Below are positions 1-64,000 of a DNA stretch of 64,000 bases, piece by piece. The stretch spans positions 1 to 64,000 of the forward strand of contig CADCGB010000013.1 of the NCBI GenBank assembly GCA_902800815.1. The letters run 5' to 3'. The DNA comes from Fibrobacter succinogenes. GTDB lineage: Bacteria; Fibrobacterota; Fibrobacteria; Fibrobacterales; Fibrobacteraceae. Made by a program: the position numbers and the translations under genes. The notes below the pieces were generated by a model. It did no database searches. It worked only from the letters and a program-made list of their open reading frames with translations, and was not told where the DNA came from. The number at the start of each line of letters is the position of its first letter. The stretch's first letter is position 1.

Positions 1-1
1 C

Positions 2-1066
2 TTGGTGCGTTCCGCCCAGGTTGATACCGACAACTTTGACGGCCTGCTGGCTGTCGCCCGCGCCGGCGCTGGCGTGAACAACATCACCATCGACAAGGCT
101 TCCGCTAAGGGCATCTGCGTGTTCAACACGCCGGGTGCAAACGCCAACGCCGTTGCCGAACTCGTGATGACCGTGCTCGGCATGGCCGTCCGTAACGTGG
201 ACAAGGCCGCTGCTTGGGTCAAGAACCTCGACACCACCGACCCGGACCTCGCAAAGACCGTCGAAAGCGGCAAGAAGAAGTTCGCTGGTATGGAACTCGC
301 TGGCAAGACCCTCGGCGTGATTGGCCTCGGCAAGATCGGCGTGCTCGTCGCTAACTATGCCCGTTGGAAGAACATGCGCGTCATCGCTTACGAACCGTAT
401 CCGAACGCCGCCAACATGCACGAACTTTCCAACAAGGTCGAAATTGCCGACCTCGACACCGTGATTGCGAAGTCTGACTTCCTCACCGTGCACGTTCCGT
501 TCATCAAGGGCGTGACCGAGAACCTCCTCAACCGCAAGAACCTCGCCGGCTTCAAGGGCAGCTACATCATGAACTTCGCCCGCGGTGGCATCGTGGAAAT
601 GGCTCCGGTCAACGAGATGCTCGCCTCCGGTTCCCTCCAGGGCTACCTCTGCGACTTCCCGGATGCCGACCTCATCAAGAACGACAAGGTGACCTGCTTC
701 CCGCACCTCGGCGCTTCCACTGAAGAAGCCGAAGAAAACTGCGCCGTGATGGCCGTCGAAGAACTGAAGGACTACATCGAATTCGGTTGCGTCCGCAATT
801 CCGTGAACTTCCCGGCCCTCGTCGATCACCCGCATGCCGGCGTCAAGAGCCGCGTCGTGGTCATCAACCAGGACGTTCCGAACATGATTTCCGAAATCAC
901 GAAGGTGTTCGGTGCCGAAGGCATCAACATTGCCTCGTTCAGCAACAAGAGCAACGGCAAGATCGGCTACAACCTCGTTGACGTCGAAAGCAAGGTCGAT
1001 GACTCCATCATCGAGAAGCTCTCCAAGCTCGACAAGGTCATCAAGGTCCGCGTGATCCACTTCTAA
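2..1066 (+). CDS. serA: D-3-phosphoglycerate dehydrogenase, 5' end missing
   Basis: Catalyses NAD-dependent oxidation of 3-phosphoglycerate, the first step of serine synthesis, in the cytoplasm. The reading frame is already open at the window edge, so the N-terminal part lies outside; about 354 residues remain of the usual 390 or more. The Rossmann motif GVIGLGKIG is at residues 105-113 of the visible part. The family Arg segment (NFARGGIVE, about 190-198) and the catalytic His segment (PHLGASTEEAEEN, from about 237) are both present. The last 70 residues form a short ACT domain, the usual site of serine feedback. A terminator follows at 1107. Identification is firm; the start is unknown. Confidence 0.95.
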   Translation: MVRSAQVDTDNFDGLLAVARAGAGVNNITIDKASAKGICVFNTPGANANAVAELVMTVLGMAVRNVDKAAAWVKNLDTTDPDLAKTVESGKKKFAGMELAGKTLGVIGLGKIGVLVANYARWKNMRVIAYEPYPNAANMHELSNKVEIADLDTVIAKSDFLTVHVPFIKGVTENLLNRKNLAGFKGSYIMNFARGGIVEMAPVNEMLASGSLQGYLCDFPDADLIKNDKVTCFPHLGASTEEAEENCAVMAVEELKDYIEFGCVRNSVNFPALVDHPHAGVKSRVVVINQDVPNMISEITKVFGAEGINIASFSNKSNGKIGYNLVDVESKVDDSIIEKLSKLDKVIKVRVIHF

Positions 1067-1106
1067 TCTGGTGGGGGACGAGTCCCCCTCGCTTTAGCCG
1101 AAATTC

Positions 1107-1132
1107 ATCCCCGCCTATGAGCGGGGATTTTT
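1107..1132 (+). terminator. Rho-independent terminator after serA
   Basis: Perfect 8-bp stem ATCCCCGC / GCGGGGAT with loop CTATGA, followed by a run of five T. It sits 40 nt after the serA stop codon. Confidence 0.9.
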
Positions 1133-1140
1133 ATATGTAT

Positions 1141-1434
1141 TTAAAAGCCCGCCTTCATCAGATTGGCAAAACTGAGTCCATGTTCGCGGGCATAGGCGAG
1201 GAAGTCTTTTTCCTCTTGCGTAACGCGCATCTGGATAGTCAGTGGCTTGGAATATTTGGGTTTCCTGCCGGCGTTTTCCCTGGCACCACCGTGCCCGAAC
1301 TCCTTTTCATAGGTCGCCAGGCCGGAGGCTTTACGGTATGCTTTCTCCGTGATAATCTTCTCGCCCTTGCAGACTTCCGACTTGAGTTTCTTGAAGACAT
1401 AACCTTCGGAATCTTTGACATAGACATACGACAT
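1141..1434 (-). CDS. Putative antitoxin of a HigB-type toxin pair
   Basis: A 97-residue protein that starts 2 nt after the stop of the RelE/HigB-like gene, so the two are co-transcribed in toxin-first order. A GGAG ribosome site lies just upstream. The C-terminal half has the basic motif GGARENAGRKP followed by MRVTQEEKDFLAYAREHGL, which looks like a small ribbon-helix-helix or HTH DNA-binding unit. It does not look like the XRE-type antitoxin usually paired with HigB. The N-terminal 45 residues (YVYVKDSEGYVFKKLKS and onward) I do not recognise. The antitoxin role is inferred from position and size only. Confidence 0.6.
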   Translation of the reverse strand: MSYVYVKDSEGYVFKKLKSEVCKGEKIITEKAYRKASGLATYEKEFGHGGARENAGRKPKYSKPLTIQMRVTQEEKDFLAYAREHGLSFANLMKAGF

Positions 1435-1436
1435 CG

Positions 1437-1733
1437 TTACATCTCCTTTAGCCGCTGCTTGGCCAGTTTGATTTTGTCCTTTGGCGTCTTTTGTGTTTTC
1501 TTGACAAAAACTACGCCTATAAGAATGATTTTTCCCTCTTGATACCTAAACAAAGAGCGCAAGTTCTTCGACTTTATCTCGAAAATTTTGCCTTGCAGAT
1601 GTTTGACACGAACAAATTCAATTCCCTTTGTCTCAATCAGTTCGTATTCTGATTTTAACAGGTCTTGCTGTTCCTGTTGGAGTTCTGCAATTTCTCCATT
1701 TACAACATCAAGTTTTTCGACTTTAAAGATCAT
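1437..1733 (-). CDS. RelE/ParE-superfamily toxin, HigB/Gp49-like
   Basis: A 98-residue protein. Its C-terminal half carries the family signature: LRSLFRYQEGKIILIGVVF, then KKTQKTPKDKIKLAKQRL. This is the FVKKTQKTP-type end of phage-derived Gp49/HigB toxins, which are ribosome-dependent mRNA endonucleases. The N-terminus is Glu/Gln-rich and helical. No Shine-Dalgarno precedes the ATG, and a near-consensus promoter ends only 4 nt before it. No other ATG, GTG or TTG is available in the first 15 codons. Family membership is fairly sure; activity is inferred. Confidence 0.8.
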   Translation of the reverse strand: MIFKVEKLDVVNGEIAELQQEQQDLLKSEYELIETKGIEFVRVKHLQGKIFEIKSKNLRSLFRYQEGKIILIGVVFVKKTQKTPKDKIKLAKQRLKEM

Positions 1734-1737
1734 ATTA

Positions 1738-1766
1738 AATATACTCTAAAATTTTGAAATTGTCAA
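1738..1766 (-). promoter_or_regulatory. Promoter of the toxin-antitoxin pair
   Basis: On the minus strand TTGACA (1766-1761), a 17-nt spacer and TATATT (1743-1738). The -10 box is 4 nt from the toxin ATG, which implies a leaderless transcript. Confidence 0.75.
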
Positions 1767-1796
1767 CATTTTCAAGCTATAACAGGGCAAAACCCG

Positions 1797-1818
1797 AAAA
1801 AAGGTAGTGTCCCTACCT
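1797..1818 (-). terminator. Terminator after the TPR protein gene
   Basis: On the minus strand AGGTAG, loop GGACA, CTACCT, then five T. It lies about 80 nt downstream of the 1897 stop codon. Nothing else is visible in 1767-1896. Confidence 0.6.
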
Positions 1819-1896
1819 ATAAAACGGTTTCGCGGCGAAAATGAGCCAAAATGATGCTGAAATTTTTGTTTACGATGCCTTTCTGGCAGTTGTAGT

Positions 1897-2568
1897 CTAT
1901 TTCTGCCTACACATCAGTGCTTCTTTCATCGTGTATTCTTCGTGTTTTTTCTGGTTGCTCTTGCGCTTGTAGAATTCCGCGATGTTGTGTATCACGATGC
2001 AGTCTGACGGGTTCAGCTTGTGTGCCTTTTCCAGATAAACTATCGCGCTGTCGTTCTTTTGGAGCATGTGCACTACGCTCATGGCGTTAAGCGCTTCTAC
2101 GCTGTTGGGGAGGAATTTGAGCATTTGGCGTGCGAGCATTTCGTAGCAGGCGTCGTTCTCCTTATCGAAATGCTGCCTGGCGGCAATCGTGAATTCGCCT
2201 TCCAGGAGTTTATCTGCGTCGGCGATTTTTTGCCCGCCCTTGAGTTCGCATTTATCCTTTTTCGTCTTTAGCAGTTCGTGGATTTTCTCGAAATATCTGG
2301 CCTGCGCCTTGCAGTTTTCCATCTCGCCGTTCAGTTGGACCTGTCCGAGCCAGATGTCAATCCGGTACGGGAAGCGCTCGAGCGCGGAATCAAGGATTGC
2401 GGATGCATCCTGGAGGCTTCCGAGGGAATACTTCGAGTGTATGGAGTTGCTCGATGCCCGAATTTCTGTCTTTATCGCCTTGTTCGCCCTTGTAATCCAT
2501 TCTTCGGGTGTGTCGGCGAATGCTTGCGCGAAATATAAGGCCAATAGGGTAAATAAGATTCTCTTCAT
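1897..2568 (-). CDS. Exported TPR-repeat protein of unknown function
   Basis: A 223-residue protein with an N-terminal signal peptide (MKRILFTLLALYFAQAFA, cleavage probably after AFA). The rest is helical and fits three to four tetratricopeptide repeats: residues 50-100 (SAILDSALERFPYRIDIWLG) and 120-215 (AARQHFDKENDACYEMLARQ and AIVYLEKAHKLNPSDC). TPRs bind partner proteins; here it would act in the periplasm. A consensus TATAAT lies 7 nt before the ATG with no ribosome site. The specific role is unknown. Confidence 0.8.
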   Translation of the reverse strand: MKRILFTLLALYFAQAFADTPEEWITRANKAIKTEIRASSNSIHSKYSLGSLQDASAILDSALERFPYRIDIWLGQVQLNGEMENCKAQARYFEKIHELLKTKKDKCELKGGQKIADADKLLEGEFTIAARQHFDKENDACYEMLARQMLKFLPNSVEALNAMSVVHMLQKNDSAIVYLEKAHKLNPSDCIVIHNIAEFYKRKSNQKKHEEYTMKEALMCRQK

Positions 2569-2575
2569 GGCTCTA

Positions 2576-2605
2576 ATTATAGTTTTTTTCTACTTTTCTT
2601 TACAA
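2576..2605 (-). promoter_or_regulatory. Promoter of the TPR gene
   Basis: TTGTAA (2605-2600), 18-nt spacer, TATAAT (2581-2576) on the minus strand. Only 7 nt separate the -10 box from the ATG, so the transcript should be leaderless. Confidence 0.65.
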
Positions 2606-2620
2606 AATAGGACTACTGAA

Positions 2621-3670
2621 ATGAAGATTCTTGTGACTGGTGCGGCGGGTTTCATTGCCTCGAAGATCATGGCGATGCTTTCGGCTCGCGGGGACGAGGT
2701 TGTCGGGCTTGACAACATCAACGACTATTACGATGTGCGTCTCAAGTACGGGCGCCTGTGGGAAAACGGCTTCCGTTCGGCGAACGGTGGAGTGCTTGCC
2801 GAGATACCCTTCGGGCAGATGCTCGAAAGTTCGACGCTCGCGGGTGCTCGTTTTGTGCGCATGGACTTGGCTGACAAGGAATCCATCGACAAACTCTTTG
2901 CCACCGAAAAATTCGACAAGGTGGTGAACCTCGCGGCCCAGGCGGGCGTGCGTTATTCCATCACGAACCCGTATGCTTATATGCAGAGCAACATGGTCGG
3001 GTTCCTGAACATCCTGGAGGCATGCCGCAACAACAGCGTGCCGTACCTGCTCTACGCCTCGTCGAGTTCCGTTTATGGCCTCAACAGCAAGGTGCCCTAC
3101 AGCGAAGACGACAAGGTCGACAATCCGGTCAGCTTGTATGCGGCGAGCAAGAAGAGCAACGAGTTGATGGCGCATGCCTACTCGAAACTCTACGGGATTT
3201 CTGCGACGGGACTGCGCTACTTTACGGTTTATGGCCCGTGGGGCCGCCCCGATATGAGCCCTATGCTCTTTGCCCGCGCCATATCGAAGGGCGAACCCAT
3301 CAAGGTATTCAACAACGGTGACATGATTCGCGACTTCACCTACATCGACGACATCGCCGAGGGTAGCGTGCATGCGCTCGACCACATGCCTGTCGCGGAA
3401 AAGTGCCCGAACGGCGTTCCGTACAAAGTATACAACATCGGCTGCAGCCACCCGGTAAAGCTGATGGACTTTATCGCCGAAATCGAGAACGCCTACGGCG
3501 AGCCCGCCAAGAAGGAATTCTTGCCGATGCAGCCCGGCGACGTTTACCAGACGAACGCCGACACCACGAAACTCGAGGCGGAATGTGGCTACAAGCCCCA
3601 CTGGAGTCTGCACGACGGCATTGCCGAGTTCATGAAGTGGTACAAGAGCGACAAGAACCCGCTGAGGTAG
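2621..3670 (+). CDS. UDP-glucuronate 4-epimerase-like SDR enzyme
   Basis: A 349-residue extended short-chain dehydrogenase that interconverts UDP-sugar epimers for polysaccharide synthesis. The NAD site TGAAGFIASK is at residues 6-15. It is followed by LDNINDYYDVRLKYGRL, a segment typical of UDP-glucuronate epimerases. The catalytic YAASK (Y-x3-K) is at about 189. The frame is open further upstream, but the ATG at 2621 begins exactly at the Rossmann strand MKILVTG and is the only plausible start. The cytochrome gene follows after 8 nt, so transcription is probably shared although the functions differ. UDP-galacturonate or UDP-glucose epimerase activity cannot be excluded. Confidence 0.88.
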   Translation: MKILVTGAAGFIASKIMAMLSARGDEVVGLDNINDYYDVRLKYGRLWENGFRSANGGVLAEIPFGQMLESSTLAGARFVRMDLADKESIDKLFATEKFDKVVNLAAQAGVRYSITNPYAYMQSNMVGFLNILEACRNNSVPYLLYASSSSVYGLNSKVPYSEDDKVDNPVSLYAASKKSNELMAHAYSKLYGISATGLRYFTVYGPWGRPDMSPMLFARAISKGEPIKVFNNGDMIRDFTYIDDIAEGSVHALDHMPVAEKCPNGVPYKVYNIGCSHPVKLMDFIAEIENAYGEPAKKEFLPMQPGDVYQTNADTTKLEAECGYKPHWSLHDGIAEFMKWYKSDKNPLR

Positions 3671-3678
3671 TTTTTTTG

Positions 3679-4044
3679 ATGATTTCCCGTGTCGTTATAC
3701 CCGTTGTGCTCTTGGTTAGTGCGCTCCTGGCGGCGGACGTCTTTGTGCTGCCTGCCGTGACGCCTGAGCTCAAGAAGAAAGCGGGGGAGTACTACGACAA
3801 CGAGTGCAAGGGCTGCCACCGCTGGGCGCGCAAGTTCGCGGCCCCGCCCATGAAGGATAACGTGGCGCAGTATGCGCAGAATCCCGAGGCCCTGGTGCAG
3901 TACCTGATGAAACCGGAGCCCAAGCACCCTGACCAGTGGGATCCGATGGAAATTGCGCCTATGAGCGAGAGCGATGCGAAGACGATGGCTGCGTGGCTGT
4001 TGTATATTTTGGAACATCCGGACGACCCCGGAAGGCCGAAGTAG
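3679..4044 (+). CDS. Monoheme c-type cytochrome, exported
   Basis: A 121-residue protein with an N-terminal hydrophobic segment (residues 3-19), then one heme motif CKGCH at 43-47. A Met-rich stretch (PMEIAPMSESD) could supply the distal ligand, as in class I cytochromes c. It should sit in the periplasm, possibly anchored, as the small electron-carrying subunit of the module at 4057-7774. It lies 12 nt upstream of the pentaheme gene. Its length fits small cytochromes of the DHC type. Confidence 0.85.
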   Translation: MISRVVIPVVLLVSALLAADVFVLPAVTPELKKKAGEYYDNECKGCHRWARKFAAPPMKDNVAQYAQNPEALVQYLMKPEPKHPDQWDPMEIAPMSESDAKTMAAWLLYILEHPDDPGRPK

Positions 4045-4056
4045 CAGGAGTGATAG

Positions 4057-4617
4057 TTGAAGTATTGGATGGGTGGCATTTTTGCGGTCGTGTGCGCGTT
4101 CTTTTTGGCGGATTTCCTCTTTTGCCAGAAGGCGACTCCCGTGCGCGTTGGTGCCGATACGAGCGGCCCCTCTTCCATTGCGTTTTTCCATGCGCTTCAC
4201 GGCGATTCGATTGGGCTTGCCTGCACGGCGTGCCATACGGGTGCGGCGTCTGCTGCCCGAGCGTATATGCCGGCGAAGGCGGATTGCATGGATTGCCATC
4301 GCTTGCCGCTCACTGAAAATCCCGGAATCGAGAAACTGGATTCGGCGCTGGCCGCCGCTCCGGCATACCCCTGGGAGCACGAGCCCGAATTGCCGGAGCA
4401 CGTGGTGTTCCACCACGGGGTACACGCGGCCGCCGGAGTCGAGTGTGCGGATTGCCACCGCGGTTTTGCGGGTAGTCCCGGCCAGCAGGCAAAGGCCGAC
4501 GTGTACGGCGGCGACAATTTCAACATGCAGATGTGCATCGCCTGCCACAGGGGCGATACGTTCAAACAGAAGAATTTCAAGCGGGCGGCCACCTACTGCG
4601 CCGCGTGCCACAGGTAG
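4057..4617 (+). CDS. Membrane-anchored pentaheme cytochrome c (ActA-like)
   Basis: A 186-residue protein with one N-terminal membrane anchor (residues 5-23) and five CxxCH motifs: CTACH 56, CMDCH 77, CADCH 130, CIACH 160 and CAACH 181. This count and anchor match ActA of alternative complex III and the multiheme subunits of Qrc-type complexes. The start is TTG at 4057, chosen because AGGAG lies 6 nt upstream; the later ATG at 4069 has no such site. It would pass electrons between the Fe-S/NrfD quinone module and a soluble partner. Confidence 0.85.
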   Translation: MKYWMGGIFAVVCAFFLADFLFCQKATPVRVGADTSGPSSIAFFHALHGDSIGLACTACHTGAASAARAYMPAKADCMDCHRLPLTENPGIEKLDSALAAAPAYPWEHEPELPEHVVFHHGVHAAAGVECADCHRGFAGSPGQQAKADVYGGDNFNMQMCIACHRGDTFKQKNFKRAATYCAACHR

Positions 4618-4620
4618 TTT

Positions 4621-5493
4621 ATGGATAGGCGCGAATTCCTGAAGCTTTTCTCGGTGACAGTAGCGGGCTTTGCCTTGTTCGGCTGCCGTGACGGCCTGTT
4701 CGGTACACCTGGCAAGCGTGCGCACCTGAAACTTGCCGACTTCGAGGACGAGGTGCGCCTCGCGCTCTCCAAGATGAAGCCCGGGATGGAACTCGTGCGC
4801 GTCCCGATGCCCGCTGCGCTCAAGACTCCGGGAGCATCCTCCGAAAACCGCTTCGGTATGGCTATCGATTTGGATGCCTGCGATGCCTGCGGCAAGTGCG
4901 TGCTAGCCTGCATCCAGGAGAACAATATCCCGCTTTCGGGCCCGCAACAGGCTGCCCGCGGGCAGTTCATGCACTGGATAGAACTTTTCGGCGGAGCCCC
5001 TGCGATGTGTTTCCATTGTGGCGATGCCCCCTGCGAGAAGGTCTGCCCGACGGGTGCTGCGAACCACACTCCCGATGGCGTCTCTGCGATGATGTACAAG
5101 CGCTGTACCGGGAGCCGCTTCTGCGGGGCGAATTGCCCTGTGGGGGCCCGCAAGTTCAATTTCGATGACCCGGTCGCTTCAGGCCGTTCGCTCAAGTTCA
5201 ACGCCAACGTTCCCGTCCGCGAAAAAGGCGTGATGGAAAAATGTTCGCTGTGCCTGCAGCGCCTGCAGGATAGCCGCCAGGGTTTCAAGGCATTTCACCC
5301 GCTTGAAAGTTGGCGTGGGCGAGGGGTGACGACGGCCTGTGCCGCCGCCTGCCCGAAGAATGCCATCATATTCGGCAACTGGCTTGATGAAGGTTCCCCG
5401 CTGGTAAAGGCGGCGAAGGACCGCGTACTCTATGCCCCGAAGGCTATTGCTTCGCTTGATCCGTCTATCGTCTATATGAGGGGGCATCGTTGA
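4621..5493 (+). CDS. Tat-exported ferredoxin-type [4Fe-4S] subunit (ActB C-terminal/HybA-like)
   Basis: A 290-residue iron-sulfur protein. The N-terminus is a twin-arginine signal (DRREFLK) followed by a hydrophobic stretch ending in LFGC, possibly a lipobox. Cysteine sets are CDACGKCVLAC (87-97), CFHCGDAPCEKVC (130-142), CTGSRFCGANC (162-172), CSLC (208) and CAAAC (240). This fits three to four cubane clusters as in DmsB, HybA and the C-terminal half of ActB. The third set has unusual spacing and may be a 3Fe-4S site. It starts 3 nt after the pentaheme gene and overlaps the NrfD gene. Confidence 0.87.
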   Translation: MDRREFLKLFSVTVAGFALFGCRDGLFGTPGKRAHLKLADFEDEVRLALSKMKPGMELVRVPMPAALKTPGASSENRFGMAIDLDACDACGKCVLACIQENNIPLSGPQQAARGQFMHWIELFGGAPAMCFHCGDAPCEKVCPTGAANHTPDGVSAMMYKRCTGSRFCGANCPVGARKFNFDDPVASGRSLKFNANVPVREKGVMEKCSLCLQRLQDSRQGFKAFHPLESWRGRGVTTACAAACPKNAIIFGNWLDEGSPLVKAAKDRVLYAPKAIASLDPSIVYMRGHR

Positions 5494-7331
5494 TTTTCCG
5501 GATTCTCCTATACGTGGGGCTTGCGCTCCTGTTGCCCGGCCTAGCCGCGCTGGGGTTTTCCCTCTGGGAAGGCCCTGCCGCCTGGTCGCTGGATGCGCGC
5601 ACCTTCTGGGGAGTTCCGATAAGCCTGTTCGTATTCTGGATAGGCATCGCCCATGCGGGCACGCTCATTTCTGCGATTCTCCTTGCGCTTGGCGTGAATC
5701 TTGATAGGCGTACGTCGCTCCTTGCGGAACTAACGACCCTGTGTGCGCTCGTGGTTGCTGCTGCTTTCCCGCTCATGCATCTCGGCGTGGTGGAAAACTT
5801 CTACATGGTCATTCCGTTCGCGGATGCGCGGGGGAGTTTCGCGAACGTGCGTTCCCCGCTGGTCTGGGACTTCTGCTGCATCGCCGTCTATGCGGTGCTC
5901 TCGCTGGTGTATTTCGCAATCCACCTGCTTGCTGACCGCTTCCAGTCGCTCGAGGACTTGCGCCGGCCGATGGCATGGCTGCTCTTCCCGCTGGTGCTCT
6001 GGGTGCATACGATTGTGAGTCTCGATTTTGCGGCGACGTTCGTGCCGAATTGGCAGGGGGCGTTCTTCCCGCTGTACTTTATTACGGGTGCAATCTTCTC
6101 GGGCCTCGCGATGGTGAATGTGCTCCTTGTGGCGGAAGGTTGCCGGGTACGCCTGCTCGAAAAGCTCATGCTGGCGTGTTCGTTTGTGATGCTGCTGTTC
6201 TGGGGCTGGATCTTTGCGCTCCGCGGGGAATGGAACTTCTCGGTGTTTGCATTTGCGGCGCTGCTCCCGCAACTGTGGTGGGTTTCCTCTGTGCGTGAGA
6301 GTGCTTTCGGGCGACTTGCGATTTCGCTTTCGGTGCTTATCGGGCTGTGGCTAGAACGCTATTACCTTGTACTGCCGACCAATCCTGAAACATTCGGTTG
6401 GGTGGATGCCGGCCTGATTGCCTTCTCGCTCGGGTTATTTACAACGTTGCTTGTGTTCTTGCGTGTAAAGCTACGCAAGCCCATCGAGGGTGGCGAACTC
6501 GTGTTTGGCGAACTGGACGAGAAACAGGCCCCTGTCGTCGAACACCATACGGAGCCGCTCACGAGTCGCGAGTTCATTGTGCTGCGCTTCCCGCTGTTGC
6601 TGGGCGTGCTCGTGGCGCTTGTCTACACGCTTTGGGCGGTTGCAAGCCCAGCTTTTGAAACGACTGCGGTCGGTGTCCCGAACGTGTTCCCGCTATTCTA
6701 CCCGATTGTGGCGCTTGTTGCCACCATCGTCTTGTGTGCACGCCCTGCATGGAACATTGGGCGCGGTTCGCGGTACCTGAAAATCGCTTTCATCGTGATT
6801 GCAACTTTGTTTGCTTTCCTTGCGGGGATGTTCTATGCGGGCGGCTCGTCTACGCCTTCAAAATTTTTGACCGGTGTGGAGATTCCTGCGGAAGGCGATT
6901 CTGCGGTCGTTCCCGATTCTCTCCATGCGCGCGCCATCTGGAATGCACGTTGCAGCAGTTGCCACGGGGTAGATGGCAAGTTCAACGAGAAGTTTATCCG
7001 CGAGTTCTACCCGGTGCCGCAGAAACTGACGGCGGAACGGCTTGATTCCCTCGGTGAGGATTCCCTAGTTCATGTGATTATGGGTGGACGTGCCAATATG
7101 AACCCGTACGTTGACCGCATTACGGAGGCGGAAGCCCGCGCCCTTGTGCGATACATGCGCTCGCTCGCCCCGGCGCACATCCCGGCACCCGAAACAAACG
7201 AAACAGCGCCCGAAACAAACGAAACAGCGCCTGAAACAAACGAAGCTGCGCCCGAAACAAACATCCCGGCGGCATCCTCGGACCCGCAACAAACGGAAAG
7301 CCTGCAACAATCGTCGGAGGTAACTCAATGA
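5490..7331 (+). CDS. NrfD/ActC-type quinone-binding membrane subunit fused to a cytochrome c domain
   Basis: A 613-residue protein. Residues 1-475 hold about ten or more membrane segments of the NrfD/PsrC family, including the early HAGTLISAILLALG helix that lines the quinone pocket in relatives. A monoheme cytochrome c domain follows, with CSSCH at 488-492 and a Met-containing MGGRANMNPYVDRIT segment. The tail is a low-complexity PETNETA repeat. The start is TTG at 5490, overlapping the previous TGA. In known alternative complex III the NrfD and monoheme subunits are separate proteins, so the fusion is notable. Likely role: quinol oxidation or reduction coupled to the Fe-S and heme partners. 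Confidence 0.85.
   Translation: MIFRILLYVGLALLLPGLAALGFSLWEGPAAWSLDARTFWGVPISLFVFWIGIAHAGTLISAILLALGVNLDRRTSLLAELTTLCALVVAAAFPLMHLGVVENFYMVIPFADARGSFANVRSPLVWDFCCIAVYAVLSLVYFAIHLLADRFQSLEDLRRPMAWLLFPLVLWVHTIVSLDFAATFVPNWQGAFFPLYFITGAIFSGLAMVNVLLVAEGCRVRLLEKLMLACSFVMLLFWGWIFALRGEWNFSVFAFAALLPQLWWVSSVRESAFGRLAISLSVLIGLWLERYYLVLPTNPETFGWVDAGLIAFSLGLFTTLLVFLRVKLRKPIEGGELVFGELDEKQAPVVEHHTEPLTSREFIVLRFPLLLGVLVALVYTLWAVASPAFETTAVGVPNVFPLFYPIVALVATIVLCARPAWNIGRGSRYLKIAFIVIATLFAFLAGMFYAGGSSTPSKFLTGVEIPAEGDSAVVPDSLHARAIWNARCSSCHGVDGKFNEKFIREFYPVPQKLTAERLDSLGEDSLVHVIMGGRANMNPYVDRITEAEARALVRYMRSLAPAHIPAPETNETAPETNETAPETNEAAPETNIPAASSDPQQTESLQQSSEVTQ
7185..7262 (+). repeat. 21-bp tandem repeat encoding APETNET
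   Basis: Three full units and one partial unit of 21 bp near the 3' end of the NrfD-cytochrome gene. The frame is kept, giving a flexible Pro/Glu/Thr tail. Confidence 0.85.
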
Positions 7332-7774
7332 TTCCTCTGATGAACGCTTTCGCATGCCTCCTTGCGCTCGCCGTAACCGTATTCTACTGGCGTAGCCCGC
7401 TCCGTATTTTCAAGGAAACCGTCATCATTGTGGGCTCGCTAGCACTCTTCTGCGTGTATTCGTATTTCGCGGGCGACATGACCGACCCGCAGATGCAGCA
7501 CTACCCGTTCCGCATGCTGGCGCTGGCCCTGTGCTTCTCGACAACGGCCCTCCCGAACAAGCGTCGCCGTTACCTGCTCATTGCCGAGGTGATGTGGCTC
7601 TGGATAGAATTTTTTGGCGGAATCGCGCTCTATTACCAGGGTGTGGATATGCCCTGGACGCGCATTTTGGCCTTGGCCGTGTCTGTACTCGGCTCTACGT
7701 TCCTCTCGAGAATCAGTCACGAGATGGAATTTGCCCTGATGGCTTACTGGATTGCAGTCTGGGTATTCTTCTAG
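7328..7774 (+). CDS. Small integral membrane protein, last gene of the cytochrome module
   Basis: A 148-residue protein with four or five predicted membrane helices and no recognised domain. Its ATG overlaps the stop of the NrfD-cytochrome gene (ATGA), so translation is probably coupled. ActF/ActD-like accessory subunits of alternative complex III are small membrane proteins, which makes an accessory role plausible, but I see no diagnostic residues. Confidence 0.7.
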   Translation: MIPLMNAFACLLALAVTVFYWRSPLRIFKETVIIVGSLALFCVYSYFAGDMTDPQMQHYPFRMLALALCFSTTALPNKRRRYLLIAEVMWLWIEFFGGIALYYQGVDMPWTRILALAVSVLGSTFLSRISHEMEFALMAYWIAVWVFF

Positions 7775-7779
7775 AAAAA

Positions 7780-8373
7780 TTACGGGTCTAGCAGTTCACC
7801 GCGGATGACTTCGATGTTGTCGCCGACAAGGCTTATTATGTTCGTTGGGTTGATTTCTATCGGGCCACAGTCGACCATCATCTCGACGGAGTGCTCGAAG
7901 GTCTTCCAGATTTCGTCGGTATCGAACATGTCCTCTTCGCTAAGTTTCGCTGCCGTGCTGAGGATGGGCTTGTCGAAATGCTGGAAGAGTTCCTTGAAAA
8001 ACGGGTGTGTCGGCATACGGATGCCGATTTCCGGGCGCTTCACGTCTAGCCTGCGGGCAATGTGCGGGTCGGCGGGCAGAATGAACGTGTAGGGGCCGGG
8101 CACGCGCGGCTTCATGATGTTGAATGCGAAGTTATCGATGCGGGCGTATTCGGTCGCGCTGCGGATATCGGGTACGATGAGCGCCATGAAGAACTTCTTC
8201 ATCGGCTTCTTGAGGGCGTAAAGCTTGTGTATTGCCTTCGGGGATTCGGCGTTGCAGCCGATGGCGTAGCCCGATTCGGTGGGGTAGAGTACCAGTGCGT
8301 CGTCTTCGAGGGCGGCGGCAGCGAGTTTTACGATTCTCGCCTGCGGGTTTTGTGGATGAACTTCAAAACGCAT
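7780..8373 (-). CDS. Sua5/YciO/YrdC family protein
   Basis: A 197-residue single-domain protein. TsaC/Sua5 members make threonylcarbamoyl-AMP for the t6A37 tRNA modification; YciO paralogues share the fold with weaker or uncertain activity. Visible signatures are LYPTESGYAIGCNAES (residues 29-44), the LYALKKPMKK nucleotide-site segment, PGPYTFILPA, and IGIRMPTHPF. The lack of the Sua5 C-terminal domain and the YPTES variant point to the YciO branch. It converges with the cytochrome operon, 5 nt from its end. Confidence 0.88.
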   Translation of the reverse strand: MRFEVHPQNPQARIVKLAAAALEDDALVLYPTESGYAIGCNAESPKAIHKLYALKKPMKKFFMALIVPDIRSATEYARIDNFAFNIMKPRVPGPYTFILPADPHIARRLDVKRPEIGIRMPTHPFFKELFQHFDKPILSTAAKLSEEDMFDTDEIWKTFEHSVEMMVDCGPIEINPTNIISLVGDNIEVIRGELLDP

Positions 8374-8416
8374 GGCGATAATATAAAAAAATGTTCGCGC
8401 AATCGGCTAGAGGCTA

Positions 8417-8887
8417 TCAGCACTGCGGAATCACCTGCGATCCCTCGAATGCGCCCTTGAAGTGCTCGAACTGCACAGGCTTTACGTGCATGCGGGCGCT
8501 TAGCACGTCAAAACGGCAGGGCTGCTCAAATCCCTTGGGGGCAGCCTCGCTGTGCGTGTGCAGAAAGTGACACGCCGTCTTCCAAATTTTCTTCTGCTTC
8601 GCTGCGTTCACGCGGGCGGCGGGATTGCCTTCGCCAGCGTTCCACACGGACTTGACCTCCACGAACACGATAGTTTCGCCCTGCTTTGCGACGATGTCGA
8701 GTTCGCCCCCGCAGTAGGCGTAGTTGCGGGCGATGACCTGGTAGCCTTCGCGGCTGAGGTAGGCGGCGGCTTGCGTCTCTACGAAGTTCCCCTTCGGACG
8801 GTTCGTGGCTTTACCGCATCCGTTTTGGCTGTTTTTGAATTTGCGAATCATTTGCAAATTGTTTTTTGACTTTCTTACCGCGTTCAT
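8417..8887 (-). CDS. YraN family (UPF0102) endonuclease-fold protein
   Basis: A 156-residue protein. The family core is intact: GNFVETQAAAYLSREGYQVI, then NYAYCGGELDIVAKQGETI and FVEVKSVWNAGEG. The G-E-x-D and E-V-K residues form a PD-(D/E)XK-like site, and the function in the cell is not settled. The frame extends to 8944, but the ATG at 8887 has a strong AAAGGAGA site 5 nt upstream and is preferred. The upstream extension lies over a terminator. It precedes the YciO-like gene by 43 nt on the same strand. Confidence 0.9.
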   Translation of the reverse strand: MNAVRKSKNNLQMIRKFKNSQNGCGKATNRPKGNFVETQAAAYLSREGYQVIARNYAYCGGELDIVAKQGETIVFVEVKSVWNAGEGNPAARVNAAKQKKIWKTACHFLHTHSEAAPKGFEQPCRFDVLSARMHVKPVQFEHFKGAFEGSQVIPQC

Positions 8888-8916
8888 TTTATCTCCTTTT
8901 CGCTTTCGCGAGGTTG

Positions 8917-8949
8917 AAAAAAAGAACACGCGAGCGTATCGCATGTTCT
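8917..8949 (-). terminator. Terminator of the RND/aminotransferase/FHA-ABC/kinase operon
   Basis: On the minus strand AGAACATGCG, loop ATACGCT, CGCGTGTTCT, then a run of T. It is a 10-bp stem with one G-U pair, about 37 nt after the kinase stop codon. Confidence 0.85.
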
Positions 8950-8985
8950 AATAAGGTCGCCCCTGCGGGCTATGTCAGTTCGTGA

Positions 8986-10488
8986 CTAGGGCAGTTCCAT
9001 GCCGAGCATCCGGATTTCGGAGATGGCGAAATCCTTGTTGTCGGCCTCGTACACTTCGTCAAGGTAGATCTTGATTTCGCTGGTTTCCATCGCATGGAGC
9101 ACCGGGTACTGCATTCCCTTCACGTTCTCGAGTTTAATCTTCTGCTTGAATCCTTCCTTTGTCTCTAGCGTAATCGACTTGGGCTTCTTGAAAATGCGGA
9201 AGCGGTCGCCGAACGGGTCGTCGACGGATTTCTGGTAGCCGACGGCCAGGCCGATGTGTGTGATGAGCGTCTTCTTTTCGAAGAACAGCGTGAGCACCGG
9301 GTTCTGCGGCTTTGCGGGCATCGCAGTGAGCCATGCCGTCTTGAGGTCGCCATCCACGAGGTTGTCGATGGGGTAGCCGCCCGAAATGTCTGCCTCGATG
9401 GCCGACTGCTCGAAGTTGCCCAGGGCGTCGTCCCACTCGATTTCGCGGAGCGTGCTTTCGGGCTTGTACGTGAGCATCAACAGCACCATCAAAAGGATTA
9501 GCAGCGGGAACAGCGATATGGCGAGCGCGGTGAGTCGCCTGCGGATAACGCGCACGCTCGCGGGTATGCGCGTGGCGGCCTCGGCGATGGAGGTCGGGTG
9601 CCGGAGCAGGGACTGCTTTTTGCCGAATTTCGTGTTGCTGTGTGCATCCTTGGGCGGGAAAACCAGGTCGCACTCGTCGAGGAATTCCTGCATGTCGTGG
9701 AATCGCTCGTTCAGCTTTTTCTTGAGGCACTTGAGGATAAGTTCCGAAAGTCCCTTTGGCATGTCGGGGCGGAACTGCTTGGGGTCCGGGGGCGGTTCCT
9801 GCACGTGCTTGAGCGCGATTTCTACGGGGCGGTTCCCCTGGAAGGGGAGGCGTCCGCATGTCATTTCGTACAAGATAACACCCATGCTGTAGATGTCGGA
9901 CTGGAGCGTCACTTCGTCGCCGTGGCACTGCTCGGGGCTCATGTATTCGGGCGTGCCCATGGTCATGCCCGTTTTGGTAAGCCTGTCCTTCTCCATTTCC
10001 TGGATATACGAGATGCCGAAATCCATCACGTACACGCGGTTATCGCGGGTGAGCATAATGTTCGAGGGCTTCACGTCGCGGTGGACAATCCCCTTGCTGT
10101 GGGCGTAGAGGAGGCCGCGTGCAATCTGGCGGATAATGACCTCGATGGCGTCGAAGGGCAACTTGCTCTGCCTCTGTAGCACATCGGAAAGCGAAAATCC
10201 CTGAACGTACGTCATGGCGATAAACAGTTGGTTGTCCTGCTTACCGAAGTCGAACACGTGCACAATGTTCTGGTGGTCGAGTTCCTTCATTGCCTGGGCT
10301 TCCAGGTAGAACCTCTGGATAGCCTCTTCGTCGGCGGATGCGTCTAGAATCTTGAATGCGACTTCGCGTTTTAGCTTCTTGTCGAGTGCCTTGTAAACAA
10401 GTCCCATCCCGCCCTTGCCGAGAGTGCCGATGAGGTCGTAGTTTTCGTTAAAGGGGCGCGGGAATTCCTGTGCAGCTTGTTCGGTCAT
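8986..10488 (-). CDS. Transmembrane Ser/Thr protein kinase with C-terminal sugar-binding-like domain
   Basis: A 500-residue protein. Residues 15-280 are a complete bacterial (PknB-like) kinase: Gly loop GTLGKGGMGLVYKA, Lys in REVAFKIL, catalytic HRDVKPSNIML at about 135, DFG at about 155 and TPEYMSPEQ at about 185. One membrane helix lies near 320-342. The outer part (355-500) resembles discoidin-like domains: NLVDGDLKTAWLT and a closing ISEIRMLG strand. It could sense a ligand outside the membrane and signal inside. Its start overlaps the stop of the FHA-ABC gene by 4 nt. FHA domains bind phosphothreonine, so the neighbour is a natural substrate or reader. Confidence 0.92.
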   Translation of the reverse strand: MTEQAAQEFPRPFNENYDLIGTLGKGGMGLVYKALDKKLKREVAFKILDASADEEAIQRFYLEAQAMKELDHQNIVHVFDFGKQDNQLFIAMTYVQGFSLSDVLQRQSKLPFDAIEVIIRQIARGLLYAHSKGIVHRDVKPSNIMLTRDNRVYVMDFGISYIQEMEKDRLTKTGMTMGTPEYMSPEQCHGDEVTLQSDIYSMGVILYEMTCGRLPFQGNRPVEIALKHVQEPPPDPKQFRPDMPKGLSELILKCLKKKLNERFHDMQEFLDECDLVFPPKDAHSNTKFGKKQSLLRHPTSIAEAATRIPASVRVIRRRLTALAISLFPLLILLMVLLMLTYKPESTLREIEWDDALGNFEQSAIEADISGGYPIDNLVDGDLKTAWLTAMPAKPQNPVLTLFFEKKTLITHIGLAVGYQKSVDDPFGDRFRIFKKPKSITLETKEGFKQKIKLENVKGMQYPVLHAMETSEIKIYLDEVYEADNKDFAISEIRMLGMELP

Positions 10489-12551
10489 TTTGCTTTTTTC
10501 GATCTATGTAGAATGAATGCGGTAATAATACAAAATATGAGGGCGAGGATGAGCGCCGAAAGTTTGTTCCAAACGTCATCGGGGCGTTCCAGGAGCAGGT
10601 TCTGGAGCGAACTCTGGTTGTAGCGCGACCACACGATGGTCGAAAGCCATTTGCCTACCTGCTGCATCTGGTCGAACGGCACCAGCGCTCCGGCGAGCGC
10701 CACCTGCGGGATAATGAGCAGCGGGAGGAACGCGTTTGCCTGTCCGGAATTCTTGGAGAGCGAACTCACGAGAAGGCCGATTGCGACAGCGGGCGTTACG
10801 GTGCAGGCGAACACTACCGCAAGCATCGGGATTGCAGGGTGTACCGGGATGCGGAACGCGACAAACGCGTACACGATGGCGGTCTGTAGGAATGCGGCGA
10901 GTGTCGGGAGCGCGAGTTTGCCTGCAAGGTAGGGGATGACCTTCGCGCCCTTGCGGAATTCGCCCTGGAGGATGTCCTTCTCCTGCACGATCTCGCGGAT
11001 GGATAGCGAGAGCGCGAACCAGTTCGCGCATAGGATGATGGCGAAGGATACCGTCCAGAGGGAGGACGTTTTCGAGAAAATCTGCGAGAAGAGGAACCCG
11101 ATGATGAACGGCTGCAGCAGTAGCGCGAATGCCTTGCCCTTGTCGCGGAACCATTGCCGGAGCATGAGCGATATGCCGTAGATAAACGATGCCTTGCCTT
11201 TCTGGTGTGTGAAGTAGATATGCTCGTAGCGGCTCTCGACCGTATCGCGGCTCACGGAGCCCGACTTTTTCCAGATGGAGGATGAATCCTGGTTCAGGCC
11301 CGAAAGGATGCTTTCGGGGTCGTTCGTCTTGAAAAACTGGTAGGCGGCCTGCGGCGTCCCGTAGAAACTCTGTTCGCCTGCGTGCAGCACGAGTACCTTG
11401 TTCGCGATGTGGAGTGCCTCGTAACTGTGCGTGGTGAGGATTATCGTGTGCCCGAGGAATGCGAGTTGCTTGAGGTGCGAGCAGAGGATGCGCGAGTTGA
11501 ACGGGTCAAGGCCCGAAAGCGGCTCGTCGAGGATGATGAGGCCCGGGTCGCCCATGAGTTCTGCGGCGAGTGCGGTGCGGCGGTGTTCGCCGCCGCTGAG
11601 GGTCTTGATGCGGTTCTGCCTGCGGTCAGAAAGCCCGAAGAGTTCGCAGAACTTTTCGAGTTTGGCCTGCGCGGATGCCGCGTATTCGTGCTTGTCCATC
11701 GAGATGCGTGCCCCGTGAAGGAGCGTCTCGTCGACGGTCAAGTCCCTGCGGAGGGGAGGGTCCTGTGCCAGGATGGCGATGTGCTTGCGGATTTCCTTGT
11801 GGCGGTAGTCCACACCGCCGATGACCACCTGGCTATTCGCCCCCTTGCGGTAACGGCCCTCGAAGAGCCTGAGGAGGCTGGACTTTCCCTGCCCGGAGCG
11901 GCCGATGATGGCGAGGATTTCGCCTGCGGGTAGGTCAAAGTCGATGCCCGAGAGCAACTGTTTTTTGCCGGCGAATACGTCCAGGTCGCGCACGTGGATG
12001 TCGAAGCCTGCCGATACCTTGCGGAGCAGGACTTCGCCCTCTTTCGCGGTCATTTCCGTGTGGTCGTAGCGCGTGGTTTCGCCCGGGGCGAGCAAAAGTT
12101 TGCGGTGCTTTTTCCCGTTCTCGTCGACGGCGCCCTGCCTGAAGGAAATTTCTGCTGCATCGCCTTTCTTGCGGATGGTAATTTCGCGTGGGGATTCCTC
12201 GTCGCCGATCTTACGTGTTTCGGGCGAATCTCCCAGCGTCACGCGCTCCACCTCGTCGTTTACATCGAAGAGGAGCAGGGTGAGTTCCGTGCCCTTGAGG
12301 TTTACGTGCAGCTGCTTTACGCCGATGCCGATAACGTCACCATCGCGCAGGGCGGTTTCTTCTTCTACCTGCACGTCGTTTACGAGGGTAAAGCTATTAG
12401 TGGTGAGGCTCCGGATATTCCAGGCGCTGCCGTTGAATTCGATGATGGCGTGTTCGCGGGATACGAAACGTTCCGTGAAGAGCAGGTCGCTGCCCTCCTT
12501 GCGGCCGATGGTAAACGGCTTTGCCTTATCGGGGGTGATTATGCGGAACAT
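10485..12551 (-). CDS. FHA domain-ABC transporter fusion (ABCG-like half transporter)
   Basis: A 688-residue protein in three parts. The N-terminal FHA domain (about 1-95) has the phosphopeptide-binding RFVSREHAII segment. The ATPase (about 185-400) has Walker A GRSGQGKSS at 217, signature LSGGEHRR at 317 and Walker B LIILDEP at 335. An ABC2-type permease with six helices (about 470-688) follows. The order ATPase then permease in one chain is that of ABCG transporters. FHA-ABC fusions are known in several phyla, often near kinases. The substrate cannot be told. It lies 16 nt after the aminotransferase gene. Confidence 0.92.
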   Translation of the reverse strand: MFRIITPDKAKPFTIGRKEGSDLLFTERFVSREHAIIEFNGSAWNIRSLTTNSFTLVNDVQVEEETALRDGDVIGIGVKQLHVNLKGTELTLLLFDVNDEVERVTLGDSPETRKIGDEESPREITIRKKGDAAEISFRQGAVDENGKKHRKLLLAPGETTRYDHTEMTAKEGEVLLRKVSAGFDIHVRDLDVFAGKKQLLSGIDFDLPAGEILAIIGRSGQGKSSLLRLFEGRYRKGANSQVVIGGVDYRHKEIRKHIAILAQDPPLRRDLTVDETLLHGARISMDKHEYAASAQAKLEKFCELFGLSDRRQNRIKTLSGGEHRRTALAAELMGDPGLIILDEPLSGLDPFNSRILCSHLKQLAFLGHTIILTTHSYEALHIANKVLVLHAGEQSFYGTPQAAYQFFKTNDPESILSGLNQDSSSIWKKSGSVSRDTVESRYEHIYFTHQKGKASFIYGISLMLRQWFRDKGKAFALLLQPFIIGFLFSQIFSKTSSLWTVSFAIILCANWFALSLSIREIVQEKDILQGEFRKGAKVIPYLAGKLALPTLAAFLQTAIVYAFVAFRIPVHPAIPMLAVVFACTVTPAVAIGLLVSSLSKNSGQANAFLPLLIIPQVALAGALVPFDQMQQVGKWLSTIVWSRYNQSSLQNLLLERPDDVWNKLSALILALIFCIITAFILHRSKKAK

Positions 12552-12567
12552 TCGTGAGCCCTATGCC

Positions 12568-13764
12568 TTAAACCAGGTTCTTGATGCCCTTCTCAAAACG
12601 TTCGCACGCCTTCGCAAGCGTCTCGTCGCTTGCGGCGTACGAGAATCGTACGCAGGTGTCGTCACCGAAGGCGGCGCCCGGCACGATGGCGAGTCCCTGC
12701 GTCTCGAGCAGGTATTTGCAGAAGTCTATGGACCCGCTGACGGTTGCACCCGCGGGTGTCTTTTTGCCGTAGTACTTTGCGACAGGGGCGAACAGGTAGA
12801 ACGCACCTGCGGGGGCCTTCACGGTTTCGCCGAGAATGCGGGTTGTCTGCGATACCATAAAGTCACGGCGCTTGCGGAATGCGGCGCGCATCTTGTCGAC
12901 TTCGCCCATGCCCATCTGGAGTGCCCCGAGGGCGGCGTACTGCGCCACATTGCTCGGGTGGTGCGTTGCCTGGCCCTGGATTTTCCCGATGATTTTCGCG
13001 ATGGGTGCAGGGGCGGCATCGTAACCGATTCGCCAGCCTGTCATGCAGTGCGATTTCGAAAAACCGTTTATGACTATGGAGCGTTCTGGCATGCCCTCGA
13101 AGCAGGCGATGCTCGTGAACGAGTCGTTGTAGACAAAGTATTCGTACACCTCGTCCGAGATGCAGTAGATATCCTTCTCAACAATCACCTTCGCAAGTGC
13201 GGCGAGTTCGTCGCGGGTGTAGACGCTCCCGGTGGGGTTGCACGGGTTGTTGATGAGGATTGCCTTTGTCTTTTCGGTAACGGTGGCCTCGAGTTGTGCT
13301 GCGGTAATCTTGAAGTCGTTCTCGATGCCCGCCGGCACGAATACCGGGCTGCCACCGAGCCACTTTACTAGTTCGGGGTAGGTTACCCAGTAGGGTGCGG
13401 GTATAATCACCTCGTCGCCAGGATTGATGAGGGCGGCAAGTGCGTTGAATACGGCGTGTTTCGCCCCGCTTGTCATGATAATCTGCTCGGGTGCATATTC
13501 GAGTGCGTTGTCGCGTTTTAGTTTATCGCAAACCGCCTTGCGGACTTCGAGAATCCCCACGGGGGCCGTATAGCGGGTCTTTCCCTCGTTTATCGCCTTG
13601 CAGGCTGCGTCGCGTATGGGTTCCGGGGTAGGGAAGTCGGGTTCGCCTGCACCCAGGCTCACGACATCCTTGCCTTCGGCAATCATCTGTTTTGCAAGGG
13701 TATCTATGGCAACGGTAAGCGATGCGGCAATATTTTCGGTACGGGTAGAAAGTGCGCGTGTCAT
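12568..13764 (-). CDS. Aspartate aminotransferase, class I fold type I
   Basis: A 398-residue PLP enzyme that moves the amino group between aspartate and 2-oxoglutarate, linking the TCA cycle to amino acid synthesis. Family signposts are SLGAGEPDFPTPEPIRDAA near the N-terminus, NNPCNPTGSVY, the ISDEVYEY segment, and the PLP lysine in NGFSKSHCMTGWRIGY at about residue 237. Length and motifs match the Ib subgroup typical of many bacteria. Its ATG overlaps the stop of the RND gene, so a housekeeping enzyme is embedded in an export operon; the link may be transcriptional only. Broader substrate range (prephenate) is possible. Confidence 0.92.
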   Translation of the reverse strand: MTRALSTRTENIAASLTVAIDTLAKQMIAEGKDVVSLGAGEPDFPTPEPIRDAACKAINEGKTRYTAPVGILEVRKAVCDKLKRDNALEYAPEQIIMTSGAKHAVFNALAALINPGDEVIIPAPYWVTYPELVKWLGGSPVFVPAGIENDFKITAAQLEATVTEKTKAILINNPCNPTGSVYTRDELAALAKVIVEKDIYCISDEVYEYFVYNDSFTSIACFEGMPERSIVINGFSKSHCMTGWRIGYDAAPAPIAKIIGKIQGQATHHPSNVAQYAALGALQMGMGEVDKMRAAFRKRRDFMVSQTTRILGETVKAPAGAFYLFAPVAKYYGKKTPAGATVSGSIDFCKYLLETQGLAIVPGAAFGDDTCVRFSYAASDETLAKACERFEKGIKNLV

Positions 13765-16190
13765 CTTGATTCTCGTTTCTTTTTCCAGATGCGATAGTGG
13801 TCGAGTGAACCCGCGATAAGCGGGAATATCGTAAATTGTGCGGTGAATATGCAGATAAGCCCGAGGAGCAAAACCTGACCAATGCTCCTTAGACCCGGGT
13901 GCGAAGAAATCAGCAGGCCGTAACAGGCGATGAGCGATGCCATCTGGCTAATCGCGATGCCCGAGAATTTTTTCTGCATTACGGTGAGGGCCGTGCCGAC
14001 CTGCTTGTTGTAGAATGCGGTCCAGAGTTGCAGGGAACCGTCGACGCTTGCCCCGATGATGATGGGGAAGGCAAGCGAACTGTACACGGAAAGTTCAATG
14101 TCGAATACGCGCATGAGTATAAGCAACCAGCTCATGGCGAATAGCGAGGGGAGGATCGTGAATATCGCGCGGCTAAAGCGGTTGTAGTACAGCAGCAGGA
14201 AGAACCACACGAGGAAACTCCCGACGGCGATGGTCTTGTCGAGGTTCTTGAGGATAAGGTCGAGCACGGTTGCGCGTATGACGGGGACGCCCGTTACCTT
14301 GTACTCGCCTTGCTGGATGCCCTGTAACTTCTTGATGTCGCTGTTCAGGTGCCTGCACGCAAGCCCGTCGTTGGGGTCTATGTTGTGGAACAGGAATGCG
14401 AACACTCCGTTGTGGCCTTCCTTGTCGCTGAACTTGCTCAGGATGTTCTTGGGCTGTTCGCCCGGTTCCAGGTTCCTGCGGTAGAGCGATTCGCGGATGA
14501 GCGCGTAGGTCCGGAGTTGGTTCGAGTCTAGCCTCGAGATAAAGTTCTGCGTGAGCATCGCCTGCAGGGTGTCAAGCTTTGCGGCACGGCTCTCGGTCAT
14601 TTGCGGGGAGAACTGCGCGAGTGTGTACATCTTCTTGATGTTCGGGATCCCGCCGCGTTCCTTGAGCCTCACGAAGTTGCGGTAGAGTTCCTTGCCCGAT
14701 GCCTCGTCTGGCACCTGGATGATGATGGGGTCGTACTTGGGGAACCCGGTCTGTGCGACTAGGGAATCCGCCGTGGTCGGGGCTTCCAGAATTTCGGTCT
14801 TCTCGAAATCGTAGAAGAACTTGAGGTTCTTGCCGCCGTAGATGAGGCAGACGAGGCTTACGACAGAGACGATCGCGATGAGCACGACGTTCAGCTTTTG
14901 CGGGAGCAGTTGAATCTGGAATTCGCGGTTGAAGCGGAAGTCGCTCACGGCGAAGGGCTTGTGCTTCTGGAACAATAGTAGGAGCGATGAGGTGACCAGG
15001 ATGGTGACAAGCCAGTTGAGCATGCTCCCGAGGGAGCCGAGAACGGCGAGTTCCTGCAGGCCCGGGAGCGGCACGAAGTACATGCATGCGAAAAGGGCCG
15101 CCATGATTCCGGTGAACGCGCCCGTAGAGGGCCCGATGCCGAGGACCGCACTCTCGATGCAGAGTTGCGGACTCAGGTTGCGCGCTCGCTCAATAAAGTA
15201 GCGCTTGAGGACGTGATTCACGACCTGGCACGCCTGCCCGGGGAGCACGAGGGCGAGGAGGAGCGTGAACAGGTTGATGCGTCCGTAGATTGCGCCCGCG
15301 AGCGCGAGCGTGTAGAGGATAGGCAGGCCTGTCGCGATGGAAGAGACTACAATCAGCTGCGGCTGCCTGTAGAAGTTGATGACGTACAGGAGCAGGATGA
15401 GCAGCGCGGTCAGTTTTCCTGCGAGTTTTGCCTCGGGGAGGAGCGTCTTGCCTTTGCGGATGGTGTCGTACACCTTGCCGGTATAGAATACCTGCACATC
15501 GCTCCCTGCGTTGATTTCGGCCAGGTGGTCGCGCGTGAGCGTCAGCAGGTCACGGCTTGCCTGGAGGTCGGTGTGCGATTGCGTGGGGTAGATGTCCACG
15601 ACGCGGATGGTGCCGTCTGCATTGGAATGGCTCTGTGCCATCAGGTTGAAGTATTTCTGCTGGATATCCTGGAGGGGAGCGCTGTCGTCGCTATTTGCCG
15701 AGACGCCTGCCGAATCGTTTTGGTTTTGTTCCGGTGCATCCTCGAGTTGCACGATAAACGGGTTGTGCGCATCGATGGCCTGCTGCTTCTTTTGTGCCAC
15801 GCGGGCGATAATCGTGTCGAGGTCGCTCTCGTCAATGTAGAGCAGGCTGTTCCTAGTGTAGAAGTCCGTTTCGGTCTCGAATTCCACGAAGTGCACGAGC
15901 GAATCGTTTTGCAGCTTGGCCGCGAGCGCCTTTGCCGTGTTGTAGTTGAGCAAACTGTCGTTGGAATGCAGGACTACGGTAAGGCTCCCGAGCCCGCCGA
16001 AATCCTTCTCGATTTTCTTGTAGTCGCTGTTTTCCTCGTCGTTGTACGAAAGCGTGTCCTGCAACTGGATATCCCAGCGCAGGTGCATTATGGGAGGGAC
16101 AGACAAAATAGCGAAAATTATCCCGATAATCAGGATTGCGACTGGAAAACGAGTCAGTCTTTTGACTATTTTGCTGATAAGCGAAAACAT
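13761..16190 (-). CDS. RND-superfamily (MMPL/HpnN-like) exporter
   Basis: An 809-residue membrane protein with the two-fold RND plan: helix 1 at residues 10-32, a periplasmic loop to about 270, five helices, a second periplasmic loop and five or six more helices. The second half keeps the acidic relay motif (IIGASVDGSLQLW). The matching place in the first half reads LPGQACQVVNH and lacks the Asp. Such proteins export lipids or hydrophobic compounds. The frame is open to 16421, but that part overlaps the divergent barrel gene; the ATG at 16190 starts a normal cytoplasmic lead (MFSLISKIVKRLTRFP). No ribosome site precedes it and TATATT is 7 nt upstream. Confidence 0.87.
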   Translation of the reverse strand: MFSLISKIVKRLTRFPVAILIIGIIFAILSVPPIMHLRWDIQLQDTLSYNDEENSDYKKIEKDFGGLGSLTVVLHSNDSLLNYNTAKALAAKLQNDSLVHFVEFETETDFYTRNSLLYIDESDLDTIIARVAQKKQQAIDAHNPFIVQLEDAPEQNQNDSAGVSANSDDSAPLQDIQQKYFNLMAQSHSNADGTIRVVDIYPTQSHTDLQASRDLLTLTRDHLAEINAGSDVQVFYTGKVYDTIRKGKTLLPEAKLAGKLTALLILLLYVINFYRQPQLIVVSSIATGLPILYTLALAGAIYGRINLFTLLLALVLPGQACQVVNHVLKRYFIERARNLSPQLCIESAVLGIGPSTGAFTGIMAALFACMYFVPLPGLQELAVLGSLGSMLNWLVTILVTSSLLLLFQKHKPFAVSDFRFNREFQIQLLPQKLNVVLIAIVSVVSLVCLIYGGKNLKFFYDFEKTEILEAPTTADSLVAQTGFPKYDPIIIQVPDEASGKELYRNFVRLKERGGIPNIKKMYTLAQFSPQMTESRAAKLDTLQAMLTQNFISRLDSNQLRTYALIRESLYRRNLEPGEQPKNILSKFSDKEGHNGVFAFLFHNIDPNDGLACRHLNSDIKKLQGIQQGEYKVTGVPVIRATVLDLILKNLDKTIAVGSFLVWFFLLLYYNRFSRAIFTILPSLFAMSWLLILMRVFDIELSVYSSLAFPIIIGASVDGSLQLWTAFYNKQVGTALTVMQKKFSGIAISQMASLIACYGLLISSHPGLRSIGQVLLLGLICIFTAQFTIFPLIAGSLDHYRIWKKKRESR

Positions 16191-16197
16191 CGTGTAC

Positions 16198-16205
16198 AAT
16201 ATAAT
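16198..16205. promoter_or_regulatory. Overlapping -10 boxes of divergent genes
   Basis: TATATT on the minus strand (16203-16198) is 7 nt before the RND start codon. TATAAT on the plus strand (16200-16205) is 14 nt before the barrel gene. Good -35 boxes are not obvious for either, so this is tentative. Confidence 0.4.
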
Positions 16206-16218
16206 TATAAATTGCTTT

Positions 16219-17790
16219 ATGATGATTCGCATGGGAGTGAACACTGCGACGCATAGGTGCTTGAGGAAGGCCTGCCTTCTCCGGGCGTGTGCCGTTTTAT
16301 TCCTGTTTGCCTGTGCGGTGCATGCTGCGGATGCTGCACCCGCTGATTCTGGGCAGATTTCCACGCCTGATTCGGCTGCTGCGACCATGGCTGCTGATTC
16401 GACTGTTGCGGCGGATTCCACGGGGGATTCCTCCGGCGGCTGGAAACGGGTGTTCTACTGGCCCTTTGAGCATGTTATCCAGCCCGTGCTGAACGGTGTC
16501 GTCTACCCGATTGCCCAGCCTATCCGCTATGCCCTTGATAACGGCGTTATTGAGACTGCAGTGGACATGATTACCTTCGGTGAAAAGCGGAACGTGCTGC
16601 TTTACCCCATCATGAACCTTAAACCGGGCAATTCTACGATGCTCGGCTTTACTTACCGCCATAGGAGCGTTTTCCTGAACAAGGATTACCTGGTGGTGTC
16701 GCCGCAGTACTACGCAAATAGCGACTTCTACCTCGATGTTCGTTATACGAAACACGAACTTTTCGGTACGCGCCTGTTTGGCGGTTTCCGCTTTAGGCAG
16801 TACCTTGATCGCGATGCGTCGTTCATTATTCCGGGGACAAAGGAAGCTTTCACCATGCCCGATTCCTCGACATACATTGACCTTCGCACAGGGTTCCCGT
16901 TGACGAGCGATGGCCACTGGAGCCTTGAATTTACTGGGACTGCCGAGTTCAGGGACCATAGCCTACCTGAAAAATCGCAGGACAGCATCTTGATTGACCA
17001 GAAGTTCTATGTCGAGGACCGTGGCCTGTACCAGAAGTTCATGCAGTTCCCGATAGAGGCGTCCATCCTGTACGACAACCTCGATTTCCCCTATACGCCG
17101 AGCAAGGGCTCGCGTATGGAGTTCTCGTTTAAGTACGTGTTCGTGGGGGAATACAGTGGAATATCTCATGATGAGCTTTCTCGGTTGCTGGGCGATAACG
17201 ATTATGGCGAGTTCAAGGATAATGGCAAGAATCACGACTATATCTGCACGAGCCTGATGCTGCAGCACTACTTCTATTTTGGCAAGGCCGGAACGTTCCA
17301 TTTCTCGAAGAAGGAAGCGCGGCAGAACAGGCGCTTTTATACGGACTTCAACTGGGATGCGGCGCTACGCATGTGGCGGCCCGAGAACGTGCGCGAGACT
17401 TTGTTCGAAAGGCGCGTGATAGGAATCCAGTACAGGCTTCTGGATATCTGGGAAATGGAGCAGGGCTCGGCGAGTGTCGATGCGTTCCCCTTCATTGGCC
17501 CGAGGTTCCCGATGCGCGGCTACAACGATGCATGGGCGACAAGGCACGTGATGAGCCTGAGTGCGGAATACCGCTGGCCTATCGACTACTACGTGGATGG
17601 CGTGCTCTTTGATGAGTACATGATGCATGCGCCCGGGTTTAGGGAATGGTCCTTCAAGCGTTTCTACAACTCGTGGGGTTTCGGCGTGCGCGTACGCAGG
17701 CCGGATATGTACTGGTTCCGTGTGCAGCTTGGTTTCCACGGGTTACACGGCGTGAACCTGGTGCTGACTATCGCACCGGAATTCCGCTAG
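16219..17790 (+). CDS. Omp85-like outer membrane beta-barrel protein without POTRA domains
   Basis: About 523 residues. A signal peptide runs through LLRACAVLFLFACAVHAADA. A short Ala/Ser/Asp-rich linker and an amphipathic WKRVFYWPFEHVIQPVLNG segment follow. The rest alternates in the way of beta strands and ends in a Phe-containing last strand (VNLVLTIAPEFR). FPMRGYNDAW contains the RGY motif of the Omp85 loop 6, and DFPYTPSKGSRMEFSF resembles the conserved D-x-x-x-x-P-x-x-G of surface-antigen barrels. No POTRA repeats are visible. Start choice is among ATGs at 16219, 16222 and 16231; no ribosome site decides it. It diverges from the RND exporter. Confidence 0.78.
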   Translation: MMIRMGVNTATHRCLRKACLLRACAVLFLFACAVHAADAAPADSGQISTPDSAAATMAADSTVAADSTGDSSGGWKRVFYWPFEHVIQPVLNGVVYPIAQPIRYALDNGVIETAVDMITFGEKRNVLLYPIMNLKPGNSTMLGFTYRHRSVFLNKDYLVVSPQYYANSDFYLDVRYTKHELFGTRLFGGFRFRQYLDRDASFIIPGTKEAFTMPDSSTYIDLRTGFPLTSDGHWSLEFTGTAEFRDHSLPEKSQDSILIDQKFYVEDRGLYQKFMQFPIEASILYDNLDFPYTPSKGSRMEFSFKYVFVGEYSGISHDELSRLLGDNDYGEFKDNGKNHDYICTSLMLQHYFYFGKAGTFHFSKKEARQNRRFYTDFNWDAALRMWRPENVRETLFERRVIGIQYRLLDIWEMEQGSASVDAFPFIGPRFPMRGYNDAWATRHVMSLSAEYRWPIDYYVDGVLFDEYMMHAPGFREWSFKRFYNSWGFGVRVRRPDMYWFRVQLGFHGLHGVNLVLTIAPEFR

Positions 17791-17821
17791 GATTGCCCGT
17801 ACTTTCGCGGAACGCGCCTGC

Positions 17822-18871
17822 TTAGAACAGGTTCATCTGGTCGAGTTCTGCCTTGTTCGTGGGGATAGTCTTGTGCAGCATCATGTAGGCGTTGCGCGTG
17901 GCGACGCGCCCGCGGGGTGTGCGGTTCAGGAGCCCCTTCTGGATGAGGTAGGGCTCGTACACTTCTTCGAGGGTGTTCTGCTCTTCGCCCATGGCCGCGC
18001 TGATGGTGCCGATGCCTACGGGCCCGCCATCGAACATGTCTATCATCGTCGTGAGTATGCGTCGGTCCGTCGGGTCTAGCCCTTCGCTGTCGATCCCGAG
18101 CATATCGAGCGTCTTGCTCGCCGCCTGCGCGTCTATACTCCCTGTACCACGCACTTGCGCCACGTCGCGGCACCGGCGGAGCACGCGGTTCGCGATGCGG
18201 GGCGTGCCGCGACACCGCCCGCCCAGCAGTTTTGCCGCTTCTTCGGAAAGTTCCACCCCGAGAATCCCTGCACTGCGCATCAGGATTTTCACGATGTCCT
18301 TCTCGTTGTAGAGTTCCAGCCTGTACTGCAGGCCGAAGCGGTCGCGGAGCGGCCCAGTAAGCTGGCCGCTACGCGTCGTGGCGCCAACGAGGGTAAAGTG
18401 CTTGAGCGGCAGGTTCACGCTCCGGGCGGAGGGCCCGGAATCGAGCATGATATCGAGCCGGAAATCTTCCATGGCGGGGTAGAGGTATTCCTCTACGGTG
18501 CGGTTCAGGCGGTGAATCTCGTCGATGAACAGCACGTCGTTCTCCTGCAAACTCGTGAGCAGGCCGGCAAGGTCGCTTGCCTTCTCGAGTACGGGCCCGC
18601 TAGTGATGTGGATGTTCACGCCCATCTCTTTCGCAATGATGCCCGCGAGGGTCGTTTTTCCGAGGCCCGGTGGCCCTGCAAAAAGGCAATGGTCCAGTGC
18701 GTCGCCACGGTGCTTGGCTGCCTCGATGGCGATGGAGAGGCTCTCCTTGATATCGTCCTGGCCGGTAAATTCTGCAAGGCTAGGCGGCCGGAGGTTGCGG
18801 TCGGCATCGCCCTCGTCAAAGGCGCTCTTTTGCGGTGAAATGATTCTCTGGTCGTCCATCTTGGTCACCAT
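17822..18871 (-). CDS. ruvB: Holliday junction branch-migration ATPase RuvB
   Basis: A 349-residue AAA+ motor that drives branch migration of Holliday junctions with RuvA. Walker [15 protein letters not shown] starts at about residue 66. The N-terminal [19 protein letters not shown], sensor [20 protein letters not shown] and C-terminal [13 protein letters not shown] are all family hallmarks. Its start codon directly abuts the ruvA stop. An in-frame ATG four codons later (18859) is an alternative start. Confidence 0.97.
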
Positions 18872-19480
18872 TTAAAGATACTTTAATGCCTCGGGGATAA
18901 GCGTTGCCGCGTCTGCGGAATCGCCCAGGATTTCTGCTGCCTTCATGACGGCCTTCTCTGCCGCGGGGTCCTTCACGCCGAGCGTGTGCAGGGCGAGGAC
19001 GGCCTCCATCTTGGCGCCGGTGATTGCCCCCATGCTGGTGACGCCCGAACCTTCCTCGTTGCCGAGCGCCTGCAATAGCGTGCCCGCCTTTTCCTTGAGG
19101 GTGAGCGTCATCTGCTCGCAGGTCTTTTTGCCGAGGCCCTTGATCTTGCTGAGTGCGGACTTGTTATCGCTAGCAATCATGTTCAGGAGGTCGGCGGGGG
19201 ATACTCCGCTCAGGATGCGCTGTGCCATCTTGGGGCCAACGCCGTTCACGTCGATGAGCATCAGGAAAATCGTCTTCTCGGTCTTGTCGGCAAAGCCGAA
19301 CAGCGTCATGGAATCCTCGCGCACGACGAGGTTCGTGTATAGCGTGACCTCGGCGCCCTCTTCGGGGAGCTTGCCCGCAGTGTAGGCGGAAATGTTCACG
19401 CCGTACCCGACGCCGTTCACGTCCACGACCACGAAGGTGGGGGATTTTTCAGCCAGAATACCGCGAATGCGCTCGATCAT
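18872..19480 (-). CDS. ruvA: Holliday junction DNA-binding subunit RuvA
   Basis: A 202-residue protein. It starts MIERIRGILAEKSPTFVVVD with the OB-fold, has two helix-hairpin-helix motifs (VNGVGPKMAQRIL and IKGLGKKTCEQM) and a C-terminal RuvB-binding domain (AVLALHTLGVKDPAAEKAV). First gene of the ruvAB operon, with an AGG ribosome site 5 nt upstream. The promoter upstream carries a LexA-type palindrome. Confidence 0.97.
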   Translation of the reverse strand: MIERIRGILAEKSPTFVVVDVNGVGYGVNISAYTAGKLPEEGAEVTLYTNLVVREDSMTLFGFADKTEKTIFLMLIDVNGVGPKMAQRILSGVSPADLLNMIASDNKSALSKIKGLGKKTCEQMTLTLKEKAGTLLQALGNEEGSGVTSMGAITGAKMEAVLALHTLGVKDPAAEKAVMKAAEILGDSADAATLIPEALKYL

Positions 19481-19507
19481 GAAGCCTCCGGATAGAACTT
19501 TTGTATA

Positions 19508-19530
19508 TGCACTTTTGTGCTACTGCACAA
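19508..19530. promoter_or_regulatory. Probable LexA (SOS) operator of ruvAB
   Basis: TGCACTTTTGTGCT at 19508-19521 fits TGCNC-N4-GTGCA, the F. succinogenes LexA box as I recall it, with one mismatch at the last base. A second overlapping palindrome TTGTGC-TACT-GCACAA lies at 19515-19530. The site starts right after the -10 box, where bound repressor would block initiation. Confidence 0.65.
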
Positions 19531-19558
19531 ATATATACTAAAATAGGGGTTCTGTCAA
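19528..19558 (-). promoter_or_regulatory. Promoter of ruvAB
   Basis: TTGACA (19558-19553), 17-nt spacer, TATATT (19535-19530) on the minus strand. The -10 continues as TATATTTG, which also matches the Bacteroidetes TAnnTTTG element. Confidence 0.8.
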
Positions 19559-19577
19559 GACTTTTTTGACTGTCTAA

Positions 19578-20441
19578 TTACTTTTTCTTTTTCGGGAGAA
19601 AGAACCTGTAGGTAAAGTCGGCGGATAGCGCCCAGTAGGTGCCGTCAAAGTCGCCTGCCACGTGAATCCCGCCTAGTCGGAGGGAATAGCTCGGAGTAAT
19701 GTTGTAGCCCAGCGAAAATCTCTGCGTTGTCACTAGCGGCCACTTGTCGCTCAGCTTTACCTCTTCGACTTCGGGATCTTCCGTTATCTTTACGGTATAG
19801 AAACTGCCGGAATACTCCAGGACAAAGTCTCCTAGAAAAACGGAGGCGAACACGCCCAGCCCGTAATGGTGGGTCATCAGGTACTCTTCGTAATCAAGGC
19901 TTTTTTGGCTCTTGTCAACGGAGTCTAGGGTGCAGGATCCGTTATCCCAAAGGCATTTGAAGTCCGTACTCCCGGAGTAATAGGAGGTCTCCTCGTACAG
20001 GGTTCCCTTGATACGGTACGTGCGGTCCCAGAAATGGTCAAAAACGAATCCGCCAGCTTCGAAATGCTTCGTGTTGGCGCCAAAGACAAGTCCCACGAAC
20101 GGGAAATAATCTGCTCCGGCTGTTATCTTGATAAAAGGCCCTTCGCCCTTGAACAGCACGCTGAAAGCACCTTCGACGGGCGTATTCCCGAGATCGTAAA
20201 CGAGCTTGTAGTCTTCCTGCTTTTTCTCTCTTGCCCGTTCTGCGTTAAGTTCGTTGCGGTAAGTTACGTGGCCTTCCAGGACAACGGAACCGTTTTCGAC
20301 ATACGTGCCTGCACCGCGAAATTCCGGAGCCGGGCTTGCCTTTGTTTCCACGGTGTCCAGTTCCGCATGCCTTCTCGTTTCTTCGAGCGAGGCACACGAG
20401 GCCAGGAGCAGGGCTAATGCTAGACACAGTAAGCGCAACAT
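19578..20441 (-). CDS. Outer membrane lipoprotein with barrel-like C-terminal part
   Basis: A 287-residue protein with lipoprotein signal LALALLLASC (Cys 16). The body is rich in alternating hydrophobic and polar residues and aromatic strand ends (SYSLRLGGIHVAGDFDGTYW), suggesting a beta-barrel or beta-sandwich. It ends with a Lys-rich tail. It is the last gene of a three-gene minus-strand operon of envelope proteins (22066 to 19578), 20 nt after the previous gene. No family recognised. Confidence 0.75.
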   Translation of the reverse strand: MLRLLCLALALLLASCASLEETRRHAELDTVETKASPAPEFRGAGTYVENGSVVLEGHVTYRNELNAERAREKKQEDYKLVYDLGNTPVEGAFSVLFKGEGPFIKITAGADYFPFVGLVFGANTKHFEAGGFVFDHFWDRTYRIKGTLYEETSYYSGSTDFKCLWDNGSCTLDSVDKSQKSLDYEEYLMTHHYGLGVFASVFLGDFVLEYSGSFYTVKITEDPEVEEVKLSDKWPLVTTQRFSLGYNITPSYSLRLGGIHVAGDFDGTYWALSADFTYRFFLPKKKK

Positions 20442-20461
20442 AGGACGATGTTGAGTTTAGG

Positions 20462-21391
20462 TTAGAACACGGCGTAGGTGGCGCCGACCTTTATGTCAAA
20501 GTACGATACGTCGTTTACACCGATAAAGATATCGTTGTTGTAGGTGTCGTTCAGCTGGATTTCAAGCAAGGCGCTTATCGAAAGCCGCTTGGTCACGAAA
20601 ATCTCTATGCCGAATAGCAGGGACACGTCTACCGACGCGCGGAAGCCCTCGTCTATCAGGTCGGTCTTTTTACCGTAGTTGCTCATTTCATCGACAATCG
20701 GGAAAGATACCTGGGCGCCCAGTTCGAACATGGCCGTGCTGACCCTTGTCTTCATGGCGAGCAACAGGGGGATGGAAATGCGCATCTGTGTCAGGCTCGC
20801 GTCGCTCCAGTCATCTTTTTCGTATAACGTTGAACTGTAGTATTGGGTATAATCATGGGCAATGAGGCTCGTGTATCCAAAGAGTACTCCGGTCCTGATG
20901 GCGAAATTGTATTCGCTCAGGGGGATTAGGAGCGCAATACCTATCTGGCTGGATAACCCGCTGAACATGGTAAAGACGGAGTCGACGGAGTAATAGTTGA
21001 GATCGCTTATGCCACTAATCGACCTGTAACCGAGTGTTGCCATAGGGCCCAACGAGAACTTGAAGGGGACTGTTTCGCGTTTTGCTTCCTCTTCGGCCTT
21101 TTTTACCTCGGCGACGCTGTCCTTGTATACCTTTGTCTCGGGGGCAGTGATGCGGATAATGCGGTAGCCTTCCGGTGTACGCTCGGGAGCGGCCTGCTCG
21201 GCGGGTTCAGAGAGTTCCTGTGCAACAGGCTCAACTTGTTCCTGTGTAACTGCAGTTTCCTCAGGCGCGGCTTGCTCGACAGGTTCTTTTACGGTTGCTG
21301 AGCCGGTTGATGAGCTTGCCGAATCAGTCGAAGCATCCTGTGCGAACGCGAATGCTGCGGTAAGGAGAATGCCTAGAATGTAGTGCTTCAT
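20462..21391 (-). CDS. Outer membrane beta-barrel protein with Pro/Glu-rich N-terminal linker
   Basis: A 309-residue protein with signal peptide (MKHYILGILLTAAFAFA). A 60-residue low-complexity segment rich in Glu, Pro, Val and Ser may cross the periplasm. A C-terminal domain (about 110-309) of amphipathic strands ends in Phe (VGATYAVF), as in OmpA-like or PorT-like barrels. AGGAG lies 7 nt before the ATG. It follows the lipoprotein gene at 21401 by 9 nt. Function unknown. Confidence 0.75.
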   Translation of the reverse strand: MKHYILGILLTAAFAFAQDASTDSASSSTGSATVKEPVEQAAPEETAVTQEQVEPVAQELSEPAEQAAPERTPEGYRIIRITAPETKVYKDSVAEVKKAEEEAKRETVPFKFSLGPMATLGYRSISGISDLNYYSVDSVFTMFSGLSSQIGIALLIPLSEYNFAIRTGVLFGYTSLIAHDYTQYYSSTLYEKDDWSDASLTQMRISIPLLLAMKTRVSTAMFELGAQVSFPIVDEMSNYGKKTDLIDEGFRASVDVSLLFGIEIFVTKRLSISALLEIQLNDTYNNDIFIGVNDVSYFDIKVGATYAVF

Positions 21392-21400
21392 GATATTCTC

Positions 21401-22066
21401 CTAGTAACACAGGTTCCTGTTGAGGTATTCCTGCTGTTCCTCCTCTGTAAAGTAGGAGGGGCAGCCTTCCTGGATATCGCTAACGATTTCGCCGTGGATT
21501 GCCGGGTCAACTGTTCCGCCGATTACAGCTCCTGTTCCCGCGCCTAGCGCGACTGTTCCCCAGAAGAAGACGTCAAATGCCGATCCGTCACCTAGAAGGG
21601 CTGCAAAGGTTGCTACGGGGAGCCCCGCCATGGCGCCAATGCCGCCGCCGATAATCAATCCGATGGTTAAGCCGCGTAGCAGGTGGTTCCTGGAGAAGAG
21701 TGAGTTGTCCCTGGCGGCACCATTCTTGCAAAGGGTGACGCTATCGCGGGGGATAATGAGGTAGTAGCCCTCGTCGGCGCGAGTGGTCGGGAATACGATG
21801 TAGTCGTTTTTCGGGTCGTAGCAGAAGCCGGTAGTCTGGAATACGGTCATGCTGTCGGCTGTCTTGGATTCGAAGGCGACTTGCGTCCCCTTCGTCTTTA
21901 TTTCGGTACCTTCGTACTTGACGTATTCGCCCTTGGTCCTTTCGGGAAGATCTGTCGGCTTGTATATGTTTGTCGGGTTTGCGCAACCCGTAAACAGGGA
22001 CGCGGTTGCAAGCAGTACAACTGCGACCAAAGATAAAAGACGTTGCTTTAAGAATTTGTTCTCCAT
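21401..22066 (-). CDS. Lipoprotein with glycine-zipper membrane segment
   Basis: A 221-residue protein. The signal ends in the lipobox SLFTGC (Cys about 28). Two Gly-rich hydrophobic stretches, GLTIGLIIGGGIGAMAG and GTVALGAGTGAVIGG, resemble glycine zippers of outer membrane lipoproteins. First gene of the envelope operon 22066-19578. No Shine-Dalgarno; TATATT is 6 nt before the ATG. Not assigned to a family. Confidence 0.75.
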   Translation of the reverse strand: MENKFLKQRLLSLVAVVLLATASLFTGCANPTNIYKPTDLPERTKGEYVKYEGTEIKTKGTQVAFESKTADSMTVFQTTGFCYDPKNDYIVFPTTRADEGYYLIIPRDSVTLCKNGAARDNSLFSRNHLLRGLTIGLIIGGGIGAMAGLPVATFAALLGDGSAFDVFFWGTVALGAGTGAVIGGTVDPAIHGEIVSDIQEGCPSYFTEEEQQEYLNRNLCY

Positions 22067-22072
22067 GCCAAT

Positions 22073-22104
22073 AATATATACAAATTATTAGCAGGGGAAA
22101 GCAA
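22073..22104 (-). promoter_or_regulatory. Promoter of the envelope operon
   Basis: TTGCTT (22104-22099), 18-nt spacer, TATATATT (22080-22073) on the minus strand. The expected start site falls on or within 2 nt of the ATG at 22066. Confidence 0.55.
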
Positions 22105-22108
22105 TTTT

Positions 22109-23422
22109 TTACTTATTTGTTGCGATTTTGTTGTAAAAATCGCGAAAATCTTCCCAGCGGTAGTAGGGGGTGGCGGGGCAGTTCTTGACCGTCGCGGAAT
22201 CGCAGGTTACGGGCAGTTTCTGCTCAATTTCGTTCTGCATCACCTTCACCAGGACGGGGGAGCCCTTCTTTGCTGACTTGTAGAAAACGAACTGCGTGTT
22301 TGCGGCCATAGGGCTAATCTCGTAGTCGCGCCATACCTTGTGCAGATTTTCCATGTCGGCGGTCTCGATGCCCGTATTCTGCGTGCCGTTTTCCATTTGC
22401 AATAATGCGGCGAACGGGAAGATTACGGTATCGTGCCCGAAACGGAGCGTCGCGGAAACTTTTTTCGCGGGTTTTGCCGTCTTGTCAGCCTTTGCGGTGT
22501 CGGCGGCGATTACCTTGTCTGCAACATCGAGGAAGTTCTTCAGCAACGGGCGGGCATTCTCGAGTCCTTCCTTTTTGCCGAAGGGATTGTTGCCTAGCAC
22601 GCTGTACCACCAGGCGTTCTGCGCATGCCAGCGGGCGGCGAGATCCTCGTCGGTCCACAGGTCGTCAAAGTTGAACTCAATTTCGGGGCTGCCCTGCAGG
22701 CTGTTGCCGATTTCATAAATCTTGCTGAACAGGTCGCCCGCGTCGATGTTCTTCTTTACGTATGTCGAATCGTTGAAAATCGCATTCATCATGCGCGTGG
22801 GGTTCACGTGACTGTAGAGTTTCCCGTTTTCCTTCTGCCATGCGGGCGTGTTCGATTCGCCGATGATTTTCCCGAAGTCGAGCGGGCTTATAAATGCCAT
22901 CAGGTACTTGCCCGATTCCTGGTGGATGTCGAGCTTGGGCTTCTGTGCGCGCAGTTCCTCGAGGAATGCCGCCATGCTCACCACGCAGCGCACGCTCGTG
23001 CTCGCGTAGGCCTCGATGTAGGCATCGTTCTTGAACACCTCGGGGAAGTTCTTCACCATGCGCTTGGCGATCCCTTGGTGCTGCGCTACGCCAAGTTGCG
23101 TGAGGTCGCCTGCGCGCGGGGCCGCGTATTCGTCCAGGAATTTTGCGCGTTCGAGCAGGCTCTTGCCAAGTTCGGTCAGCTTGCCAGCGGAATCGGCCTT
23201 CGTAAGCGTGTTGTAGAGAACATGGTAGTCGTTTGCGGTATGGTCAAAGCGGCTGCCGTGCCTGCCGTAATGGCTCACATAGAACGGCTTGTAGCCTGTG
23301 GGGGCCTTGGTGTACTTGGCGTTCGGAGTGGGGTAGGCGTAGTAGTTGCTACCCATCTGGTGACGGTCTTGGGCAAGGCCAATAACAGCCATTGCAAGTA
23401 TAAACACGATTGCCGGCTTCAT
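22109..23422 (-). CDS. Secreted histidine acid phosphatase (MINPP/phytase-like)
   Basis: A 437-residue protein with signal peptide MKPAIVFILAMAVIGLA. The branch 2 histidine phosphatase motif is YGRHGSRF (RHGxR, about residue 53), where the His is phosphorylated. A second catalytic pair appears in LRFGHDTVIFPF (HD, about 315). The YASTSVRCVVSMAAFLEEL segment is as in multiple inositol polyphosphate phosphatases. It would release phosphate from phytate or sugar phosphates in the periplasm or outside. GAGGAA precedes the ATG. It lies 48 nt downstream of hisI on the same strand. Confidence 0.87.
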   Translation of the reverse strand: MKPAIVFILAMAVIGLAQDRHQMGSNYYAYPTPNAKYTKAPTGYKPFYVSHYGRHGSRFDHTANDYHVLYNTLTKADSAGKLTELGKSLLERAKFLDEYAAPRAGDLTQLGVAQHQGIAKRMVKNFPEVFKNDAYIEAYASTSVRCVVSMAAFLEELRAQKPKLDIHQESGKYLMAFISPLDFGKIIGESNTPAWQKENGKLYSHVNPTRMMNAIFNDSTYVKKNIDAGDLFSKIYEIGNSLQGSPEIEFNFDDLWTDEDLAARWHAQNAWWYSVLGNNPFGKKEGLENARPLLKNFLDVADKVIAADTAKADKTAKPAKKVSATLRFGHDTVIFPFAALLQMENGTQNTGIETADMENLHKVWRDYEISPMAANTQFVFYKSAKKGSPVLVKVMQNEIEQKLPVTCDSATVKNCPATPYYRWEDFRDFYNKIATNK

Positions 23423-23470
23423 CTTTTTTCCTCGTCTTTTGTCTGTAGGCGCGTCGCGCCGTTCTTTCGA

Positions 23471-23821
23471 TTATTTATCGCAGGTCTTGAAGAAACAACT
23501 TCTTGCGCCTGTGTGGCAGGCGACCTGCGGGCCCTGCATACGCACCTTAAAGAGCAATGCGTCACTGTCGCAGTCGGCGGCCCATTCCACGACGGTCATC
23601 ACGTTCCCGCTGGTGTCGCCCTTGTGCCAGTATTCCTTGCGGCTACGGCTCCAGAAAACCATCTCGCCGCATTCGTGCGTGCGGCGGAGCGCTTCCTCGT
23701 TCATCCATGCCATCATCAGCACGTCGCCCTTGTCGGCGTCCTGAACAATGGCCGGAGCGAGTTTCACGCCGTCCACTTCGATTTCGAACTTGACTTCCTT
23801 GATCAGGTCTTCGAATTTCAT
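23471..23821 (-). CDS. hisI: Phosphoribosyl-AMP cyclohydrolase
   Basis: A 116-residue enzyme of histidine synthesis that opens the purine ring of PR-AMP. The family core is clear: [38 protein letters not shown], the metal-binding DCDSDALLF, and [11 protein letters not shown] with the Zn cysteines. There is no fused HisE domain. The ATG at 23821 lies 1 nt after the proA stop, with an AGAGG site inside the end of proA, so the genes are coupled. The frame extends upstream antisense-free into proA, but that part is not HisI. Confidence 0.94.
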
Positions 23822-23822
23822 C

Positions 23823-25103
23823 TTAACCTCTAACCTGGCCGTTGCCGCGGAGAATCCACTTGTAGCTGCAGAGGCTTTCCACGCCCATGGGGCCGCGGGC
23901 GTGCAACTTGTCAGTAGAAATACCCACTTCGGCGCCGAGGCCGTATTCGCCGCCGTCGGCAAAGCGCGTGCTGGCGTTCACCATCACGCTGCTGCTGTCC
24001 ACGTTTGCCACGAAGTAGTCCTGCACGCTCGCATCTTCGGCAACCACGGCTTCGGTGTGGCGGCTGCTGTTCTTCTCGATATGGTCGCAGGCTTCGGCCA
24101 CGTCGTCCACGAACTTGACGCTTGCCTTGAGGGCGAGGTATTCGTGGTGGTAGTTGCTATCGTCGCCGATGTCTGCGATGCGGCTGTCGTGGCTCTGGGC
24201 GTCCTTGTTGCCGAAGAGTTCCACACCGCGGTCGGCGAGACAGTCGAGCAACTTCTTGACATTGGCATCATTGATATGGCGGTCGATAATCACGCATTCC
24301 ATTGCGTTGCACACGCCGGTGCGCTGCGTCTTGGCGTTAATCAGGATGTTCACTGCCTTGTCCATGTCGGCAGACTTGTCGACATACACGTGGCAGATGC
24401 CGTTGAAGTGCTTGATTACGGGAATCTTGCTCTGGTCGACCACCGCGCGGATTAGGCGTTCGCCACCGCGGGGGATGACGAGGTCAAGGCAGTCGTTGCG
24501 CTGCAGGAGCATGCCCACCAGGTCGTGGCTCGTTTCGGTCACGAGCTGCACGGCATCCTTGTCGACGCCGTTCTGTTCGAGCGCTGCGTGGAAAATCCCG
24601 GCGAGGCACTTCGCGGAGTTGAGCGATTCCTTGCCGCCACGGAGAATCACTGCATTACCCGACTTGAAGCAGAGGCATGCACCGTCGATGGTCACGTTCG
24701 GGCGGCTTTCAAAAATGAAAAATACGGCGCCGATAGGCACTGCCACACGGCTAATCTTGATGCCGTTCTTGAGTTCGCGGCTCTCGAGTACGCGGTTCAG
24801 CGGGTCGGCAAACGCGGCTATTTCTTCGGCGCCCTTGGCCATGGCCTCGATGCGGGCGTCATTCAGGGTCAAGCGGTCCATCTTCGAGTCGTCGAGCTTT
24901 CCGGCGGCGGCTTCGAGGTCGAGCTTGTTTGCTGCAAGGATTTCCGGCTTCTTCTCGCGGAGCATCTTTGCGACGAGGTTCAGCACTGCGCTGCGCTTCT
25001 CGGCGGTCAGCGTACGGAGGTTCTTGCTAGCATTTTTGGCGTTTTGGGCCAAAATGTCGGAGTATTCTTCCAAGTTGGAATATGAAATAGACGTGTTTTT
25101 CAT
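23823..25103 (-). CDS. proA: Glutamate-5-semialdehyde dehydrogenase
   Basis: A 426-residue NADPH-dependent enzyme of proline synthesis (gamma-glutamyl phosphate reductase). Signatures are [35 protein letters not shown], the IPRGGERLI segment, the catalytic cysteine in [10 protein letters not shown] (about residue 263), and [16 protein letters not shown] near the end. The start at 25103 (MKNTSISYS) is preferred over an upstream ATG at 25136, which adds a non-homologous MIKIKLLYCKI. No ribosome site precedes it; TATATT is 8 nt upstream. Forms an operon with hisI. Confidence 0.95.
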
Positions 25104-25111
25104 GATTTTAC

Positions 25112-25117
25112 AATATA
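25112..25117 (-). promoter_or_regulatory. -10 box of proA-hisI
   Basis: TATATT on the minus strand, 8 nt before the proA ATG. No good -35 hexamer at 16-18 nt. Confidence 0.4.
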
Positions 25118-25122
25118 GCAAC

Positions 25123-25253
25123 TTGATTTTTATCACACCTGAGTATATTTTATTATTACAGGTTTGTTTTTATCCTCGACAAGGTCTTATAGTCGCAGGA
25201 TATCGGACTTGGGTGTTCAGACCTGGTGTGCTCTCTCCACACCAGGTCTTTTT
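25123..25253 (+). ncRNA. Candidate small RNA (promoter plus strong terminator, no ORF)
   Basis: TTGATT (25123) and TATTTT (25146) with a 17-nt spacer would start RNA near 25158. A 12-bp perfect hairpin AGACCTGGTGTG / CACACCAGGTCT with seven-base loop and T tail ends it at 25253. No plus-strand gene lies upstream to need this terminator; proA faces away and the GH2 gene converges. The transcript would be about 96 nt. It does not resemble 6S, 4.5S or RNase P RNA to my eye. The rest of 25254-25360 shows nothing. Confidence 0.4.
25219..25253 (+). terminator. Strong plus-strand terminator with no upstream gene
   Basis: 12-bp perfect stem, loop CTCTCTC, followed by five T on the plus strand only. 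Confidence 0.8.
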
Positions 25254-25360
25254 AATACCGTTCGCGCTAGATTCGGGGGCCACGTCTCCGGTATGCGCTC
25301 ACTCTCGCGACCGCCACGGCTTAACGCCTGTGGCTTTGTCGCTCACGTGATGCTGTCTGC

Positions 25361-25391
25361 AAAAAAAAAGCCCCGCCGTGAGGCGAGGCTT
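25361..25391 (-). terminator. Terminator of the GH2 gene
   Basis: On the minus strand AAGCCTCGCC, loop TCAC, GGCGGGGCTT (one mismatch), then nine T. It is 22 nt after the stop codon. Confidence 0.85.
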
Positions 25392-25412
25392 TAGAATTTT
25401 GATACTCAAATT

Positions 25413-28244
25413 CTAGAGCAGCTTCACGATTGCCGTGAACAGCGCGTCGGCGAGGGCGTTGGTCTCGAGACCTTCGAACACGCTGAACTGGTTGAACACG
25501 ATCTTGCCTGCGCCGAACGGGATCATCTGCAGGTCGACGCCGGTCTTCACTTCGCCATTCTTCAGGCTGACGGAGCGCGCGTAGACCGTTGCGCCGGGCA
25601 GTTCGTTCAGGGAAAGTCCCGGCATCACCGCTGCCGCATTGTGGTCGAGCACGCTTGCGCCGCCAAACACGGGGAGGAGTGCGGAATCTGCGGGCAGGTA
25701 GTGCAGGCTTGAGCCGTTTGCACCCGTGCTCCAGTGGGCCTCGAGCGTGCAACCAAAGTTTTGACTCTGGTTCACGAAGTCAATGTCTTCTTGCGACATG
25801 TCCGAAAGCAGGAGCGTCTTCCCGCCGTTCTTGGTCACTTCCACAATCTTGTCGATGATTTCATCAGGCCAAGAGCAGAGGTTTGCAGTGAAGATAATCT
25901 TCTCGGGGCCGGAGAGCGCAGCGAGTGCGTCGCTGGATTCCTCGCTGTTGTCGAGGAAGCAGACTTTTTCCATGGCGCTCTTCACGTCTGCCGGTTCGAT
26001 GACGATAAGGTCTTCTTCGGAGGCGTGGACTTCCTGGTTGCCATCCTTCAGCACAATGCGAATCTTGTACTTGCCCGTGGCACGCGGGGAGTTGAGCGTG
26101 CAGTTGCCGAGCTGGGTAAGGCTTGTCTTGCCGGCCGGCTCGTCGGGTGTCATTGTCTGTGTGGAGAGCACCTTGCTGTTGGCGTCGACCAGGCTCACGT
26201 CCACGGAGACGTTTTCGTGACGGTCGTTGTTCAGGAGCGTCACCTGGAAACTGACTTCGCTCTGCGGCGCGACTACGTGTTCCAGTTCGCTTACAAGGGC
26301 GCGGCTGCGGGCGTTGATTTCCTTGCAGAATGCGTCAAAGCCCTTGCTCTTGCGGTTCTCGTCGCAAAGGCCGCAGAAGTCCGTGCTGAAGTCCGCCCAC
26401 TGGTCCAGGAAGAATCCCGAAATCTGCGGGTTGCTCTGGAAGGCGGTAATCTGGTCGAGCTTGCTCTTGGTGGCGATGGCGTTCGCGCACGCGATGAATT
26501 CCGGGAGGGATTTCCATACGGAGAGCGGGCCCGTCACGAAGGACTCGATGGCCTTGAAGGTGTTCTTGATGGACTTCTGGTTCTTGACGGCGCGCGGTCC
26601 CTTGATGTTTGTCGCGGAGCTCGGGAGCAGTGCGTGGTTCTTGATGGTCACCAGCATCTTGTTCTCGATTCTGGTGGTGTCGCCGTCCTCGCTGTCCTGG
26701 AACTGGCTGTCGCCGAGGCCGGAATCGGGTACCACGAGTTCTTCCTCGTCCTTGTTGAAGCAGTGGGCGAGGTAGTGCGTGTAGGCTGCACTCGGGTTCA
26801 TCTTCGGGCGCACGGCGAGCGATGCAAACTGCGAAATGCGGTCGACAGATACCGGCAGGAGCTTGCCCGTGTCGGCATGGAAGTTACCCTCGTTGTCGAG
26901 GTAGATGCTGTCGAGGTTGCTTATTGCGGCGCGGGTCATGTCGACCGGGCTAATTGCGTTGAGCAACTTGTTACCGTTCTGAAGCATGAACGTGCCGTTC
27001 TCGGAACCCATCACCCAGGCTGCAATGCAGGGGTGGTTGTGCTGTTCCTTGACAATGTCGTTGATGAGGTTCTTCGCGTATTCCAGACCGGCGGGGGTAG
27101 ACCTCATGGTGTGGATGGGGAATTCCTGGAACACCAGGAGACCGATCTCGTCGCAGATGTCGAGAGCCTCGGTGCTGAGCGGGGCGCCACAGCTGCGGAT
27201 GGCGTTGAAGCCTGCAGCCTTCACGGCGAGGAGGTCCTTCTTGAGGGCCGGGTTGTTCGTGGTCCAGAGGCCACCTTCGCTCCACTGCTGGTTGTAGCAT
27301 ACGCCCTGCAGCTTGACAATGGCGTCGTTCAGGTAGAAGTCACCCTTGAGGCAGTCGAACTTGCGGAAGCCGAACGTACGCATGATGGGGAAGGCGTATT
27401 CCGGAGCCTTCCCCTTGCCGCCCTTGAGTTCCATCTGCACTTCGACCGCGAACATGTTGGGCTTTTCGGGGCTCCATACGAACTTGGAACGGTTCCAGTC
27501 CTTGATGTTGAGGCCGATGCGGAATGTGGCGTTTTCCTTGTCGAGCTTGGGGCAGTCCTTGAACCACTCGCAAACGTCGCCGCTCGGGTTGCGCATCAGG
27601 ATGCGCAGGCGCGGGCTGTAGCCGCGCGGGTTGTTGAATGCAATTTCGAGGTTCACGCACTCGGAGTCGGCATCCGGTTCCACGTGCAGGTCCGAAATGA
27701 AGGCGCTGCTGCCGAGGACCAGGTCCACATGCCCAAAGATACCGCCGAACGGGTACTGCGTCCAGGGGAGGCCGACGGGCACTTCGCTCGGGTGTGCGTA
27801 GCGGTCATCCGCGTCGTCGCTGCTGTCGCGGCCAAAGTCGATGCGGCTGTTGGCGGCACCCATGTTGGCCACGCGGATGCAGAGCACGTTCTCTTCGCCA
27901 ATCTTGATGGCCTTCTGGGTCTCGAGAATGAACGGCGTGTAGGCACCGAAATGCGTGCCGAGCAGCTTACCGTTGAGCCAGATGGTCGCGTGAGTGGCGA
28001 CGCGTTCGAAACGCAGGAAAATACGCTTTGCGACCTGTTTTTCGTCTTCGATAGTGAAACGCTTGAAGTAGAACGCGCAGTCCTGGGACAAAAGCAGCTT
28101 TTCAAACGTCCTTTCCCAAATGTGGGGAACCGTCACCGTTTCCGTATCTTCGGGGTAGGTGGCGTACCAGCGGTTGGTGATGCCGGAATCTTCCGTATCC
28201 CATTTCATCTGCCAATCGCCATCGAGACTCAAAATATTGTTCAT
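25413..28244 (-). CDS. Glycoside hydrolase family 2-like protein, cytoplasmic
   Basis: A 943-residue protein with the GH2 plan: sugar-binding sandwich domain (about 1-165; SLDGDWQMKWD, VPHIWER, IWLNGKLLGTHFGAYTPF), Ig-like domain (about 180-300), TIM barrel (about 310-640; FRKFDCLKGDFYLND, IRSCGAPLSTEALDICDEIG), then two beta-rich domains. No signal peptide. The acid/base site normally reads N-E but here is WVMGSENGTF (about 412). Where the nucleophile Glu is expected (about 530) I see MLVTIKNHALLPSS without Glu. It may be a divergent beta-galactosidase, mannosidase or glucuronidase relative, or an inactive one. A ribosome site AAAGGA precedes the ATG. Confidence 0.8.
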   Translation of the reverse strand: MNNILSLDGDWQMKWDTEDSGITNRWYATYPEDTETVTVPHIWERTFEKLLLSQDCAFYFKRFTIEDEKQVAKRIFLRFERVATHATIWLNGKLLGTHFGAYTPFILETQKAIKIGEENVLCIRVANMGAANSRIDFGRDSSDDADDRYAHPSEVPVGLPWTQYPFGGIFGHVDLVLGSSAFISDLHVEPDADSECVNLEIAFNNPRGYSPRLRILMRNPSGDVCEWFKDCPKLDKENATFRIGLNIKDWNRSKFVWSPEKPNMFAVEVQMELKGGKGKAPEYAFPIMRTFGFRKFDCLKGDFYLNDAIVKLQGVCYNQQWSEGGLWTTNNPALKKDLLAVKAAGFNAIRSCGAPLSTEALDICDEIGLLVFQEFPIHTMRSTPAGLEYAKNLINDIVKEQHNHPCIAAWVMGSENGTFMLQNGNKLLNAISPVDMTRAAISNLDSIYLDNEGNFHADTGKLLPVSVDRISQFASLAVRPKMNPSAAYTHYLAHCFNKDEEELVVPDSGLGDSQFQDSEDGDTTRIENKMLVTIKNHALLPSSATNIKGPRAVKNQKSIKNTFKAIESFVTGPLSVWKSLPEFIACANAIATKSKLDQITAFQSNPQISGFFLDQWADFSTDFCGLCDENRKSKGFDAFCKEINARSRALVSELEHVVAPQSEVSFQVTLLNNDRHENVSVDVSLVDANSKVLSTQTMTPDEPAGKTSLTQLGNCTLNSPRATGKYKIRIVLKDGNQEVHASEEDLIVIEPADVKSAMEKVCFLDNSEESSDALAALSGPEKIIFTANLCSWPDEIIDKIVEVTKNGGKTLLLSDMSQEDIDFVNQSQNFGCTLEAHWSTGANGSSLHYLPADSALLPVFGGASVLDHNAAAVMPGLSLNELPGATVYARSVSLKNGEVKTGVDLQMIPFGAGKIVFNQFSVFEGLETNALADALFTAIVKLL

Positions 28245-28351
28245 GTAGGGTCCTTTATGAAATTTTCCCGCTAAATTTAGAAAATATGGTGGAAACCATG
28301 CACTTTATTATCGGAAAATGGCTCGAAATTGTCGAAATTTTCCATAATCCC

Positions 28352-28379
28352 TTTACAATTTCCCGAATTTTACTACATT
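28352..28379 (+). promoter_or_regulatory. Promoter of rplU-rpmA
   Basis: TTTACA (28352), 16-nt spacer, TACATT (28374). The leader to the ATG is about 30 nt. I see no L21 autoregulatory structure. Confidence 0.5.
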
Positions 28380-28415
28380 TGGAGTCCCAATAGCAACCAA
28401 AAAAGGATTACAAAC

Positions 28416-28901
28416 ATGTATTCTATTGTTGAAACAGGTGGTTTCCAGTATAAAGTCGAACTGGGCAAGGCCTACAAGGTCCCCACGATCGACGCCGCTG
28501 TTGGTTCTGAACTGGAGCTCAAGTCCGTCCTTCTTTTCGCAGGAAAAGAAGTGCAAGTCGGCACCCCTGTCCTGAACGACGCCTCCGTGAAGGTCGAAAT
28601 CCTTGCCCACGGCAAGTATGACACCGTCATCGTGTTCAAGAAGAAGCGTCGCACCCGTTACGAACGCCGTAACGGTCATCGTCAGGGCTATACCGAGGTG
28701 CTCGTCACGGAACTCCGCTCCGGCGCCGAATCCGCAGTCGTAGATCCCAAAGTTATTACCCGCAACCGCGCTCGCGTGGCTGCCCTTGCTAAGCAGAAGG
28801 AGCAGAACAAGCCCCTCACTCGCAAGGAAAAGATTGCCCAGGGTATTCAGAAGCCGGCTAAGGTTAAGAAGAACTCCCTTCGCAAGTCTAAGGAGGCTTA
28901 A
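28416..28901 (+). CDS. rplU: 50S ribosomal protein bL21 with C-terminal extension
   Basis: A 161-residue protein. The first 103 residues are standard bL21: MYSIVETGGFQYKVELGKAY and the closing KKKRRTRYERRNGHRQGYT motif. The usual length is about 103 residues; here a Lys/Arg-rich tail of about 58 residues is added (RNRARVAALAKQKEQNKPL and onward). The tail is helical and basic and would probably bind rRNA. It lies 3 nt upstream of rpmA, the usual rplU-rpmA pair. Confidence 0.95.
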   Translation: MYSIVETGGFQYKVELGKAYKVPTIDAAVGSELELKSVLLFAGKEVQVGTPVLNDASVKVEILAHGKYDTVIVFKKKRRTRYERRNGHRQGYTEVLVTELRSGAESAVVDPKVITRNRARVAALAKQKEQNKPLTRKEKIAQGIQKPAKVKKNSLRKSKEA

Positions 28902-28904
28902 TCC

Positions 28905-29168
28905 ATGGCACACAAGAAAGGTCAAGGTTCCGTACGTAACGGTCGCGACAGTAACGCCAAGTACCTCGGCGTGAAGAAGTTCGCGGGCGAAACCGTCAAG
29001 GCCGGTAACATCATCGTGCGTCAGCGCGGTTCCCACTTCCACAAGGGCACCAACGTTGGTATGGGCAAGGATTTCACCCTGTTCTCCCTCGTTGATGGCA
29101 AGGTGAAGTTCGAACACATCGATGCCACCCGTCAGAAGGTTTCCGTCTATCCGGAAGAAGCCAACTAA
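28905..29168 (+). CDS. rpmA: 50S ribosomal protein bL27
   Basis: An 87-residue protein starting [19 protein letters not shown], whose N-terminal arm reaches the peptidyl transferase centre. [20 protein letters not shown] is the family signature. There is no N-terminal propeptide of the Firmicutes type. An AAGGAGG site precedes the ATG inside the end of rplU. Confidence 0.97.
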
Positions 29169-29192
29169 GGTTCGCTTAAACCGAATTTGAAG

Positions 29193-29217
29193 ACCGGACG
29201 CGCAAGCGCCCGGTTTT
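29193..29217 (+). terminator. Terminator after rpmA
   Basis: ACCGG-a-CGC, loop GCAA, GCG-c-CCGGT, then TTTT. It is 25 nt after the rpmA stop. Confidence 0.7.
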
Positions 29218-29245
29218 CTGTATATATGCGAACGGTCTCGTAAAA

Positions 29246-29302
29246 CTCACCTCCAGAAAAAAAGAGGCTCATGTGAGCCTCTTTTTATTTTCTGGAGGTG
29301 AG
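29246..29302. terminator. Long inverted repeat: bidirectional terminator overlapping the ssrA 3' end
   Basis: Arms CTCACCTCCAGAAAA (29246-29260) and TTTTCTGGAGGTGAG (29288-29302) are perfectly complementary. The inner AGAGGCTCA / TGAGCCTCT (29263-29271, 29274-29282) extends them into one long hairpin with a 2-nt loop. The right arm contains the last bases of the tmRNA acceptor strand. T runs occur on both strands, so it can end both rpmA and ssrA transcripts. Confidence 0.8.
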
Positions 29303-29523
29303 GGGAGTCGAACCCCTGTCCAAAATCACGTCCATGTCCATTCCTACAAGCTTTCCCTTCGTATTTAAGGTCTCGCCTCGTCCACGCCCAAGAAGGTCGG
29401 CGCAGATTTCAGCCAGCCTAGTGAATCTCGGACTCTAGCCCCAGGCATGCGTGAATCCTATCCCATATTTCGTCCGGACGTTCATCCCGATGGGAGCGGA
29501 ACGAGGCCCGGCGTTGCCGCTAA

Positions 29524-29553
29524 TTAGGCAGCGAGTGCGTAGTTTTCGTCAGC
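29524..29553 (-). CDS. tmRNA proteolysis tag reading frame
   Basis: Resume codon GCT, then nine codons in all giving ADENYALAA and a TAA stop. The ALAA end is the signal read by ClpXP-type proteases. It is translated only from tmRNA on a stalled ribosome. Confidence 0.9.
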   Translation of the reverse strand, partial: ADENYALAA

Positions 29554-29637
29554 ACTTATTTTTTTTCAGACTTTTTTACGAGTGCCCTCGTCTGAGACCT
29601 CGGCTTGCAACTAACACTTTCTGGTTGAGACTTGTCG

Positions 29638-29733
29638 ACTAAATGCGAGCCGGCGAGCATTTAGGCCCTTAAGCTCACGAAGTGAGCGCAAGGCCCGTAG
29701 GGCAAAATCGCTGCGAGTAGCAGTGATTTTGGC
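29638..29733 (-). repeat. 96-nt hairpin-rich insertion in the tmRNA D-loop
   Basis: Between TGGTTT and CGAC of the tRNA-like domain. Read on the minus strand it forms three stems in a row: CAAAATC-A-CTGC / GCAG-C-GATTTTG, GCTCAC-TTC-GTGAGC, and CTAAATGC / GCATTTAG. It carries no protein motif. Exact edges are uncertain by 1-2 nt. Confidence 0.8.
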
Positions 29734-29766
29734 AAACCAAAGCACCCCCGATATTATCGGGTTTAC

Positions 29767-29774
29767 CAAATATA
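29767..29774 (-). promoter_or_regulatory. -10 element of ssrA
   Basis: TATATTTG on the minus strand. Initiation near 29762 would leave a leader of about 13 nt before the mature 5' end, for RNase P to remove. The palindrome CCCGATA-A-TATCGGG sits across that leader. No clear -35. Confidence 0.5.
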
Positions 29775-29885
29775 TAAATTTATCGTCCAAAAGGGAAGAT
29801 TTGTAAAGTCCCGACCTAAATTTGCTGTTCTCGCTCGCTACCTATTTATATATATTTGTACTTGAAAAACAAGATTTCGGAGATT

Positions 29886-31508
29886 ATGATGAATATCGCC
29901 AGTGCAAAGCCCGGTTTTTTTGTACAGGACCGCTTCCTCTACAGCAAGGATAACGAGAAGGTAATCCTTCGTGGCATTAACCACATGTTTATCTGGACCG
30001 ACCGTGAAGGCAAGACCATTCCCGAAATCGCGAAGACCGGCGCGAACTGCGTGCGCATCGTGTGGAACATGCGCGGGCGCGTGAGCGACCTCGATTCCAT
30101 CGTGGCGCAGAGCATCTCGAACGGCATGATCCCGATTGTGGAAATGCACGACACTACCGGCAACTGGGAGCGCCTGCCCGAGGTGCTTGACTTCTGGCTG
30201 CGCGAAGAAACGCTCCAGATGATTACGAACCACCAGGAATACCTTATCCTGAACGTGGGCAACGAACCGGGTGCGCAGGAGATTGCCCCGGACGAGTTCT
30301 TCGGCATGTACAACATGATCGTGACCAAGATGCGTGCGGTTGGCATCCGCGTGCCTATCATGATCGATGCCGACAACTGGGGCCAGAGCGAAAAGAACAT
30401 CCTTGCGGTGGGCCCGCGCCTGCTGCATGCCGACCCCGAGCACAACCTGCTGTTCTCCATCCACATGTGGTGGCCGAGCGAACGCCACGACGCGAAGACG
30501 ACCGGGTTTGCGACCGTGCAGGAACGCGTTACTGCCTGCCTCGAGAAGTCGGTGGAAATCAAGCTCCCGCTGGTGGTGGGCGAGTTCGCCCCGATGGCGG
30601 TTGCGGGTGCACGCGAAATCCCGTACAGGCACATCATGGGCGAGTGTGAGCGCCTGAACATCGGGTGGCTCTGCTGGAGCTGGGGTCCGGGCAACTCCGA
30701 CAGCCCCGAGATGGACATGACCGAGCACGGCTCCTACAACACGCTGGTGGGCTGGGGCAAGGAAGTTGCGGTCGATAGCCCGTTGGGTATCCAGAATACG
30801 AGCGTTATCCCGACATTCATCCAGAACAAGGACTTTACCACCGGGTCGCTCGGTGGCGGCGCGAACATCATCAAGAATGGCGACTTTTCTGCGGAGAACG
30901 CGCTTGACGGCTGGACGACCGACTTCTGGGGCGGCAAGGCTGAAGTGACCTTCAAGGACGGTGCCATCCATTTCAATATCAAGCAGGCGGGCAAGGAGAC
31001 CTGGGGCCTGCAGTTCAAGCAGCACCTGACCCTCCGTAACGGCGTGACCTATATCTTCAGCATGCGCGCGAAGGCCGACAAGCCTCGCACGCTGAACGTG
31101 AACATCAAGCGCGATGCCGAGCAGTACACCCCGTATGCGAACGGGCGTATCCTGGACTTGAGCACCAGCTGGCAGAACTTCAGCTGGAAGTTCACCATGA
31201 AGGAGGACACTGACCCTGAGGCGCTCCTGATCTTTGACATGGGCGGCGTTCCCATATCCTGGTCGCTTGCCGATATCAGCCTGGTGCAGGCCCGCAGTAT
31301 CGCGGACCGCCTGAACCGTACCTTCCAGCGCAACGTGCAGAAGAACTCCGGCTACTTCAATGCCCCGAACGGCCCGTGGGAACTGCACCTCTACAACGCG
31401 AAGGGCGAACTCGAAGAGGTTCTTGACCGTGGGCGTGGCGGCGAGGGCATGCGCAGCTACCCCAAGATCGAGAAGGGCGGCATCATGGTCGTGAAGGACG
31501 TGTCGTAA
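29886..31508 (+). CDS. GH5 family glycoside hydrolase with C-terminal carbohydrate-binding module
   Basis: About 540 residues. A TIM barrel (about 10-300) with acid/base Glu 127 in NVGNEPG and nucleophile Glu 233 in VVGEFAPMA, the two GH5 catalytic motifs. The N-terminal FLYSKDNEKVILRGINHMFI is typical of mannanases and cellulases. A CBM4/9-like sandwich (about 335-460) starts IIKNGDFSAENALDGW. A short tail resembles a Fibrobacter C-terminal domain (WELHLYNAKGELEEVLDRG) but is brief. No signal peptide is seen at either ATG (29886 or 29889; GGAG lies 5-8 nt upstream). Endo-beta-mannanase is my best guess; cytoplasmic location would be odd for that. Confidence 0.85.
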   Translation: MMNIASAKPGFFVQDRFLYSKDNEKVILRGINHMFIWTDREGKTIPEIAKTGANCVRIVWNMRGRVSDLDSIVAQSISNGMIPIVEMHDTTGNWERLPEVLDFWLREETLQMITNHQEYLILNVGNEPGAQEIAPDEFFGMYNMIVTKMRAVGIRVPIMIDADNWGQSEKNILAVGPRLLHADPEHNLLFSIHMWWPSERHDAKTTGFATVQERVTACLEKSVEIKLPLVVGEFAPMAVAGAREIPYRHIMGECERLNIGWLCWSWGPGNSDSPEMDMTEHGSYNTLVGWGKEVAVDSPLGIQNTSVIPTFIQNKDFTTGSLGGGANIIKNGDFSAENALDGWTTDFWGGKAEVTFKDGAIHFNIKQAGKETWGLQFKQHLTLRNGVTYIFSMRAKADKPRTLNVNIKRDAEQYTPYANGRILDLSTSWQNFSWKFTMKEDTDPEALLIFDMGGVPISWSLADISLVQARSIADRLNRTFQRNVQKNSGYFNAPNGPWELHLYNAKGELEEVLDRGRGGEGMRSYPKIEKGGIMVVKDVS

Positions 31509-31543
31509 GGTCTGGAACCACCCCTATATAAGTATGTATCATG

Positions 31544-31577
31544 ACGGCGGATTTGGGTCCGCCGTTTGTGCGTTTTT
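31544..31577 (+). terminator. Terminator of the GH5 gene
   Basis: Perfect 8-bp stem ACGGCGGA / TCCGCCGT with loop TTTGGG, followed by a T-rich stretch. Confidence 0.8.
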
Positions 31578-31644
31578 GGTAGCATAATATCACGCGATAT
31601 TCCATTTTCATTTTTACATAGTGTGAAATGTCAACGTTTTTTAA

Positions 31645-31732
31645 CACTCTTGTATCATGAAAAATGGAACAAAATGTCCAAAATTGCGATTTGGAATGTG
31701 ATTTTAAACAAATTTCGGCACTCTTGTATCAT
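31645..31732 (+). repeat. Pair of 14-bp direct repeats upstream of the TIGR02147 gene
   Basis: CACTCTTGTATCAT occurs at 31645-31658 and again at 31719-31732, each followed by RAAA. The spacing is 74 bp, about seven helical turns. The second copy ends just before the -35 box. Likely operator sites, perhaps for the adjacent HTH protein itself. The rest of 31578-31739 is AT-rich with no gene. Confidence 0.55.
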
Positions 31733-31739
31733 AAAATTG

Positions 31740-31768
31740 TTGCATTTCGTTCTAAAAATGATTATATT
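31740..31768 (+). promoter_or_regulatory. Promoter of the TIGR02147 gene
   Basis: TTGCAT (31740), 17-nt spacer, TATATT (31763-31768). Only 9 nt remain to the ATG, so the mRNA has little or no leader. Confidence 0.65.
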
Positions 31769-31777
31769 CTTTATTGT

Positions 31778-32617
31778 ATGAAACCCGTGACGGAATACCA
31801 GAATTTTCGCGTTTTTATACGCGACTTCTATACGGAACGCAAAGTGCGGTCCGGGTTTACCTGGCGAGAGTTCGCCAGGGAGGCCGGGTATTCCTCGCCG
31901 GTATTCTTGAAGTTGGTGTGTGATGGGACCGCAAACCTCAGCGACGCAGGGATGGAACGCGTCGCTGAGGCCATGGGTCTCGTGGGTGTGGACCTCCAGT
32001 ATTTCCGCACCCTGGTACGGTTCAACCAAGAGAAGGACGCCGCTAAGAAGCGCGAAATTTTCAAGGAACTCCGTGCAATCACGAAGGAAAACGAGATTAC
32101 GCTCGTGGGCGAGGACCAGTACGACTACTACGAGTCCTGGGTGAACCCCGTGCTGCGTGAAATGGCTCCGTATGTATCGGACTCCACTCCCGCGCAGATG
32201 GCGGACAAGCTCACCTTCGGTGCGCAGGCGTCCGAGGTCAAGAAGGCCTTGCAGCTGCTCCAGAGGGTGGGGCTCCTGAACAAGACTGCCGATGGCAAGT
32301 ACGAGCAGGCGTCCAAGGCGATTACGACCGGTAATCTCGAGTTCACTAGCCTTTCCGTCCGCGAGATGCACCGCCAGATGGGCGAGCTTGCTATCCGCTC
32401 GCTCGACGAGGTGCCGGTGGACGAACGTAACGTTTCGGGTATGACCTTCGGTGTTTCCGAAGAGGCGTACCAGCGCATTACCAAGGAAATCGCGGATTTC
32501 CGCCGCCGCATTACTGCGATTGCCATGCAGGATACGGATGAGAACCGCATTTACCGTTTGAATGTGCAACTCTTCCCGCTTACAAAGGACTTGAAGAAGG
32601 GAGGGGACAATGTTTAA
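31778..32617 (+). CDS. TIGR02147 family protein, putative HTH regulator
   Basis: A 279-residue member of a family I know mainly from Fibrobacter, with many paralogues per genome. The N-terminus reads TEYQNFRVFIRDFYTERKV, then an XRE-like helix-turn-helix (WREFAREAGYSSPVFLKLV, SDAGMERVAEAMGL). The C-terminal part (about 110-279; DUF4423-like) has the FTSLSVREMHRQMGELA and RITAIAMQDTDENRIYRLN motifs of the family. Gene targets are unknown. The ATG at 31778 is chosen over an upstream one at 31664 because family homology begins at MKPVTEYQNF. The PAS gene follows 33 nt later. Confidence 0.88.
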   Translation: MKPVTEYQNFRVFIRDFYTERKVRSGFTWREFAREAGYSSPVFLKLVCDGTANLSDAGMERVAEAMGLVGVDLQYFRTLVRFNQEKDAAKKREIFKELRAITKENEITLVGEDQYDYYESWVNPVLREMAPYVSDSTPAQMADKLTFGAQASEVKKALQLLQRVGLLNKTADGKYEQASKAITTGNLEFTSLSVREMHRQMGELAIRSLDEVPVDERNVSGMTFGVSEEAYQRITKEIADFRRRITAIAMQDTDENRIYRLNVQLFPLTKDLKKGGDNV

Positions 32618-32650
32618 TACTTACGCTAACTATATCAAGGGAGGCGCAAT

Positions 32651-33157
32651 ATGACCGAAAACGAAAATTCTCTTGACATCGCTTGCTTTGAAGTCAATCA
32701 GAGCGGCCGTATCCTGTCGGGCAACAAGCGGTTCTGCCGCATGTTCGGGTTCAACGAATCCGAGGTGACCTGGCATTACATTACCGACTGCTACCGTTAC
32801 CCCAGGGACTGGGAACTGTTCAGCAACTGCAGCGACCTTTCGCAGAACAAGTTCGTGTTCCGCATGCGCAACCGCAAGGGGCGCAGTTTCAAGTGCTGCC
32901 TTACCCGCGAGATTGTGCAGGATGCCGAAGGCAAGATTACCTTCCGCAATACCATCTGCAGGCTTGGTGAACCCGAGATTGCTCAGGCGGCTGCACCTGT
33001 CGCCGAGAACCGTTCCGTGGTGTTCATTACCCGCTGTGCTCACTGCGGCGACCAGGTGCGCGTAAATACGCTCGCCGAGACCCGCATGCGCGTGCTCTGC
33101 GACGCCTGTGCCGCGAAGGCCTATCCCGAGGCCTTCAACATTACCGCCCAGGTCTAA
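32651..33157 (+). CDS. PAS-like domain protein with C-terminal zinc-binding motif
   Basis: A 168-residue protein. Residues 8-105 look like a PAS sensor domain: CFEVNQSGRILSGNKRFCRM, FGFNESEV, and the closing AEGKITFRNTICRL. The C-terminal 45 residues hold CAHC and CDAC (about 130-152), a CxxC-x(n)-CxxC zinc ribbon. It has no output domain, so it may act as a partner of the TIGR02147 protein just upstream. A strong AAGGGAGG site precedes the ATG. A terminator follows. Confidence 0.72.
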   Translation: MTENENSLDIACFEVNQSGRILSGNKRFCRMFGFNESEVTWHYITDCYRYPRDWELFSNCSDLSQNKFVFRMRNRKGRSFKCCLTREIVQDAEGKITFRNTICRLGEPEIAQAAAPVAENRSVVFITRCAHCGDQVRVNTLAETRMRVLCDACAAKAYPEAFNITAQV

Positions 33158-33200
33158 TATTGTAGTATTGCGCCGAACTTATTCATAGAACAATGCAAAG

Positions 33201-33238
33201 TCCGGAGGTGCCATGCTGCACCTCCGGATTTTTTTTAT
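33201..33238 (+). terminator. Terminator after the PAS gene, abutting the next start codon
   Basis: 10-bp perfect stem TCCGGAGGTG / CACCTCCGGA, loop CCATGCTG, then eight T. The next gene begins only 12 nt after the first T residues end. Confidence 0.9.
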
Positions 33239-33247
33239 TTTAATACA

Positions 33248-35971
33248 ATGCGTTCCTGGTCTACCGTAAAAAGCCTGCTGGTATTGTTCCTTGCGCTTTT
33301 GGGGGCATGCTCGAATTCGGAGATGCCCACGGTAGAGGTTATTGATGAGGAGCCTGCATTTGTTCCGGCGGGAATGGGCTATGTGGCGGCGGCGAATAAG
33401 GATGTGATTCTCGGGACGAACGACGAGCATGCGTACTTTACAGAACGCCCGCAGATGCGCGTGAAGTTTACCTACGATTTTTACATGGGGTATCGCGAAG
33501 TTACCTGGCGGGAGTACCGTGAGGGGATGGGCTTTAACGATAGCCTTACCGATACGCTTTCCGATACCCTTAGTCGCATTGCAGACATCACGTACTATGA
33601 TGCGGTTCTTTTTGCCAATGCGATGAGCAAGAGGAATGGACTTGATACGGTGTATACGTACTCGTTTGCGGAATACGATACTCAGGGTGCGTGCATATTG
33701 CTTGTCGGCCTTGAAACGCATTATGAGGTGAATGCGTACAGGCTCCCGACGGAGGCGGAATGGATGCTCGTGGCGTACGAGCACTGGAATGATACCTGCA
33801 GCGCGGATGGTCAATCGTTCTGTGACTTTGCCGGCAGCCTGAAGGAATGGACGAATGACTGGCTGGGCAGGTATAGCGATACGACACTTACGAACTATGT
33901 GGGGGTCGCGAATGGAGGCTCGCAATTCTCTCGCGTTGTGAAGGGTGGCTCGTATAGGGATTCGGGGACGGTTGTTCACCCGTATGACCGTATGGATGTA
34001 TATACGGTGACATCGGACATGAAGAGCGACTATGTGGGCATAAGGCTCGCCTTCGGCTCGATTCCCGAGTATACGACGACGGATCTTTCGGGAAAGGTGG
34101 TTTCTAGCGATATCCGGATAACGGCGACCTCGGAGCAGATGCGCGATAAACTATACACGATGCGGAGCAAACTTGCGTTCCGTAACGATGTCACCGGAAA
34201 TCTTGTCTATGTGGATTTCGTGTCGGGAAACCCGGTATACCACGAGATTGCCGGCGATATGGAGGTGTACCATCCCGAGATTTCGCCTAATGGGCGGTAT
34301 GTAGCGTTCTCGACGAAACCGGAGGGTGTTTCGGGCGAATCGTACGTGTATGTACGCGAACTTGCTTCGGTGACCCCAACCATCAAGAAACTCCCTGTTT
34401 CGGGGGCTGCGATACCCCGGTGGCGCGTACTCGATAACGGCGATACGGTAATTGTGTATGTGACCGATGCGGGCAACAACAGTGACAATGCCAGCTTTGC
34501 GCAAAAGGAAACGTGGCAGGTCGTGTTCTCCAATGGTGCGTTCCGGAAAAAGACGCGCCTGTTTGCGGGGGCGTATCACGACGGGATAAGCGATGACTGG
34601 CGCCTTGCTGTTTCGGGGGCGCGTAAACTGCGTGCACGCCTTGCTGAACCGGGTTCTACGGTGAAGGAAAGTGCTCGCGATACGGTGTGGTTCGGTGGGG
34701 ACCAGGCATGCAATGCGAGCCTCTCGCAGGACGGTACAAAGCGTACGATGTTCCTGGATTTTGCCGGGAAGACTGGCAAGGAATTTGTAGGCCACGGATA
34801 CGGTGTGCACGAGATGCTCTTTGTTGCGGACAGTACAGGCAAGCTTATCCAGGCGATTCCCTCGCCGGAGGGCTACGCCTTTGACCATACGGAATGGGTT
34901 CCTGGCTACAACCTGGCGGTTGCGACGTTGACCGATGTAAATGGCGCTCATAAGAAGATTGTCCTGTTGGACCTCTCGGATTCCTCGACGGTAGACCTTG
35001 CCGAAGGTGAAGAACTGATGCACCCGTCCCTTTGGGCGTATGGAGCCGTTTCGCACGATGCGGATGATGCGCTCGATATCGATAGCGCTGGAGTGTACAT
35101 GCGACCGAACGGAAGTTTCGAGATGTCGCTATACCGATACAAGCTGGAACTCCTGTGGCGATACCGCGATACGGCGGAGGTGGTGATGCTGGGGTCTTCC
35201 CGTTCGCTTTCGGGGTTTGATGCTACGTATATAAGGAGCCATTTTGCAATAAACCTTTCTCAGACGCCGAACTCCATATATGGTACGCGTGATTTCTTCA
35301 AGCGCTATGTGCTCGGGAATGTGAGGAACCTCCGTTACTTGTTTGTTTCGCTGGATATTGATTTCTGGTACAAGACGGATGGTGAATCTGGCGATAACTT
35401 TTTCTATCAGGACTATCGTTCGTATCCTGGATTTGTCTACGATGAAAATCACGGGTATTGGAAGGATGACCGTAGTGACCGCATTCTCAGGTATACGGAA
35501 GCCTCCCTCGGGTCTGAAGAGGCGGAAAAGATTCTTTTCCACCGTGGAATATACGTGGGTAATGCGCGTGGCTGGGGAACGACCCCTTCGCTGCTGAACG
35601 ATAGTACATGGTACGGGCAGGATCCGCAACTCTTTGACAGTTCGTTTGCCGCCCTCGAAGAAATCGTGAAGGCTGCGCGAGATGAAGGTGTTGTTGTGGT
35701 TGGTGTTATTTTCCCGCAGAGCCCTGCTTACAAGGAAACGGGGTCGTTCGGACGCTACGGATTGTTGCGTAGCGAGGCGCCTGCGCTTATTGCAAGCATT
35801 GCTGCGCTTGAAGAGACTTACGATAACTTCCATCTGGTTGACGAAAACAGGATGGGTGATCATGATTATGATTCCAGTATGGCTGAAAATGAAGACCACC
35901 TGAGTAAATCGGGCGCGCATATATTGAGTAGGCGCCTAGATTCGCTCCTGACGGCTTGGGAGAACCCGTGA
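33248..35971 (+). CDS. TIGR02171 family lipoprotein (FGE-like, beta-propeller and SGNH-like parts)
   Basis: A 907-residue lipoprotein (lipobox LLGAC, Cys 21) of a Fibrobacter paralogous family. Residues about 35-265 resemble a formylglycine-generating/SUMF1 domain (YMGYREVTWREYREGMGF, NAYRLPTEAEWMLVAYEHW, VVKGGSYRDSG, VGIRLAFG). Residues about 290-620 contain WD40/TolB-like strands (EISPNGRYVAFSTKP). The end (about 640-907) looks like an SGNH hydrolase: VVMLGSSRSLSGF at 648 and the NEDHLSKSGAH block with Asp and His at about 883. The role is unknown. The next gene overlaps it by 4 nt. Confidence 0.85.
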   Translation: MRSWSTVKSLLVLFLALLGACSNSEMPTVEVIDEEPAFVPAGMGYVAAANKDVILGTNDEHAYFTERPQMRVKFTYDFYMGYREVTWREYREGMGFNDSLTDTLSDTLSRIADITYYDAVLFANAMSKRNGLDTVYTYSFAEYDTQGACILLVGLETHYEVNAYRLPTEAEWMLVAYEHWNDTCSADGQSFCDFAGSLKEWTNDWLGRYSDTTLTNYVGVANGGSQFSRVVKGGSYRDSGTVVHPYDRMDVYTVTSDMKSDYVGIRLAFGSIPEYTTTDLSGKVVSSDIRITATSEQMRDKLYTMRSKLAFRNDVTGNLVYVDFVSGNPVYHEIAGDMEVYHPEISPNGRYVAFSTKPEGVSGESYVYVRELASVTPTIKKLPVSGAAIPRWRVLDNGDTVIVYVTDAGNNSDNASFAQKETWQVVFSNGAFRKKTRLFAGAYHDGISDDWRLAVSGARKLRARLAEPGSTVKESARDTVWFGGDQACNASLSQDGTKRTMFLDFAGKTGKEFVGHGYGVHEMLFVADSTGKLIQAIPSPEGYAFDHTEWVPGYNLAVATLTDVNGAHKKIVLLDLSDSSTVDLAEGEELMHPSLWAYGAVSHDADDALDIDSAGVYMRPNGSFEMSLYRYKLELLWRYRDTAEVVMLGSSRSLSGFDATYIRSHFAINLSQTPNSIYGTRDFFKRYVLGNVRNLRYLFVSLDIDFWYKTDGESGDNFFYQDYRSYPGFVYDENHGYWKDDRSDRILRYTEASLGSEEAEKILFHRGIYVGNARGWGTTPSLLNDSTWYGQDPQLFDSSFAALEEIVKAARDEGVVVVGVIFPQSPAYKETGSFGRYGLLRSEAPALIASIAALEETYDNFHLVDENRMGDHDYDSSMAENEDHLSKSGAHILSRRLDSLLTAWENP

Positions 35972-37509
35972 TTTTCTTGCCCCTGCTTGCGATTCTGTTT
36001 GCAGTATTCCCACTGACCGATACCGATATATGGTGGCACATGGCGTGTGCACGGGAGTGGGTGACCGCATGGACGCCGGTACGCGGCCCCGTGGTGAACG
36101 TGCATGAATACTTTCAGCAGGTGGTGGGTGCGGTCTATGCGCTCGGTGGCGCCCCGTTGCTTGCCGCCTTCAAGGCGGTGCTGTGGGGAGGCGTGTTCGC
36201 CCTGTTCCTTGTGCCTGCGGGATTGTGTAATCAGCCTAGTTGCGCGCACGATCCTTTGGGCGAGTTGCGCGGGCGCGGGAGGCTTGCTCGCATATTCGGT
36301 AACCCGCTTACTGTTGCAGTCGCTGCCGTTATCCTGTTTGTTTTCCGCTTCCAGATGGAGATGCGCCCGGTCGTATTTACGCTGCTGTTTCTCGGGATAT
36401 ACTGGAATGCGGTACCGTGGCTGCTTGCACGATTTATTTCGGGCGATAAGCGTGCTTCGGAACGAGCGAAAACGTGCCTTGTCGCATTCGCGTTGCTTCT
36501 GCTGCAGTGGCTTTGGTGCAGGTTCCAGGGACTGTACATCCTGGGCCCGCTCTTTGCCTTGCTTTGCCTTGCGCAAGCGTTGTACAGGAACAGGCCCGCG
36601 CGATCAAAGGAATGTTCGAAAGCCTCGGTTATTGCGCCAGCCATATTCGTGGTGATGCTCTTTGCAATGCCTTTCCTGCATGGGGAAGGCCTTCGCCTGT
36701 TCCTCTACCCGTTCGGGCTTCTTGACCGCCTGCTTGGCCTCACGCCTTCTGCCGCAATCTTTGCGAGTGAGATTGCTGAGAATCGTAGCCCACTCACTAT
36801 TCTCCTTGCGGGTGAAAACGTTCTTGCTAGTGTGCTGATGGTTGCTTTCGCTGTTTTCGGGGCGGTGTATTCCAGTGTAAGACTGGTACGTAATCGCGAA
36901 AACCTGGTGCTTTGGACAACGTTGTTTGTGGCTGCGGTGCTTGCGCTTCTTGCCGAGCGAAACTTCGTGCTCTTTCTCCCCGTATTCCTTTCTGCCTTTA
37001 TCTATCATCCCGCATCTTTCATTTCACATTTCACATCCCACATTCCACATTTTTTCAGTTCTAAGATCTGCCAAATAGTTTCTATAGTAATCCTTGCAAT
37101 CCTGCTTGGCTTCTGGGCAAAGTCGCTAACATCATACGACAAGACGATGGTTGCCTACCAGCGCGTGCCTGTAAAGGCCGCAGAATGGATGGCGCAGCAC
37201 CCGCATAGTGGGCGCCTTTTCAATGACGACCGTGCCGGCGGTTACTTGGCCTTCGTGAATCCGCGCGACTCCATATATATGGATGGCCGGTTTATCCTGA
37301 AATCTGCCGACTTTTTCGCGCGCTACCTGCGCTATGCCCGCGAGCCCGAGGTTTTCCTGCGCGACGCGGACTCGCTGGGGGTCGACCGGGCCGTATTTCC
37401 GCTACGTTTTTATGCCCGCTGGGGGGTACTTCTGGGTGCCCTCGGACAGTCCCCGGAATGGGATGCCTGCCATGTGGATGACTACTATATGGTATTCTGC
37501 AAAAAATAA
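35968..37509 (+). CDS. Polytopic membrane protein, glycosyltransferase-39-like
   Basis: A 513-residue protein with about ten membrane helices. It has an early DTDIWWHMACAREWV loop (Asp-Asp-type first loop as in PMT/ArnT family enzymes), and a soluble C-terminal part with GRLFNDDRAGGYLAFVNP and SIYMDGRF, found in many bacterial membrane-bound glycosyltransferase-like proteins. The start is GTG at 35968, overlapping the previous TGA, with GGGAG 5 nt upstream. Coupling to the TIGR02171 lipoprotein suggests a joint envelope function. Sugar-transfer activity is inferred. Confidence 0.7.
   Translation: MIFLPLLAILFAVFPLTDTDIWWHMACAREWVTAWTPVRGPVVNVHEYFQQVVGAVYALGGAPLLAAFKAVLWGGVFALFLVPAGLCNQPSCAHDPLGELRGRGRLARIFGNPLTVAVAAVILFVFRFQMEMRPVVFTLLFLGIYWNAVPWLLARFISGDKRASERAKTCLVAFALLLLQWLWCRFQGLYILGPLFALLCLAQALYRNRPARSKECSKASVIAPAIFVVMLFAMPFLHGEGLRLFLYPFGLLDRLLGLTPSAAIFASEIAENRSPLTILLAGENVLASVLMVAFAVFGAVYSSVRLVRNRENLVLWTTLFVAAVLALLAERNFVLFLPVFLSAFIYHPASFISHFTSHIPHFFSSKICQIVSIVILAILLGFWAKSLTSYDKTMVAYQRVPVKAAEWMAQHPHSGRLFNDDRAGGYLAFVNPRDSIYMDGRFILKSADFFARYLRYAREPEVFLRDADSLGVDRAVFPLRFYARWGVLLGALGQSPEWDACHVDDYYMVFCKK
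37018..37056 (+). repeat. Degenerate CATTTCACA tandem repeat inside the membrane protein gene
   Basis: Four to five imperfect units of CATTTCACA/CATTCCACA, kept in frame and giving a Ser/His/Phe-rich loop between two helices. Confidence 0.7.
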
Positions 37510-37895
37510 TATTTTAAACTCACATAACGGCAAACATATCAATGAGTTACGATTTTTGGGCCTCCCAAAATTGCCGAAATTTGTCAAAAAATGCCGATTT
37601 TTGACGAATTGGTGCTAATTTGTTCATTATTTTTCTTGTCAAGGGATAGTTCAAAATTTTTCTGTTGATATGTTGTGCTTTGGGTAGGGATGATAGTTTG
37701 ATTCCTGCGTGATTAAACTCCCCAAATTTGGGGATTGAATCGGTAATAAAATTTTTTTTGAGGAAAGTGCCGTTTTTGGCCTTTTTTCGGGGGGCTTATA
37801 AAAACCTTACAAAACGGGAATTTTTCGTCGAGGTCCGTTATCTATTTTTTTTGACCCAACCTCTTAGTAGCCCCTCTCGCTTTTACTGGTTTATT
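37510..37895 (+). other. AT-rich intergenic region before the dnaA-like gene
   Basis: No gene. It holds an 8-bp perfect inverted repeat GTCAAAAA / TTTTTGAC (37583-37590 and 37598-37605) separated by ATGCCGA. TGTGGAAAA (37895-37903), one mismatch from a DnaA box in reverse, overlaps the start codon. I see no cluster of DnaA boxes. Confidence 0.5.
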
Positions 37896-39356
37896 GTGGA
37901 AAATACTGTTACCTTATTGAGTTTATCAGCGTCGCCCTGGCAGTCCGTGCTCGACTACGTGCGTTCCCAGTGCAACGATTTCGGCATGGCCATACTTGAT
38001 ACCGTGAATTACGAAGGTATGGAAGAAGGAATCGTTAGCCTGTCTGTCCCTGACAAGTTCCGTGAAACCTGGCTCAATAGCCACTATGGTTCCCTTTTGC
38101 GCAAGGCGTTTGCTAGCGTCATGGGTAGCGCGTTTGTCAATTACCGCGTTGTTCTCCGTGCTGTGTCTGCACCTATTCCCGAGATAAAGTTTACCCCGGT
38201 GATCCCTGCGGTAAAGCGTACGGCGGCTCCGGCTCGTCCGCGTAAGAACCATGCTCTCGGTTCCCCGATGTATGCGCGCTATACGTTCGATAACTTTGTC
38301 GTGGGATCGTGCAATTCTACGGCACACAAGGCTTGCCTAGCCGCGGCCGAGAATCCGGGCGATAAGGGCATGAATCCGCTGCTGGTATTCGGTGCATCGG
38401 GCCTCGGCAAGACCCACCTGCTTCAGGCGGTGGCGGCGAAGCTCGTGCAGGATAGGCCCGAGTTCCGTGTCGTCTATCGCCAGGCATACGACTTCTTGCG
38501 CGATACGGTTTCGGTGTTTGAGGCCGCGAAGGCGAAGGACTGGAAGCTCCGCGACGAACTTGCGGAAAAGTTCCAGCAACTTTATTCGAAATGCGACGTG
38601 CTCGTTATTGACGACATCCAGTTGCTCAAGAAGAGTGTCTATTGCCAGGAATTCCTTGCGAGGACGATAAACAAGATGCGTAACGAGGGCAAGCTGGTGC
38701 TGCTCTCGAGCGACCGCAAGCCCGCATCGTTCAAGCGCCTTGCCGCAGGCGAAAAGCCGTCGAACGATTCCAACGTGGCCGAACTGACCTCCGCCCTGCT
38801 GAATCACCTCGAGAACTGCGTGGCGGTGGGCGTCGACCAGCCCGACCTGAACACTCGCATGGGCGTCATCCGCCAGAAGTCGGAACGCCTCCCGTTTGCA
38901 AGCGAGGACCGCGAGGAAATCTGCAGGTTCCTTTCCATTCCGCCGCGTGCGAACGTGCGCCTTATCGAGGGCATGCTCAACTGGCTCGATGCCATGCACA
39001 GCCTGAACGGCGTGGAACTGAACCTGTATTGCGTGAAGCAGTTGCTTGTTTCTCCGCAGAACGACGGTGCGACCCTCACGCTGAGGAACATCAGCGAGAC
39101 CGTTGCCGCGACGTTCAATGTCGACATGGTGGTGCTCACCTCCAAGCGACAAGACAAGGGCGCTTCTATCCCGCGCAAAGTCGCAATGTTCCTCTGCCGC
39201 GAACTGACGACCGAGACAGAAATCGAGGTAGGGAAGATTTTTAATCGCGATTATTCCACGGTAATCGCCGCCATAAAGTCCCTGGTATCCATGATGGAGA
39301 GTGATGAGGCTCTCGCGAGAAGGGTACAGGACATCCGTTACATGCTGGAAACCTGA
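37896..39356 (+). CDS. DnaA family replication initiator or paralogue
   Basis: A 486-residue protein with all four DnaA regions: domain I (about 8-85; WQSVLDYVRSQ, VSLSVPDKFRETWLNSHYG), a linker, the AAA+ core with YTFDNFVVGSCNSTAHKACL, Walker A GASGLGKTH (about 166) and Walker B VLVIDDIQLL (about 235), and a C-terminal helix-turn-helix. The DNA-binding signature is altered: FNRDYSTV where DnaA has FGGRDHTTV, and GASGLGKTH where GGVGLGKTH is usual. So it may be a diverged DnaA or a second copy. GTG at 37896 is chosen because domain I homology starts a few residues later; no good ribosome site. No dnaN or gyrB nearby. Confidence 0.85.
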   Translation: MENTVTLLSLSASPWQSVLDYVRSQCNDFGMAILDTVNYEGMEEGIVSLSVPDKFRETWLNSHYGSLLRKAFASVMGSAFVNYRVVLRAVSAPIPEIKFTPVIPAVKRTAAPARPRKNHALGSPMYARYTFDNFVVGSCNSTAHKACLAAAENPGDKGMNPLLVFGASGLGKTHLLQAVAAKLVQDRPEFRVVYRQAYDFLRDTVSVFEAAKAKDWKLRDELAEKFQQLYSKCDVLVIDDIQLLKKSVYCQEFLARTINKMRNEGKLVLLSSDRKPASFKRLAAGEKPSNDSNVAELTSALLNHLENCVAVGVDQPDLNTRMGVIRQKSERLPFASEDREEICRFLSIPPRANVRLIEGMLNWLDAMHSLNGVELNLYCVKQLLVSPQNDGATLTLRNISETVAATFNVDMVVLTSKRQDKGASIPRKVAMFLCRELTTETEIEVGKIFNRDYSTVIAAIKSLVSMMESDEALARRVQDIRYMLET

Positions 39357-40222
39357 TGAAGGTACTGGTAACGGGAGGTGCAGGCGTCGTAGGGAAGGCG
39401 CTCTGTCGGGAACTTCAGGCACGCGGAGTGTGTGTGCGTGTCCTGACTCTCCCGGGCGATACCGGCGTGGATTTGCTCCCGGAAGGCGTAGAAGTTGTTT
39501 ATGGCGATGTCGCCGACTACGCCTCCATCCGGCCCGCGTTCGATGGCGTGGACGGGGTATTCCACCTGGCGGCAATTCTCCTTTCAAGAAATGCATCCGC
39601 GTTCGATCGGATCAATGCGGGCGGTACGCGTAACGTGGTCTCTGCCTGCCAGGATGCGGGCGTGCGTCGCCTGCTATACGTGTCGAGCATCTCGGTGACA
39701 TACCCGGTGCTTACGCCCTACGGTGCAAGCAAGCTGGCGGGCGAATCTGCAGTAAAGGAATCCGGGCTCGACTGGACTATCGTGCGGCCGACCCTCGTGA
39801 TTGGCGACGGTGGTGGCGTGGAATTCAGGATGTATGCGGACTTTGTCTGCAGGTTCCCGGTCTACCCGCTCCCAGGGGGCGGTACTGCGCGCAAGAAACC
39901 CGTCCGTAGCGTTGACCTCGTGAAGGGAATTGCCGCCGCGGGCCTTGCGCCCGAGGCTATCGGGAATACGTATGCGCTTGCGGGCCCCGAGGTGATGACG
40001 ATGGCCGAGATGGCGGAACGCGTCTTGCGCACCGCGGGGAAACGCCACCTGATGGTTCCGCTGCCCTGGTGGATTGCGAAAAGGCTTGCGGTACTCCGGA
40101 ACTGGATTGGCGGGCGGCGCGTTTCTGCGGAGCAGGCGCTGGCCGGATTCCTCTACGATGCCGTCCCGGACATTGAAAATGCCCGAAAAGACCTGGATTA
40201 TAGCCCCGAAAAGGCCCTATAA
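39356..40222 (+). CDS. NAD(P)-dependent extended SDR epimerase/dehydratase
   Basis: A 288-residue protein with TGGAGVVGKALCRELQARG (cofactor site), YGDVADYASI, VFHLAAI, YVSSIS, the YGASK catalytic pair and VRPTLVIGDG. It resembles sugar epimerases and 3-beta-hydroxysteroid-dehydrogenase-like SDRs. It is somewhat shorter than typical sugar epimerases (310-350). Its ATG overlaps the dnaA-like stop (ATGA), so it is co-translated with it. Substrate unknown. Confidence 0.82.
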   Translation: MKVLVTGGAGVVGKALCRELQARGVCVRVLTLPGDTGVDLLPEGVEVVYGDVADYASIRPAFDGVDGVFHLAAILLSRNASAFDRINAGGTRNVVSACQDAGVRRLLYVSSISVTYPVLTPYGASKLAGESAVKESGLDWTIVRPTLVIGDGGGVEFRMYADFVCRFPVYPLPGGGTARKKPVRSVDLVKGIAAAGLAPEAIGNTYALAGPEVMTMAEMAERVLRTAGKRHLMVPLPWWIAKRLAVLRNWIGGRRVSAEQALAGFLYDAVPDIENARKDLDYSPEKAL

Positions 40223-40293
40223 CCTTGTTTTTTTGCTTTTTTCTGCATTTTTGCCCTAAAAGAAAGTATATTCCATAAAAAAGAGGATTTTTT

Positions 40294-41472
40294 ATGAAGC
40301 ATTCTTTCTTGTTGGCGGGCATTACCGCCGCTTCGTTGGCGCTTTTTGCCTGTGGTGACAGTTCCCCGTCCGATACCGGTGACGATATTCTTTCTTCCCC
40401 TAGCGAGAAAGATGATTCCTCCTCGTCCAGTGTTGAGGAAGTTTCGTCTTCGTCCGTTTCGAAGGATATTCCCGCTGGCGCCCGCGCGGCCACCCTCGAC
40501 GACCTTGAAAGGAACATGACGCTCAAGGGCATGTTCGGGCGTGACATTTACCTTGCGACGGGCGAAAAGCACGGCCTGTTCTCGCTCTGGATTCCCGACA
40601 CGGCATGGCTTGCGGCCCCGTCCGATTTCAAAGATGGCGTGCTCAAGTTCAGCCAGGGCGCCATTACGTCTATCAAGGTTGAAGCCGATGCGATTAAGTC
40701 CATGGAAAAACTTGTGGAGAAGGATTCTGACCACTCCATGAGATTTATCGTGAACGAGGACGACCAACTGCAGTATTCCCTGGATGGCGGCGAGTACAAG
40801 GATGTTACCGAGGCTTCTGTCAAGAAGAATTCCTCGGTTGTCTCGAACGGAGACAGCCTTGCGGCGAAGACCCTCTTCTGCAAGACGGGCGAGGGAACCT
40901 ATACGAAGTATAACTTCTATAAGGGTCGCTATGTGGCGACCGATGTTAAGGATTCTGGAGAGTCGAACCGTTCTCTTGTGTCCTGGTCTGCCGGCTACTA
41001 CGATATCCATCGCAGCAAGCTCCTGATGCGTCCGCTGTTCTACAGCGCATCAGTGTATGCGTTGGTGTCGGCCTCTGTGAGTTCCGATTACGAGACGATG
41101 ACCATTTCGTCGAATGAATATTCGTGCTCGTTGAGTGAATTAAAATATAATGAAGTGCCTGCGGCCGATCTCGAGGGAGAATGGGAGTCTGATGAAGGTG
41201 GCCTGGAATGGTCCCTTGAAATGCGCGCCGACCGAACTTTCGAGGTGCAGGCCTTCAAGGGAAGCGAGAACAAGGCGCTCAAGAAGGGTACGTGGGATGT
41301 CTACGGCAACCAACTGCTGATGAAGGTGACTGGCTGTCTGGGTGGCACGTGCACTCCGGCCGTGATGGGCGTTGTCTCGAAATGGCAGGCCGGTTCGTTC
41401 TTCAACTACAGTAATTCGGACCCTGACGATCCTTCGATTCCTGATGCCTGGACCGCTCCGGAATACGAATAG
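40294..41472 (+). CDS. Fibrobacter-type lipoprotein with serine-rich linker
   Basis: A 392-residue protein. Signal with lipobox LALFAC (Cys 20), then an Asp/Ser-rich linker (residues 21-60, several SSSSS runs) as in many Fibrobacter surface proteins. The C-terminal third (LEGEWESDEGGLEWSLEMRA, GTWDVYGNQLLMKVTGC) looks like a lipocalin-type beta-barrel. Function unknown. AGAGGA lies before the ATG; a TATATT at 40268 is a likely -10 box. Confidence 0.78.
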   Translation: MKHSFLLAGITAASLALFACGDSSPSDTGDDILSSPSEKDDSSSSSVEEVSSSSVSKDIPAGARAATLDDLERNMTLKGMFGRDIYLATGEKHGLFSLWIPDTAWLAAPSDFKDGVLKFSQGAITSIKVEADAIKSMEKLVEKDSDHSMRFIVNEDDQLQYSLDGGEYKDVTEASVKKNSSVVSNGDSLAAKTLFCKTGEGTYTKYNFYKGRYVATDVKDSGESNRSLVSWSAGYYDIHRSKLLMRPLFYSASVYALVSASVSSDYETMTISSNEYSCSLSELKYNEVPAADLEGEWESDEGGLEWSLEMRADRTFEVQAFKGSENKALKKGTWDVYGNQLLMKVTGCLGGTCTPAVMGVVSKWQAGSFFNYSNSDPDDPSIPDAWTAPEYE

Positions 41473-41503
41473 TGGTAGGGGCAAGCGCCATTGAGTAATA
41501 TTG

Positions 41504-41534
41504 ACGTTGCCGGTTTTGTGCTGGCAACGTTTTT
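41504..41534 (+). terminator. Terminator after the 40294 lipoprotein gene
   Basis: 8-bp perfect stem ACGTTGCC / GGCAACGT, 11-nt loop, then five T. Confidence 0.9.
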
Positions 41535-41565
41535 ATATTTGAGTTGAATTTACAAGAGGCAGACC

Positions 41566-43113
41566 ATGAAGGTTTATATAGCGCAGATGAATGTGGTTCC
41601 GGGATGCCCGGAAGAAAATTTCAAGACCATGAAGGCGATTGTCGCCCGTGCCAAGAAGGCGGGGGCGGAGGTGGTGCTGTTCCCGGAATTTTCGATATCC
41701 GGCGATTATAGCAGGCTCGGTTCCAAGCAAGACGAAATCGGCTTCCAGATCAGGTGCCGCGATGCGGAAATGGAACTTGAAAAGATTTCGAAGGGCATCG
41801 AGATTCTTGCGGGCACGAGTGCGATGCTCGAGGAATTCATGTACAACCATTATGTGAATGGCTGTGCCGATGACTGGAAGAACGACTTCGAGGTTGTCTC
41901 GGATTACCAGGAATTCTCGATTGTCAAGGAAGAATACGTAGACGAGTTCTGCACGGATTTCGTGAAGGAAAACAAGAAGGCGATTGTCTACATGGGCGCC
42001 GTCGGGACGGAGAATTCCGGCAAGAATATCTATGCGCTTGATGGTGGTTGCCGCGTGTACGACAAGACGGGGAAGATTGTTTATCGTATGCCGCAGTTCC
42101 GCGAATGCGAGGCCCTGCTGGATATTACGAAGGGCTGCGTGAAGTTTATCTCGGGTGAGAAGTCCGTGAAGCCTGCCGAGCCGATAGCCCAGCTCCATGA
42201 TGCGCTCGTGTACATGATCCGCGAGAACCTGAAGAAATTCCATATCGAACGTATGGTCATCGGTGCGAGCGGCGGTATCGATAGCGCCGTTTCTGCAGCC
42301 TTGTACGTGGAGGCGATTGGCGCAAAGAACGTTTACCTCGTGAACATGCCGACGCGCTTCAATTCCGATACCACGAAGAATGCGGCCCGTGACTTGGCGA
42401 AGAACTTGAAGACGCCCTACATGGTGGCCCCGATTTCTGATATGCTCGATGCCGTGCGCGGGAGCTTGGCCAAGTGCAAGTTTGAACGTAGCGACAAGAA
42501 AATCAATATCGAGGGGCTGGCTTACGAGAACCTGCAGGCGCGTACCCGTTCTTCTTCCGTGCTGCTTTCGATTGCGTCCGTGCTCGGCGCGGGCATTACG
42601 TGCAACGGCAACAAGAGCGAGGCCACCGCCGGCTACTGCACGCTCTACGGCGACAGTTGCGGTGTGATGTGCGCTCTCGGTGACCTGTGGAAAACGCAGG
42701 TGTACGAACTGGCCCGCTATATCAACCGCAAGAAGGAAATTATCCCGAAGGCTTCCATCGATGTGCCGGCGAGTGCGGAACTCAGCGAGGCGATGAACGT
42801 GGACGAGGGCAAGGGAGACCCGATCAAGTACCCGTACCACGACAAACTTTTTGCCTACTGGGTAGATGAGAACCATGGCCTGGACGAAACGGAACAGCTC
42901 CTCGAAAAGGGCACGCTCTGCAAGGTCATCGGTGCCGATGCGAAGTACTTCAAGAAACTTTTCAAGAACAAGTCTGAAGCGCTCGAGGACATGCGTGCAT
43001 GGCACAGGCGTTTCCGTGGGCTTGCGCTTGCAAAACGCATCCAGTTCCCGCCTATCCTTTCGGTGAGCGGGAGCGCTTTCGGCGGCGAATACACCGAAAG
43101 TCAGGGTGTGTAG
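41566..43113 (+). CDS. nadE: NAD+ synthetase with reduced N-terminal nitrilase-like domain
   Basis: A 515-residue protein that makes NAD from deamido-NAD, ATP and an amide donor. The C-terminal synthetase (about 215-515) has the PP-loop ASGGIDSAVSAAL at about 237, LQARTRSSSVLLSIAS, and NKSEATAGYCTLYGD. The N-terminal part (MKVYIAQMNVVPGCPEENF, VVLFPEFSISGDY) is a nitrilase fold with its Glu, but I cannot find a CED-type catalytic Cys. This domain is about 210 residues instead of 250-280. It may therefore use free ammonia. The start has an AAGAGG site. Confidence 0.88.
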   Translation: MKVYIAQMNVVPGCPEENFKTMKAIVARAKKAGAEVVLFPEFSISGDYSRLGSKQDEIGFQIRCRDAEMELEKISKGIEILAGTSAMLEEFMYNHYVNGCADDWKNDFEVVSDYQEFSIVKEEYVDEFCTDFVKENKKAIVYMGAVGTENSGKNIYALDGGCRVYDKTGKIVYRMPQFRECEALLDITKGCVKFISGEKSVKPAEPIAQLHDALVYMIRENLKKFHIERMVIGASGGIDSAVSAALYVEAIGAKNVYLVNMPTRFNSDTTKNAARDLAKNLKTPYMVAPISDMLDAVRGSLAKCKFERSDKKINIEGLAYENLQARTRSSSVLLSIASVLGAGITCNGNKSEATAGYCTLYGDSCGVMCALGDLWKTQVYELARYINRKKEIIPKASIDVPASAELSEAMNVDEGKGDPIKYPYHDKLFAYWVDENHGLDETEQLLEKGTLCKVIGADAKYFKKLFKNKSEALEDMRAWHRRFRGLALAKRIQFPPILSVSGSAFGGEYTESQGV

Positions 43114-43135
43114 TTTTTAACTCGACAGGAGTGCT

Positions 43136-44044
43136 ATGATTAGACGATTGATGGATTCGCTGGACTCTGTGCTGCTCGGCAAGCACGAATCCGTAGAGAT
43201 GCTTGTGATGGCACTCCTTGCCGACGGTCACGTGCTTATCGAGGATGTTCCCGGTACCGGGAAGACGACGCTTGCGAAGGCGCTCGCCGTGGCCATAGGG
43301 GCCGATTTTGCCCGCATTCAGTTCACGCCCGACCTGCTGCCTGCTGACGTTACGGGGGGCGCCGTCTACAGGGCGAATACCGGCGAGTTCGAGATCCGCA
43401 AGGGTCCCGTGTTCACGCAGGTGCTGTTGGCCGACGAGATTAACCGTGCATCGCCCCGCACGCAGAGTGCTCTGTTGGAAGCGATGGAAGAACGCCAGGT
43501 GAGCCTGGAGGGCGAAACCCACAGGCTGCCCGAACTTTTCTTTGTGCTTGCGACGGAAAACCCGGTGGAGTTCCACGGGGTTTTCCCGCTGCCTGAGGCG
43601 CAGATGGACCGCTTTATGGTGCGGCTCTCCATCGGGTACCCGACGCTCGAAACAGAAATGCAGATACTGCACGAACACCGCGAGGGCACGCCGCTCCAGA
43701 GACTCTCTGCGGTTACGAACGTGCAGGAGATTCTTGCGGCTCGCGAGGATGTGCGCAAGGTGCATATCGACGAGGCGCTTGAACGCTATGCGGTTAGGCT
43801 CGTGCAGGCGACCCGCAGTGACGCGGGCGTGCGCCTTGCGGCAAGCCCCCGCGCCGGCCTCAACCTGGTCAAGATGGCCCGCGCGAGTGCCTACGTTGCG
43901 GGTCGTGACTTCGTGAACCCGGACGACATCCAGAAGGTTCTCTATCCGGTCATGGAACATCGCGTGTTCCCGAAAGATGCCGCACGGGGCGCAAGCAGGC
44001 AGATTCTTGCCGAAATCCTCCGTCAGGTAGATATCCCGAAATAG
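43136..44044 (+). CDS. MoxR-family AAA+ ATPase
   Basis: A 302-residue chaperone-like ATPase. Walker A EDVPGTGKTTLAKALA (about 37), Walker B LLADEINRASPRTQSALLEA, sensor 1 VLATENPVE, the MoxR insert FPLPEAQMDRFMV, and the C-terminal lid SPRAGLNLVKMARA. First gene of the MoxR-DUF58-transglutaminase set; AGGAG precedes the ATG. MoxR proteins are thought to mature or remodel partner complexes. Confidence 0.93.
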   Translation: MIRRLMDSLDSVLLGKHESVEMLVMALLADGHVLIEDVPGTGKTTLAKALAVAIGADFARIQFTPDLLPADVTGGAVYRANTGEFEIRKGPVFTQVLLADEINRASPRTQSALLEAMEERQVSLEGETHRLPELFFVLATENPVEFHGVFPLPEAQMDRFMVRLSIGYPTLETEMQILHEHREGTPLQRLSAVTNVQEILAAREDVRKVHIDEALERYAVRLVQATRSDAGVRLAASPRAGLNLVKMARASAYVAGRDFVNPDDIQKVLYPVMEHRVFPKDAARGASRQILAEILRQVDIPK

Positions 44045-44058
44045 AATAGCGGGGGACT

Positions 44059-45294
44059 ATGCGCCGATTCTTCAGCTGGTTCCTGGGTGCTGTTCCCCGT
44101 GCGCCCAAGCGTGCGGGACTATTGATGCGCCTCTACTACGTGTGGAGGGAGTATTTCACGTACCCGGGCCGCGCATGCGCCGCCCTGTTCCTCTTCTCTG
44201 TTTTTGCGGGTGCTATCGCCGGCTTTTGGGCTGCATGGTTCTTTTCGGGCTTCGTTTTCCTCTTCTTCCTCTCGCTGGTCCCGTCGCTCTTCCTCACGGC
44301 GAAAAAAACAAAGGTCTCGGGAACAATCTCCCGCATCGAGCACGCCACCGAGGGCGACAACGCGCATATTTCCGTGCACCTCCAGGCCGGGACTGCAATA
44401 GATTGCGTGTGGGCGTCGTGCTCCCGTATGGACCCGTCGCTCGCTGGCGAAAACTCGCCGGAACTCTGCAGGATTCCCGCGGGTGGTACTGGCGAACTGC
44501 GGGTTAGCGTCCGCACAAAATTTAGGGGCGCCTACCGTATCCCTAAGGTTTCGCTCACGGTTCCCGAAATCAAGAACATGCTCTGCTACCCCTTCAGGGT
44601 GGGCGAGGCGGAAATTCTCGTGTATCCGCGCCCCAAAAAGCTTGCCGCCTTCCCGTTCCTGACGGCGGGCCAGAGCGGGATGGCGTTCGTGCCGCTCCTG
44701 ATGAGCAACTTTATGCGCGGGCTCGATTTTGCGGGCGTGCGCGAATACCGTGAGGGCGATTCCCTGCGCGACCTGTACTACAGGGCGTTCGCGCGTTACG
44801 GGAGGCCATTCACCAAGGAGTTCGAGGGCGAACGCGGCGCGGGCGTGGTGCTCGTGCTCGATACGCGGGCGCGGAACCTGCGCGAAAAGTCCCTGCTGGA
44901 ACCCATGATAAGGCTTGCGGCTGGTATCGGGATGTGGCTCCTGGACCGTGGCGTTCTCGGGCGTCTCTTCGTGTGCGATGACGAGTTCTCGCTGGCTGGT
45001 ACCGACGGGGAGAGCGTGCTGCTCGAGACGCTTGCGCGCATACCCCGCGCGGATTTTTATACGCGCGATAAACGTTCTCGTGATAAACGTGCGCGCAAAA
45101 AAAATGCGAACGATCCGGAACTCTGGTCGCCTGCGGCACGCCCGATGGGACCCGTGCTCCGTGTGGGTCTCTTTGCGGTCAATGACCCGCTGGTCAATAA
45201 GCAGGTCGTGGTGAACGGCTTGGCACAGAAGGGGGCCGACGATGTGCTGTATGTCCCTGTTGAAAGTCTGGATGCGGGGGAGGTCTCGCTATGA
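44059..45294 (+). CDS. DUF58 family protein
   Basis: A 411-residue protein with two N-terminal membrane helices (about 35-75), a beta-rich part, and the DUF58 core GLDFAGVREYREGDSLRDLY followed by a von Willebrand-like strand VVLVLDTRAR. The partner order MoxR-DUF58-transglutaminase is conserved in many bacteria. The Asp-x-x-Arg metal-site residues of a true VWA domain are only partly kept. It overlaps the next gene by 4 nt. Function in the set is not settled. Confidence 0.9.
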   Translation: MRRFFSWFLGAVPRAPKRAGLLMRLYYVWREYFTYPGRACAALFLFSVFAGAIAGFWAAWFFSGFVFLFFLSLVPSLFLTAKKTKVSGTISRIEHATEGDNAHISVHLQAGTAIDCVWASCSRMDPSLAGENSPELCRIPAGGTGELRVSVRTKFRGAYRIPKVSLTVPEIKNMLCYPFRVGEAEILVYPRPKKLAAFPFLTAGQSGMAFVPLLMSNFMRGLDFAGVREYREGDSLRDLYYRAFARYGRPFTKEFEGERGAGVVLVLDTRARNLREKSLLEPMIRLAAGIGMWLLDRGVLGRLFVCDDEFSLAGTDGESVLLETLARIPRADFYTRDKRSRDKRARKKNANDPELWSPAARPMGPVLRVGLFAVNDPLVNKQVVVNGLAQKGADDVLYVPVESLDAGEVSL

Positions 45295-47255
45295 GAAAGT
45301 TCTCCCTCCGCGAAAAGGCGAAGACGCTCCTCTTTTGTGTAGCCTCGCTGAACCTGGGATTCTCTTCGGAATTGCCCTGGCTTGGGTTTATCTTTGCCGC
45401 AGCCTTCGTCGTTCTCCTTTTCCGCTACGATGCGTCGCACGTTCCCGTGTACCGCAAGTCCATCGCCTACGGGCTTATCGTTCCCTTCGCCATCTGGTGG
45501 GTGATTAGCCCCGAGATGGAATACGGAATGTCGCCCTGGCTTGTGTTCATTCCCGCCTATTACCTCTTGTCGCTTGCATATCTGCAAAAACGTAGCCTCG
45601 GGAATGGCGGCTACGATGTGTTCGTGCTGTTCAATGGCGTTGCTGTATTGCTGCTGAGTTGCTTTCAGGCATCCCGGTATGGAATCTTCTGCAATCTGCT
45701 TGCGCTTTTAATCTTGTTGCATGCCTACGGGAGGCCCGGAGTCAAGTGGTGGAAGCATGCACTGTTCCTGTTGCTCTTCGTGCAGCTCTCGGCGATTTCG
45801 TTCGGGGGGCTCAAGTACTGGCAATCGCATGGGCATAATCGTGCCGAAAGGATGGCCGACTATTACGCCAAGCGCCACCTGATGGGCTTTGACCCTGTGG
45901 TAAAGCTCGGGTCGTTCGAATCTAACTTTGCGGGCAAGTACAATCGCGAGGTTGTCCTGCGCGTATGGGACACGCTCGCTCCGACATACATGCGTGCCGC
46001 CGTGTACGAAAAATACGTGGGCGGCATCTGGAAACTCCCGGCGCACCGCGACCGCATGCTTTATTCTGCCCGCTATAAGGTGGATTACGCCGTGTTCGAA
46101 ACCCGCGATTCCGTGTCGTCTGCCGATAGTACGCGCCCGGTGTGGGTGCAGTCTACGATTGATAATTTCGGATTTATTTTCGCCCCCTACGATGCCGTTG
46201 CAGTTGCTATGAAGAATGCGGATTCTGTGGAATATTTCAGGTCGAATATATTCAAGCAGGGTGAAACTCGCCGTGGCGACTGGTTCTATTACATGCCGTT
46301 GCCGAGTGGCCCCACGGGACCGTACGTTGTGGGTTCTTATGATAACGATACGCCGGACAGTTCCTACTTGCAGGTCTTTGCGCCCCTCGCGGGCTTTCTC
46401 GATACGGTCGCGATGGAAATGGGACTCGATACGATTCCCGACAATCCGGCTATATTAAGACCGTATAGATACTCTCGCGCAATAAGCGATTACTTCTTGC
46501 ACCATTTCTCCTATTCCCTGCGCGTAGACGAATCTAAGGTGACCGCCAAACTGGGAGCGAAACCTGACCCGTTGCGCGTATTCTGGGCGACCCGCTCCGG
46601 CTATTGCGAGTATTATGCAACGTTGTCTGTACTCCTGTTGCGCCGTGCAGGGATCAAGGCGCGTTATGTAACGGGATTTGCCCGCCCCGAAATTGAGCCG
46701 GGGCGCCCGTATGCCATATTCCGCCGCAATTCGTCGCATGCATGGGTAGAAATGCGTAACATGGGAACCTGGGCAACGTTTGACCCGACGCCACCTCTGT
46801 TCGTGGTGAAGATGGATCGCCCCTCCTGGTTTGACATGAGGTTTGAATCCATCCGTGCACGGAGTGCCCGCATATTCCATGTGCTGCGTGACGGGGAATG
46901 GAGGCTTGCGCTGAGTTCCTGGCAAGATACTGTGCAGAATATTCTTTCAAGTACGGTATTTTACGTGATCCTCGGGTGCTTTGCCCTTGCTATCATCGCA
47001 TTCCAGGTTGTGCGGATACTTCGCCGTCGCAAGTCAAGTGCAGATTATGCGCTGTCAGTCCAGCAATGGGTCAAGGGGCTTGAGTCGGCAGAAAAATCAC
47101 TTGCCAGGCTCGGGCTTGTGCGCCATCCCGGCGAGACGGTCGGGGCCTTCCTTGCCCGTTGCGAAAACGAAACGCCAAAAAACGAGAAGGAACGTGCCCG
47201 CCTGCAGTCTGCGCTCAAGTTCCTTCGGGATTACGAGAAGAATCGGTGGAAGTAA
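45291..47255 (+). CDS. Membrane transglutaminase-like protein (TgpA type)
   Basis: A 654-residue protein. Five to six helices in residues 10-175 (DUF3488-like), a periplasmic part, then a transglutaminase core with the catalytic Cys in RSGYCEYYATLSVLLLRRAG (about 438), His in SSHAWVEM (about 482) and Asp in FDPTPP (about 497). One helix near 555-575 and a short cytoplasmic tail end it. All three catalytic residues are present, so protein cross-linking or protease-like activity is possible. Last gene of the MoxR set. Confidence 0.9.
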   Translation: MRKFSLREKAKTLLFCVASLNLGFSSELPWLGFIFAAAFVVLLFRYDASHVPVYRKSIAYGLIVPFAIWWVISPEMEYGMSPWLVFIPAYYLLSLAYLQKRSLGNGGYDVFVLFNGVAVLLLSCFQASRYGIFCNLLALLILLHAYGRPGVKWWKHALFLLLFVQLSAISFGGLKYWQSHGHNRAERMADYYAKRHLMGFDPVVKLGSFESNFAGKYNREVVLRVWDTLAPTYMRAAVYEKYVGGIWKLPAHRDRMLYSARYKVDYAVFETRDSVSSADSTRPVWVQSTIDNFGFIFAPYDAVAVAMKNADSVEYFRSNIFKQGETRRGDWFYYMPLPSGPTGPYVVGSYDNDTPDSSYLQVFAPLAGFLDTVAMEMGLDTIPDNPAILRPYRYSRAISDYFLHHFSYSLRVDESKVTAKLGAKPDPLRVFWATRSGYCEYYATLSVLLLRRAGIKARYVTGFARPEIEPGRPYAIFRRNSSHAWVEMRNMGTWATFDPTPPLFVVKMDRPSWFDMRFESIRARSARIFHVLRDGEWRLALSSWQDTVQNILSSTVFYVILGCFALAIIAFQVVRILRRRKSSADYALSVQQWVKGLESAEKSLARLGLVRHPGETVGAFLARCENETPKNEKERARLQSALKFLRDYEKNRWK

Positions 47256-47333
47256 TTCAAACACGACATACTCATGTTAAACAACGTGTCGGCGTGTTAG
47301 AGCATGCGCACCTTCGGTGCTGTGGCAATAAAC

Positions 47334-47358
47334 GAAAAACCCCGCTGCAAGCGGGGCT
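47334..47358 (-). terminator. Terminator of the 47383 lipoprotein gene
   Basis: On the minus strand GCCCCGC, loop TTGCA, GCGGGG, then TTTTT. It lies about 25 nt after the stop codon. The convergent transglutaminase gene ends 80 nt away; a small GCACC-TTC-GGTGC hairpin at 47308 may serve it. Confidence 0.8.
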
Positions 47359-47382
47359 TCTCGTGTAATTTCAAATTCCGGA

Positions 47383-47904
47383 TTACTGCATCACGCGGAC
47401 GAAGTGTTCCATGGCGTTAGCCTTGGTGAGCGCATCCGTCATGTCGTTCTCGTGGAACACGACCTTGTTCAGGTAGAGGTCGGTCACGCTGAGGGACGGC
47501 GTGATGGTGTATATCGGGTTGCTCGGTGCGCCGCAGTCGGCACGGCCGATGGTCAGCTTGAGGCTAGCCCCGGTAATTTCCCACTTGCCGTAGGTCTTGG
47601 TTCCGCCGCATCCATCGGCAGCCATCGGGGACAAGATCGAGTTGTTCGTGAAGGTGACGGAGAAGGACCTGTTTTCTTTATCCTTGGTGAATTCGACCAC
47701 GGTGGGGGCCGGCGTAAAGTCGGTATAGGTCTGCGACTTGTCGAGGCTTTCGATGCCCTTCAGGTTCCAGGTACCCACGAGGCAGTCCTCGTTCAGGCCT
47801 GTTGCGCAGAGTTCTTCGAGGGTCGGTTCGCTTTCGTCTTCGCTACAGGCGGTAAAAAAGCCGAAACTTGCCGCTACGACGATGCTCAGGAAAATTTTCT
47901 TCAT
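47383..47904 (-). CDS. Small lipoprotein, lipocalin-like
   Basis: A 173-residue protein. Lipobox FFTAC (Cys 20), short acidic linker, then LVGTWNLKGIESL and YGKWEITGASLKLTI, which fit the lipocalin-like (LIPL) fold with four Cys that could form two disulfides. A GGAGG site precedes the ATG. Function unknown. Confidence 0.78.
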   Translation of the reverse strand: MKKIFLSIVVAASFGFFTACSEDESEPTLEELCATGLNEDCLVGTWNLKGIESLDKSQTYTDFTPAPTVVEFTKDKENRSFSVTFTNNSILSPMAADGCGGTKTYGKWEITGASLKLTIGRADCGAPSNPIYTITPSLSVTDLYLNKVVFHENDMTDALTKANAMEHFVRVMQ

Positions 47905-48082
47905 AGGATTCCTCCGGGAATGTTTTTAAGGAATATATATAAATTTTTGTGCAAAAAAGGCCTTATGTTGCTCTTTTATACAACGGAATTTGCGGTTTTT
48001 GGCGTTAGGTGACCCAATTTGTATTTATTTTAACTTCTGTAGGCTAGGGTTATGGGCCTATGTTGTTTATGGAGTAAAAAAA

Positions 48083-49339
48083 ATGAATCTTAAAACTTTG
48101 GCATTCGCTGCATGCGCCGCTACGGCTGTATATGCAGCTCCGGATCCCAACTTCCACATCTATCTCGCGTTTGGCCAGTCCAACATGGAAGGCCAGGGCG
48201 ATATCGGGTCGCAGGACAAGTCTGTTGACGAACGATTCCAGTTGCTCTGGTCTGCAGATGCTGGTTCCTGTAACCAGGGTGCATCCAAGGGAAAATGGAT
48301 TAAGGCGATTCCGCCGCTGGCCCACTGTCAGGGAGCGAAACTGGGCCCGGCAGACTATTTCGGACGTACCATGGTCGAAAAGACGGACTCCCAGATCAAG
48401 GTGGGTATCATCGTGGTCGCAGTCGCGGGGTGCAGTATCGACCTCTTTGACAAGGACAACTATGCAAGTTACGCGAGGTCGCAGCAGAGCTGGATGACCC
48501 AGCGAATCAACACGTATGGTGGCAACCCCTACGGACGCTTGGTAGAGATGGCCAAGAAGGCGCAGGAAGAAGGTGTCATCAAGGGAATCATCTTCCACCA
48601 GGGCGAAACGGATGCCGGTAACGGCCAGTGGCCCTCCAAGGTCAAGAAGGTCTATGACAACATTATCAAGGACCTGGGACTCGGCAACGACATTCCGTTC
48701 CTCGCGGGCGAAGTGCTGCGTAGCGGCGTGAGTAGCGGTGCCAACAACAACATCGCGAAGCTTCCGCAGCAGTCCAAGAACTTCTACGTGGTGTCTTCCG
48801 AAGGGTTCAACCAGGCTCTGAATGATGGCCAGAACGTGCACTTTACCTCGCAGGAATACCGCGACTTTGGTAAGCGCTACGCCGAAAAGATGATCGAGGT
48901 CCTGGGTGACAAGATTAGTCCCGTGGCATCGGCTGCCGAGTCGAGCAGTAGTGCTGAACCTGAATCGAGCAGCGGCACCGGGCCTGCAAGTTCTTCCGAT
49001 GCGGTGGAGTCCAGTTCCAGTAGGGGACCCCATAGCTGGCCGGGATTTTCGTCCAGCGGTCAGTGGGACATTACCGGAATTCAGGCGCAGAAGGTGGAAA
49101 CCCGTTCTATCGGTAAGGCCGTCGTGAACGCCGGTCGCGTCACTGTACCCGTGGCGCTTGAAGGCCGTAGCGTGAATGCGAAGGTGTTCAGCATGCAGGG
49201 CAAGGCCGTTCTCGACTTTAGCAACAGTTTTGCAGGTGGATCGCTCGGGTTCGATACCGCAAAGCTCCCCGCAGGCAGTTACATGCTCTCCGTACAGGTC
49301 GGTTCTGAACGCTCCGTTCAGAAGGTACAGATAAAGTAA
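48083..49339 (+). CDS. Secreted CE6-like carbohydrate esterase with C-terminal sorting-type domain
   Basis: A 418-residue protein. Signal peptide MNLKTLAFAACAATAVYA. The SGNH esterase domain (about 20-275) has the Ser in LAFGQSNMEGQGD, the oxyanion Gly/Asn residues, and GIIFHQGETDAGNGQ. This is the SASA/CE6 pattern of acetyl-xylan esterases. Then comes a Ser/Glu/Pro linker (about 280-325), and a C-terminal domain (about 335-418; NAKVFSMQGKAVLDFS, LPAGSYMLSVQVG) like T9SS sorting domains. It would deacetylate hemicellulose outside the cell. GGAG precedes the ATG at 48083. Confidence 0.88.
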   Translation: MNLKTLAFAACAATAVYAAPDPNFHIYLAFGQSNMEGQGDIGSQDKSVDERFQLLWSADAGSCNQGASKGKWIKAIPPLAHCQGAKLGPADYFGRTMVEKTDSQIKVGIIVVAVAGCSIDLFDKDNYASYARSQQSWMTQRINTYGGNPYGRLVEMAKKAQEEGVIKGIIFHQGETDAGNGQWPSKVKKVYDNIIKDLGLGNDIPFLAGEVLRSGVSSGANNNIAKLPQQSKNFYVVSSEGFNQALNDGQNVHFTSQEYRDFGKRYAEKMIEVLGDKISPVASAAESSSSAEPESSSGTGPASSSDAVESSSSRGPHSWPGFSSSGQWDITGIQAQKVETRSIGKAVVNAGRVTVPVALEGRSVNAKVFSMQGKAVLDFSNSFAGGSLGFDTAKLPAGSYMLSVQVGSERSVQKVQIK

Positions 49340-49377
49340 TTCGCGCCGACAGGCGCCCACGAAGAAACTTGTTTCAA

Positions 49378-49468
49378 CGCATACGTTCACGTATGCGCGT
49401 GGCAAGTTTTGCTTGCCGAAGTATTTGAGCCGTGTTAGGAGGGTCTTAGGGAGGGCAATGCCCTCCCT
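49378..49468. repeat. Three hairpins between the esterase and trmO
   Basis: CGCATACG-TTCA-CGTATGCG (49378-49397), GGCAAG-TTTTG-CTTGCC (49401-49417) and AGGGAGGGCA-A-TGCCCTCCCT (49448-49468). None has a clean T tail, so they are RNA or DNA structures of unknown use between convergent genes. Confidence 0.6.
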
Positions 49469-49491
49469 AGTTGCATAGGCCTCGGGACTTT

Positions 49492-50175
49492 TTAGTTGTC
49501 GATTCCCGTTACGGTGAGCGTATCGCCCGCTACCTTGAACTTCACGTTCATCCCGGCGAATGTTATCCCGTAAATGCGTTCGGGGTCATTTTGGTAGTGG
49601 GGCCTCGGGTCCTGTTCTAGAACCTGGATAAGTGCGTCGCGCTTGTCTCCGGGGATACGCCCGAGGATTTCCGGCGGAATTTCCACCTGCAGGCATTCGT
49701 ACCGCTTGCTTTCCGCAAATCCGCCCGCCGCATCCGGGACAGAGTCCGCGTAGGGCAGGTAGGGCTTGATGTCCACGATGGGCGTGCCATCCATCAGGTC
49801 GGCTCCGCTCACGACGATTTCCGGCCCGTCGTTCCCCTCAAGGCGGATTTCCTCGATTTTTACGCAGCTCATCGCAATCGGGTTCGGCCTGAAGCTGCTC
49901 CGGGTGGCGAACACCCCGAGTCGCGTATTCCCGCCAAGTCGCGGCGGGCGCACTGTCGGCTTCCAGGTGTCGCGCACGTTCTCCGAAAAGATCCAGATAA
50001 TCCACAGGTGGCTGAACCCGTCGAGCCCCCGCAGGGCATCGGCCTTCCGGAATTCTGGTTCGAAGCGTATAACAGAACGCAGGGCGGGTGCGAGCCCGCT
50101 CTGCCTCGGTACCCCGAACTTTTCGGGAAAGTCGCTCTTGATGCGCGCGATGATTTTTAGGTTCAGGCTATCCAT
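49492..50175 (-). CDS. trmO: tRNA (N6-threonylcarbamoyladenosine37-N6)-methyltransferase-like protein TrmO/YaeB
   Basis: A 227-residue protein. Family marks are ARIKSDFPEKFGVPRQSGLA, FEPEFRKADALRGLDGFSHLW, the GVFATRSSFRPNPIAMSCV segment (SAM site), and VDIKPYLPYADSV. The C-terminal part DPRPHYQNDPERIYGITF matches E. coli YaeB. It uses SAM to methylate t6A37 in some tRNAs. The start at 50175 (MDSLNLK) is preferred; an upstream ATG at 50253 overlaps the next gene and adds unrelated residues. It sits 13 nt after the lipoprotein gene. Confidence 0.88.
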   Translation of the reverse strand: MDSLNLKIIARIKSDFPEKFGVPRQSGLAPALRSVIRFEPEFRKADALRGLDGFSHLWIIWIFSENVRDTWKPTVRPPRLGGNTRLGVFATRSSFRPNPIAMSCVKIEEIRLEGNDGPEIVVSGADLMDGTPIVDIKPYLPYADSVPDAAGGFAESKRYECLQVEIPPEILGRIPGDKRDALIQVLEQDPRPHYQNDPERIYGITFAGMNVKFKVAGDTLTVTGIDN

Positions 50176-50188
50176 GCCCGAATTTTGC

Positions 50189-51295
50189 CTACGATTGCAT
50201 GGTACCTTCGTCGAGACCCATGATAGGCACGTACTTGACGGAGCCATCGGCATGGATAATCACGGCAACACCTGCGAGGAAGTTGAGCCAGCTCTTGTCT
50301 TCGTGGTGCTTCATTTCGAGCATCCTGTTTGTCGCGTAGACGACGAGCGGGTAGAGCATCTGGTCGTGCGAGACCACGACGCTGATGCGGCTCTGCGGGG
50401 CAACCTTTGCAAGGATGATTTCGTTCATGAACTGCGCGCCACGGGTGTCGAGGTCGTAGAAGCCGTCGTTATAGTTTATTGTCGGGTCGGTGTATTCGTT
50501 GTAAGCCCAGCGGGAAACGACATCGTACGTGGTTGCAACGCTAGCGTTGTATTCCTCAATCTTGGCGGCATCCTTTTCGAACCATCCGCCGTTCAGGTCG
50601 GCTAGAGCGGTGTGCGAAATGGTGGTTTGGCCACGGCCCTGGGCGATAGCCATGCAGGTCTGCAGGGTACGTTCGATTTCGGAATGCCAGAACTTGATTT
50701 CTTCGGTGCTGGCAATCTTCTTGCCGACTTCGCTAGCCTGGATGTATCCGAGGCCAGTCAAGAGACCGCCTTCTTCAGACTTGGTACGGTGGGCGTGACG
50801 GAGGATGAAAACGGCCTTGTCGGTCGGCTGGATTGCCGCGAAAACCTTCTGGATGCCGACGAAGCTGGTGTAGGCGGCCGCGTTCGGGTCGAACGGGGAC
50901 GTGTCGCTATCGTCTAGGACGTTGCCTGCAAATTCGCCTTTGCAGGTGACCTTGACGCCCGAACCGAATGTAAGGGGCTCGGAGACACAGCCCATGTCCG
51001 GGACGTTGACTGCTTCGGTCGTGAATTCGGTTGCAGGTGCGACGCTCCCGCTAGAGGGAACCTGGCTAGGGCCGACAGGGCCCGTGCTCGAGGAAGATGT
51101 CAAGAGGTCGGCGGAACTGCCGGGAATGTCCGGGTTTACGCCGGAAGAAGTACCGGGAAGAGCGTCGGAGGAACCCGGCTGTTCGATGCCGGAACTCGGG
51201 GTCGTGTTGTCGGGACCGCTGGAACTGTCGTCACCGCAGGCGGTGAGAGCCAGGGCGGCAAACAGGGAAATGGGTAATGCTGCGATTTTTTTCAT
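50189..51295 (-). CDS. Lipoprotein with histidine phosphatase-like domain
   Basis: A 368-residue protein. Lipobox LALTAC (Cys 20), then a Ser/Gly/Pro linker to about residue 85. The rest is a histidine phosphatase fold: FILRHAHRTKSEEGGLLTGLG (RHA instead of RHG) and ISVVVSHDQMLYPL with the second catalytic His. IERTLQTCMAIAQG carries the expected Arg. So a phosphatase of branch 1 type with a Gly-to-Ala change, anchored on the outer membrane. GAGG lies 7 nt before the ATG. Substrate unknown. Confidence 0.82.
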   Translation of the reverse strand: MKKIAALPISLFAALALTACGDDSSSGPDNTTPSSGIEQPGSSDALPGTSSGVNPDIPGSSADLLTSSSSTGPVGPSQVPSSGSVAPATEFTTEAVNVPDMGCVSEPLTFGSGVKVTCKGEFAGNVLDDSDTSPFDPNAAAYTSFVGIQKVFAAIQPTDKAVFILRHAHRTKSEEGGLLTGLGYIQASEVGKKIASTEEIKFWHSEIERTLQTCMAIAQGRGQTTISHTALADLNGGWFEKDAAKIEEYNASVATTYDVVSRWAYNEYTDPTINYNDGFYDLDTRGAQFMNEIILAKVAPQSRISVVVSHDQMLYPLVVYATNRMLEMKHHEDKSWLNFLAGVAVIIHADGSVKYVPIMGLDEGTMQS

Positions 51296-51417
51296 GTCTA
51301 ACCTCGCGTTAGCCCCCTTGGGGCGAAATTTTATATTCTATATGTAATTTATTGCACCTCGATTTACAAGTAAAAATTTGGCAAAAGGTGCCCCAAAACG
51401 CCCTTTTGTGGCAATTT

Positions 51418-52200
51418 TCACTTCTTTTCGCCCGAATACGATGCGTCTGCGCGCTCGTTGCGGCGCTTGAGTTCCTGGTTCAGCGGCCAGTAGATGCATG
51501 CGAACAGGGCATACCCGCACAGGAGCACTATCCAGTGGTTCAGGTGGAGGAGCGTCTCGAGGTAGCGCATCTCGATAAACATGATCGGGCCCGCAATGAG
51601 GAACAGCGGGAGTTGCCTGCACTGGTCGCCCAGGGAATAGCGGCTCTCGTAGCTCACGATGGAGTTCATCATTGGGAAACTCGTGCAGAAACCGCCCATG
51701 AGGTGCTTGATGACCATGAGACCCGAGACGACGCCCGCGATGGCTGGGGCCTTGATGTACACGGGGAGCGGGGTCTTGTACCGCACGCCGGACTTGTATT
51801 TCTGCTTCTGGAAGAGTATTACCCCTACGGTGAAGTCAAATGCGCACACCCCGAGGAACATGGCCTCGGTATCGGGGACTATGGGCATCAGGAATGTGCC
51901 GAGGGCGACAAAGAAGGCGAGCCCGAGCGCGATGGAGGGAATAATCGGGATTTTGACCTTGTAGTGGAGGATTCGCACGATATGTACGTAGAGAAAGCAC
52001 ATGAACCCCGAAATGGCGTTTGCGGCCCCCATCGGGAGCCCGACGGCGATATAGGCGAACCCGCAGGGGATGGGGATCGTGGCGGCAACGGCCTTGAGCT
52101 GGGGGTCCTTGGTGTAGGCGCTGAAAACGCCGAGGGCGGTCACCATGAACACGAGCAGCCAGTCGTAAAACGCGAAATGGAGGTTGAGGCTTTCCAACAT
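51418..52200 (-). CDS. Integral membrane protein of unknown function
   Basis: A 260-residue protein with about seven or eight hydrophobic helices (residues 13-32, 38-57, 62-80, 84-105, 110-128, 147-165, 188-210, 218-238). It has a Gly/Pro-rich second helix and a basic C-terminus. I do not recognise a family. It diverges from hppA; 105 nt lie between the two starts. The 122 nt between it and the next lipoprotein hold only that gene's likely promoter. Confidence 0.72.
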   Translation of the reverse strand: MLESLNLHFAFYDWLLVFMVTALGVFSAYTKDPQLKAVAATIPIPCGFAYIAVGLPMGAANAISGFMCFLYVHIVRILHYKVKIPIIPSIALGLAFFVALGTFLMPIVPDTEAMFLGVCAFDFTVGVILFQKQKYKSGVRYKTPLPVYIKAPAIAGVVSGLMVIKHLMGGFCTSFPMMNSIVSYESRYSLGDQCRQLPLFLIAGPIMFIEMRYLETLLHLNHWIVLLCGYALFACIYWPLNQELKRRNERADASYSGEKK

Positions 52201-52305
52201 GGAGTGAAAATTTAAAAAAAATAGTCCTTTTCGGCTTTTTTGGGTATAGATTTATTTTGGCGGGCTTTGCCCGTATCGGTAAAATTATAGGCAAGCGAGG
52301 TACAA

Positions 52306-54675
52306 ATGCTCTCAATTCCATTTTATTGGTATTTTGTCCCGGTTGCAGCGTTGATTGCGCTGGGAATGGCGTTTTTCTTCTACCGGTTCATGAAGCGGCA
52401 GCCCGACGGTACCCGCAAGATGAAGGCGATTGCGCACTTTGTGCGTGTGGGTGCGTTTGCCTACCTCAGACGGCAATACAAGACGGTTTCCATCGTATTT
52501 GCCGTACTTTTCGTGATATTCGTGGTGCTTGCGATTATGGGCATCCAGAACCCGTTCGTGCCGGTGGCCTTCCTGACGGGCGGCTTCTTCAGCGGGCTTT
52601 GTGGATTCCTGGGCATGAAGACGGCGACTTACGCGAGTTCCCGTACGGCGAATGGCGCTATTAGCAGCCTGAACCGCGGGCTTGTCATCGCGTTCCGTAG
52701 CGGTGCGGTGATGGGGCTCGTGGTGGTCGGTTTCGGCTTGCTCGATATTTCGGCCTGGTTTTTTGCGCTTAACTTTATCTACGACCATAACGTGTGGAAC
52801 TTCGGTGCCGATGTGGCCACAAAGCTCTCGCTCGGGGCCTGGAACGCCGATATGGTAAATAATGCCGAGTGGGCGCATGCGAAGATGGTGGAAATCACCA
52901 CGACCATGCTTACTTTCGGGATGGGTGCCTCCCTGCAGGCGCTGTTCGCCCGCGTGGGTGGCGGTATCTACACGAAGGCGGCCGATGTCGGCGCCGACCT
53001 TGTGGGCAAGGTCGAGGCGGGCATCCCCGAGGATGACCCGCGCAACCCGGCGACCATTGCAGATAATGTCGGTGATAACGTGGGGGATGTCGCCGGGATG
53101 GGCGCCGACCTCTATGAATCCTACTGCGGGTCTATCCTCTCGACGGCTGCCCTCGGGGCGGCCCTCCCGATGGGCGGCATGAAACTCGTCATTGCCCCGA
53201 TGGTGGTGGCGGCAATCGGCATATTGCTTTCGCTCGTGGGCATATACGCGGTTCGCACGAAGGAGACTGCCGATACGAAGTCGCTGTTGCGTTCGCTCCT
53301 TACGGGGACGCTTGGGTCCTCGGTGCTAATCCTCGTGGCGCTCTTCGTGCTCGTGCAACTTGACTTTATCTCAATGGGAATCTTCGGTTCCGTGCTCTCG
53401 GGCCTTGCCGCGGGTATCCTTATCGGGCAGTTTACCGAGCACTACACTTCCGATGCATATAAGCCCACGCGCGGCATCGCGGGCCAGGCGAGGCTCGGCG
53501 CCGCGACGACGATTATCGACGGCATCTCCGTCGGTATGTTCTCCACGGGGCTCCCGGTGGTGACGATTGTGGTGGGTATCATCTTCTCGTTCGGCTGCTC
53601 CGGCGGTTTCGAGAACATGGCAATGGGTCTCTACGGTGTGGGCTTTGCCGCGGTGGGCATGCTGAGTACGCTCGGCATCACGCTTGCGACCGATGCGTTC
53701 GGGCCGATTGCCGACAATGCGGGTGGTAACGCCGAGATGGCGGGCCTCGACCCCGAAGTGCGCGCCCGTACCGACGAACTCGACATGCTGGGCAACACGA
53801 CCGCCGCGACGGGCAAGGGATTCGCGATAGGCTCTGCCGCCCTTACCGCGATGGCACTCCTTGCGTCTTACGTGGAAGAAGTGAAGATTTGGCTTGGGCA
53901 CTTAGCGACCTCTGCGGAGGGCGTGTGGAAGGTGGGCTCCGTCGCGTTTGCGAACGGCGCGAATGACCTTGCCAATGCGCTCTCGGGCGTTGCTGGCGTC
54001 AAGTTCCTGGACGGCGGCACGCGTGCGATTGCCGAGAACGGCGACCTGCTCGGTATGGTCGCAAGCAAGGTGAACTATGCAGACTTCATGCAGATTTACA
54101 ACCTGAACCTGATGAACCCCATGCTGCTCGGCGGCCTGTTCATCGGCGCAATGATGACGTTCGTGTTCTGCGCACTCACCATCAAGGCTGTGGGACGTGC
54201 GGCTAGCGCGATGGTGGAGGAAGTACGCCGCCAGTTCCGCGAGATTCCGGGAATCATGGAGGGTACCGCCGAGCCGAACTACGCGCGCTGCGTGGATATC
54301 TCGACGACGGGAGCCCAGCACGAGATGATTTTGCCGTCGATCCTTGCGGTGGTCGTGCCTGTGCTGGTGGGGCTCTTCATGGGTGTTGCAGGTGTGTTCG
54401 GGCTGTTGGCCGGCGGGCTTGCGAGCGGGTTTGCGCTTGCGACGATGCTTAACAACGCGGGTGGCGCCTGGGATAACGCGAAGAAGTTTGTCGAGAAGGG
54501 CAACTACGGTGGCAAGGGTTCCGATACGCACAAGGCTGCTGTGGTGGGCGATACCGTGGGCGACCCGTTCAAGGATACCGCAGGTCCCTCGCTCAACATC
54601 CTCATCAAGCTCATGACCATGGTGAGCGTCGTGTTCGCCGGCGTCATAGTCCGCTTCGGCGATATGTTTTTTTAG
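52306..54675 (+). CDS. hppA: Membrane-bound proton/sodium-translocating pyrophosphatase
   Basis: A 789-residue pump with about 16 helices that uses pyrophosphate to move H+ or Na+. The substrate site DVGADLVGKVE is at about 229, followed by the acidic IPEDDPRNPATIADNVGDN. NTTAATGKG at about 497 has Ala at the position that separates K+-dependent (Ala) from K+-independent (Lys) enzymes, so this one should need K+. The C-terminal GDTVGDPFKDTAGPSLNIL is the second conserved site. A GAGG site precedes the ATG. Na+ or H+ cannot be told by eye. The last 90 bp are copied at 56500. Confidence 0.95.
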   Translation: MLSIPFYWYFVPVAALIALGMAFFFYRFMKRQPDGTRKMKAIAHFVRVGAFAYLRRQYKTVSIVFAVLFVIFVVLAIMGIQNPFVPVAFLTGGFFSGLCGFLGMKTATYASSRTANGAISSLNRGLVIAFRSGAVMGLVVVGFGLLDISAWFFALNFIYDHNVWNFGADVATKLSLGAWNADMVNNAEWAHAKMVEITTTMLTFGMGASLQALFARVGGGIYTKAADVGADLVGKVEAGIPEDDPRNPATIADNVGDNVGDVAGMGADLYESYCGSILSTAALGAALPMGGMKLVIAPMVVAAIGILLSLVGIYAVRTKETADTKSLLRSLLTGTLGSSVLILVALFVLVQLDFISMGIFGSVLSGLAAGILIGQFTEHYTSDAYKPTRGIAGQARLGAATTIIDGISVGMFSTGLPVVTIVVGIIFSFGCSGGFENMAMGLYGVGFAAVGMLSTLGITLATDAFGPIADNAGGNAEMAGLDPEVRARTDELDMLGNTTAATGKGFAIGSAALTAMALLASYVEEVKIWLGHLATSAEGVWKVGSVAFANGANDLANALSGVAGVKFLDGGTRAIAENGDLLGMVASKVNYADFMQIYNLNLMNPMLLGGLFIGAMMTFVFCALTIKAVGRAASAMVEEVRRQFREIPGIMEGTAEPNYARCVDISTTGAQHEMILPSILAVVVPVLVGLFMGVAGVFGLLAGGLASGFALATMLNNAGGAWDNAKKFVEKGNYGGKGSDTHKAAVVGDTVGDPFKDTAGPSLNILIKLMTMVSVVFAGVIVRFGDMFF

Positions 54676-54709
54676 TGGCTATTGGTCAATAGTCATTTGA
54701 CAGTAGTTG

Positions 54710-54737
54710 TTGGTTGAAAATTTCCTTTTATTATATT
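54710..54737 (+). promoter_or_regulatory. Promoter of the first FISUMP gene
   Basis: TTGGTT (54710), 16-nt spacer, TATATT (54732-54737), continuing as TATATTTG. A closely similar stretch precedes the second FISUMP gene. Confidence 0.5.
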
Positions 54738-54758
54738 TGAAATATAATAGGAGGAAAT

Positions 54759-56351
54759 GTGCGTTCCCTGTGGCTTTACATTCTTATTTGTGCGGCGCTG
54801 TTTGTCGCCTGTAACGACGATGATGACTTTGCAACACGTGCTTCGGATGATGAACCGTCTAAAGTCAAGTCTAGCAGTTCGGTGAAGTCGTCGAGTTCGT
54901 ATAGGGCAAAATCCTCTAGTTCGGTTACACAGGCTGTCTTTTGCAAGACAGAAGCGGAGGATGTCTGCGAATATGGAACCCTGACGGACGAGCGTGATGG
55001 CCAAACCTACAAGACGGTGAAGATTGGCGACCAGTGGTGGATGGCCGAAAACCTCAACTATGCGGCCTTGGAACCGACGGCGTGGGAAGATTCTTCGAGT
55101 TTCTGTTACGACAATAAGCCGGCCCATTGCAAGATATATGGTAGGCTGTACACCTGGGCGGCTGCGGTGGGCAAGTCCGATGGTGAATGTGGCTATGGAA
55201 AGAAATGCTCCCTGCCTGCGAAGAATGTCCAGGGTGTTTGCCCTGATGGTTGGCACCTGCCTAGCGAACGGGATATCATACACTTGATTCGGGCTACGGA
55301 TGAATATTCCCATGTTGGTACAAACTTGAAAGCCTTCACTGGCTGGCTGGGGTATGGAAGTGGTCCGGGTAATGGTACCGATGACTACGGGTTCTCGGGA
55401 CTGCCTTCCGGCATCAAGACCTTTGATGCGGATTATCGGTATGAGGGTATCTACACGTATTTCTGGAGTTCAACGGAAATCGATGCATACCACGCTCACA
55501 CGATGTCCTTGCGACCCGATCGCTATCTCATGCTTTTTGATTATACAAAGTTCCGTGCCTATTCTGTCCGCTGTCTCAAGGATTCCGCTGATGACTGGGA
55601 CAATGATGACGATGACTGGGACAATGATGACGGTACTGATGACGTGACAAACACTGTGACCATGACGATGCCCTGCAAGACCAAAACGAAAGATGATTGC
55701 GAATACGGTTCGCTGACCGATAAGCGCGATGGACGGACGTACAGGACGGTGAAGATAGGTGACCTGTGGTGGATGGCCGAAAACCTCAGTTACCCGTATC
55801 TGCAACCGACATCGAAGCAGGATTCATCGAGTTTCTGTGTGAATAACGATTCCGCGTTGTGCGACACGCTTGGGCGCTTGTACCTATGGAGTGCCGCTAT
55901 GGATAGCGCTGCACTATTTGGCTCGGACGGCAAGGGGTGTGGAATGGATGGGCTCTGTTCTGCTAACGGTGTTGTCCGCGGCGTGTGCCCGGAAGGCTGG
56001 CATTTACCCGATACGGTGGAATTTAGTAATCTCGTCATTGCGGCGGGTGGCGAGCTTGAGGCCGGCTTAATGTTGAAATCTACATCTGGTTGGGACTATG
56101 ATAAGGGGAAAAGGGGTGGTATAGACGCCTTTGGGTTTACGGCTGTGCCTGCCGGATTATGGGTGGAAAATGAAAATAATCCAAAGGATTACCGAGCCCA
56201 AGGGGCGTCAGCAATCTACTGGACTTCTACAATGGACCATCGCGATAACAACCAGGCTCACAATTGGGAATTCCGTGATGAGTATGATGATGTTTCTAAG
56301 TGGAGCACTTATGTGGATGACGCTTATTCTGTCCGCTGTGTAAAGGACTAA
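54759..56351 (+). CDS. FISUMP (TIGR02145) lipoprotein with two domains
   Basis: A 530-residue lipoprotein. The signal has a lipobox-like ALFVAC (Cys about 18), then a poly-Ser linker (29-55). Two FISUMP domains follow: about 65-270 and 305-530. Each shows DRDGQTYKTVKIGDQWWMAE-type, GVCPDGWHLPS, and a closing YSVRCLKD or YSVRCVKD motif. They are joined by an Asp/Asn/Trp-rich link with a 21-bp tandem repeat. FISUMP is the major Fibrobacter paralogous domain and its role is unknown. The start is GTG at 54759 after AGGAGG; the ATG at 54757 is in another frame. Confidence 0.9.
   Translation: MRSLWLYILICAALFVACNDDDDFATRASDDEPSKVKSSSSVKSSSSYRAKSSSSVTQAVFCKTEAEDVCEYGTLTDERDGQTYKTVKIGDQWWMAENLNYAALEPTAWEDSSSFCYDNKPAHCKIYGRLYTWAAAVGKSDGECGYGKKCSLPAKNVQGVCPDGWHLPSERDIIHLIRATDEYSHVGTNLKAFTGWLGYGSGPGNGTDDYGFSGLPSGIKTFDADYRYEGIYTYFWSSTEIDAYHAHTMSLRPDRYLMLFDYTKFRAYSVRCLKDSADDWDNDDDDWDNDDGTDDVTNTVTMTMPCKTKTKDDCEYGSLTDKRDGRTYRTVKIGDLWWMAENLSYPYLQPTSKQDSSSFCVNNDSALCDTLGRLYLWSAAMDSAALFGSDGKGCGMDGLCSANGVVRGVCPEGWHLPDTVEFSNLVIAAGGELEAGLMLKSTSGWDYDKGKRGGIDAFGFTAVPAGLWVENENNPKDYRAQGASAIYWTSTMDHRDNNQAHNWEFRDEYDDVSKWSTYVDDAYSVRCVKD
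55590..55631 (+). repeat. 21-bp tandem repeat in the FISUMP linker
   Basis: Two copies of GATGACTGGGACAATGATGA plus C in direct tandem, encoding DDWDNDD twice between the two FISUMP domains. Confidence 0.85.
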
Positions 56352-56368
56352 TTCTATATTTGTCCACG

Positions 56369-56499
56369 ATGAAAATCCTGTTCACAGACCTTGACGGCAC
56401 GCTCCTGACCGACGACAAACGCATTTCGGAAACCGATATGTGCTCTATCCGCGCGATGATCGATGCGGGCCACAAGTTCGTGATGACTACAGGCAGGCC
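56369..56499 (+). pseudogene. 5' fragment of the HAD phosphatase gene (duplication relic)
   Basis: 131 bp that match 57551-57681 closely (about 92% by eye), starting at the ATG and giving MKILFTDLDGTLLTDDKRIS and onward. It then breaks abruptly into hppA sequence. It cannot make a working enzyme. Confidence 0.9.
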
Positions 56500-56588
56500 C
56501 CTCGCTCAACATCCTCATCAAGCTCATGACCATGGTGAGTGTCGTGTTTGCCGGCGTCATCGTCCGCTTCGGCAATATGTTCTTCTGA
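56500..56588 (+). pseudogene. 3' fragment of hppA (duplication relic)
   Basis: About 89 bp matching 54588-54676, the last coding bases and stop of hppA, with few differences. It joins directly to the HAD fragment at a junction with short shared sequence (CTCGCTCA-like). It is in another frame than the HAD fragment. Confidence 0.9.
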
Positions 56589-56594
56589 TTGTCC

Positions 56595-56622
56595 TTGACT
56601 TTAAATTCTTCTTTATTATATT
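56595..56622 (+). promoter_or_regulatory. Promoter of the second FISUMP gene
   Basis: TTGACT (56595), 16-nt spacer, TATATT (56617-56622). Duplicate of the promoter at 54710. Confidence 0.65.
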
Positions 56623-56645
56623 TTTGAAATATAAAAGGAGGATAT

Positions 56646-57533
56646 ATGACAAATTTATGGTGTCATCCTGGAAGGAGCCGCAGGCGACTGATAGGATCCA
56701 TTGCGTTTCTTTGCGCGGCGATCCTTGTCGCTTGTAGCGACGACGGCAGCGATTTCGCGACGAAGCCTTCGGGCGAATCTTCCTCGATTAAGTCCAGCAG
56801 TTCGGTGAACTCTTCGGGTTCTGAAGATAAAGGGAATCGGTGTGATATCGAAACTGACAAGAACTGTATGAAAGACCGCCGCGACGGTCAAACCTACAGG
56901 ACCGTTACAATCGGCGATCAGGTGTGGATGGCGGAGAACCTCAACTATGCGTACATAGATATTCCCTATAGCTATAGCAATCGCCTTGGTAGAGTCATTT
57001 ATTCTGATTCAACTAGCTGGTGCTACGACAACATTCCTGCCAACTGCGCTGAGTATGGTCGCCTATATACCTGGGCGGCTGCCATGGATAGCGTGGGTGT
57101 CTGGAGTACAAACGGCAAGGACTGTGGCCTTGGCACGATATGCTCGCCGACAATCCCTGTGCGTGGAATATGCCCCGAGGGATGGCACCTGCCTAGCAAT
57201 GAGGAATGGGAAACATTGTTCACTGCAGTTGGGGGTATGTCGGTTGCTGGTACAAAACTCAAGTCTATGTCTGGATGGTCTAAGAGTGGCAACGGCACGG
57301 ATGAATTCGGCTTCAAGGCGCTTCCTGCAGGATTTCGTTATGATGACAAAGAGCTTTTTGACGGAAAGGGCGTGGAGCTGCACTTATGGAGCTCTACAGA
57401 GTACGAAGGTCCTACGGAGGATGAGGGAAAATTTGTGTCCGGAATTTCCTGGACCTATGCTTACGATCATGCATATCGAAATGACAAAAGAGAAAAGAAC
57501 TCCGCGTTCTCCGTCCGTTGCGTGAAGGACTAA
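56646..57533 (+). CDS. FISUMP (TIGR02145) lipoprotein with one domain
   Basis: A 295-residue paralogue of the 54759 protein, arisen with it by tandem duplication. The lipobox is AILVAC (Cys about 31), then a poly-Ser linker and one FISUMP domain (about 75-295; MKDRRDGQTYRTVTIGDQVW, GICPEGWHLPS, FSVRCVKD). Its signal peptide n-region (CHPGRSRRRLIG) is encoded by a palindromic repeat copy at 56661-56700, absent from the sister gene. AGGAGG lies 4 nt before the ATG. Confidence 0.9.
   Translation: MTNLWCHPGRSRRRLIGSIAFLCAAILVACSDDGSDFATKPSGESSSIKSSSSVNSSGSEDKGNRCDIETDKNCMKDRRDGQTYRTVTIGDQVWMAENLNYAYIDIPYSYSNRLGRVIYSDSTSWCYDNIPANCAEYGRLYTWAAAMDSVGVWSTNGKDCGLGTICSPTIPVRGICPEGWHLPSNEEWETLFTAVGGMSVAGTKLKSMSGWSKSGNGTDEFGFKALPAGFRYDDKELFDGKGVELHLWSSTEYEGPTEDEGKFVSGISWTYAYDHAYRNDKREKNSAFSVRCVKD
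56661..56700 (+). repeat. Palindromic repeat copy D, in the signal peptide codons
   Basis: TGTCATCCTGGAAGGAGCCG and onward to ATAGGATCCA. It aligns with repeat copy A in hrpA (60242-60279), with a 2-nt length difference and few mismatches. Confidence 0.8.
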
Positions 57534-57550
57534 TTCTATATTTGCCCGCG

Positions 57551-58381
57551 ATGAAAATTCTGTTCACAGACCTTGACGGCACGCTCCTGACCGACGACAA
57601 GCGCATCTCTGAAACCGACATGCGCTCTATCCGCATGATGATCGATGCGGGCCACAAGTTCGTGATGACTACAGGCCGGCCGCTCACGAGCGTCAAGCAA
57701 CTGGCGGAGCAGTACGGGTTCCTGGAGCCGGGATTTTTCCTCGTGAGTTTCAACGGCGGGCTCATCTACGATTGCGGCGAAAAGAAGCCGATTCTCACAC
57801 GCTACATTCCCGTCGACGAAGTCAAGGCCATCATGGATGCCGCGCACGCCCGCGGGATGCACGCGCACACCTACTCGGGCGACCTCGTTGTCTCGGAATA
57901 CGAGACGGAGCAGCTCAAGACGTATTGTCGCCTGATGAAGATGGATTACATGGTGGTGAAGGACATCCGCGAGTATTACGGCGAGTTCGTGAATGTCGTG
58001 GTGAAGCCCCCCATCAAGGTGAACATCATTACTCCCTTCGAACATTCTGGTCTCGTGGATTTCCGCACCGAGATGCGGAAGACTACCGAGGGCAAGCTTT
58101 TCGACGTTTTCAGCAAGCCCGAGATGCTCGAGTTTTCGCACATGCAGAGCAACAAGGGCGATGCGGTGAAGTTCATGGCGGATTTTTACAAGGTGCCGAT
58201 TGCCGATACGATTGCGGTGGGCGACGAAGAGAACGATTGCCCGATGATCGAGGCGGCGGGTGTCGGTGTCGCGATGGCGAACGCTTCGCCGGTGGCGAAG
58301 GACATTGCCGATTACGTGACGGTAAACGACAATAACCATTCGGGAATTACCGAGGTTATCGAGAAGTTCGTGCTTGGCTAG
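57551..58381 (+). CDS. HAD-superfamily Cof-type sugar phosphatase
   Basis: A 276-residue hydrolase of the Cof/YidA type (HAD subfamily IIB). Catalytic DLDGTLLTDDKRIS at 7-20 (nucleophile Asp), TTGRP (motif II), the cap domain (about 85-190), Lys in QSNKGDAVKFM, and GDEENDCPMIEAAG (motif IV). Likely dephosphorylates sugar phosphates. The ATG at 57551 is the start; a frame opening at 57518 overlaps the previous gene. A 5' relic copy lies at 56369. Confidence 0.9.
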   Translation: MKILFTDLDGTLLTDDKRISETDMRSIRMMIDAGHKFVMTTGRPLTSVKQLAEQYGFLEPGFFLVSFNGGLIYDCGEKKPILTRYIPVDEVKAIMDAAHARGMHAHTYSGDLVVSEYETEQLKTYCRLMKMDYMVVKDIREYYGEFVNVVVKPPIKVNIITPFEHSGLVDFRTEMRKTTEGKLFDVFSKPEMLEFSHMQSNKGDAVKFMADFYKVPIADTIAVGDEENDCPMIEAAGVGVAMANASPVAKDIADYVTVNDNNHSGITEVIEKFVLG

Positions 58382-58393
58382 GGATAGAAAAAT

Positions 58394-58987
58394 ATGCCAT
58401 ACATTTATAGGATTGTTCTTGTAGTTCTCGCCTGTGCTGCAATCACTGTGGCGGACCCCATAAAAGGCAAGATGAGGGATCCGCGCGATGGAAAAATGTA
58501 CAGAACGATCTCGTTCAATAGACCGGATGACGAACTTTGGACATGGATGACCGAGCCCTTGGGCGGTGATACTGTTCATTATATGTACAAGGATGTGGGA
58601 ATTGTCTGTCCCGATGGTTGGCGACTTCCAACCCTGATGGAATCTTTGTTTTTGATAGATGTCTTGGAAGGCGAAAAGACTGAAATATACTCATCATCTT
58701 TCAAATTTTCTGTGGATCTACAAAATGCGAAGAAATATGATTTGCTTTCTAACATATTTTTTGTTACATCTGACGGTTATGCAGTCGCGATTGAAATAGA
58801 TCCTGAAAAGAGCAAGATGGGCGAAATCACGATTTTCAATATTGAATATTTCTCGAGAATGATGATGCGATTCTTTTCTAAAATTACACAGAAACCTGAA
58901 ATGACCCCGGAAAGATTTGCTCAATCAGTTGATGAAACTCCGTTTCAAGTCCACTGTGTCAAACGGACGGAATTACGTAAGAAGTAG
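58394..58987 (+). CDS. Exported protein with a decayed FISUMP domain
   Basis: A 197-residue protein. Signal peptide (MPYIYRIVLVVLACAAITVA, no clear lipobox Cys at the end). MRDPRDGKMYRTISF, VGIVCPDGWRLPT and the closing FQVHCVKR match FISUMP landmarks, but the middle is short and unlike its neighbours. It has no poly-Ser linker. The region is more AT-rich than its neighbours. Function unknown; it may be a relic kept in frame. Confidence 0.75.
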   Translation: MPYIYRIVLVVLACAAITVADPIKGKMRDPRDGKMYRTISFNRPDDELWTWMTEPLGGDTVHYMYKDVGIVCPDGWRLPTLMESLFLIDVLEGEKTEIYSSSFKFSVDLQNAKKYDLLSNIFFVTSDGYAVAIEIDPEKSKMGEITIFNIEYFSRMMMRFFSKITQKPEMTPERFAQSVDETPFQVHCVKRTELRKK

Positions 58988-59022
58988 TTTTTTTTTCTAT
59001 CTTTTGCGCTAGAGGTTTTACT

Positions 59023-59937
59023 ATGAAATTCTTTGTGACGGGTGTAGGTGGCCAATTGGGCCACGACGTGATGAATGAACTCGCCAAGCATGGGCATACG
59101 GGCGTGGGCTCGGACATGGCTCCCGCTTACAGCGGTGTTGCCGACGGTTCTGCCGTGACGACGATGCCCTACGTGCAGTTGGACATTACGGATGCTGCGG
59201 CTGTCGAGAAGGCTATTTCTGAAGTGAACCCGGATGCGGTGATTCACTGTGCGGCATGGACGGCCGTGGATATGGCCGAAGACGATGCGAACGTGGCGAA
59301 GGTCCGTGCGGTGAACGCGGGCGGCACGCAGAATATCGCGAATGCTTGCAAGAAACTCGGCTGCAAGATGACTTACATTAGCACGGACTACGTGTTTGAC
59401 GGCCAGGGCACGGAACCCTGGAAGCCCGACTGCAAGGATTACAAGCCTCTGAACGTTTACGGCCAGACCAAGCTCGAAGGCGAACTCGCCGTGAGCGGGA
59501 CTCTCGAAAAGTACTTTATTGTGCGTATCGCCTGGGTGTTCGGCCTCAATGGCAAGAACTTCATCAAGACGATGCTCAACGTGGGCAAGACTCACGACAC
59601 CGTACGCGTGGTGAACGACCAGATTGGCACGCCGACATACACGCTCGACCTTTCGCGCCTGCTTATCGACATGAACGAGACCGAAAAGTACGGCTACTAC
59701 CACGCTACGAACGAGGGCGGGTTCATCAGCTGGTACGACTTTACCTGCGAAATCTACAAGCAGGCCGGCATGGCAACGAAGGTGGTGCCTGTGACGACCG
59801 CGGAATACGGCCTCAGCAAGGCGGCGCGTCCGTTCAATAGCCGTTTAGACAAGAGCAAGCTCGTGGAAGCCGGTTTCAAGCCGCTCCCCACATGGCAGGA
59901 TGCCCTCGCTCGTTACTTGAAGGAAATTGGGGGCTAG
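59023..59937 (+). CDS. rfbD: dTDP-4-dehydrorhamnose reductase
   Basis: A 304-residue enzyme, the last step of dTDP-L-rhamnose synthesis. Cofactor site VTGVGGQLGHDV (4-15), VIHCAAWTAVDMAEDD, ISTDYVFDGQG, catalytic YGQTKLEGE, and the closing RPFNSRLDKSKL motif. The rfbA, B and C genes are not in the window. The zinc-ribbon gene follows 2 nt later. Confidence 0.94.
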   Translation: MKFFVTGVGGQLGHDVMNELAKHGHTGVGSDMAPAYSGVADGSAVTTMPYVQLDITDAAAVEKAISEVNPDAVIHCAAWTAVDMAEDDANVAKVRAVNAGGTQNIANACKKLGCKMTYISTDYVFDGQGTEPWKPDCKDYKPLNVYGQTKLEGELAVSGTLEKYFIVRIAWVFGLNGKNFIKTMLNVGKTHDTVRVVNDQIGTPTYTLDLSRLLIDMNETEKYGYYHATNEGGFISWYDFTCEIYKQAGMATKVVPVTTAEYGLSKAARPFNSRLDKSKLVEAGFKPLPTWQDALARYLKEIGG

Positions 59938-59939
59938 CG

Positions 59940-60080
59940 ATGGAAGAGAAGAAGACCTACCGCGAGGTGATGCCCGGGGAACTCCCGTGCGAAGTGCCGG
60001 AATGTGACGGCGTGATGGTCGTCGATCCCGACAATAGCTACAAGCTCACCTGCGACAAGTGCGGACATATTAAGGAATGA
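59940..60080 (+). CDS. Small zinc-ribbon protein
   Basis: A 46-residue protein with CEVPEC and CDKC separated by about 18 residues, a small zinc-ribbon layout. ATG at 59940 follows the rfbD stop by 2 nt. Its stop overlaps the hrpA ATG. It could be a nucleic-acid-binding accessory; no family recognised. Confidence 0.65.
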   Translation: MEEKKTYREVMPGELPCEVPECDGVMVVDPDNSYKLTCDKCGHIKE

Positions 60081-63000
60081 CGCTGAAAATCACCTATCCT
60101 GAACTTCCTGTTGTTGAACATCGGGAAGAGTTTTTCGAGATGCTCGAGAAGCATCAGGTGGTGATTGTCAAGGCAGATACCGGTTCCGGCAAGTCGACGC
60201 AGTTGCCCAAATTCCTTTTGGAGTGGTATACTTGTAAAGGATGTCATTCTGGAGGGAGCGAAGCGACCGATAGAATCCAAGAGCACATGGACCCTATCGC
60301 CGCGCAGCAGCATCAGGATGACAAGGTAGCTTTTAAAATCGGTGTCACGGAACCTCGCAGGCTTGCGGCGATTTCCATTGCAGACCGCCTGCGTGAAGAA
60401 TTGAACGACGAGACGCTCGTCTCTACGAAGATTCGCTTTTGGGAGCAGGGCCAGAGCGACGCCCCCATCAAGGTGATGACGGACGGTATCCTGTTGCAGG
60501 AATTCCGCCGCGACAGGCTCTTTAGGCAGTATTCAGCCATCGTGATTGACGAAGCGCATGAACGCTCGCTGAACATCGATATTTTGCTCGGCATTTTCAA
60601 GACGGTTTTGCAGGCTCGTCCGGAATTCAAATTGATTGTTGCTTCCGCGACGCTCGATGCGAAACTCTTTGAGGAATTTTACGATAACAGTTGCGTGCTG
60701 GAAGCCGAGGGAAGAACTTTCCCGGTAGAAGTCGAGTATTATTTCAACGGCAGCAGTGTCATCCTGAGCGGAACGCGAAGCGCGGAGTCGAAGGATCTAC
60801 GAGACATCTCCGGCAAGGGCGATTCCGGCTTGCTCGACGAGGCGCGCGATGCGATTCTTGACCTGGAAACGCGCCATCGCGACCACCTGCTTTGTTTTTT
60901 ACCGACGGAACGCGATATCCAGGATTTGGCGGGCGAGCTCGCGCATGAACTGGACTCTGCGACGTTCGATATTCTCCCGCTTTACGGGCGCATGAGCCCC
61001 GATGAACAGCGCCGCATCTTCAGGCATACGGAAAAGACTCGCGTGGTGCTCGCGACGAACATCGCGGAAACTTCGCTCACGATTCCGGGAATCGCCTACG
61101 TGGTCGATACGGGTACGGCCCGCATCTCGCGCTACAACGCGCAGTCTCGAATCCAGGGGTTGCCTGTCGAGGATATCTCGAAGGCGAGTGCCCGGCAGCG
61201 CACAGGGCGTGCGGGGCGCGTAAAGCCTGGTGTTTGCATACGCCTTTATTCTCCCGAAGATTTCGAGAAGCGAGACGAGTTTACGGAGCCGGAAATCCGG
61301 CGGAGTAATCTCGCGAACGTGGTCTTGCAACTGCGTAGTCTCGGGCTGGAACTCGAAAACTTCCCGTTTTTGCAGTCGCCACCGCATTCGGCATTCCGCG
61401 GCGCGTACAAGACGCTTTTTGAACTCGGTGCGTTGACCGCCGATAACGCCAGCGGGCATGTGACTAAGCTTGGCCGCGAAATGACGCGCCTCCCGATGGA
61501 CGTGGCGCTCTCGGCAGTGCTCCTGCGGGCGCGTGATGCCGGCGTATTGCAACCTGCGTTGATTGTCTGCTCGGCCTTGAGCATCCAGGATCCGCGCGTG
61601 GTGCCGAGCGAAGAACCCGAACGCACCCGCATTCGTCAACTGCACCGCAAGTTCGCGGGCCACAAGAGCGATTTCCTCACGTTCATCTGCATGTGGAACG
61701 CCTTCTGCGCTGAATGGGATGGCAAGACCTGGAACAAATTGCGCAAGTTCTGCGACAAGAACAGCCTTCACTTTTTGCGGTGCCGCGAATGGATTGATCT
61801 GTACGAACAGTTTGGGCGCATCCTCGACGTGAAATTTGAGAATCGCGTATGCCCGCTTGACAGTTTCCATCGCGACAATTTGCACATCGCCTTGCTTTCG
61901 GGATTCCTGGGCGGCATTGCGCTGCGTGATTTGGAAAACGGCTGCTACCGCCTGGTGAGCGGGCGCGAGACGCACGTTTTTCCGGGCAGTGATCTTTACG
62001 GCAAGAGTGCGGAATGGCTTTTTAGCGCCGAGGTGCGCGAGACGAGCCGCATCTTCCTCAACAAGGCCGCCGAAATCAAGCCCGAATGGATTATGCAGGT
62101 GGCGGAACCCTTCTGCACGCGCCGCTGGTATGCGCCCACGTGGAACCAGGAACGTGGTTTTGTGGAAGCGGTGGAGGAGGTGAGTTTCCGTGGGCTCGTA
62201 ATCAGCCGCGGCCACCGCGTGGATTACGCCCGCGTGAACCCTAATGAATGTGCCGAGATTTTCTGGCGCGAAGCCGTAGTGCTTGGTCAGATGGCGCGCC
62301 CGTTTGCCTTCATGACGCATAACGAACGCGTTGTCGAGGATTTGCACGCATTGGAAGCCCGCAAGCGCCAATTCGGGCTTGCTCCGAGCGAGGATGCCTT
62401 GGTGGATTATTACGTGCGGATTGCGCATGAGGTGAATTCCATCAAGACGCTCAAGGACTACATCCGTGAACATACGGACCAGTTCCTGAAATTTGATGCG
62501 AAGTTCTGGCTGGACCAGAGCGAAACGGGTGTAAGTTATACGGATTCGGGTTTCAGCAACCGCGCTTTCGATGCCCTGGCGAAGGGCAACAAAAAGAATA
62601 CGGAAAAACCGCAGGAACCCACTCTCGGCGGATCCCTTGAACAGTTCCGCATCGAAGGTCTCGATGGTTCTAGCTGTATGTTGATGGGCGAGATGGTTTT
62701 CGATGCGATGCGCGACTGCGACGGCATCACGCTTGACCTGCCTTACGACATGCTCCCGCAGGTGACGCCTGCGACGCTTGCGCTCTCGATTCACCAGTGG
62801 CGCGAGTGGATGGCGGAATCCATTATCCGCGAGATGCCCAAGGCCGCAAAAAAGCAACTGGAAGGCCGCCGCACGTTTATTGACGACGCCTTCTGTGACA
62901 AGCTCAAGGCGAACCCGCACAAGGCTCCGCTATTCAGCCTCTATGAGGTATTCTCCGAAATCAAGCAACTCGATTGCGACATCCCGACGGTTACGCCCGA

Positions 63001-64000
63001 AAAGGAAAACCACCTGCGGGTTCATGCGAGAATCTTCAAGCAGGGCTTTGCGGAAAAGTTTGCTGTCGAAATCAATCCCGAATGGGGGAGTTTCCGGCTT
63101 TTTGCGGCGGTGCGCCCTGTCCTCGTGACGTTCGGTATCGATTTTGCTCTTGGCGATATGCGCTTTGGCTGGCGCTTGGGCGAGTCTGCGCTCATGACTC
63201 CGGCAGAATCCGCCTTCTGGCAGGCCTTCCGCAAGCGCGTGGTGGTTCGGCAGGCTCACCAACCTGGCAAGGTCACTGAGCCAGCCGAAGTGACCGATGC
63301 TTCCTCCACCCTCATTGTCGACCGTCTGAACATGCTCGAGACGGGTGGCCTCTATTCCGATGATTTCAAAACCGCGCTCAAATCGTGGGTCTTGAAGTCG
63401 CTCACTGCAGACAATCTAGATGCAAACCGCTGCGTGCGTTTCTCGGGCCTCGAGTATTCCCGCGGCAAGAAGATCCGCGACTTCAGGAACCTAGCCGCGA
63501 CGACCCGCAGTGAGGACGAGGTAGTTCGCCTTGCCCTGGTGCGTGCAACCTACGAATCGGCGCTACTCGGGGCCGAAGCCTTTGTGAATTTCTGGGATGT
63601 TCTCCGTGAGTTCTCGGTCGCGATGCGTCAGGGCGATGACCATGCCCGCGATACCATTGCCGCGCTTATGGCAAGGAACAAGTCTATCTCGAAAATTGTC
63701 GCGCTCTATTCCCCGGATAGGAATAATACTTTGTTCGAAAGACTTGCCGTGCTCGGCGCGGTCAAAACCGACAATGACAAGATAGACCTCTCAGTCAAGG
63801 ACCTCCGCGAAAAGTTCCGTCCCTTCCTCAAGGCGCGCTTTATGAAGGACCACGAGCTCAAAAATGCCCGCGAAATCCTCTCGAAGATGGAGCGCATGCC
63901 GCAGGATGACCCGGAATATCCGGAGCTCTACCTGCAGGCCTCGGCGATGCTCGAGGACTTCGAAATCCTCAGGTTCAAGCGCAAGGGCGACGATGCTGAG
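60077..64000 (+). CDS. hrpA: ATP-dependent RNA helicase HrpA, 3' end outside window
   Basis: At least 1308 residues, open to the window end. Walker A ADTGSGKSTQLPK (about 33-45), VTEPRRLAA (motif Ia), DEAH at 158, VASATLDA (motif III), TNIAETSLTI (motif V) and SARQRTGRAGR (motif VI) define a DEAH helicase. The HrpA-specific C-terminal region (DUF3418-like) follows, with LDLPYDMLPQVTPATLALS. HrpA acts in RNA processing and rescue of collided ribosomes. ATG at 60077 overlaps the previous stop, with AAGGA. Three palindromic repeats are inserted in frame (60242, 60757, 63244). The first adds about 27 residues between motifs I and Ia compared with E. coli HrpA. Confidence 0.93.
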   Translation, partial: MTLKITYPELPVVEHREEFFEMLEKHQVVIVKADTGSGKSTQLPKFLLEWYTCKGCHSGGSEATDRIQEHMDPIAAQQHQDDKVAFKIGVTEPRRLAAISIADRLREELNDETLVSTKIRFWEQGQSDAPIKVMTDGILLQEFRRDRLFRQYSAIVIDEAHERSLNIDILLGIFKTVLQARPEFKLIVASATLDAKLFEEFYDNSCVLEAEGRTFPVEVEYYFNGSSVILSGTRSAESKDLRDISGKGDSGLLDEARDAILDLETRHRDHLLCFLPTERDIQDLAGELAHELDSATFDILPLYGRMSPDEQRRIFRHTEKTRVVLATNIAETSLTIPGIAYVVDTGTARISRYNAQSRIQGLPVEDISKASARQRTGRAGRVKPGVCIRLYSPEDFEKRDEFTEPEIRRSNLANVVLQLRSLGLELENFPFLQSPPHSAFRGAYKTLFELGALTADNASGHVTKLGREMTRLPMDVALSAVLLRARDAGVLQPALIVCSALSIQDPRVVPSEEPERTRIRQLHRKFAGHKSDFLTFICMWNAFCAEWDGKTWNKLRKFCDKNSLHFLRCREWIDLYEQFGRILDVKFENRVCPLDSFHRDNLHIALLSGFLGGIALRDLENGCYRLVSGRETHVFPGSDLYGKSAEWLFSAEVRETSRIFLNKAAEIKPEWIMQVAEPFCTRRWYAPTWNQERGFVEAVEEVSFRGLVISRGHRVDYARVNPNECAEIFWREAVVLGQMARPFAFMTHNERVVEDLHALEARKRQFGLAPSEDALVDYYVRIAHEVNSIKTLKDYIREHTDQFLKFDAKFWLDQSETGVSYTDSGFSNRAFDALAKGNKKNTEKPQEPTLGGSLEQFRIEGLDGSSCMLMGEMVFDAMRDCDGITLDLPYDMLPQVTPATLALSIHQWREWMAESIIREMPKAAKKQLEGRRTFIDDAFCDKLKANPHKAPLFSLYEVFSEIKQLDCDIPTVTPEKENHLRVHARIFKQGFAEKFAVEINPEWGSFRLFAAVRPVLVTFGIDFALGDMRFGWRLGESALMTPAESAFWQAFRKRVVVRQAHQPGKVTEPAEVTDASSTLIVDRLNMLETGGLYSDDFKTALKSWVLKSLTADNLDANRCVRFSGLEYSRGKKIRDFRNLAATTRSEDEVVRLALVRATYESALLGAEAFVNFWDVLREFSVAMRQGDDHARDTIAALMARNKSISKIVALYSPDRNNTLFERLAVLGAVKTDNDKIDLSVKDLREKFRPFLKARFMKDHELKNAREILSKMERMPQDDPEYPELYLQASAMLEDFEILRFKRKGDDAE
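60242..60323 (+). repeat. Palindromic repeat copy A inside hrpA
   Basis: Starts TGTCATTCTGGAGGGAGCGA and ends CATCAGGATGACA, so its tips are inverted (TGTCAT-like and ATGACA). Length about 82 nt. It encodes CHSGGSEATDRIQEHMDP and onward in frame. Confidence 0.8.
60757..60799 (+). repeat. Palindromic repeat copy B inside hrpA
   Basis: TGTCATCCTGAGCGGAACGC through GAGTCGAAGGATCTA. It encodes VILSGTRSAESKDL, a phrase typical of this repeat when translated. Confidence 0.8.
63244..63295 (+). repeat. Palindromic repeat copy C (second family) inside hrpA
   Basis: Arms TTCGGCAGGCTCA and TGAGCCAGCCGAA are near-perfect complements around CCAACCTGGCAAGGTCAC. In frame, giving VRQAHQPGKVTEPAEVTD. Confidence 0.75.

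Follow-up and report, generated by a model that had tools for sequence, protein, structure and literature searches.

The 96 nt that interrupt the tmRNA gene (ssrA) in the 64,000-nt stretch of Fibrobacter succinogenes DNA analysed here (the window; positions 1 to 64,000 of contig CADCGB010000013.1, genome G000) are probably not an intervening sequence but the core of a hairpin unit that normally stands upstream of ssrA, with 49 nt between unit and gene absent, likely through an assembly collapse. The interruption most likely does not represent a form of the tmRNA gene, and the gene probably does not carry an insert that is spliced out. This removes a would-be new form of the tmRNA gene and shows how upstream units and stretches missing from metagenome assemblies can mimic one. 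The unit before ssrA is itself real and common in the genus, and it offers a testable case of palindrome spread and DNA-level correction, with a possible effect on tmRNA maturation.

The ssrA locus of the window

The gene occupies 29293-29749 of the minus strand and encodes the tag ADENYALAA (Table 1). As the initial annotation had noticed, 96 nt at 29638-29733 (-) separate TGGTTT from CGAC, or in full GGGGGTGCTTTGGTTT (29734-29749) from CGAC (29634-29637), and the three stems described for them were reproduced on folding (-37.9 kcal/mol, z -3.89; none of 200 shuffles folded as well). Taking the 96 nt out of 457 does leave 361 nt, which had been called the normal length, but this is a few bases off the 357 nt of the intact relative G044 and the 356-359 nt that ARAGORN reports at most of the loci given to it. 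The view that all other parts of the gene are intact did not hold up: the bases after CGAC read AAGTCTCAACCAGA, where intact relatives have AGGGTTACCG or a near variant followed by AAGTGTTAG, and the outer strand of P2 is lost. In the predicted fold of G044 the outer P2 helix is formed by nt 20-28, the strand that is gone in the window; the 3' strand of P2 is the same as in intact relatives, with no change that would compensate. The Rfam model RF00023 scored 115.8 bits on the window gene, with a fit from 29639 that skipped most of the 5' end, against 158-184 bits on complete, uninterrupted copies of the genus.

The gene body differs from that of G070 at 7 of 332 positions and from that of intact G044 at 8, in a comparison of 61 bodies from which ten genomes with off-pattern ssrA were left out. 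The acceptor stem is still predicted to form, with pair probabilities of 0.85-1.0, and smpB is intact in G000. Ten nucleotides of the core, CCAAAATCAC (29723-29732), are complementary to the P2 3' strand GTGATTTTGG (29320-29329), probably by chance; a compensating helix between the two was considered and dropped, since in G020 a core identical to that of the window stands ahead of a normal ssrA start.

Table 1. Features of the window's ssrA locus
Feature	Position	Strand	Basis or remark
Promoter-like TATATTTG, upstream of unit	29767..29774	-	Sequence; inside 43-nt stretch identical in G020
T, unit copy of ssrA 5' end, GGGGGTGCTTTGGTTT	29734..29749	-	Predicted pairing with acceptor 3' strand retained
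Three-hairpin core, 96 nt, of type A unit	29638..29733	-	R1 match 29623-29747, 140.2 bits; covariation; 96/96 identical in G020
D region CGACAAGTCTC, part of unit	29627..29637	-	Identical in G020
T' remnant AACCAGA, first part of inverted copy of ssrA 5' end	29620..29626	-	Comparison with G020
Junction, 49 nt absent relative to G020	29619..29620	-	Absent: palindrome (19 nt) and ssrA nt 1-30
ssrA from nt 31 to 3' end, 5'-truncated tmRNA gene	29293..29619	-	
Tag reading frame, ADENYALAA	29524..29553	-	
Terminator palindrome, stem reaching into last ssrA bases (CTCACCTCCAG ... CTGGAGGTGAG)	29246..29302	-	

Comparison with related genomes

The origin of the window's arrangement is best seen against G020 (locus L176), which is identical to the window over 43 nt around the promoter-like box, at 139 of 143 positions over the unit and at 96 of 96 over the core. 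The box has the form TAnnTTTG, which we take to be the promoter motif of this group. After the shared unit G020 continues with TCACCCCCGGTGAAACACCGGGGGTGATCTGGTTTCGACAGGGTTACCG, 49 nt, and then AAGTGTTA, its contig stopping 38 nt into ssrA, while the window runs directly from AACCAGA into AAGTGTTAG; the 49 nt it does not have comprise 19 nt of the palindrome and nt 1-30 of ssrA. Because the identical core is followed in G020 by a normal ssrA start, the apparent 5' end of ssrA in the window is that of the unit, and the 16 nt of GGGGGTGCTTTGGTTT, previously read as a 5' piece of the tmRNA, are the unit's copy of the ssrA start and not the gene's own 5' end. Nor is the gene unchanged on both sides of the insert, as it would be around an intervening sequence: AAGTCTCAACCAGA is unit sequence, as in G020. 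On this alignment evidence the 96 nt are not a plain insertion, and a unit has come to touch a 5'-truncated ssrA. The initial annotation was thus right that a hairpin-rich, repeat-like element occupies the site and mistaken in having it inserted into an otherwise normal ssrA, the element being the unit that normally lies upstream. No copies of the 96 nt turned up elsewhere in G000 by blastn, and the covariance model of the unit (R1) gave a single strong match there; the type A core is not a dispersed repeat in this genome.

A second case is provided by G070, which shares 98.2% and 98.8% identity with G064 on the two sides of the same place, where 208 nt are absent from G070, including a second unit present in G064. 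In an exact search of 12 genomes, the motif TGGTTTCGACAGGG of the gene's own 5' end was absent from the assemblies of G000 and G070. It was also absent from G048, where ssrA is 5'-truncated as well, and from G003, where ssrA has TTTGGCATCGACAGGG. Units also precede complete ssrA genes in G064, G039 and others.

ssrA across the genus

The RF00023 search of 80 genomes of the genus found ssrA contiguous in 64, cut by a contig end in 12 (G014, G015, G016, G020, G024, G049, G051, G053, G054, G058, G071 and G078) and without a match in four assemblies (G002, G025, G033 and G079). Both halves of the gene are present on separate contigs in G014, G016 and G078. By length and 5' end 59 of the 64 contiguous genes look normal. 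In G000 and G070 a type A unit is joined to a 5'-truncated ssrA, in G048 (L038) a type B unit is joined in the same way, and in G069 (L041) and G074 (L042) internal stretches are absent, both within the tag region, so that tag codons are lost. The copies at L038, L041 and L042 are probably assembly artefacts. Tandem copies occur in G011 (L045, three) and G030 (L046, two), with one normal copy each, counted among the normal loci. One further locus, L043 (G014:C134), holds a second, unrelated tmRNA with the tag ADSKKSVANNNYALAA; the genome is listed at 8% contamination and the contig is probably foreign.

Assembly collapse or deletion

We rank collapse ahead of a real deletion. The assembly would have collapsed across a strong palindrome within a conserved gene, dropping the 49 nt between unit and ssrA, and behind the unit the living cell would have an ordinary tmRNA, about 357 nt long. 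This reading is favoured because contig ends cut ssrA in 12 of the 80 genomes, because five of the 64 contiguous loci miss stretches (G000, G070, G048, G069 and G074), because the stretches missing from other copies (L041 and L042) include tag codons, and because smpB is whole in G000 while the outer P2 strand is gone without compensating change. All five abnormal loci stand in assemblies of about 60-100 contigs; missing stretches were seen in 0 of 16 assemblies of at most 30 contigs against 5 of 48 others (p 0.32). Several points speak against collapse: the junction has no long shared word to explain a misjoin, nearly the same join is found in two species, which would also be expected of real deletions recurring at a palindrome, many type A loci were assembled across such palindromes, and the window contig is otherwise continuous.

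A real deletion of the 49 nt, by which the upstream unit was fused to ssrA in the lineage and the gene left weakly active or as a pseudogene, is accordingly a serious possibility, if the less probable one. Strong palindromes provoke deletions, and the near-identical joins in two species, the acceptor stem predicted to form and the conserved gene body all count in its favour; the unit's copy of the 5' end would now be the acceptor strand, with the hairpins hanging from the D region. Against it stand the outer P2 strand, lost without compensation, the split D-loop, the intact smpB, and the artefactual look of the stretches absent from other ssrA copies in similar assemblies (L038, L041 and L042).

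Intervening sequence, longer tmRNA and known gene forms

An intervening sequence within ssrA, either excised or retained as an extra arm, had been proposed for the window, and alignment of ssrA across Fibrobacter genomes showed in its place an upstream unit joined to the gene; we consider it very improbable. The argument for it comes from the extra tandem copies, two in G011 and one in G030, in which a core of the same kind sits at exactly TTT^CGAC. These three copies each adjoin a normal, uninterrupted ssrA, begin AGGGGTG and so lose the first acceptor pair, and have no TAnnTTTG box within 80 nt upstream, and in the window itself the bases after CGAC belong to the unit and not to ssrA. Excision or a split tmRNA finds no support at the window gene, whose predicted transcript would lack the outer P2 strand.

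No more credible is the reading that makes the unit a standard component of a longer tmRNA, about 505 nt in length, starting at the unit's T and enclosing a T'/T hairpin, of which the window would have lost just the inner T'/T hairpin: ARAGORN does start at the unit's T, giving 505-511 nt, in ten loci with an intact ssrA start inside (L009, L011, L012, L032, L052, L054, L059, L068, L071 and L076), but the gene's own GGGGGTG is kept in 41 of 41 loci (GGGGGTG was required by the search pattern, and the three fused loci were the only ones without it), by hand count it is missing from 15 of 41 unit T copies, and 17 of 74 ssrA genes have no unit. Because GGGGGTG is kept in ssrA and lost in those 15 unit copies, the gene's own acceptor strand is the constrained one. 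The unit probably does not belong to the mature tmRNA, and the ten ARAGORN calls are an annotation trap, the tmRNA being started at an upstream unit in front of an intact gene.

PMC11915505 distinguishes standard, group I intron and permuted tmRNA genes, and places the group I intron in the T-loop. The window has the gene body and tag of the standard form. A group I intron was rejected, as the T-loop is uninterrupted and the insert sits in the 5' half, and so was a permuted gene, RF04321 scoring 25.9 and 21.1 bits against a gathering score of 47. The same model passes 47 in G011 and G030 (49.6-55.8 bits), where its matches span neighbouring tandem ssrA copies.

The units upstream of ssrA

Most of the ssrA genes examined are preceded by a unit whose first element copies the 5' end of ssrA. 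Type A units consist of T (GGGGGTGnnnTGGTTT), the three-hairpin core, TCGAC... and T', which repeats T in inverted form, after which ssrA follows; type B units (81 nt) consist of a T copy, a hairpin, an inverted piece, a second hairpin and CTCACC. Covariance models were built from 36 type A sequences (R1) and 10 type B sequences (R2). The R1 match in the window is full length (positions 1-125; 140.2 bits), the window being among the 36 training sequences and the score therefore not independent; two type A units of G150, from another genus of the family and outside the training set, scored 79.3 and 55.4 bits. A census of 77 ssrA loci with 74 intact 5' ends (72 of the genus, plus G150 and G140) placed a type A unit as the nearest within 70 nt at 42 of the 74 (41 at 20-27 nt and one at 52), a type B unit within 70 nt at 10, units farther off at five and none at 17. 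In an Rfam scan of 12 loci no family matched the units above its cut-off; Clostridiales-1 reached 34.2 of 48 bits in L023.

The inverted copy follows the gene. For this test 49 of 70 R1 matches were used, L174 not among them, and 41 had an ssrA start close by; of the 25 informative loci, 23 have a T' that resembles the T of ssrA more than the unit's own T, with one opposite case and one tie. The summed match of T' to ssrA was 537, against 510 +/- 3.4 in 2000 shuffles, none of which reached 537. The comparison within loci weighs more than this sum, because related genomes are not independent. Six T'/T junctions folded alone gave -27 to -39 kcal/mol. At normal loci T' would pair with nt 1-15 of the tmRNA in the precursor, and the acceptor stem could form only once this pairing had been opened or cut; a full T'/T hairpin is not needed, as T' is only partial in many loci. 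By eye, some junctions appeared to fall exactly on strain-variable columns, an uncounted and only suggestive impression.

Whether normal units act as RNA leaders that steer tmRNA maturation, and are kept by selection on RNA structure, is a separate question, and we regard this role as plausible but unlikely. Their hairpins are conserved, with 16 of 29 pairs changed on both sides; T' tracks ssrA; the unit stands between promoter-like box and gene at many loci, as judged by eye; and units are found in another genus, in G150. The 29 type A stem pairs comprise 1044 cells, of which 98.6% are paired, and two-sided changes number 177 cells against 56.5 in shuffles, although one of five measures, that of further pair types, did not exceed shuffles (28 vs 28.8). 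The 29 pairs are part of the 36 predicted by RNAalifold, seven having been left out. Against a leader stand the 17 of 74 ssrA genes without a unit and the rarity of G-U pairs, found in only 7 of about 1029 paired cells, a count valid for the 29 stem pairs only, since six of the omitted pairs (columns 10-15 with 119-124) are G-U-rich. So few G-U pairs are unusual under RNA selection and more like palindromes maintained at the DNA level. The palindromes are probably maintained at the DNA level, for example by copying across a hairpin, at least as much as through an RNA function.

Related units at other gene ends

Units of this kind concern the ends of tmRNA genes, tRNA-Pro genes and protein genes at their stop codons. 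Ten of the weak dispersed matches of R1 were read; nine (L127-L132 and L134-L136) adjoin tRNA-Pro (TGG), where antisense copies of the tRNA 3' end enclose a type A-like core that sits between CAGAT and TCGAAC, and L133 has no tRNA. The core site corresponds to TTCGA of the T-loop in tRNA-Pro, and inverted copies and terminators are repeated around the core.

R2 matches were found in all 80 genomes, with 4-53 copies each, ssrA units included. Among 50 dispersed type B units, 26 share at least 7 nt with the adjacent flank, where 3.4 would be expected and the maximum over 300 shuffles was 8.2; the 50 comprise 43 chosen from the upper part of the R2 list and 7 of the 13 matches in G000, and some represent one gene end seen in several genomes, so that not all are independent. 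At the gene end G000:C19:73860 we read 11 full units, 10 partial ones and 9 loci with none (30 of the 80 genomes' loci), and the far copy follows the gene end, being for example TTATGCGATGT in G000 and TTATGCGATAT in G020. From sequence comparison, the dispersed type B pattern looks like insertion with copying of the target. Many type B units at gene ends (L137-L146 and L187-L226) were seen to start with a copy of the adjacent flank of up to 13 nt.

The units may arise by insertion at gene ends, the end being copied both directly and inverted. We tentatively propose that hairpin units of Fibrobacter and its family insert and recopy the gene end in this way, keeping the host gene whole, and that at ssrA the strong hairpin over the tmRNA 5' end evolves with the gene. 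This points to a class of bacterial hairpin elements that imitate the end of the adjoining gene, which we did not find in the literature searched: the matches listed in open-licence PMC literature included none that dealt with ssrA leaders of Fibrobacter or with palindromes that copy their target.

Several known systems come close. Rickettsia palindromic elements are palindromic repeats within structural RNA genes, and the Fibrobacter unit is likewise a palindromic repeat at such a gene; by description it differs in standing before an intact gene, with its own copy of the start. MITEs resemble the units as dispersed non-coding elements with presence or absence at one gene end and a direct target repeat, and the target-site duplication is seen in the dispersed type B units (the 26 of 50 above); the Fibrobacter units differ in holding an inverted copy of the target inside, in that no terminal inverted repeats were noticed by eye, and in that the PF01797 search identified no parent transposase. 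REP/RAYT elements, as presented in PMC12306157, are short hairpin DNA scattered in many copies, some of which lie near stop codons. The Fibrobacter units are also short dispersed hairpin DNA in many copies, yet they measure about 80-145 nt, contain several hairpins and carry a copy of the neighbouring gene end. An origin from REP/RAYT is not supported, the Y1 (HUH) transposase (PF01797) being absent from G000 and present in only 27 of 80 genomes, against 80 of 80 for type B. At the other end of the window's ssrA, the gene end CTCACCTCCAG recurs inverted as CTGGAGGTGAG past the terminator, an end-mimicry like that of the upstream units.
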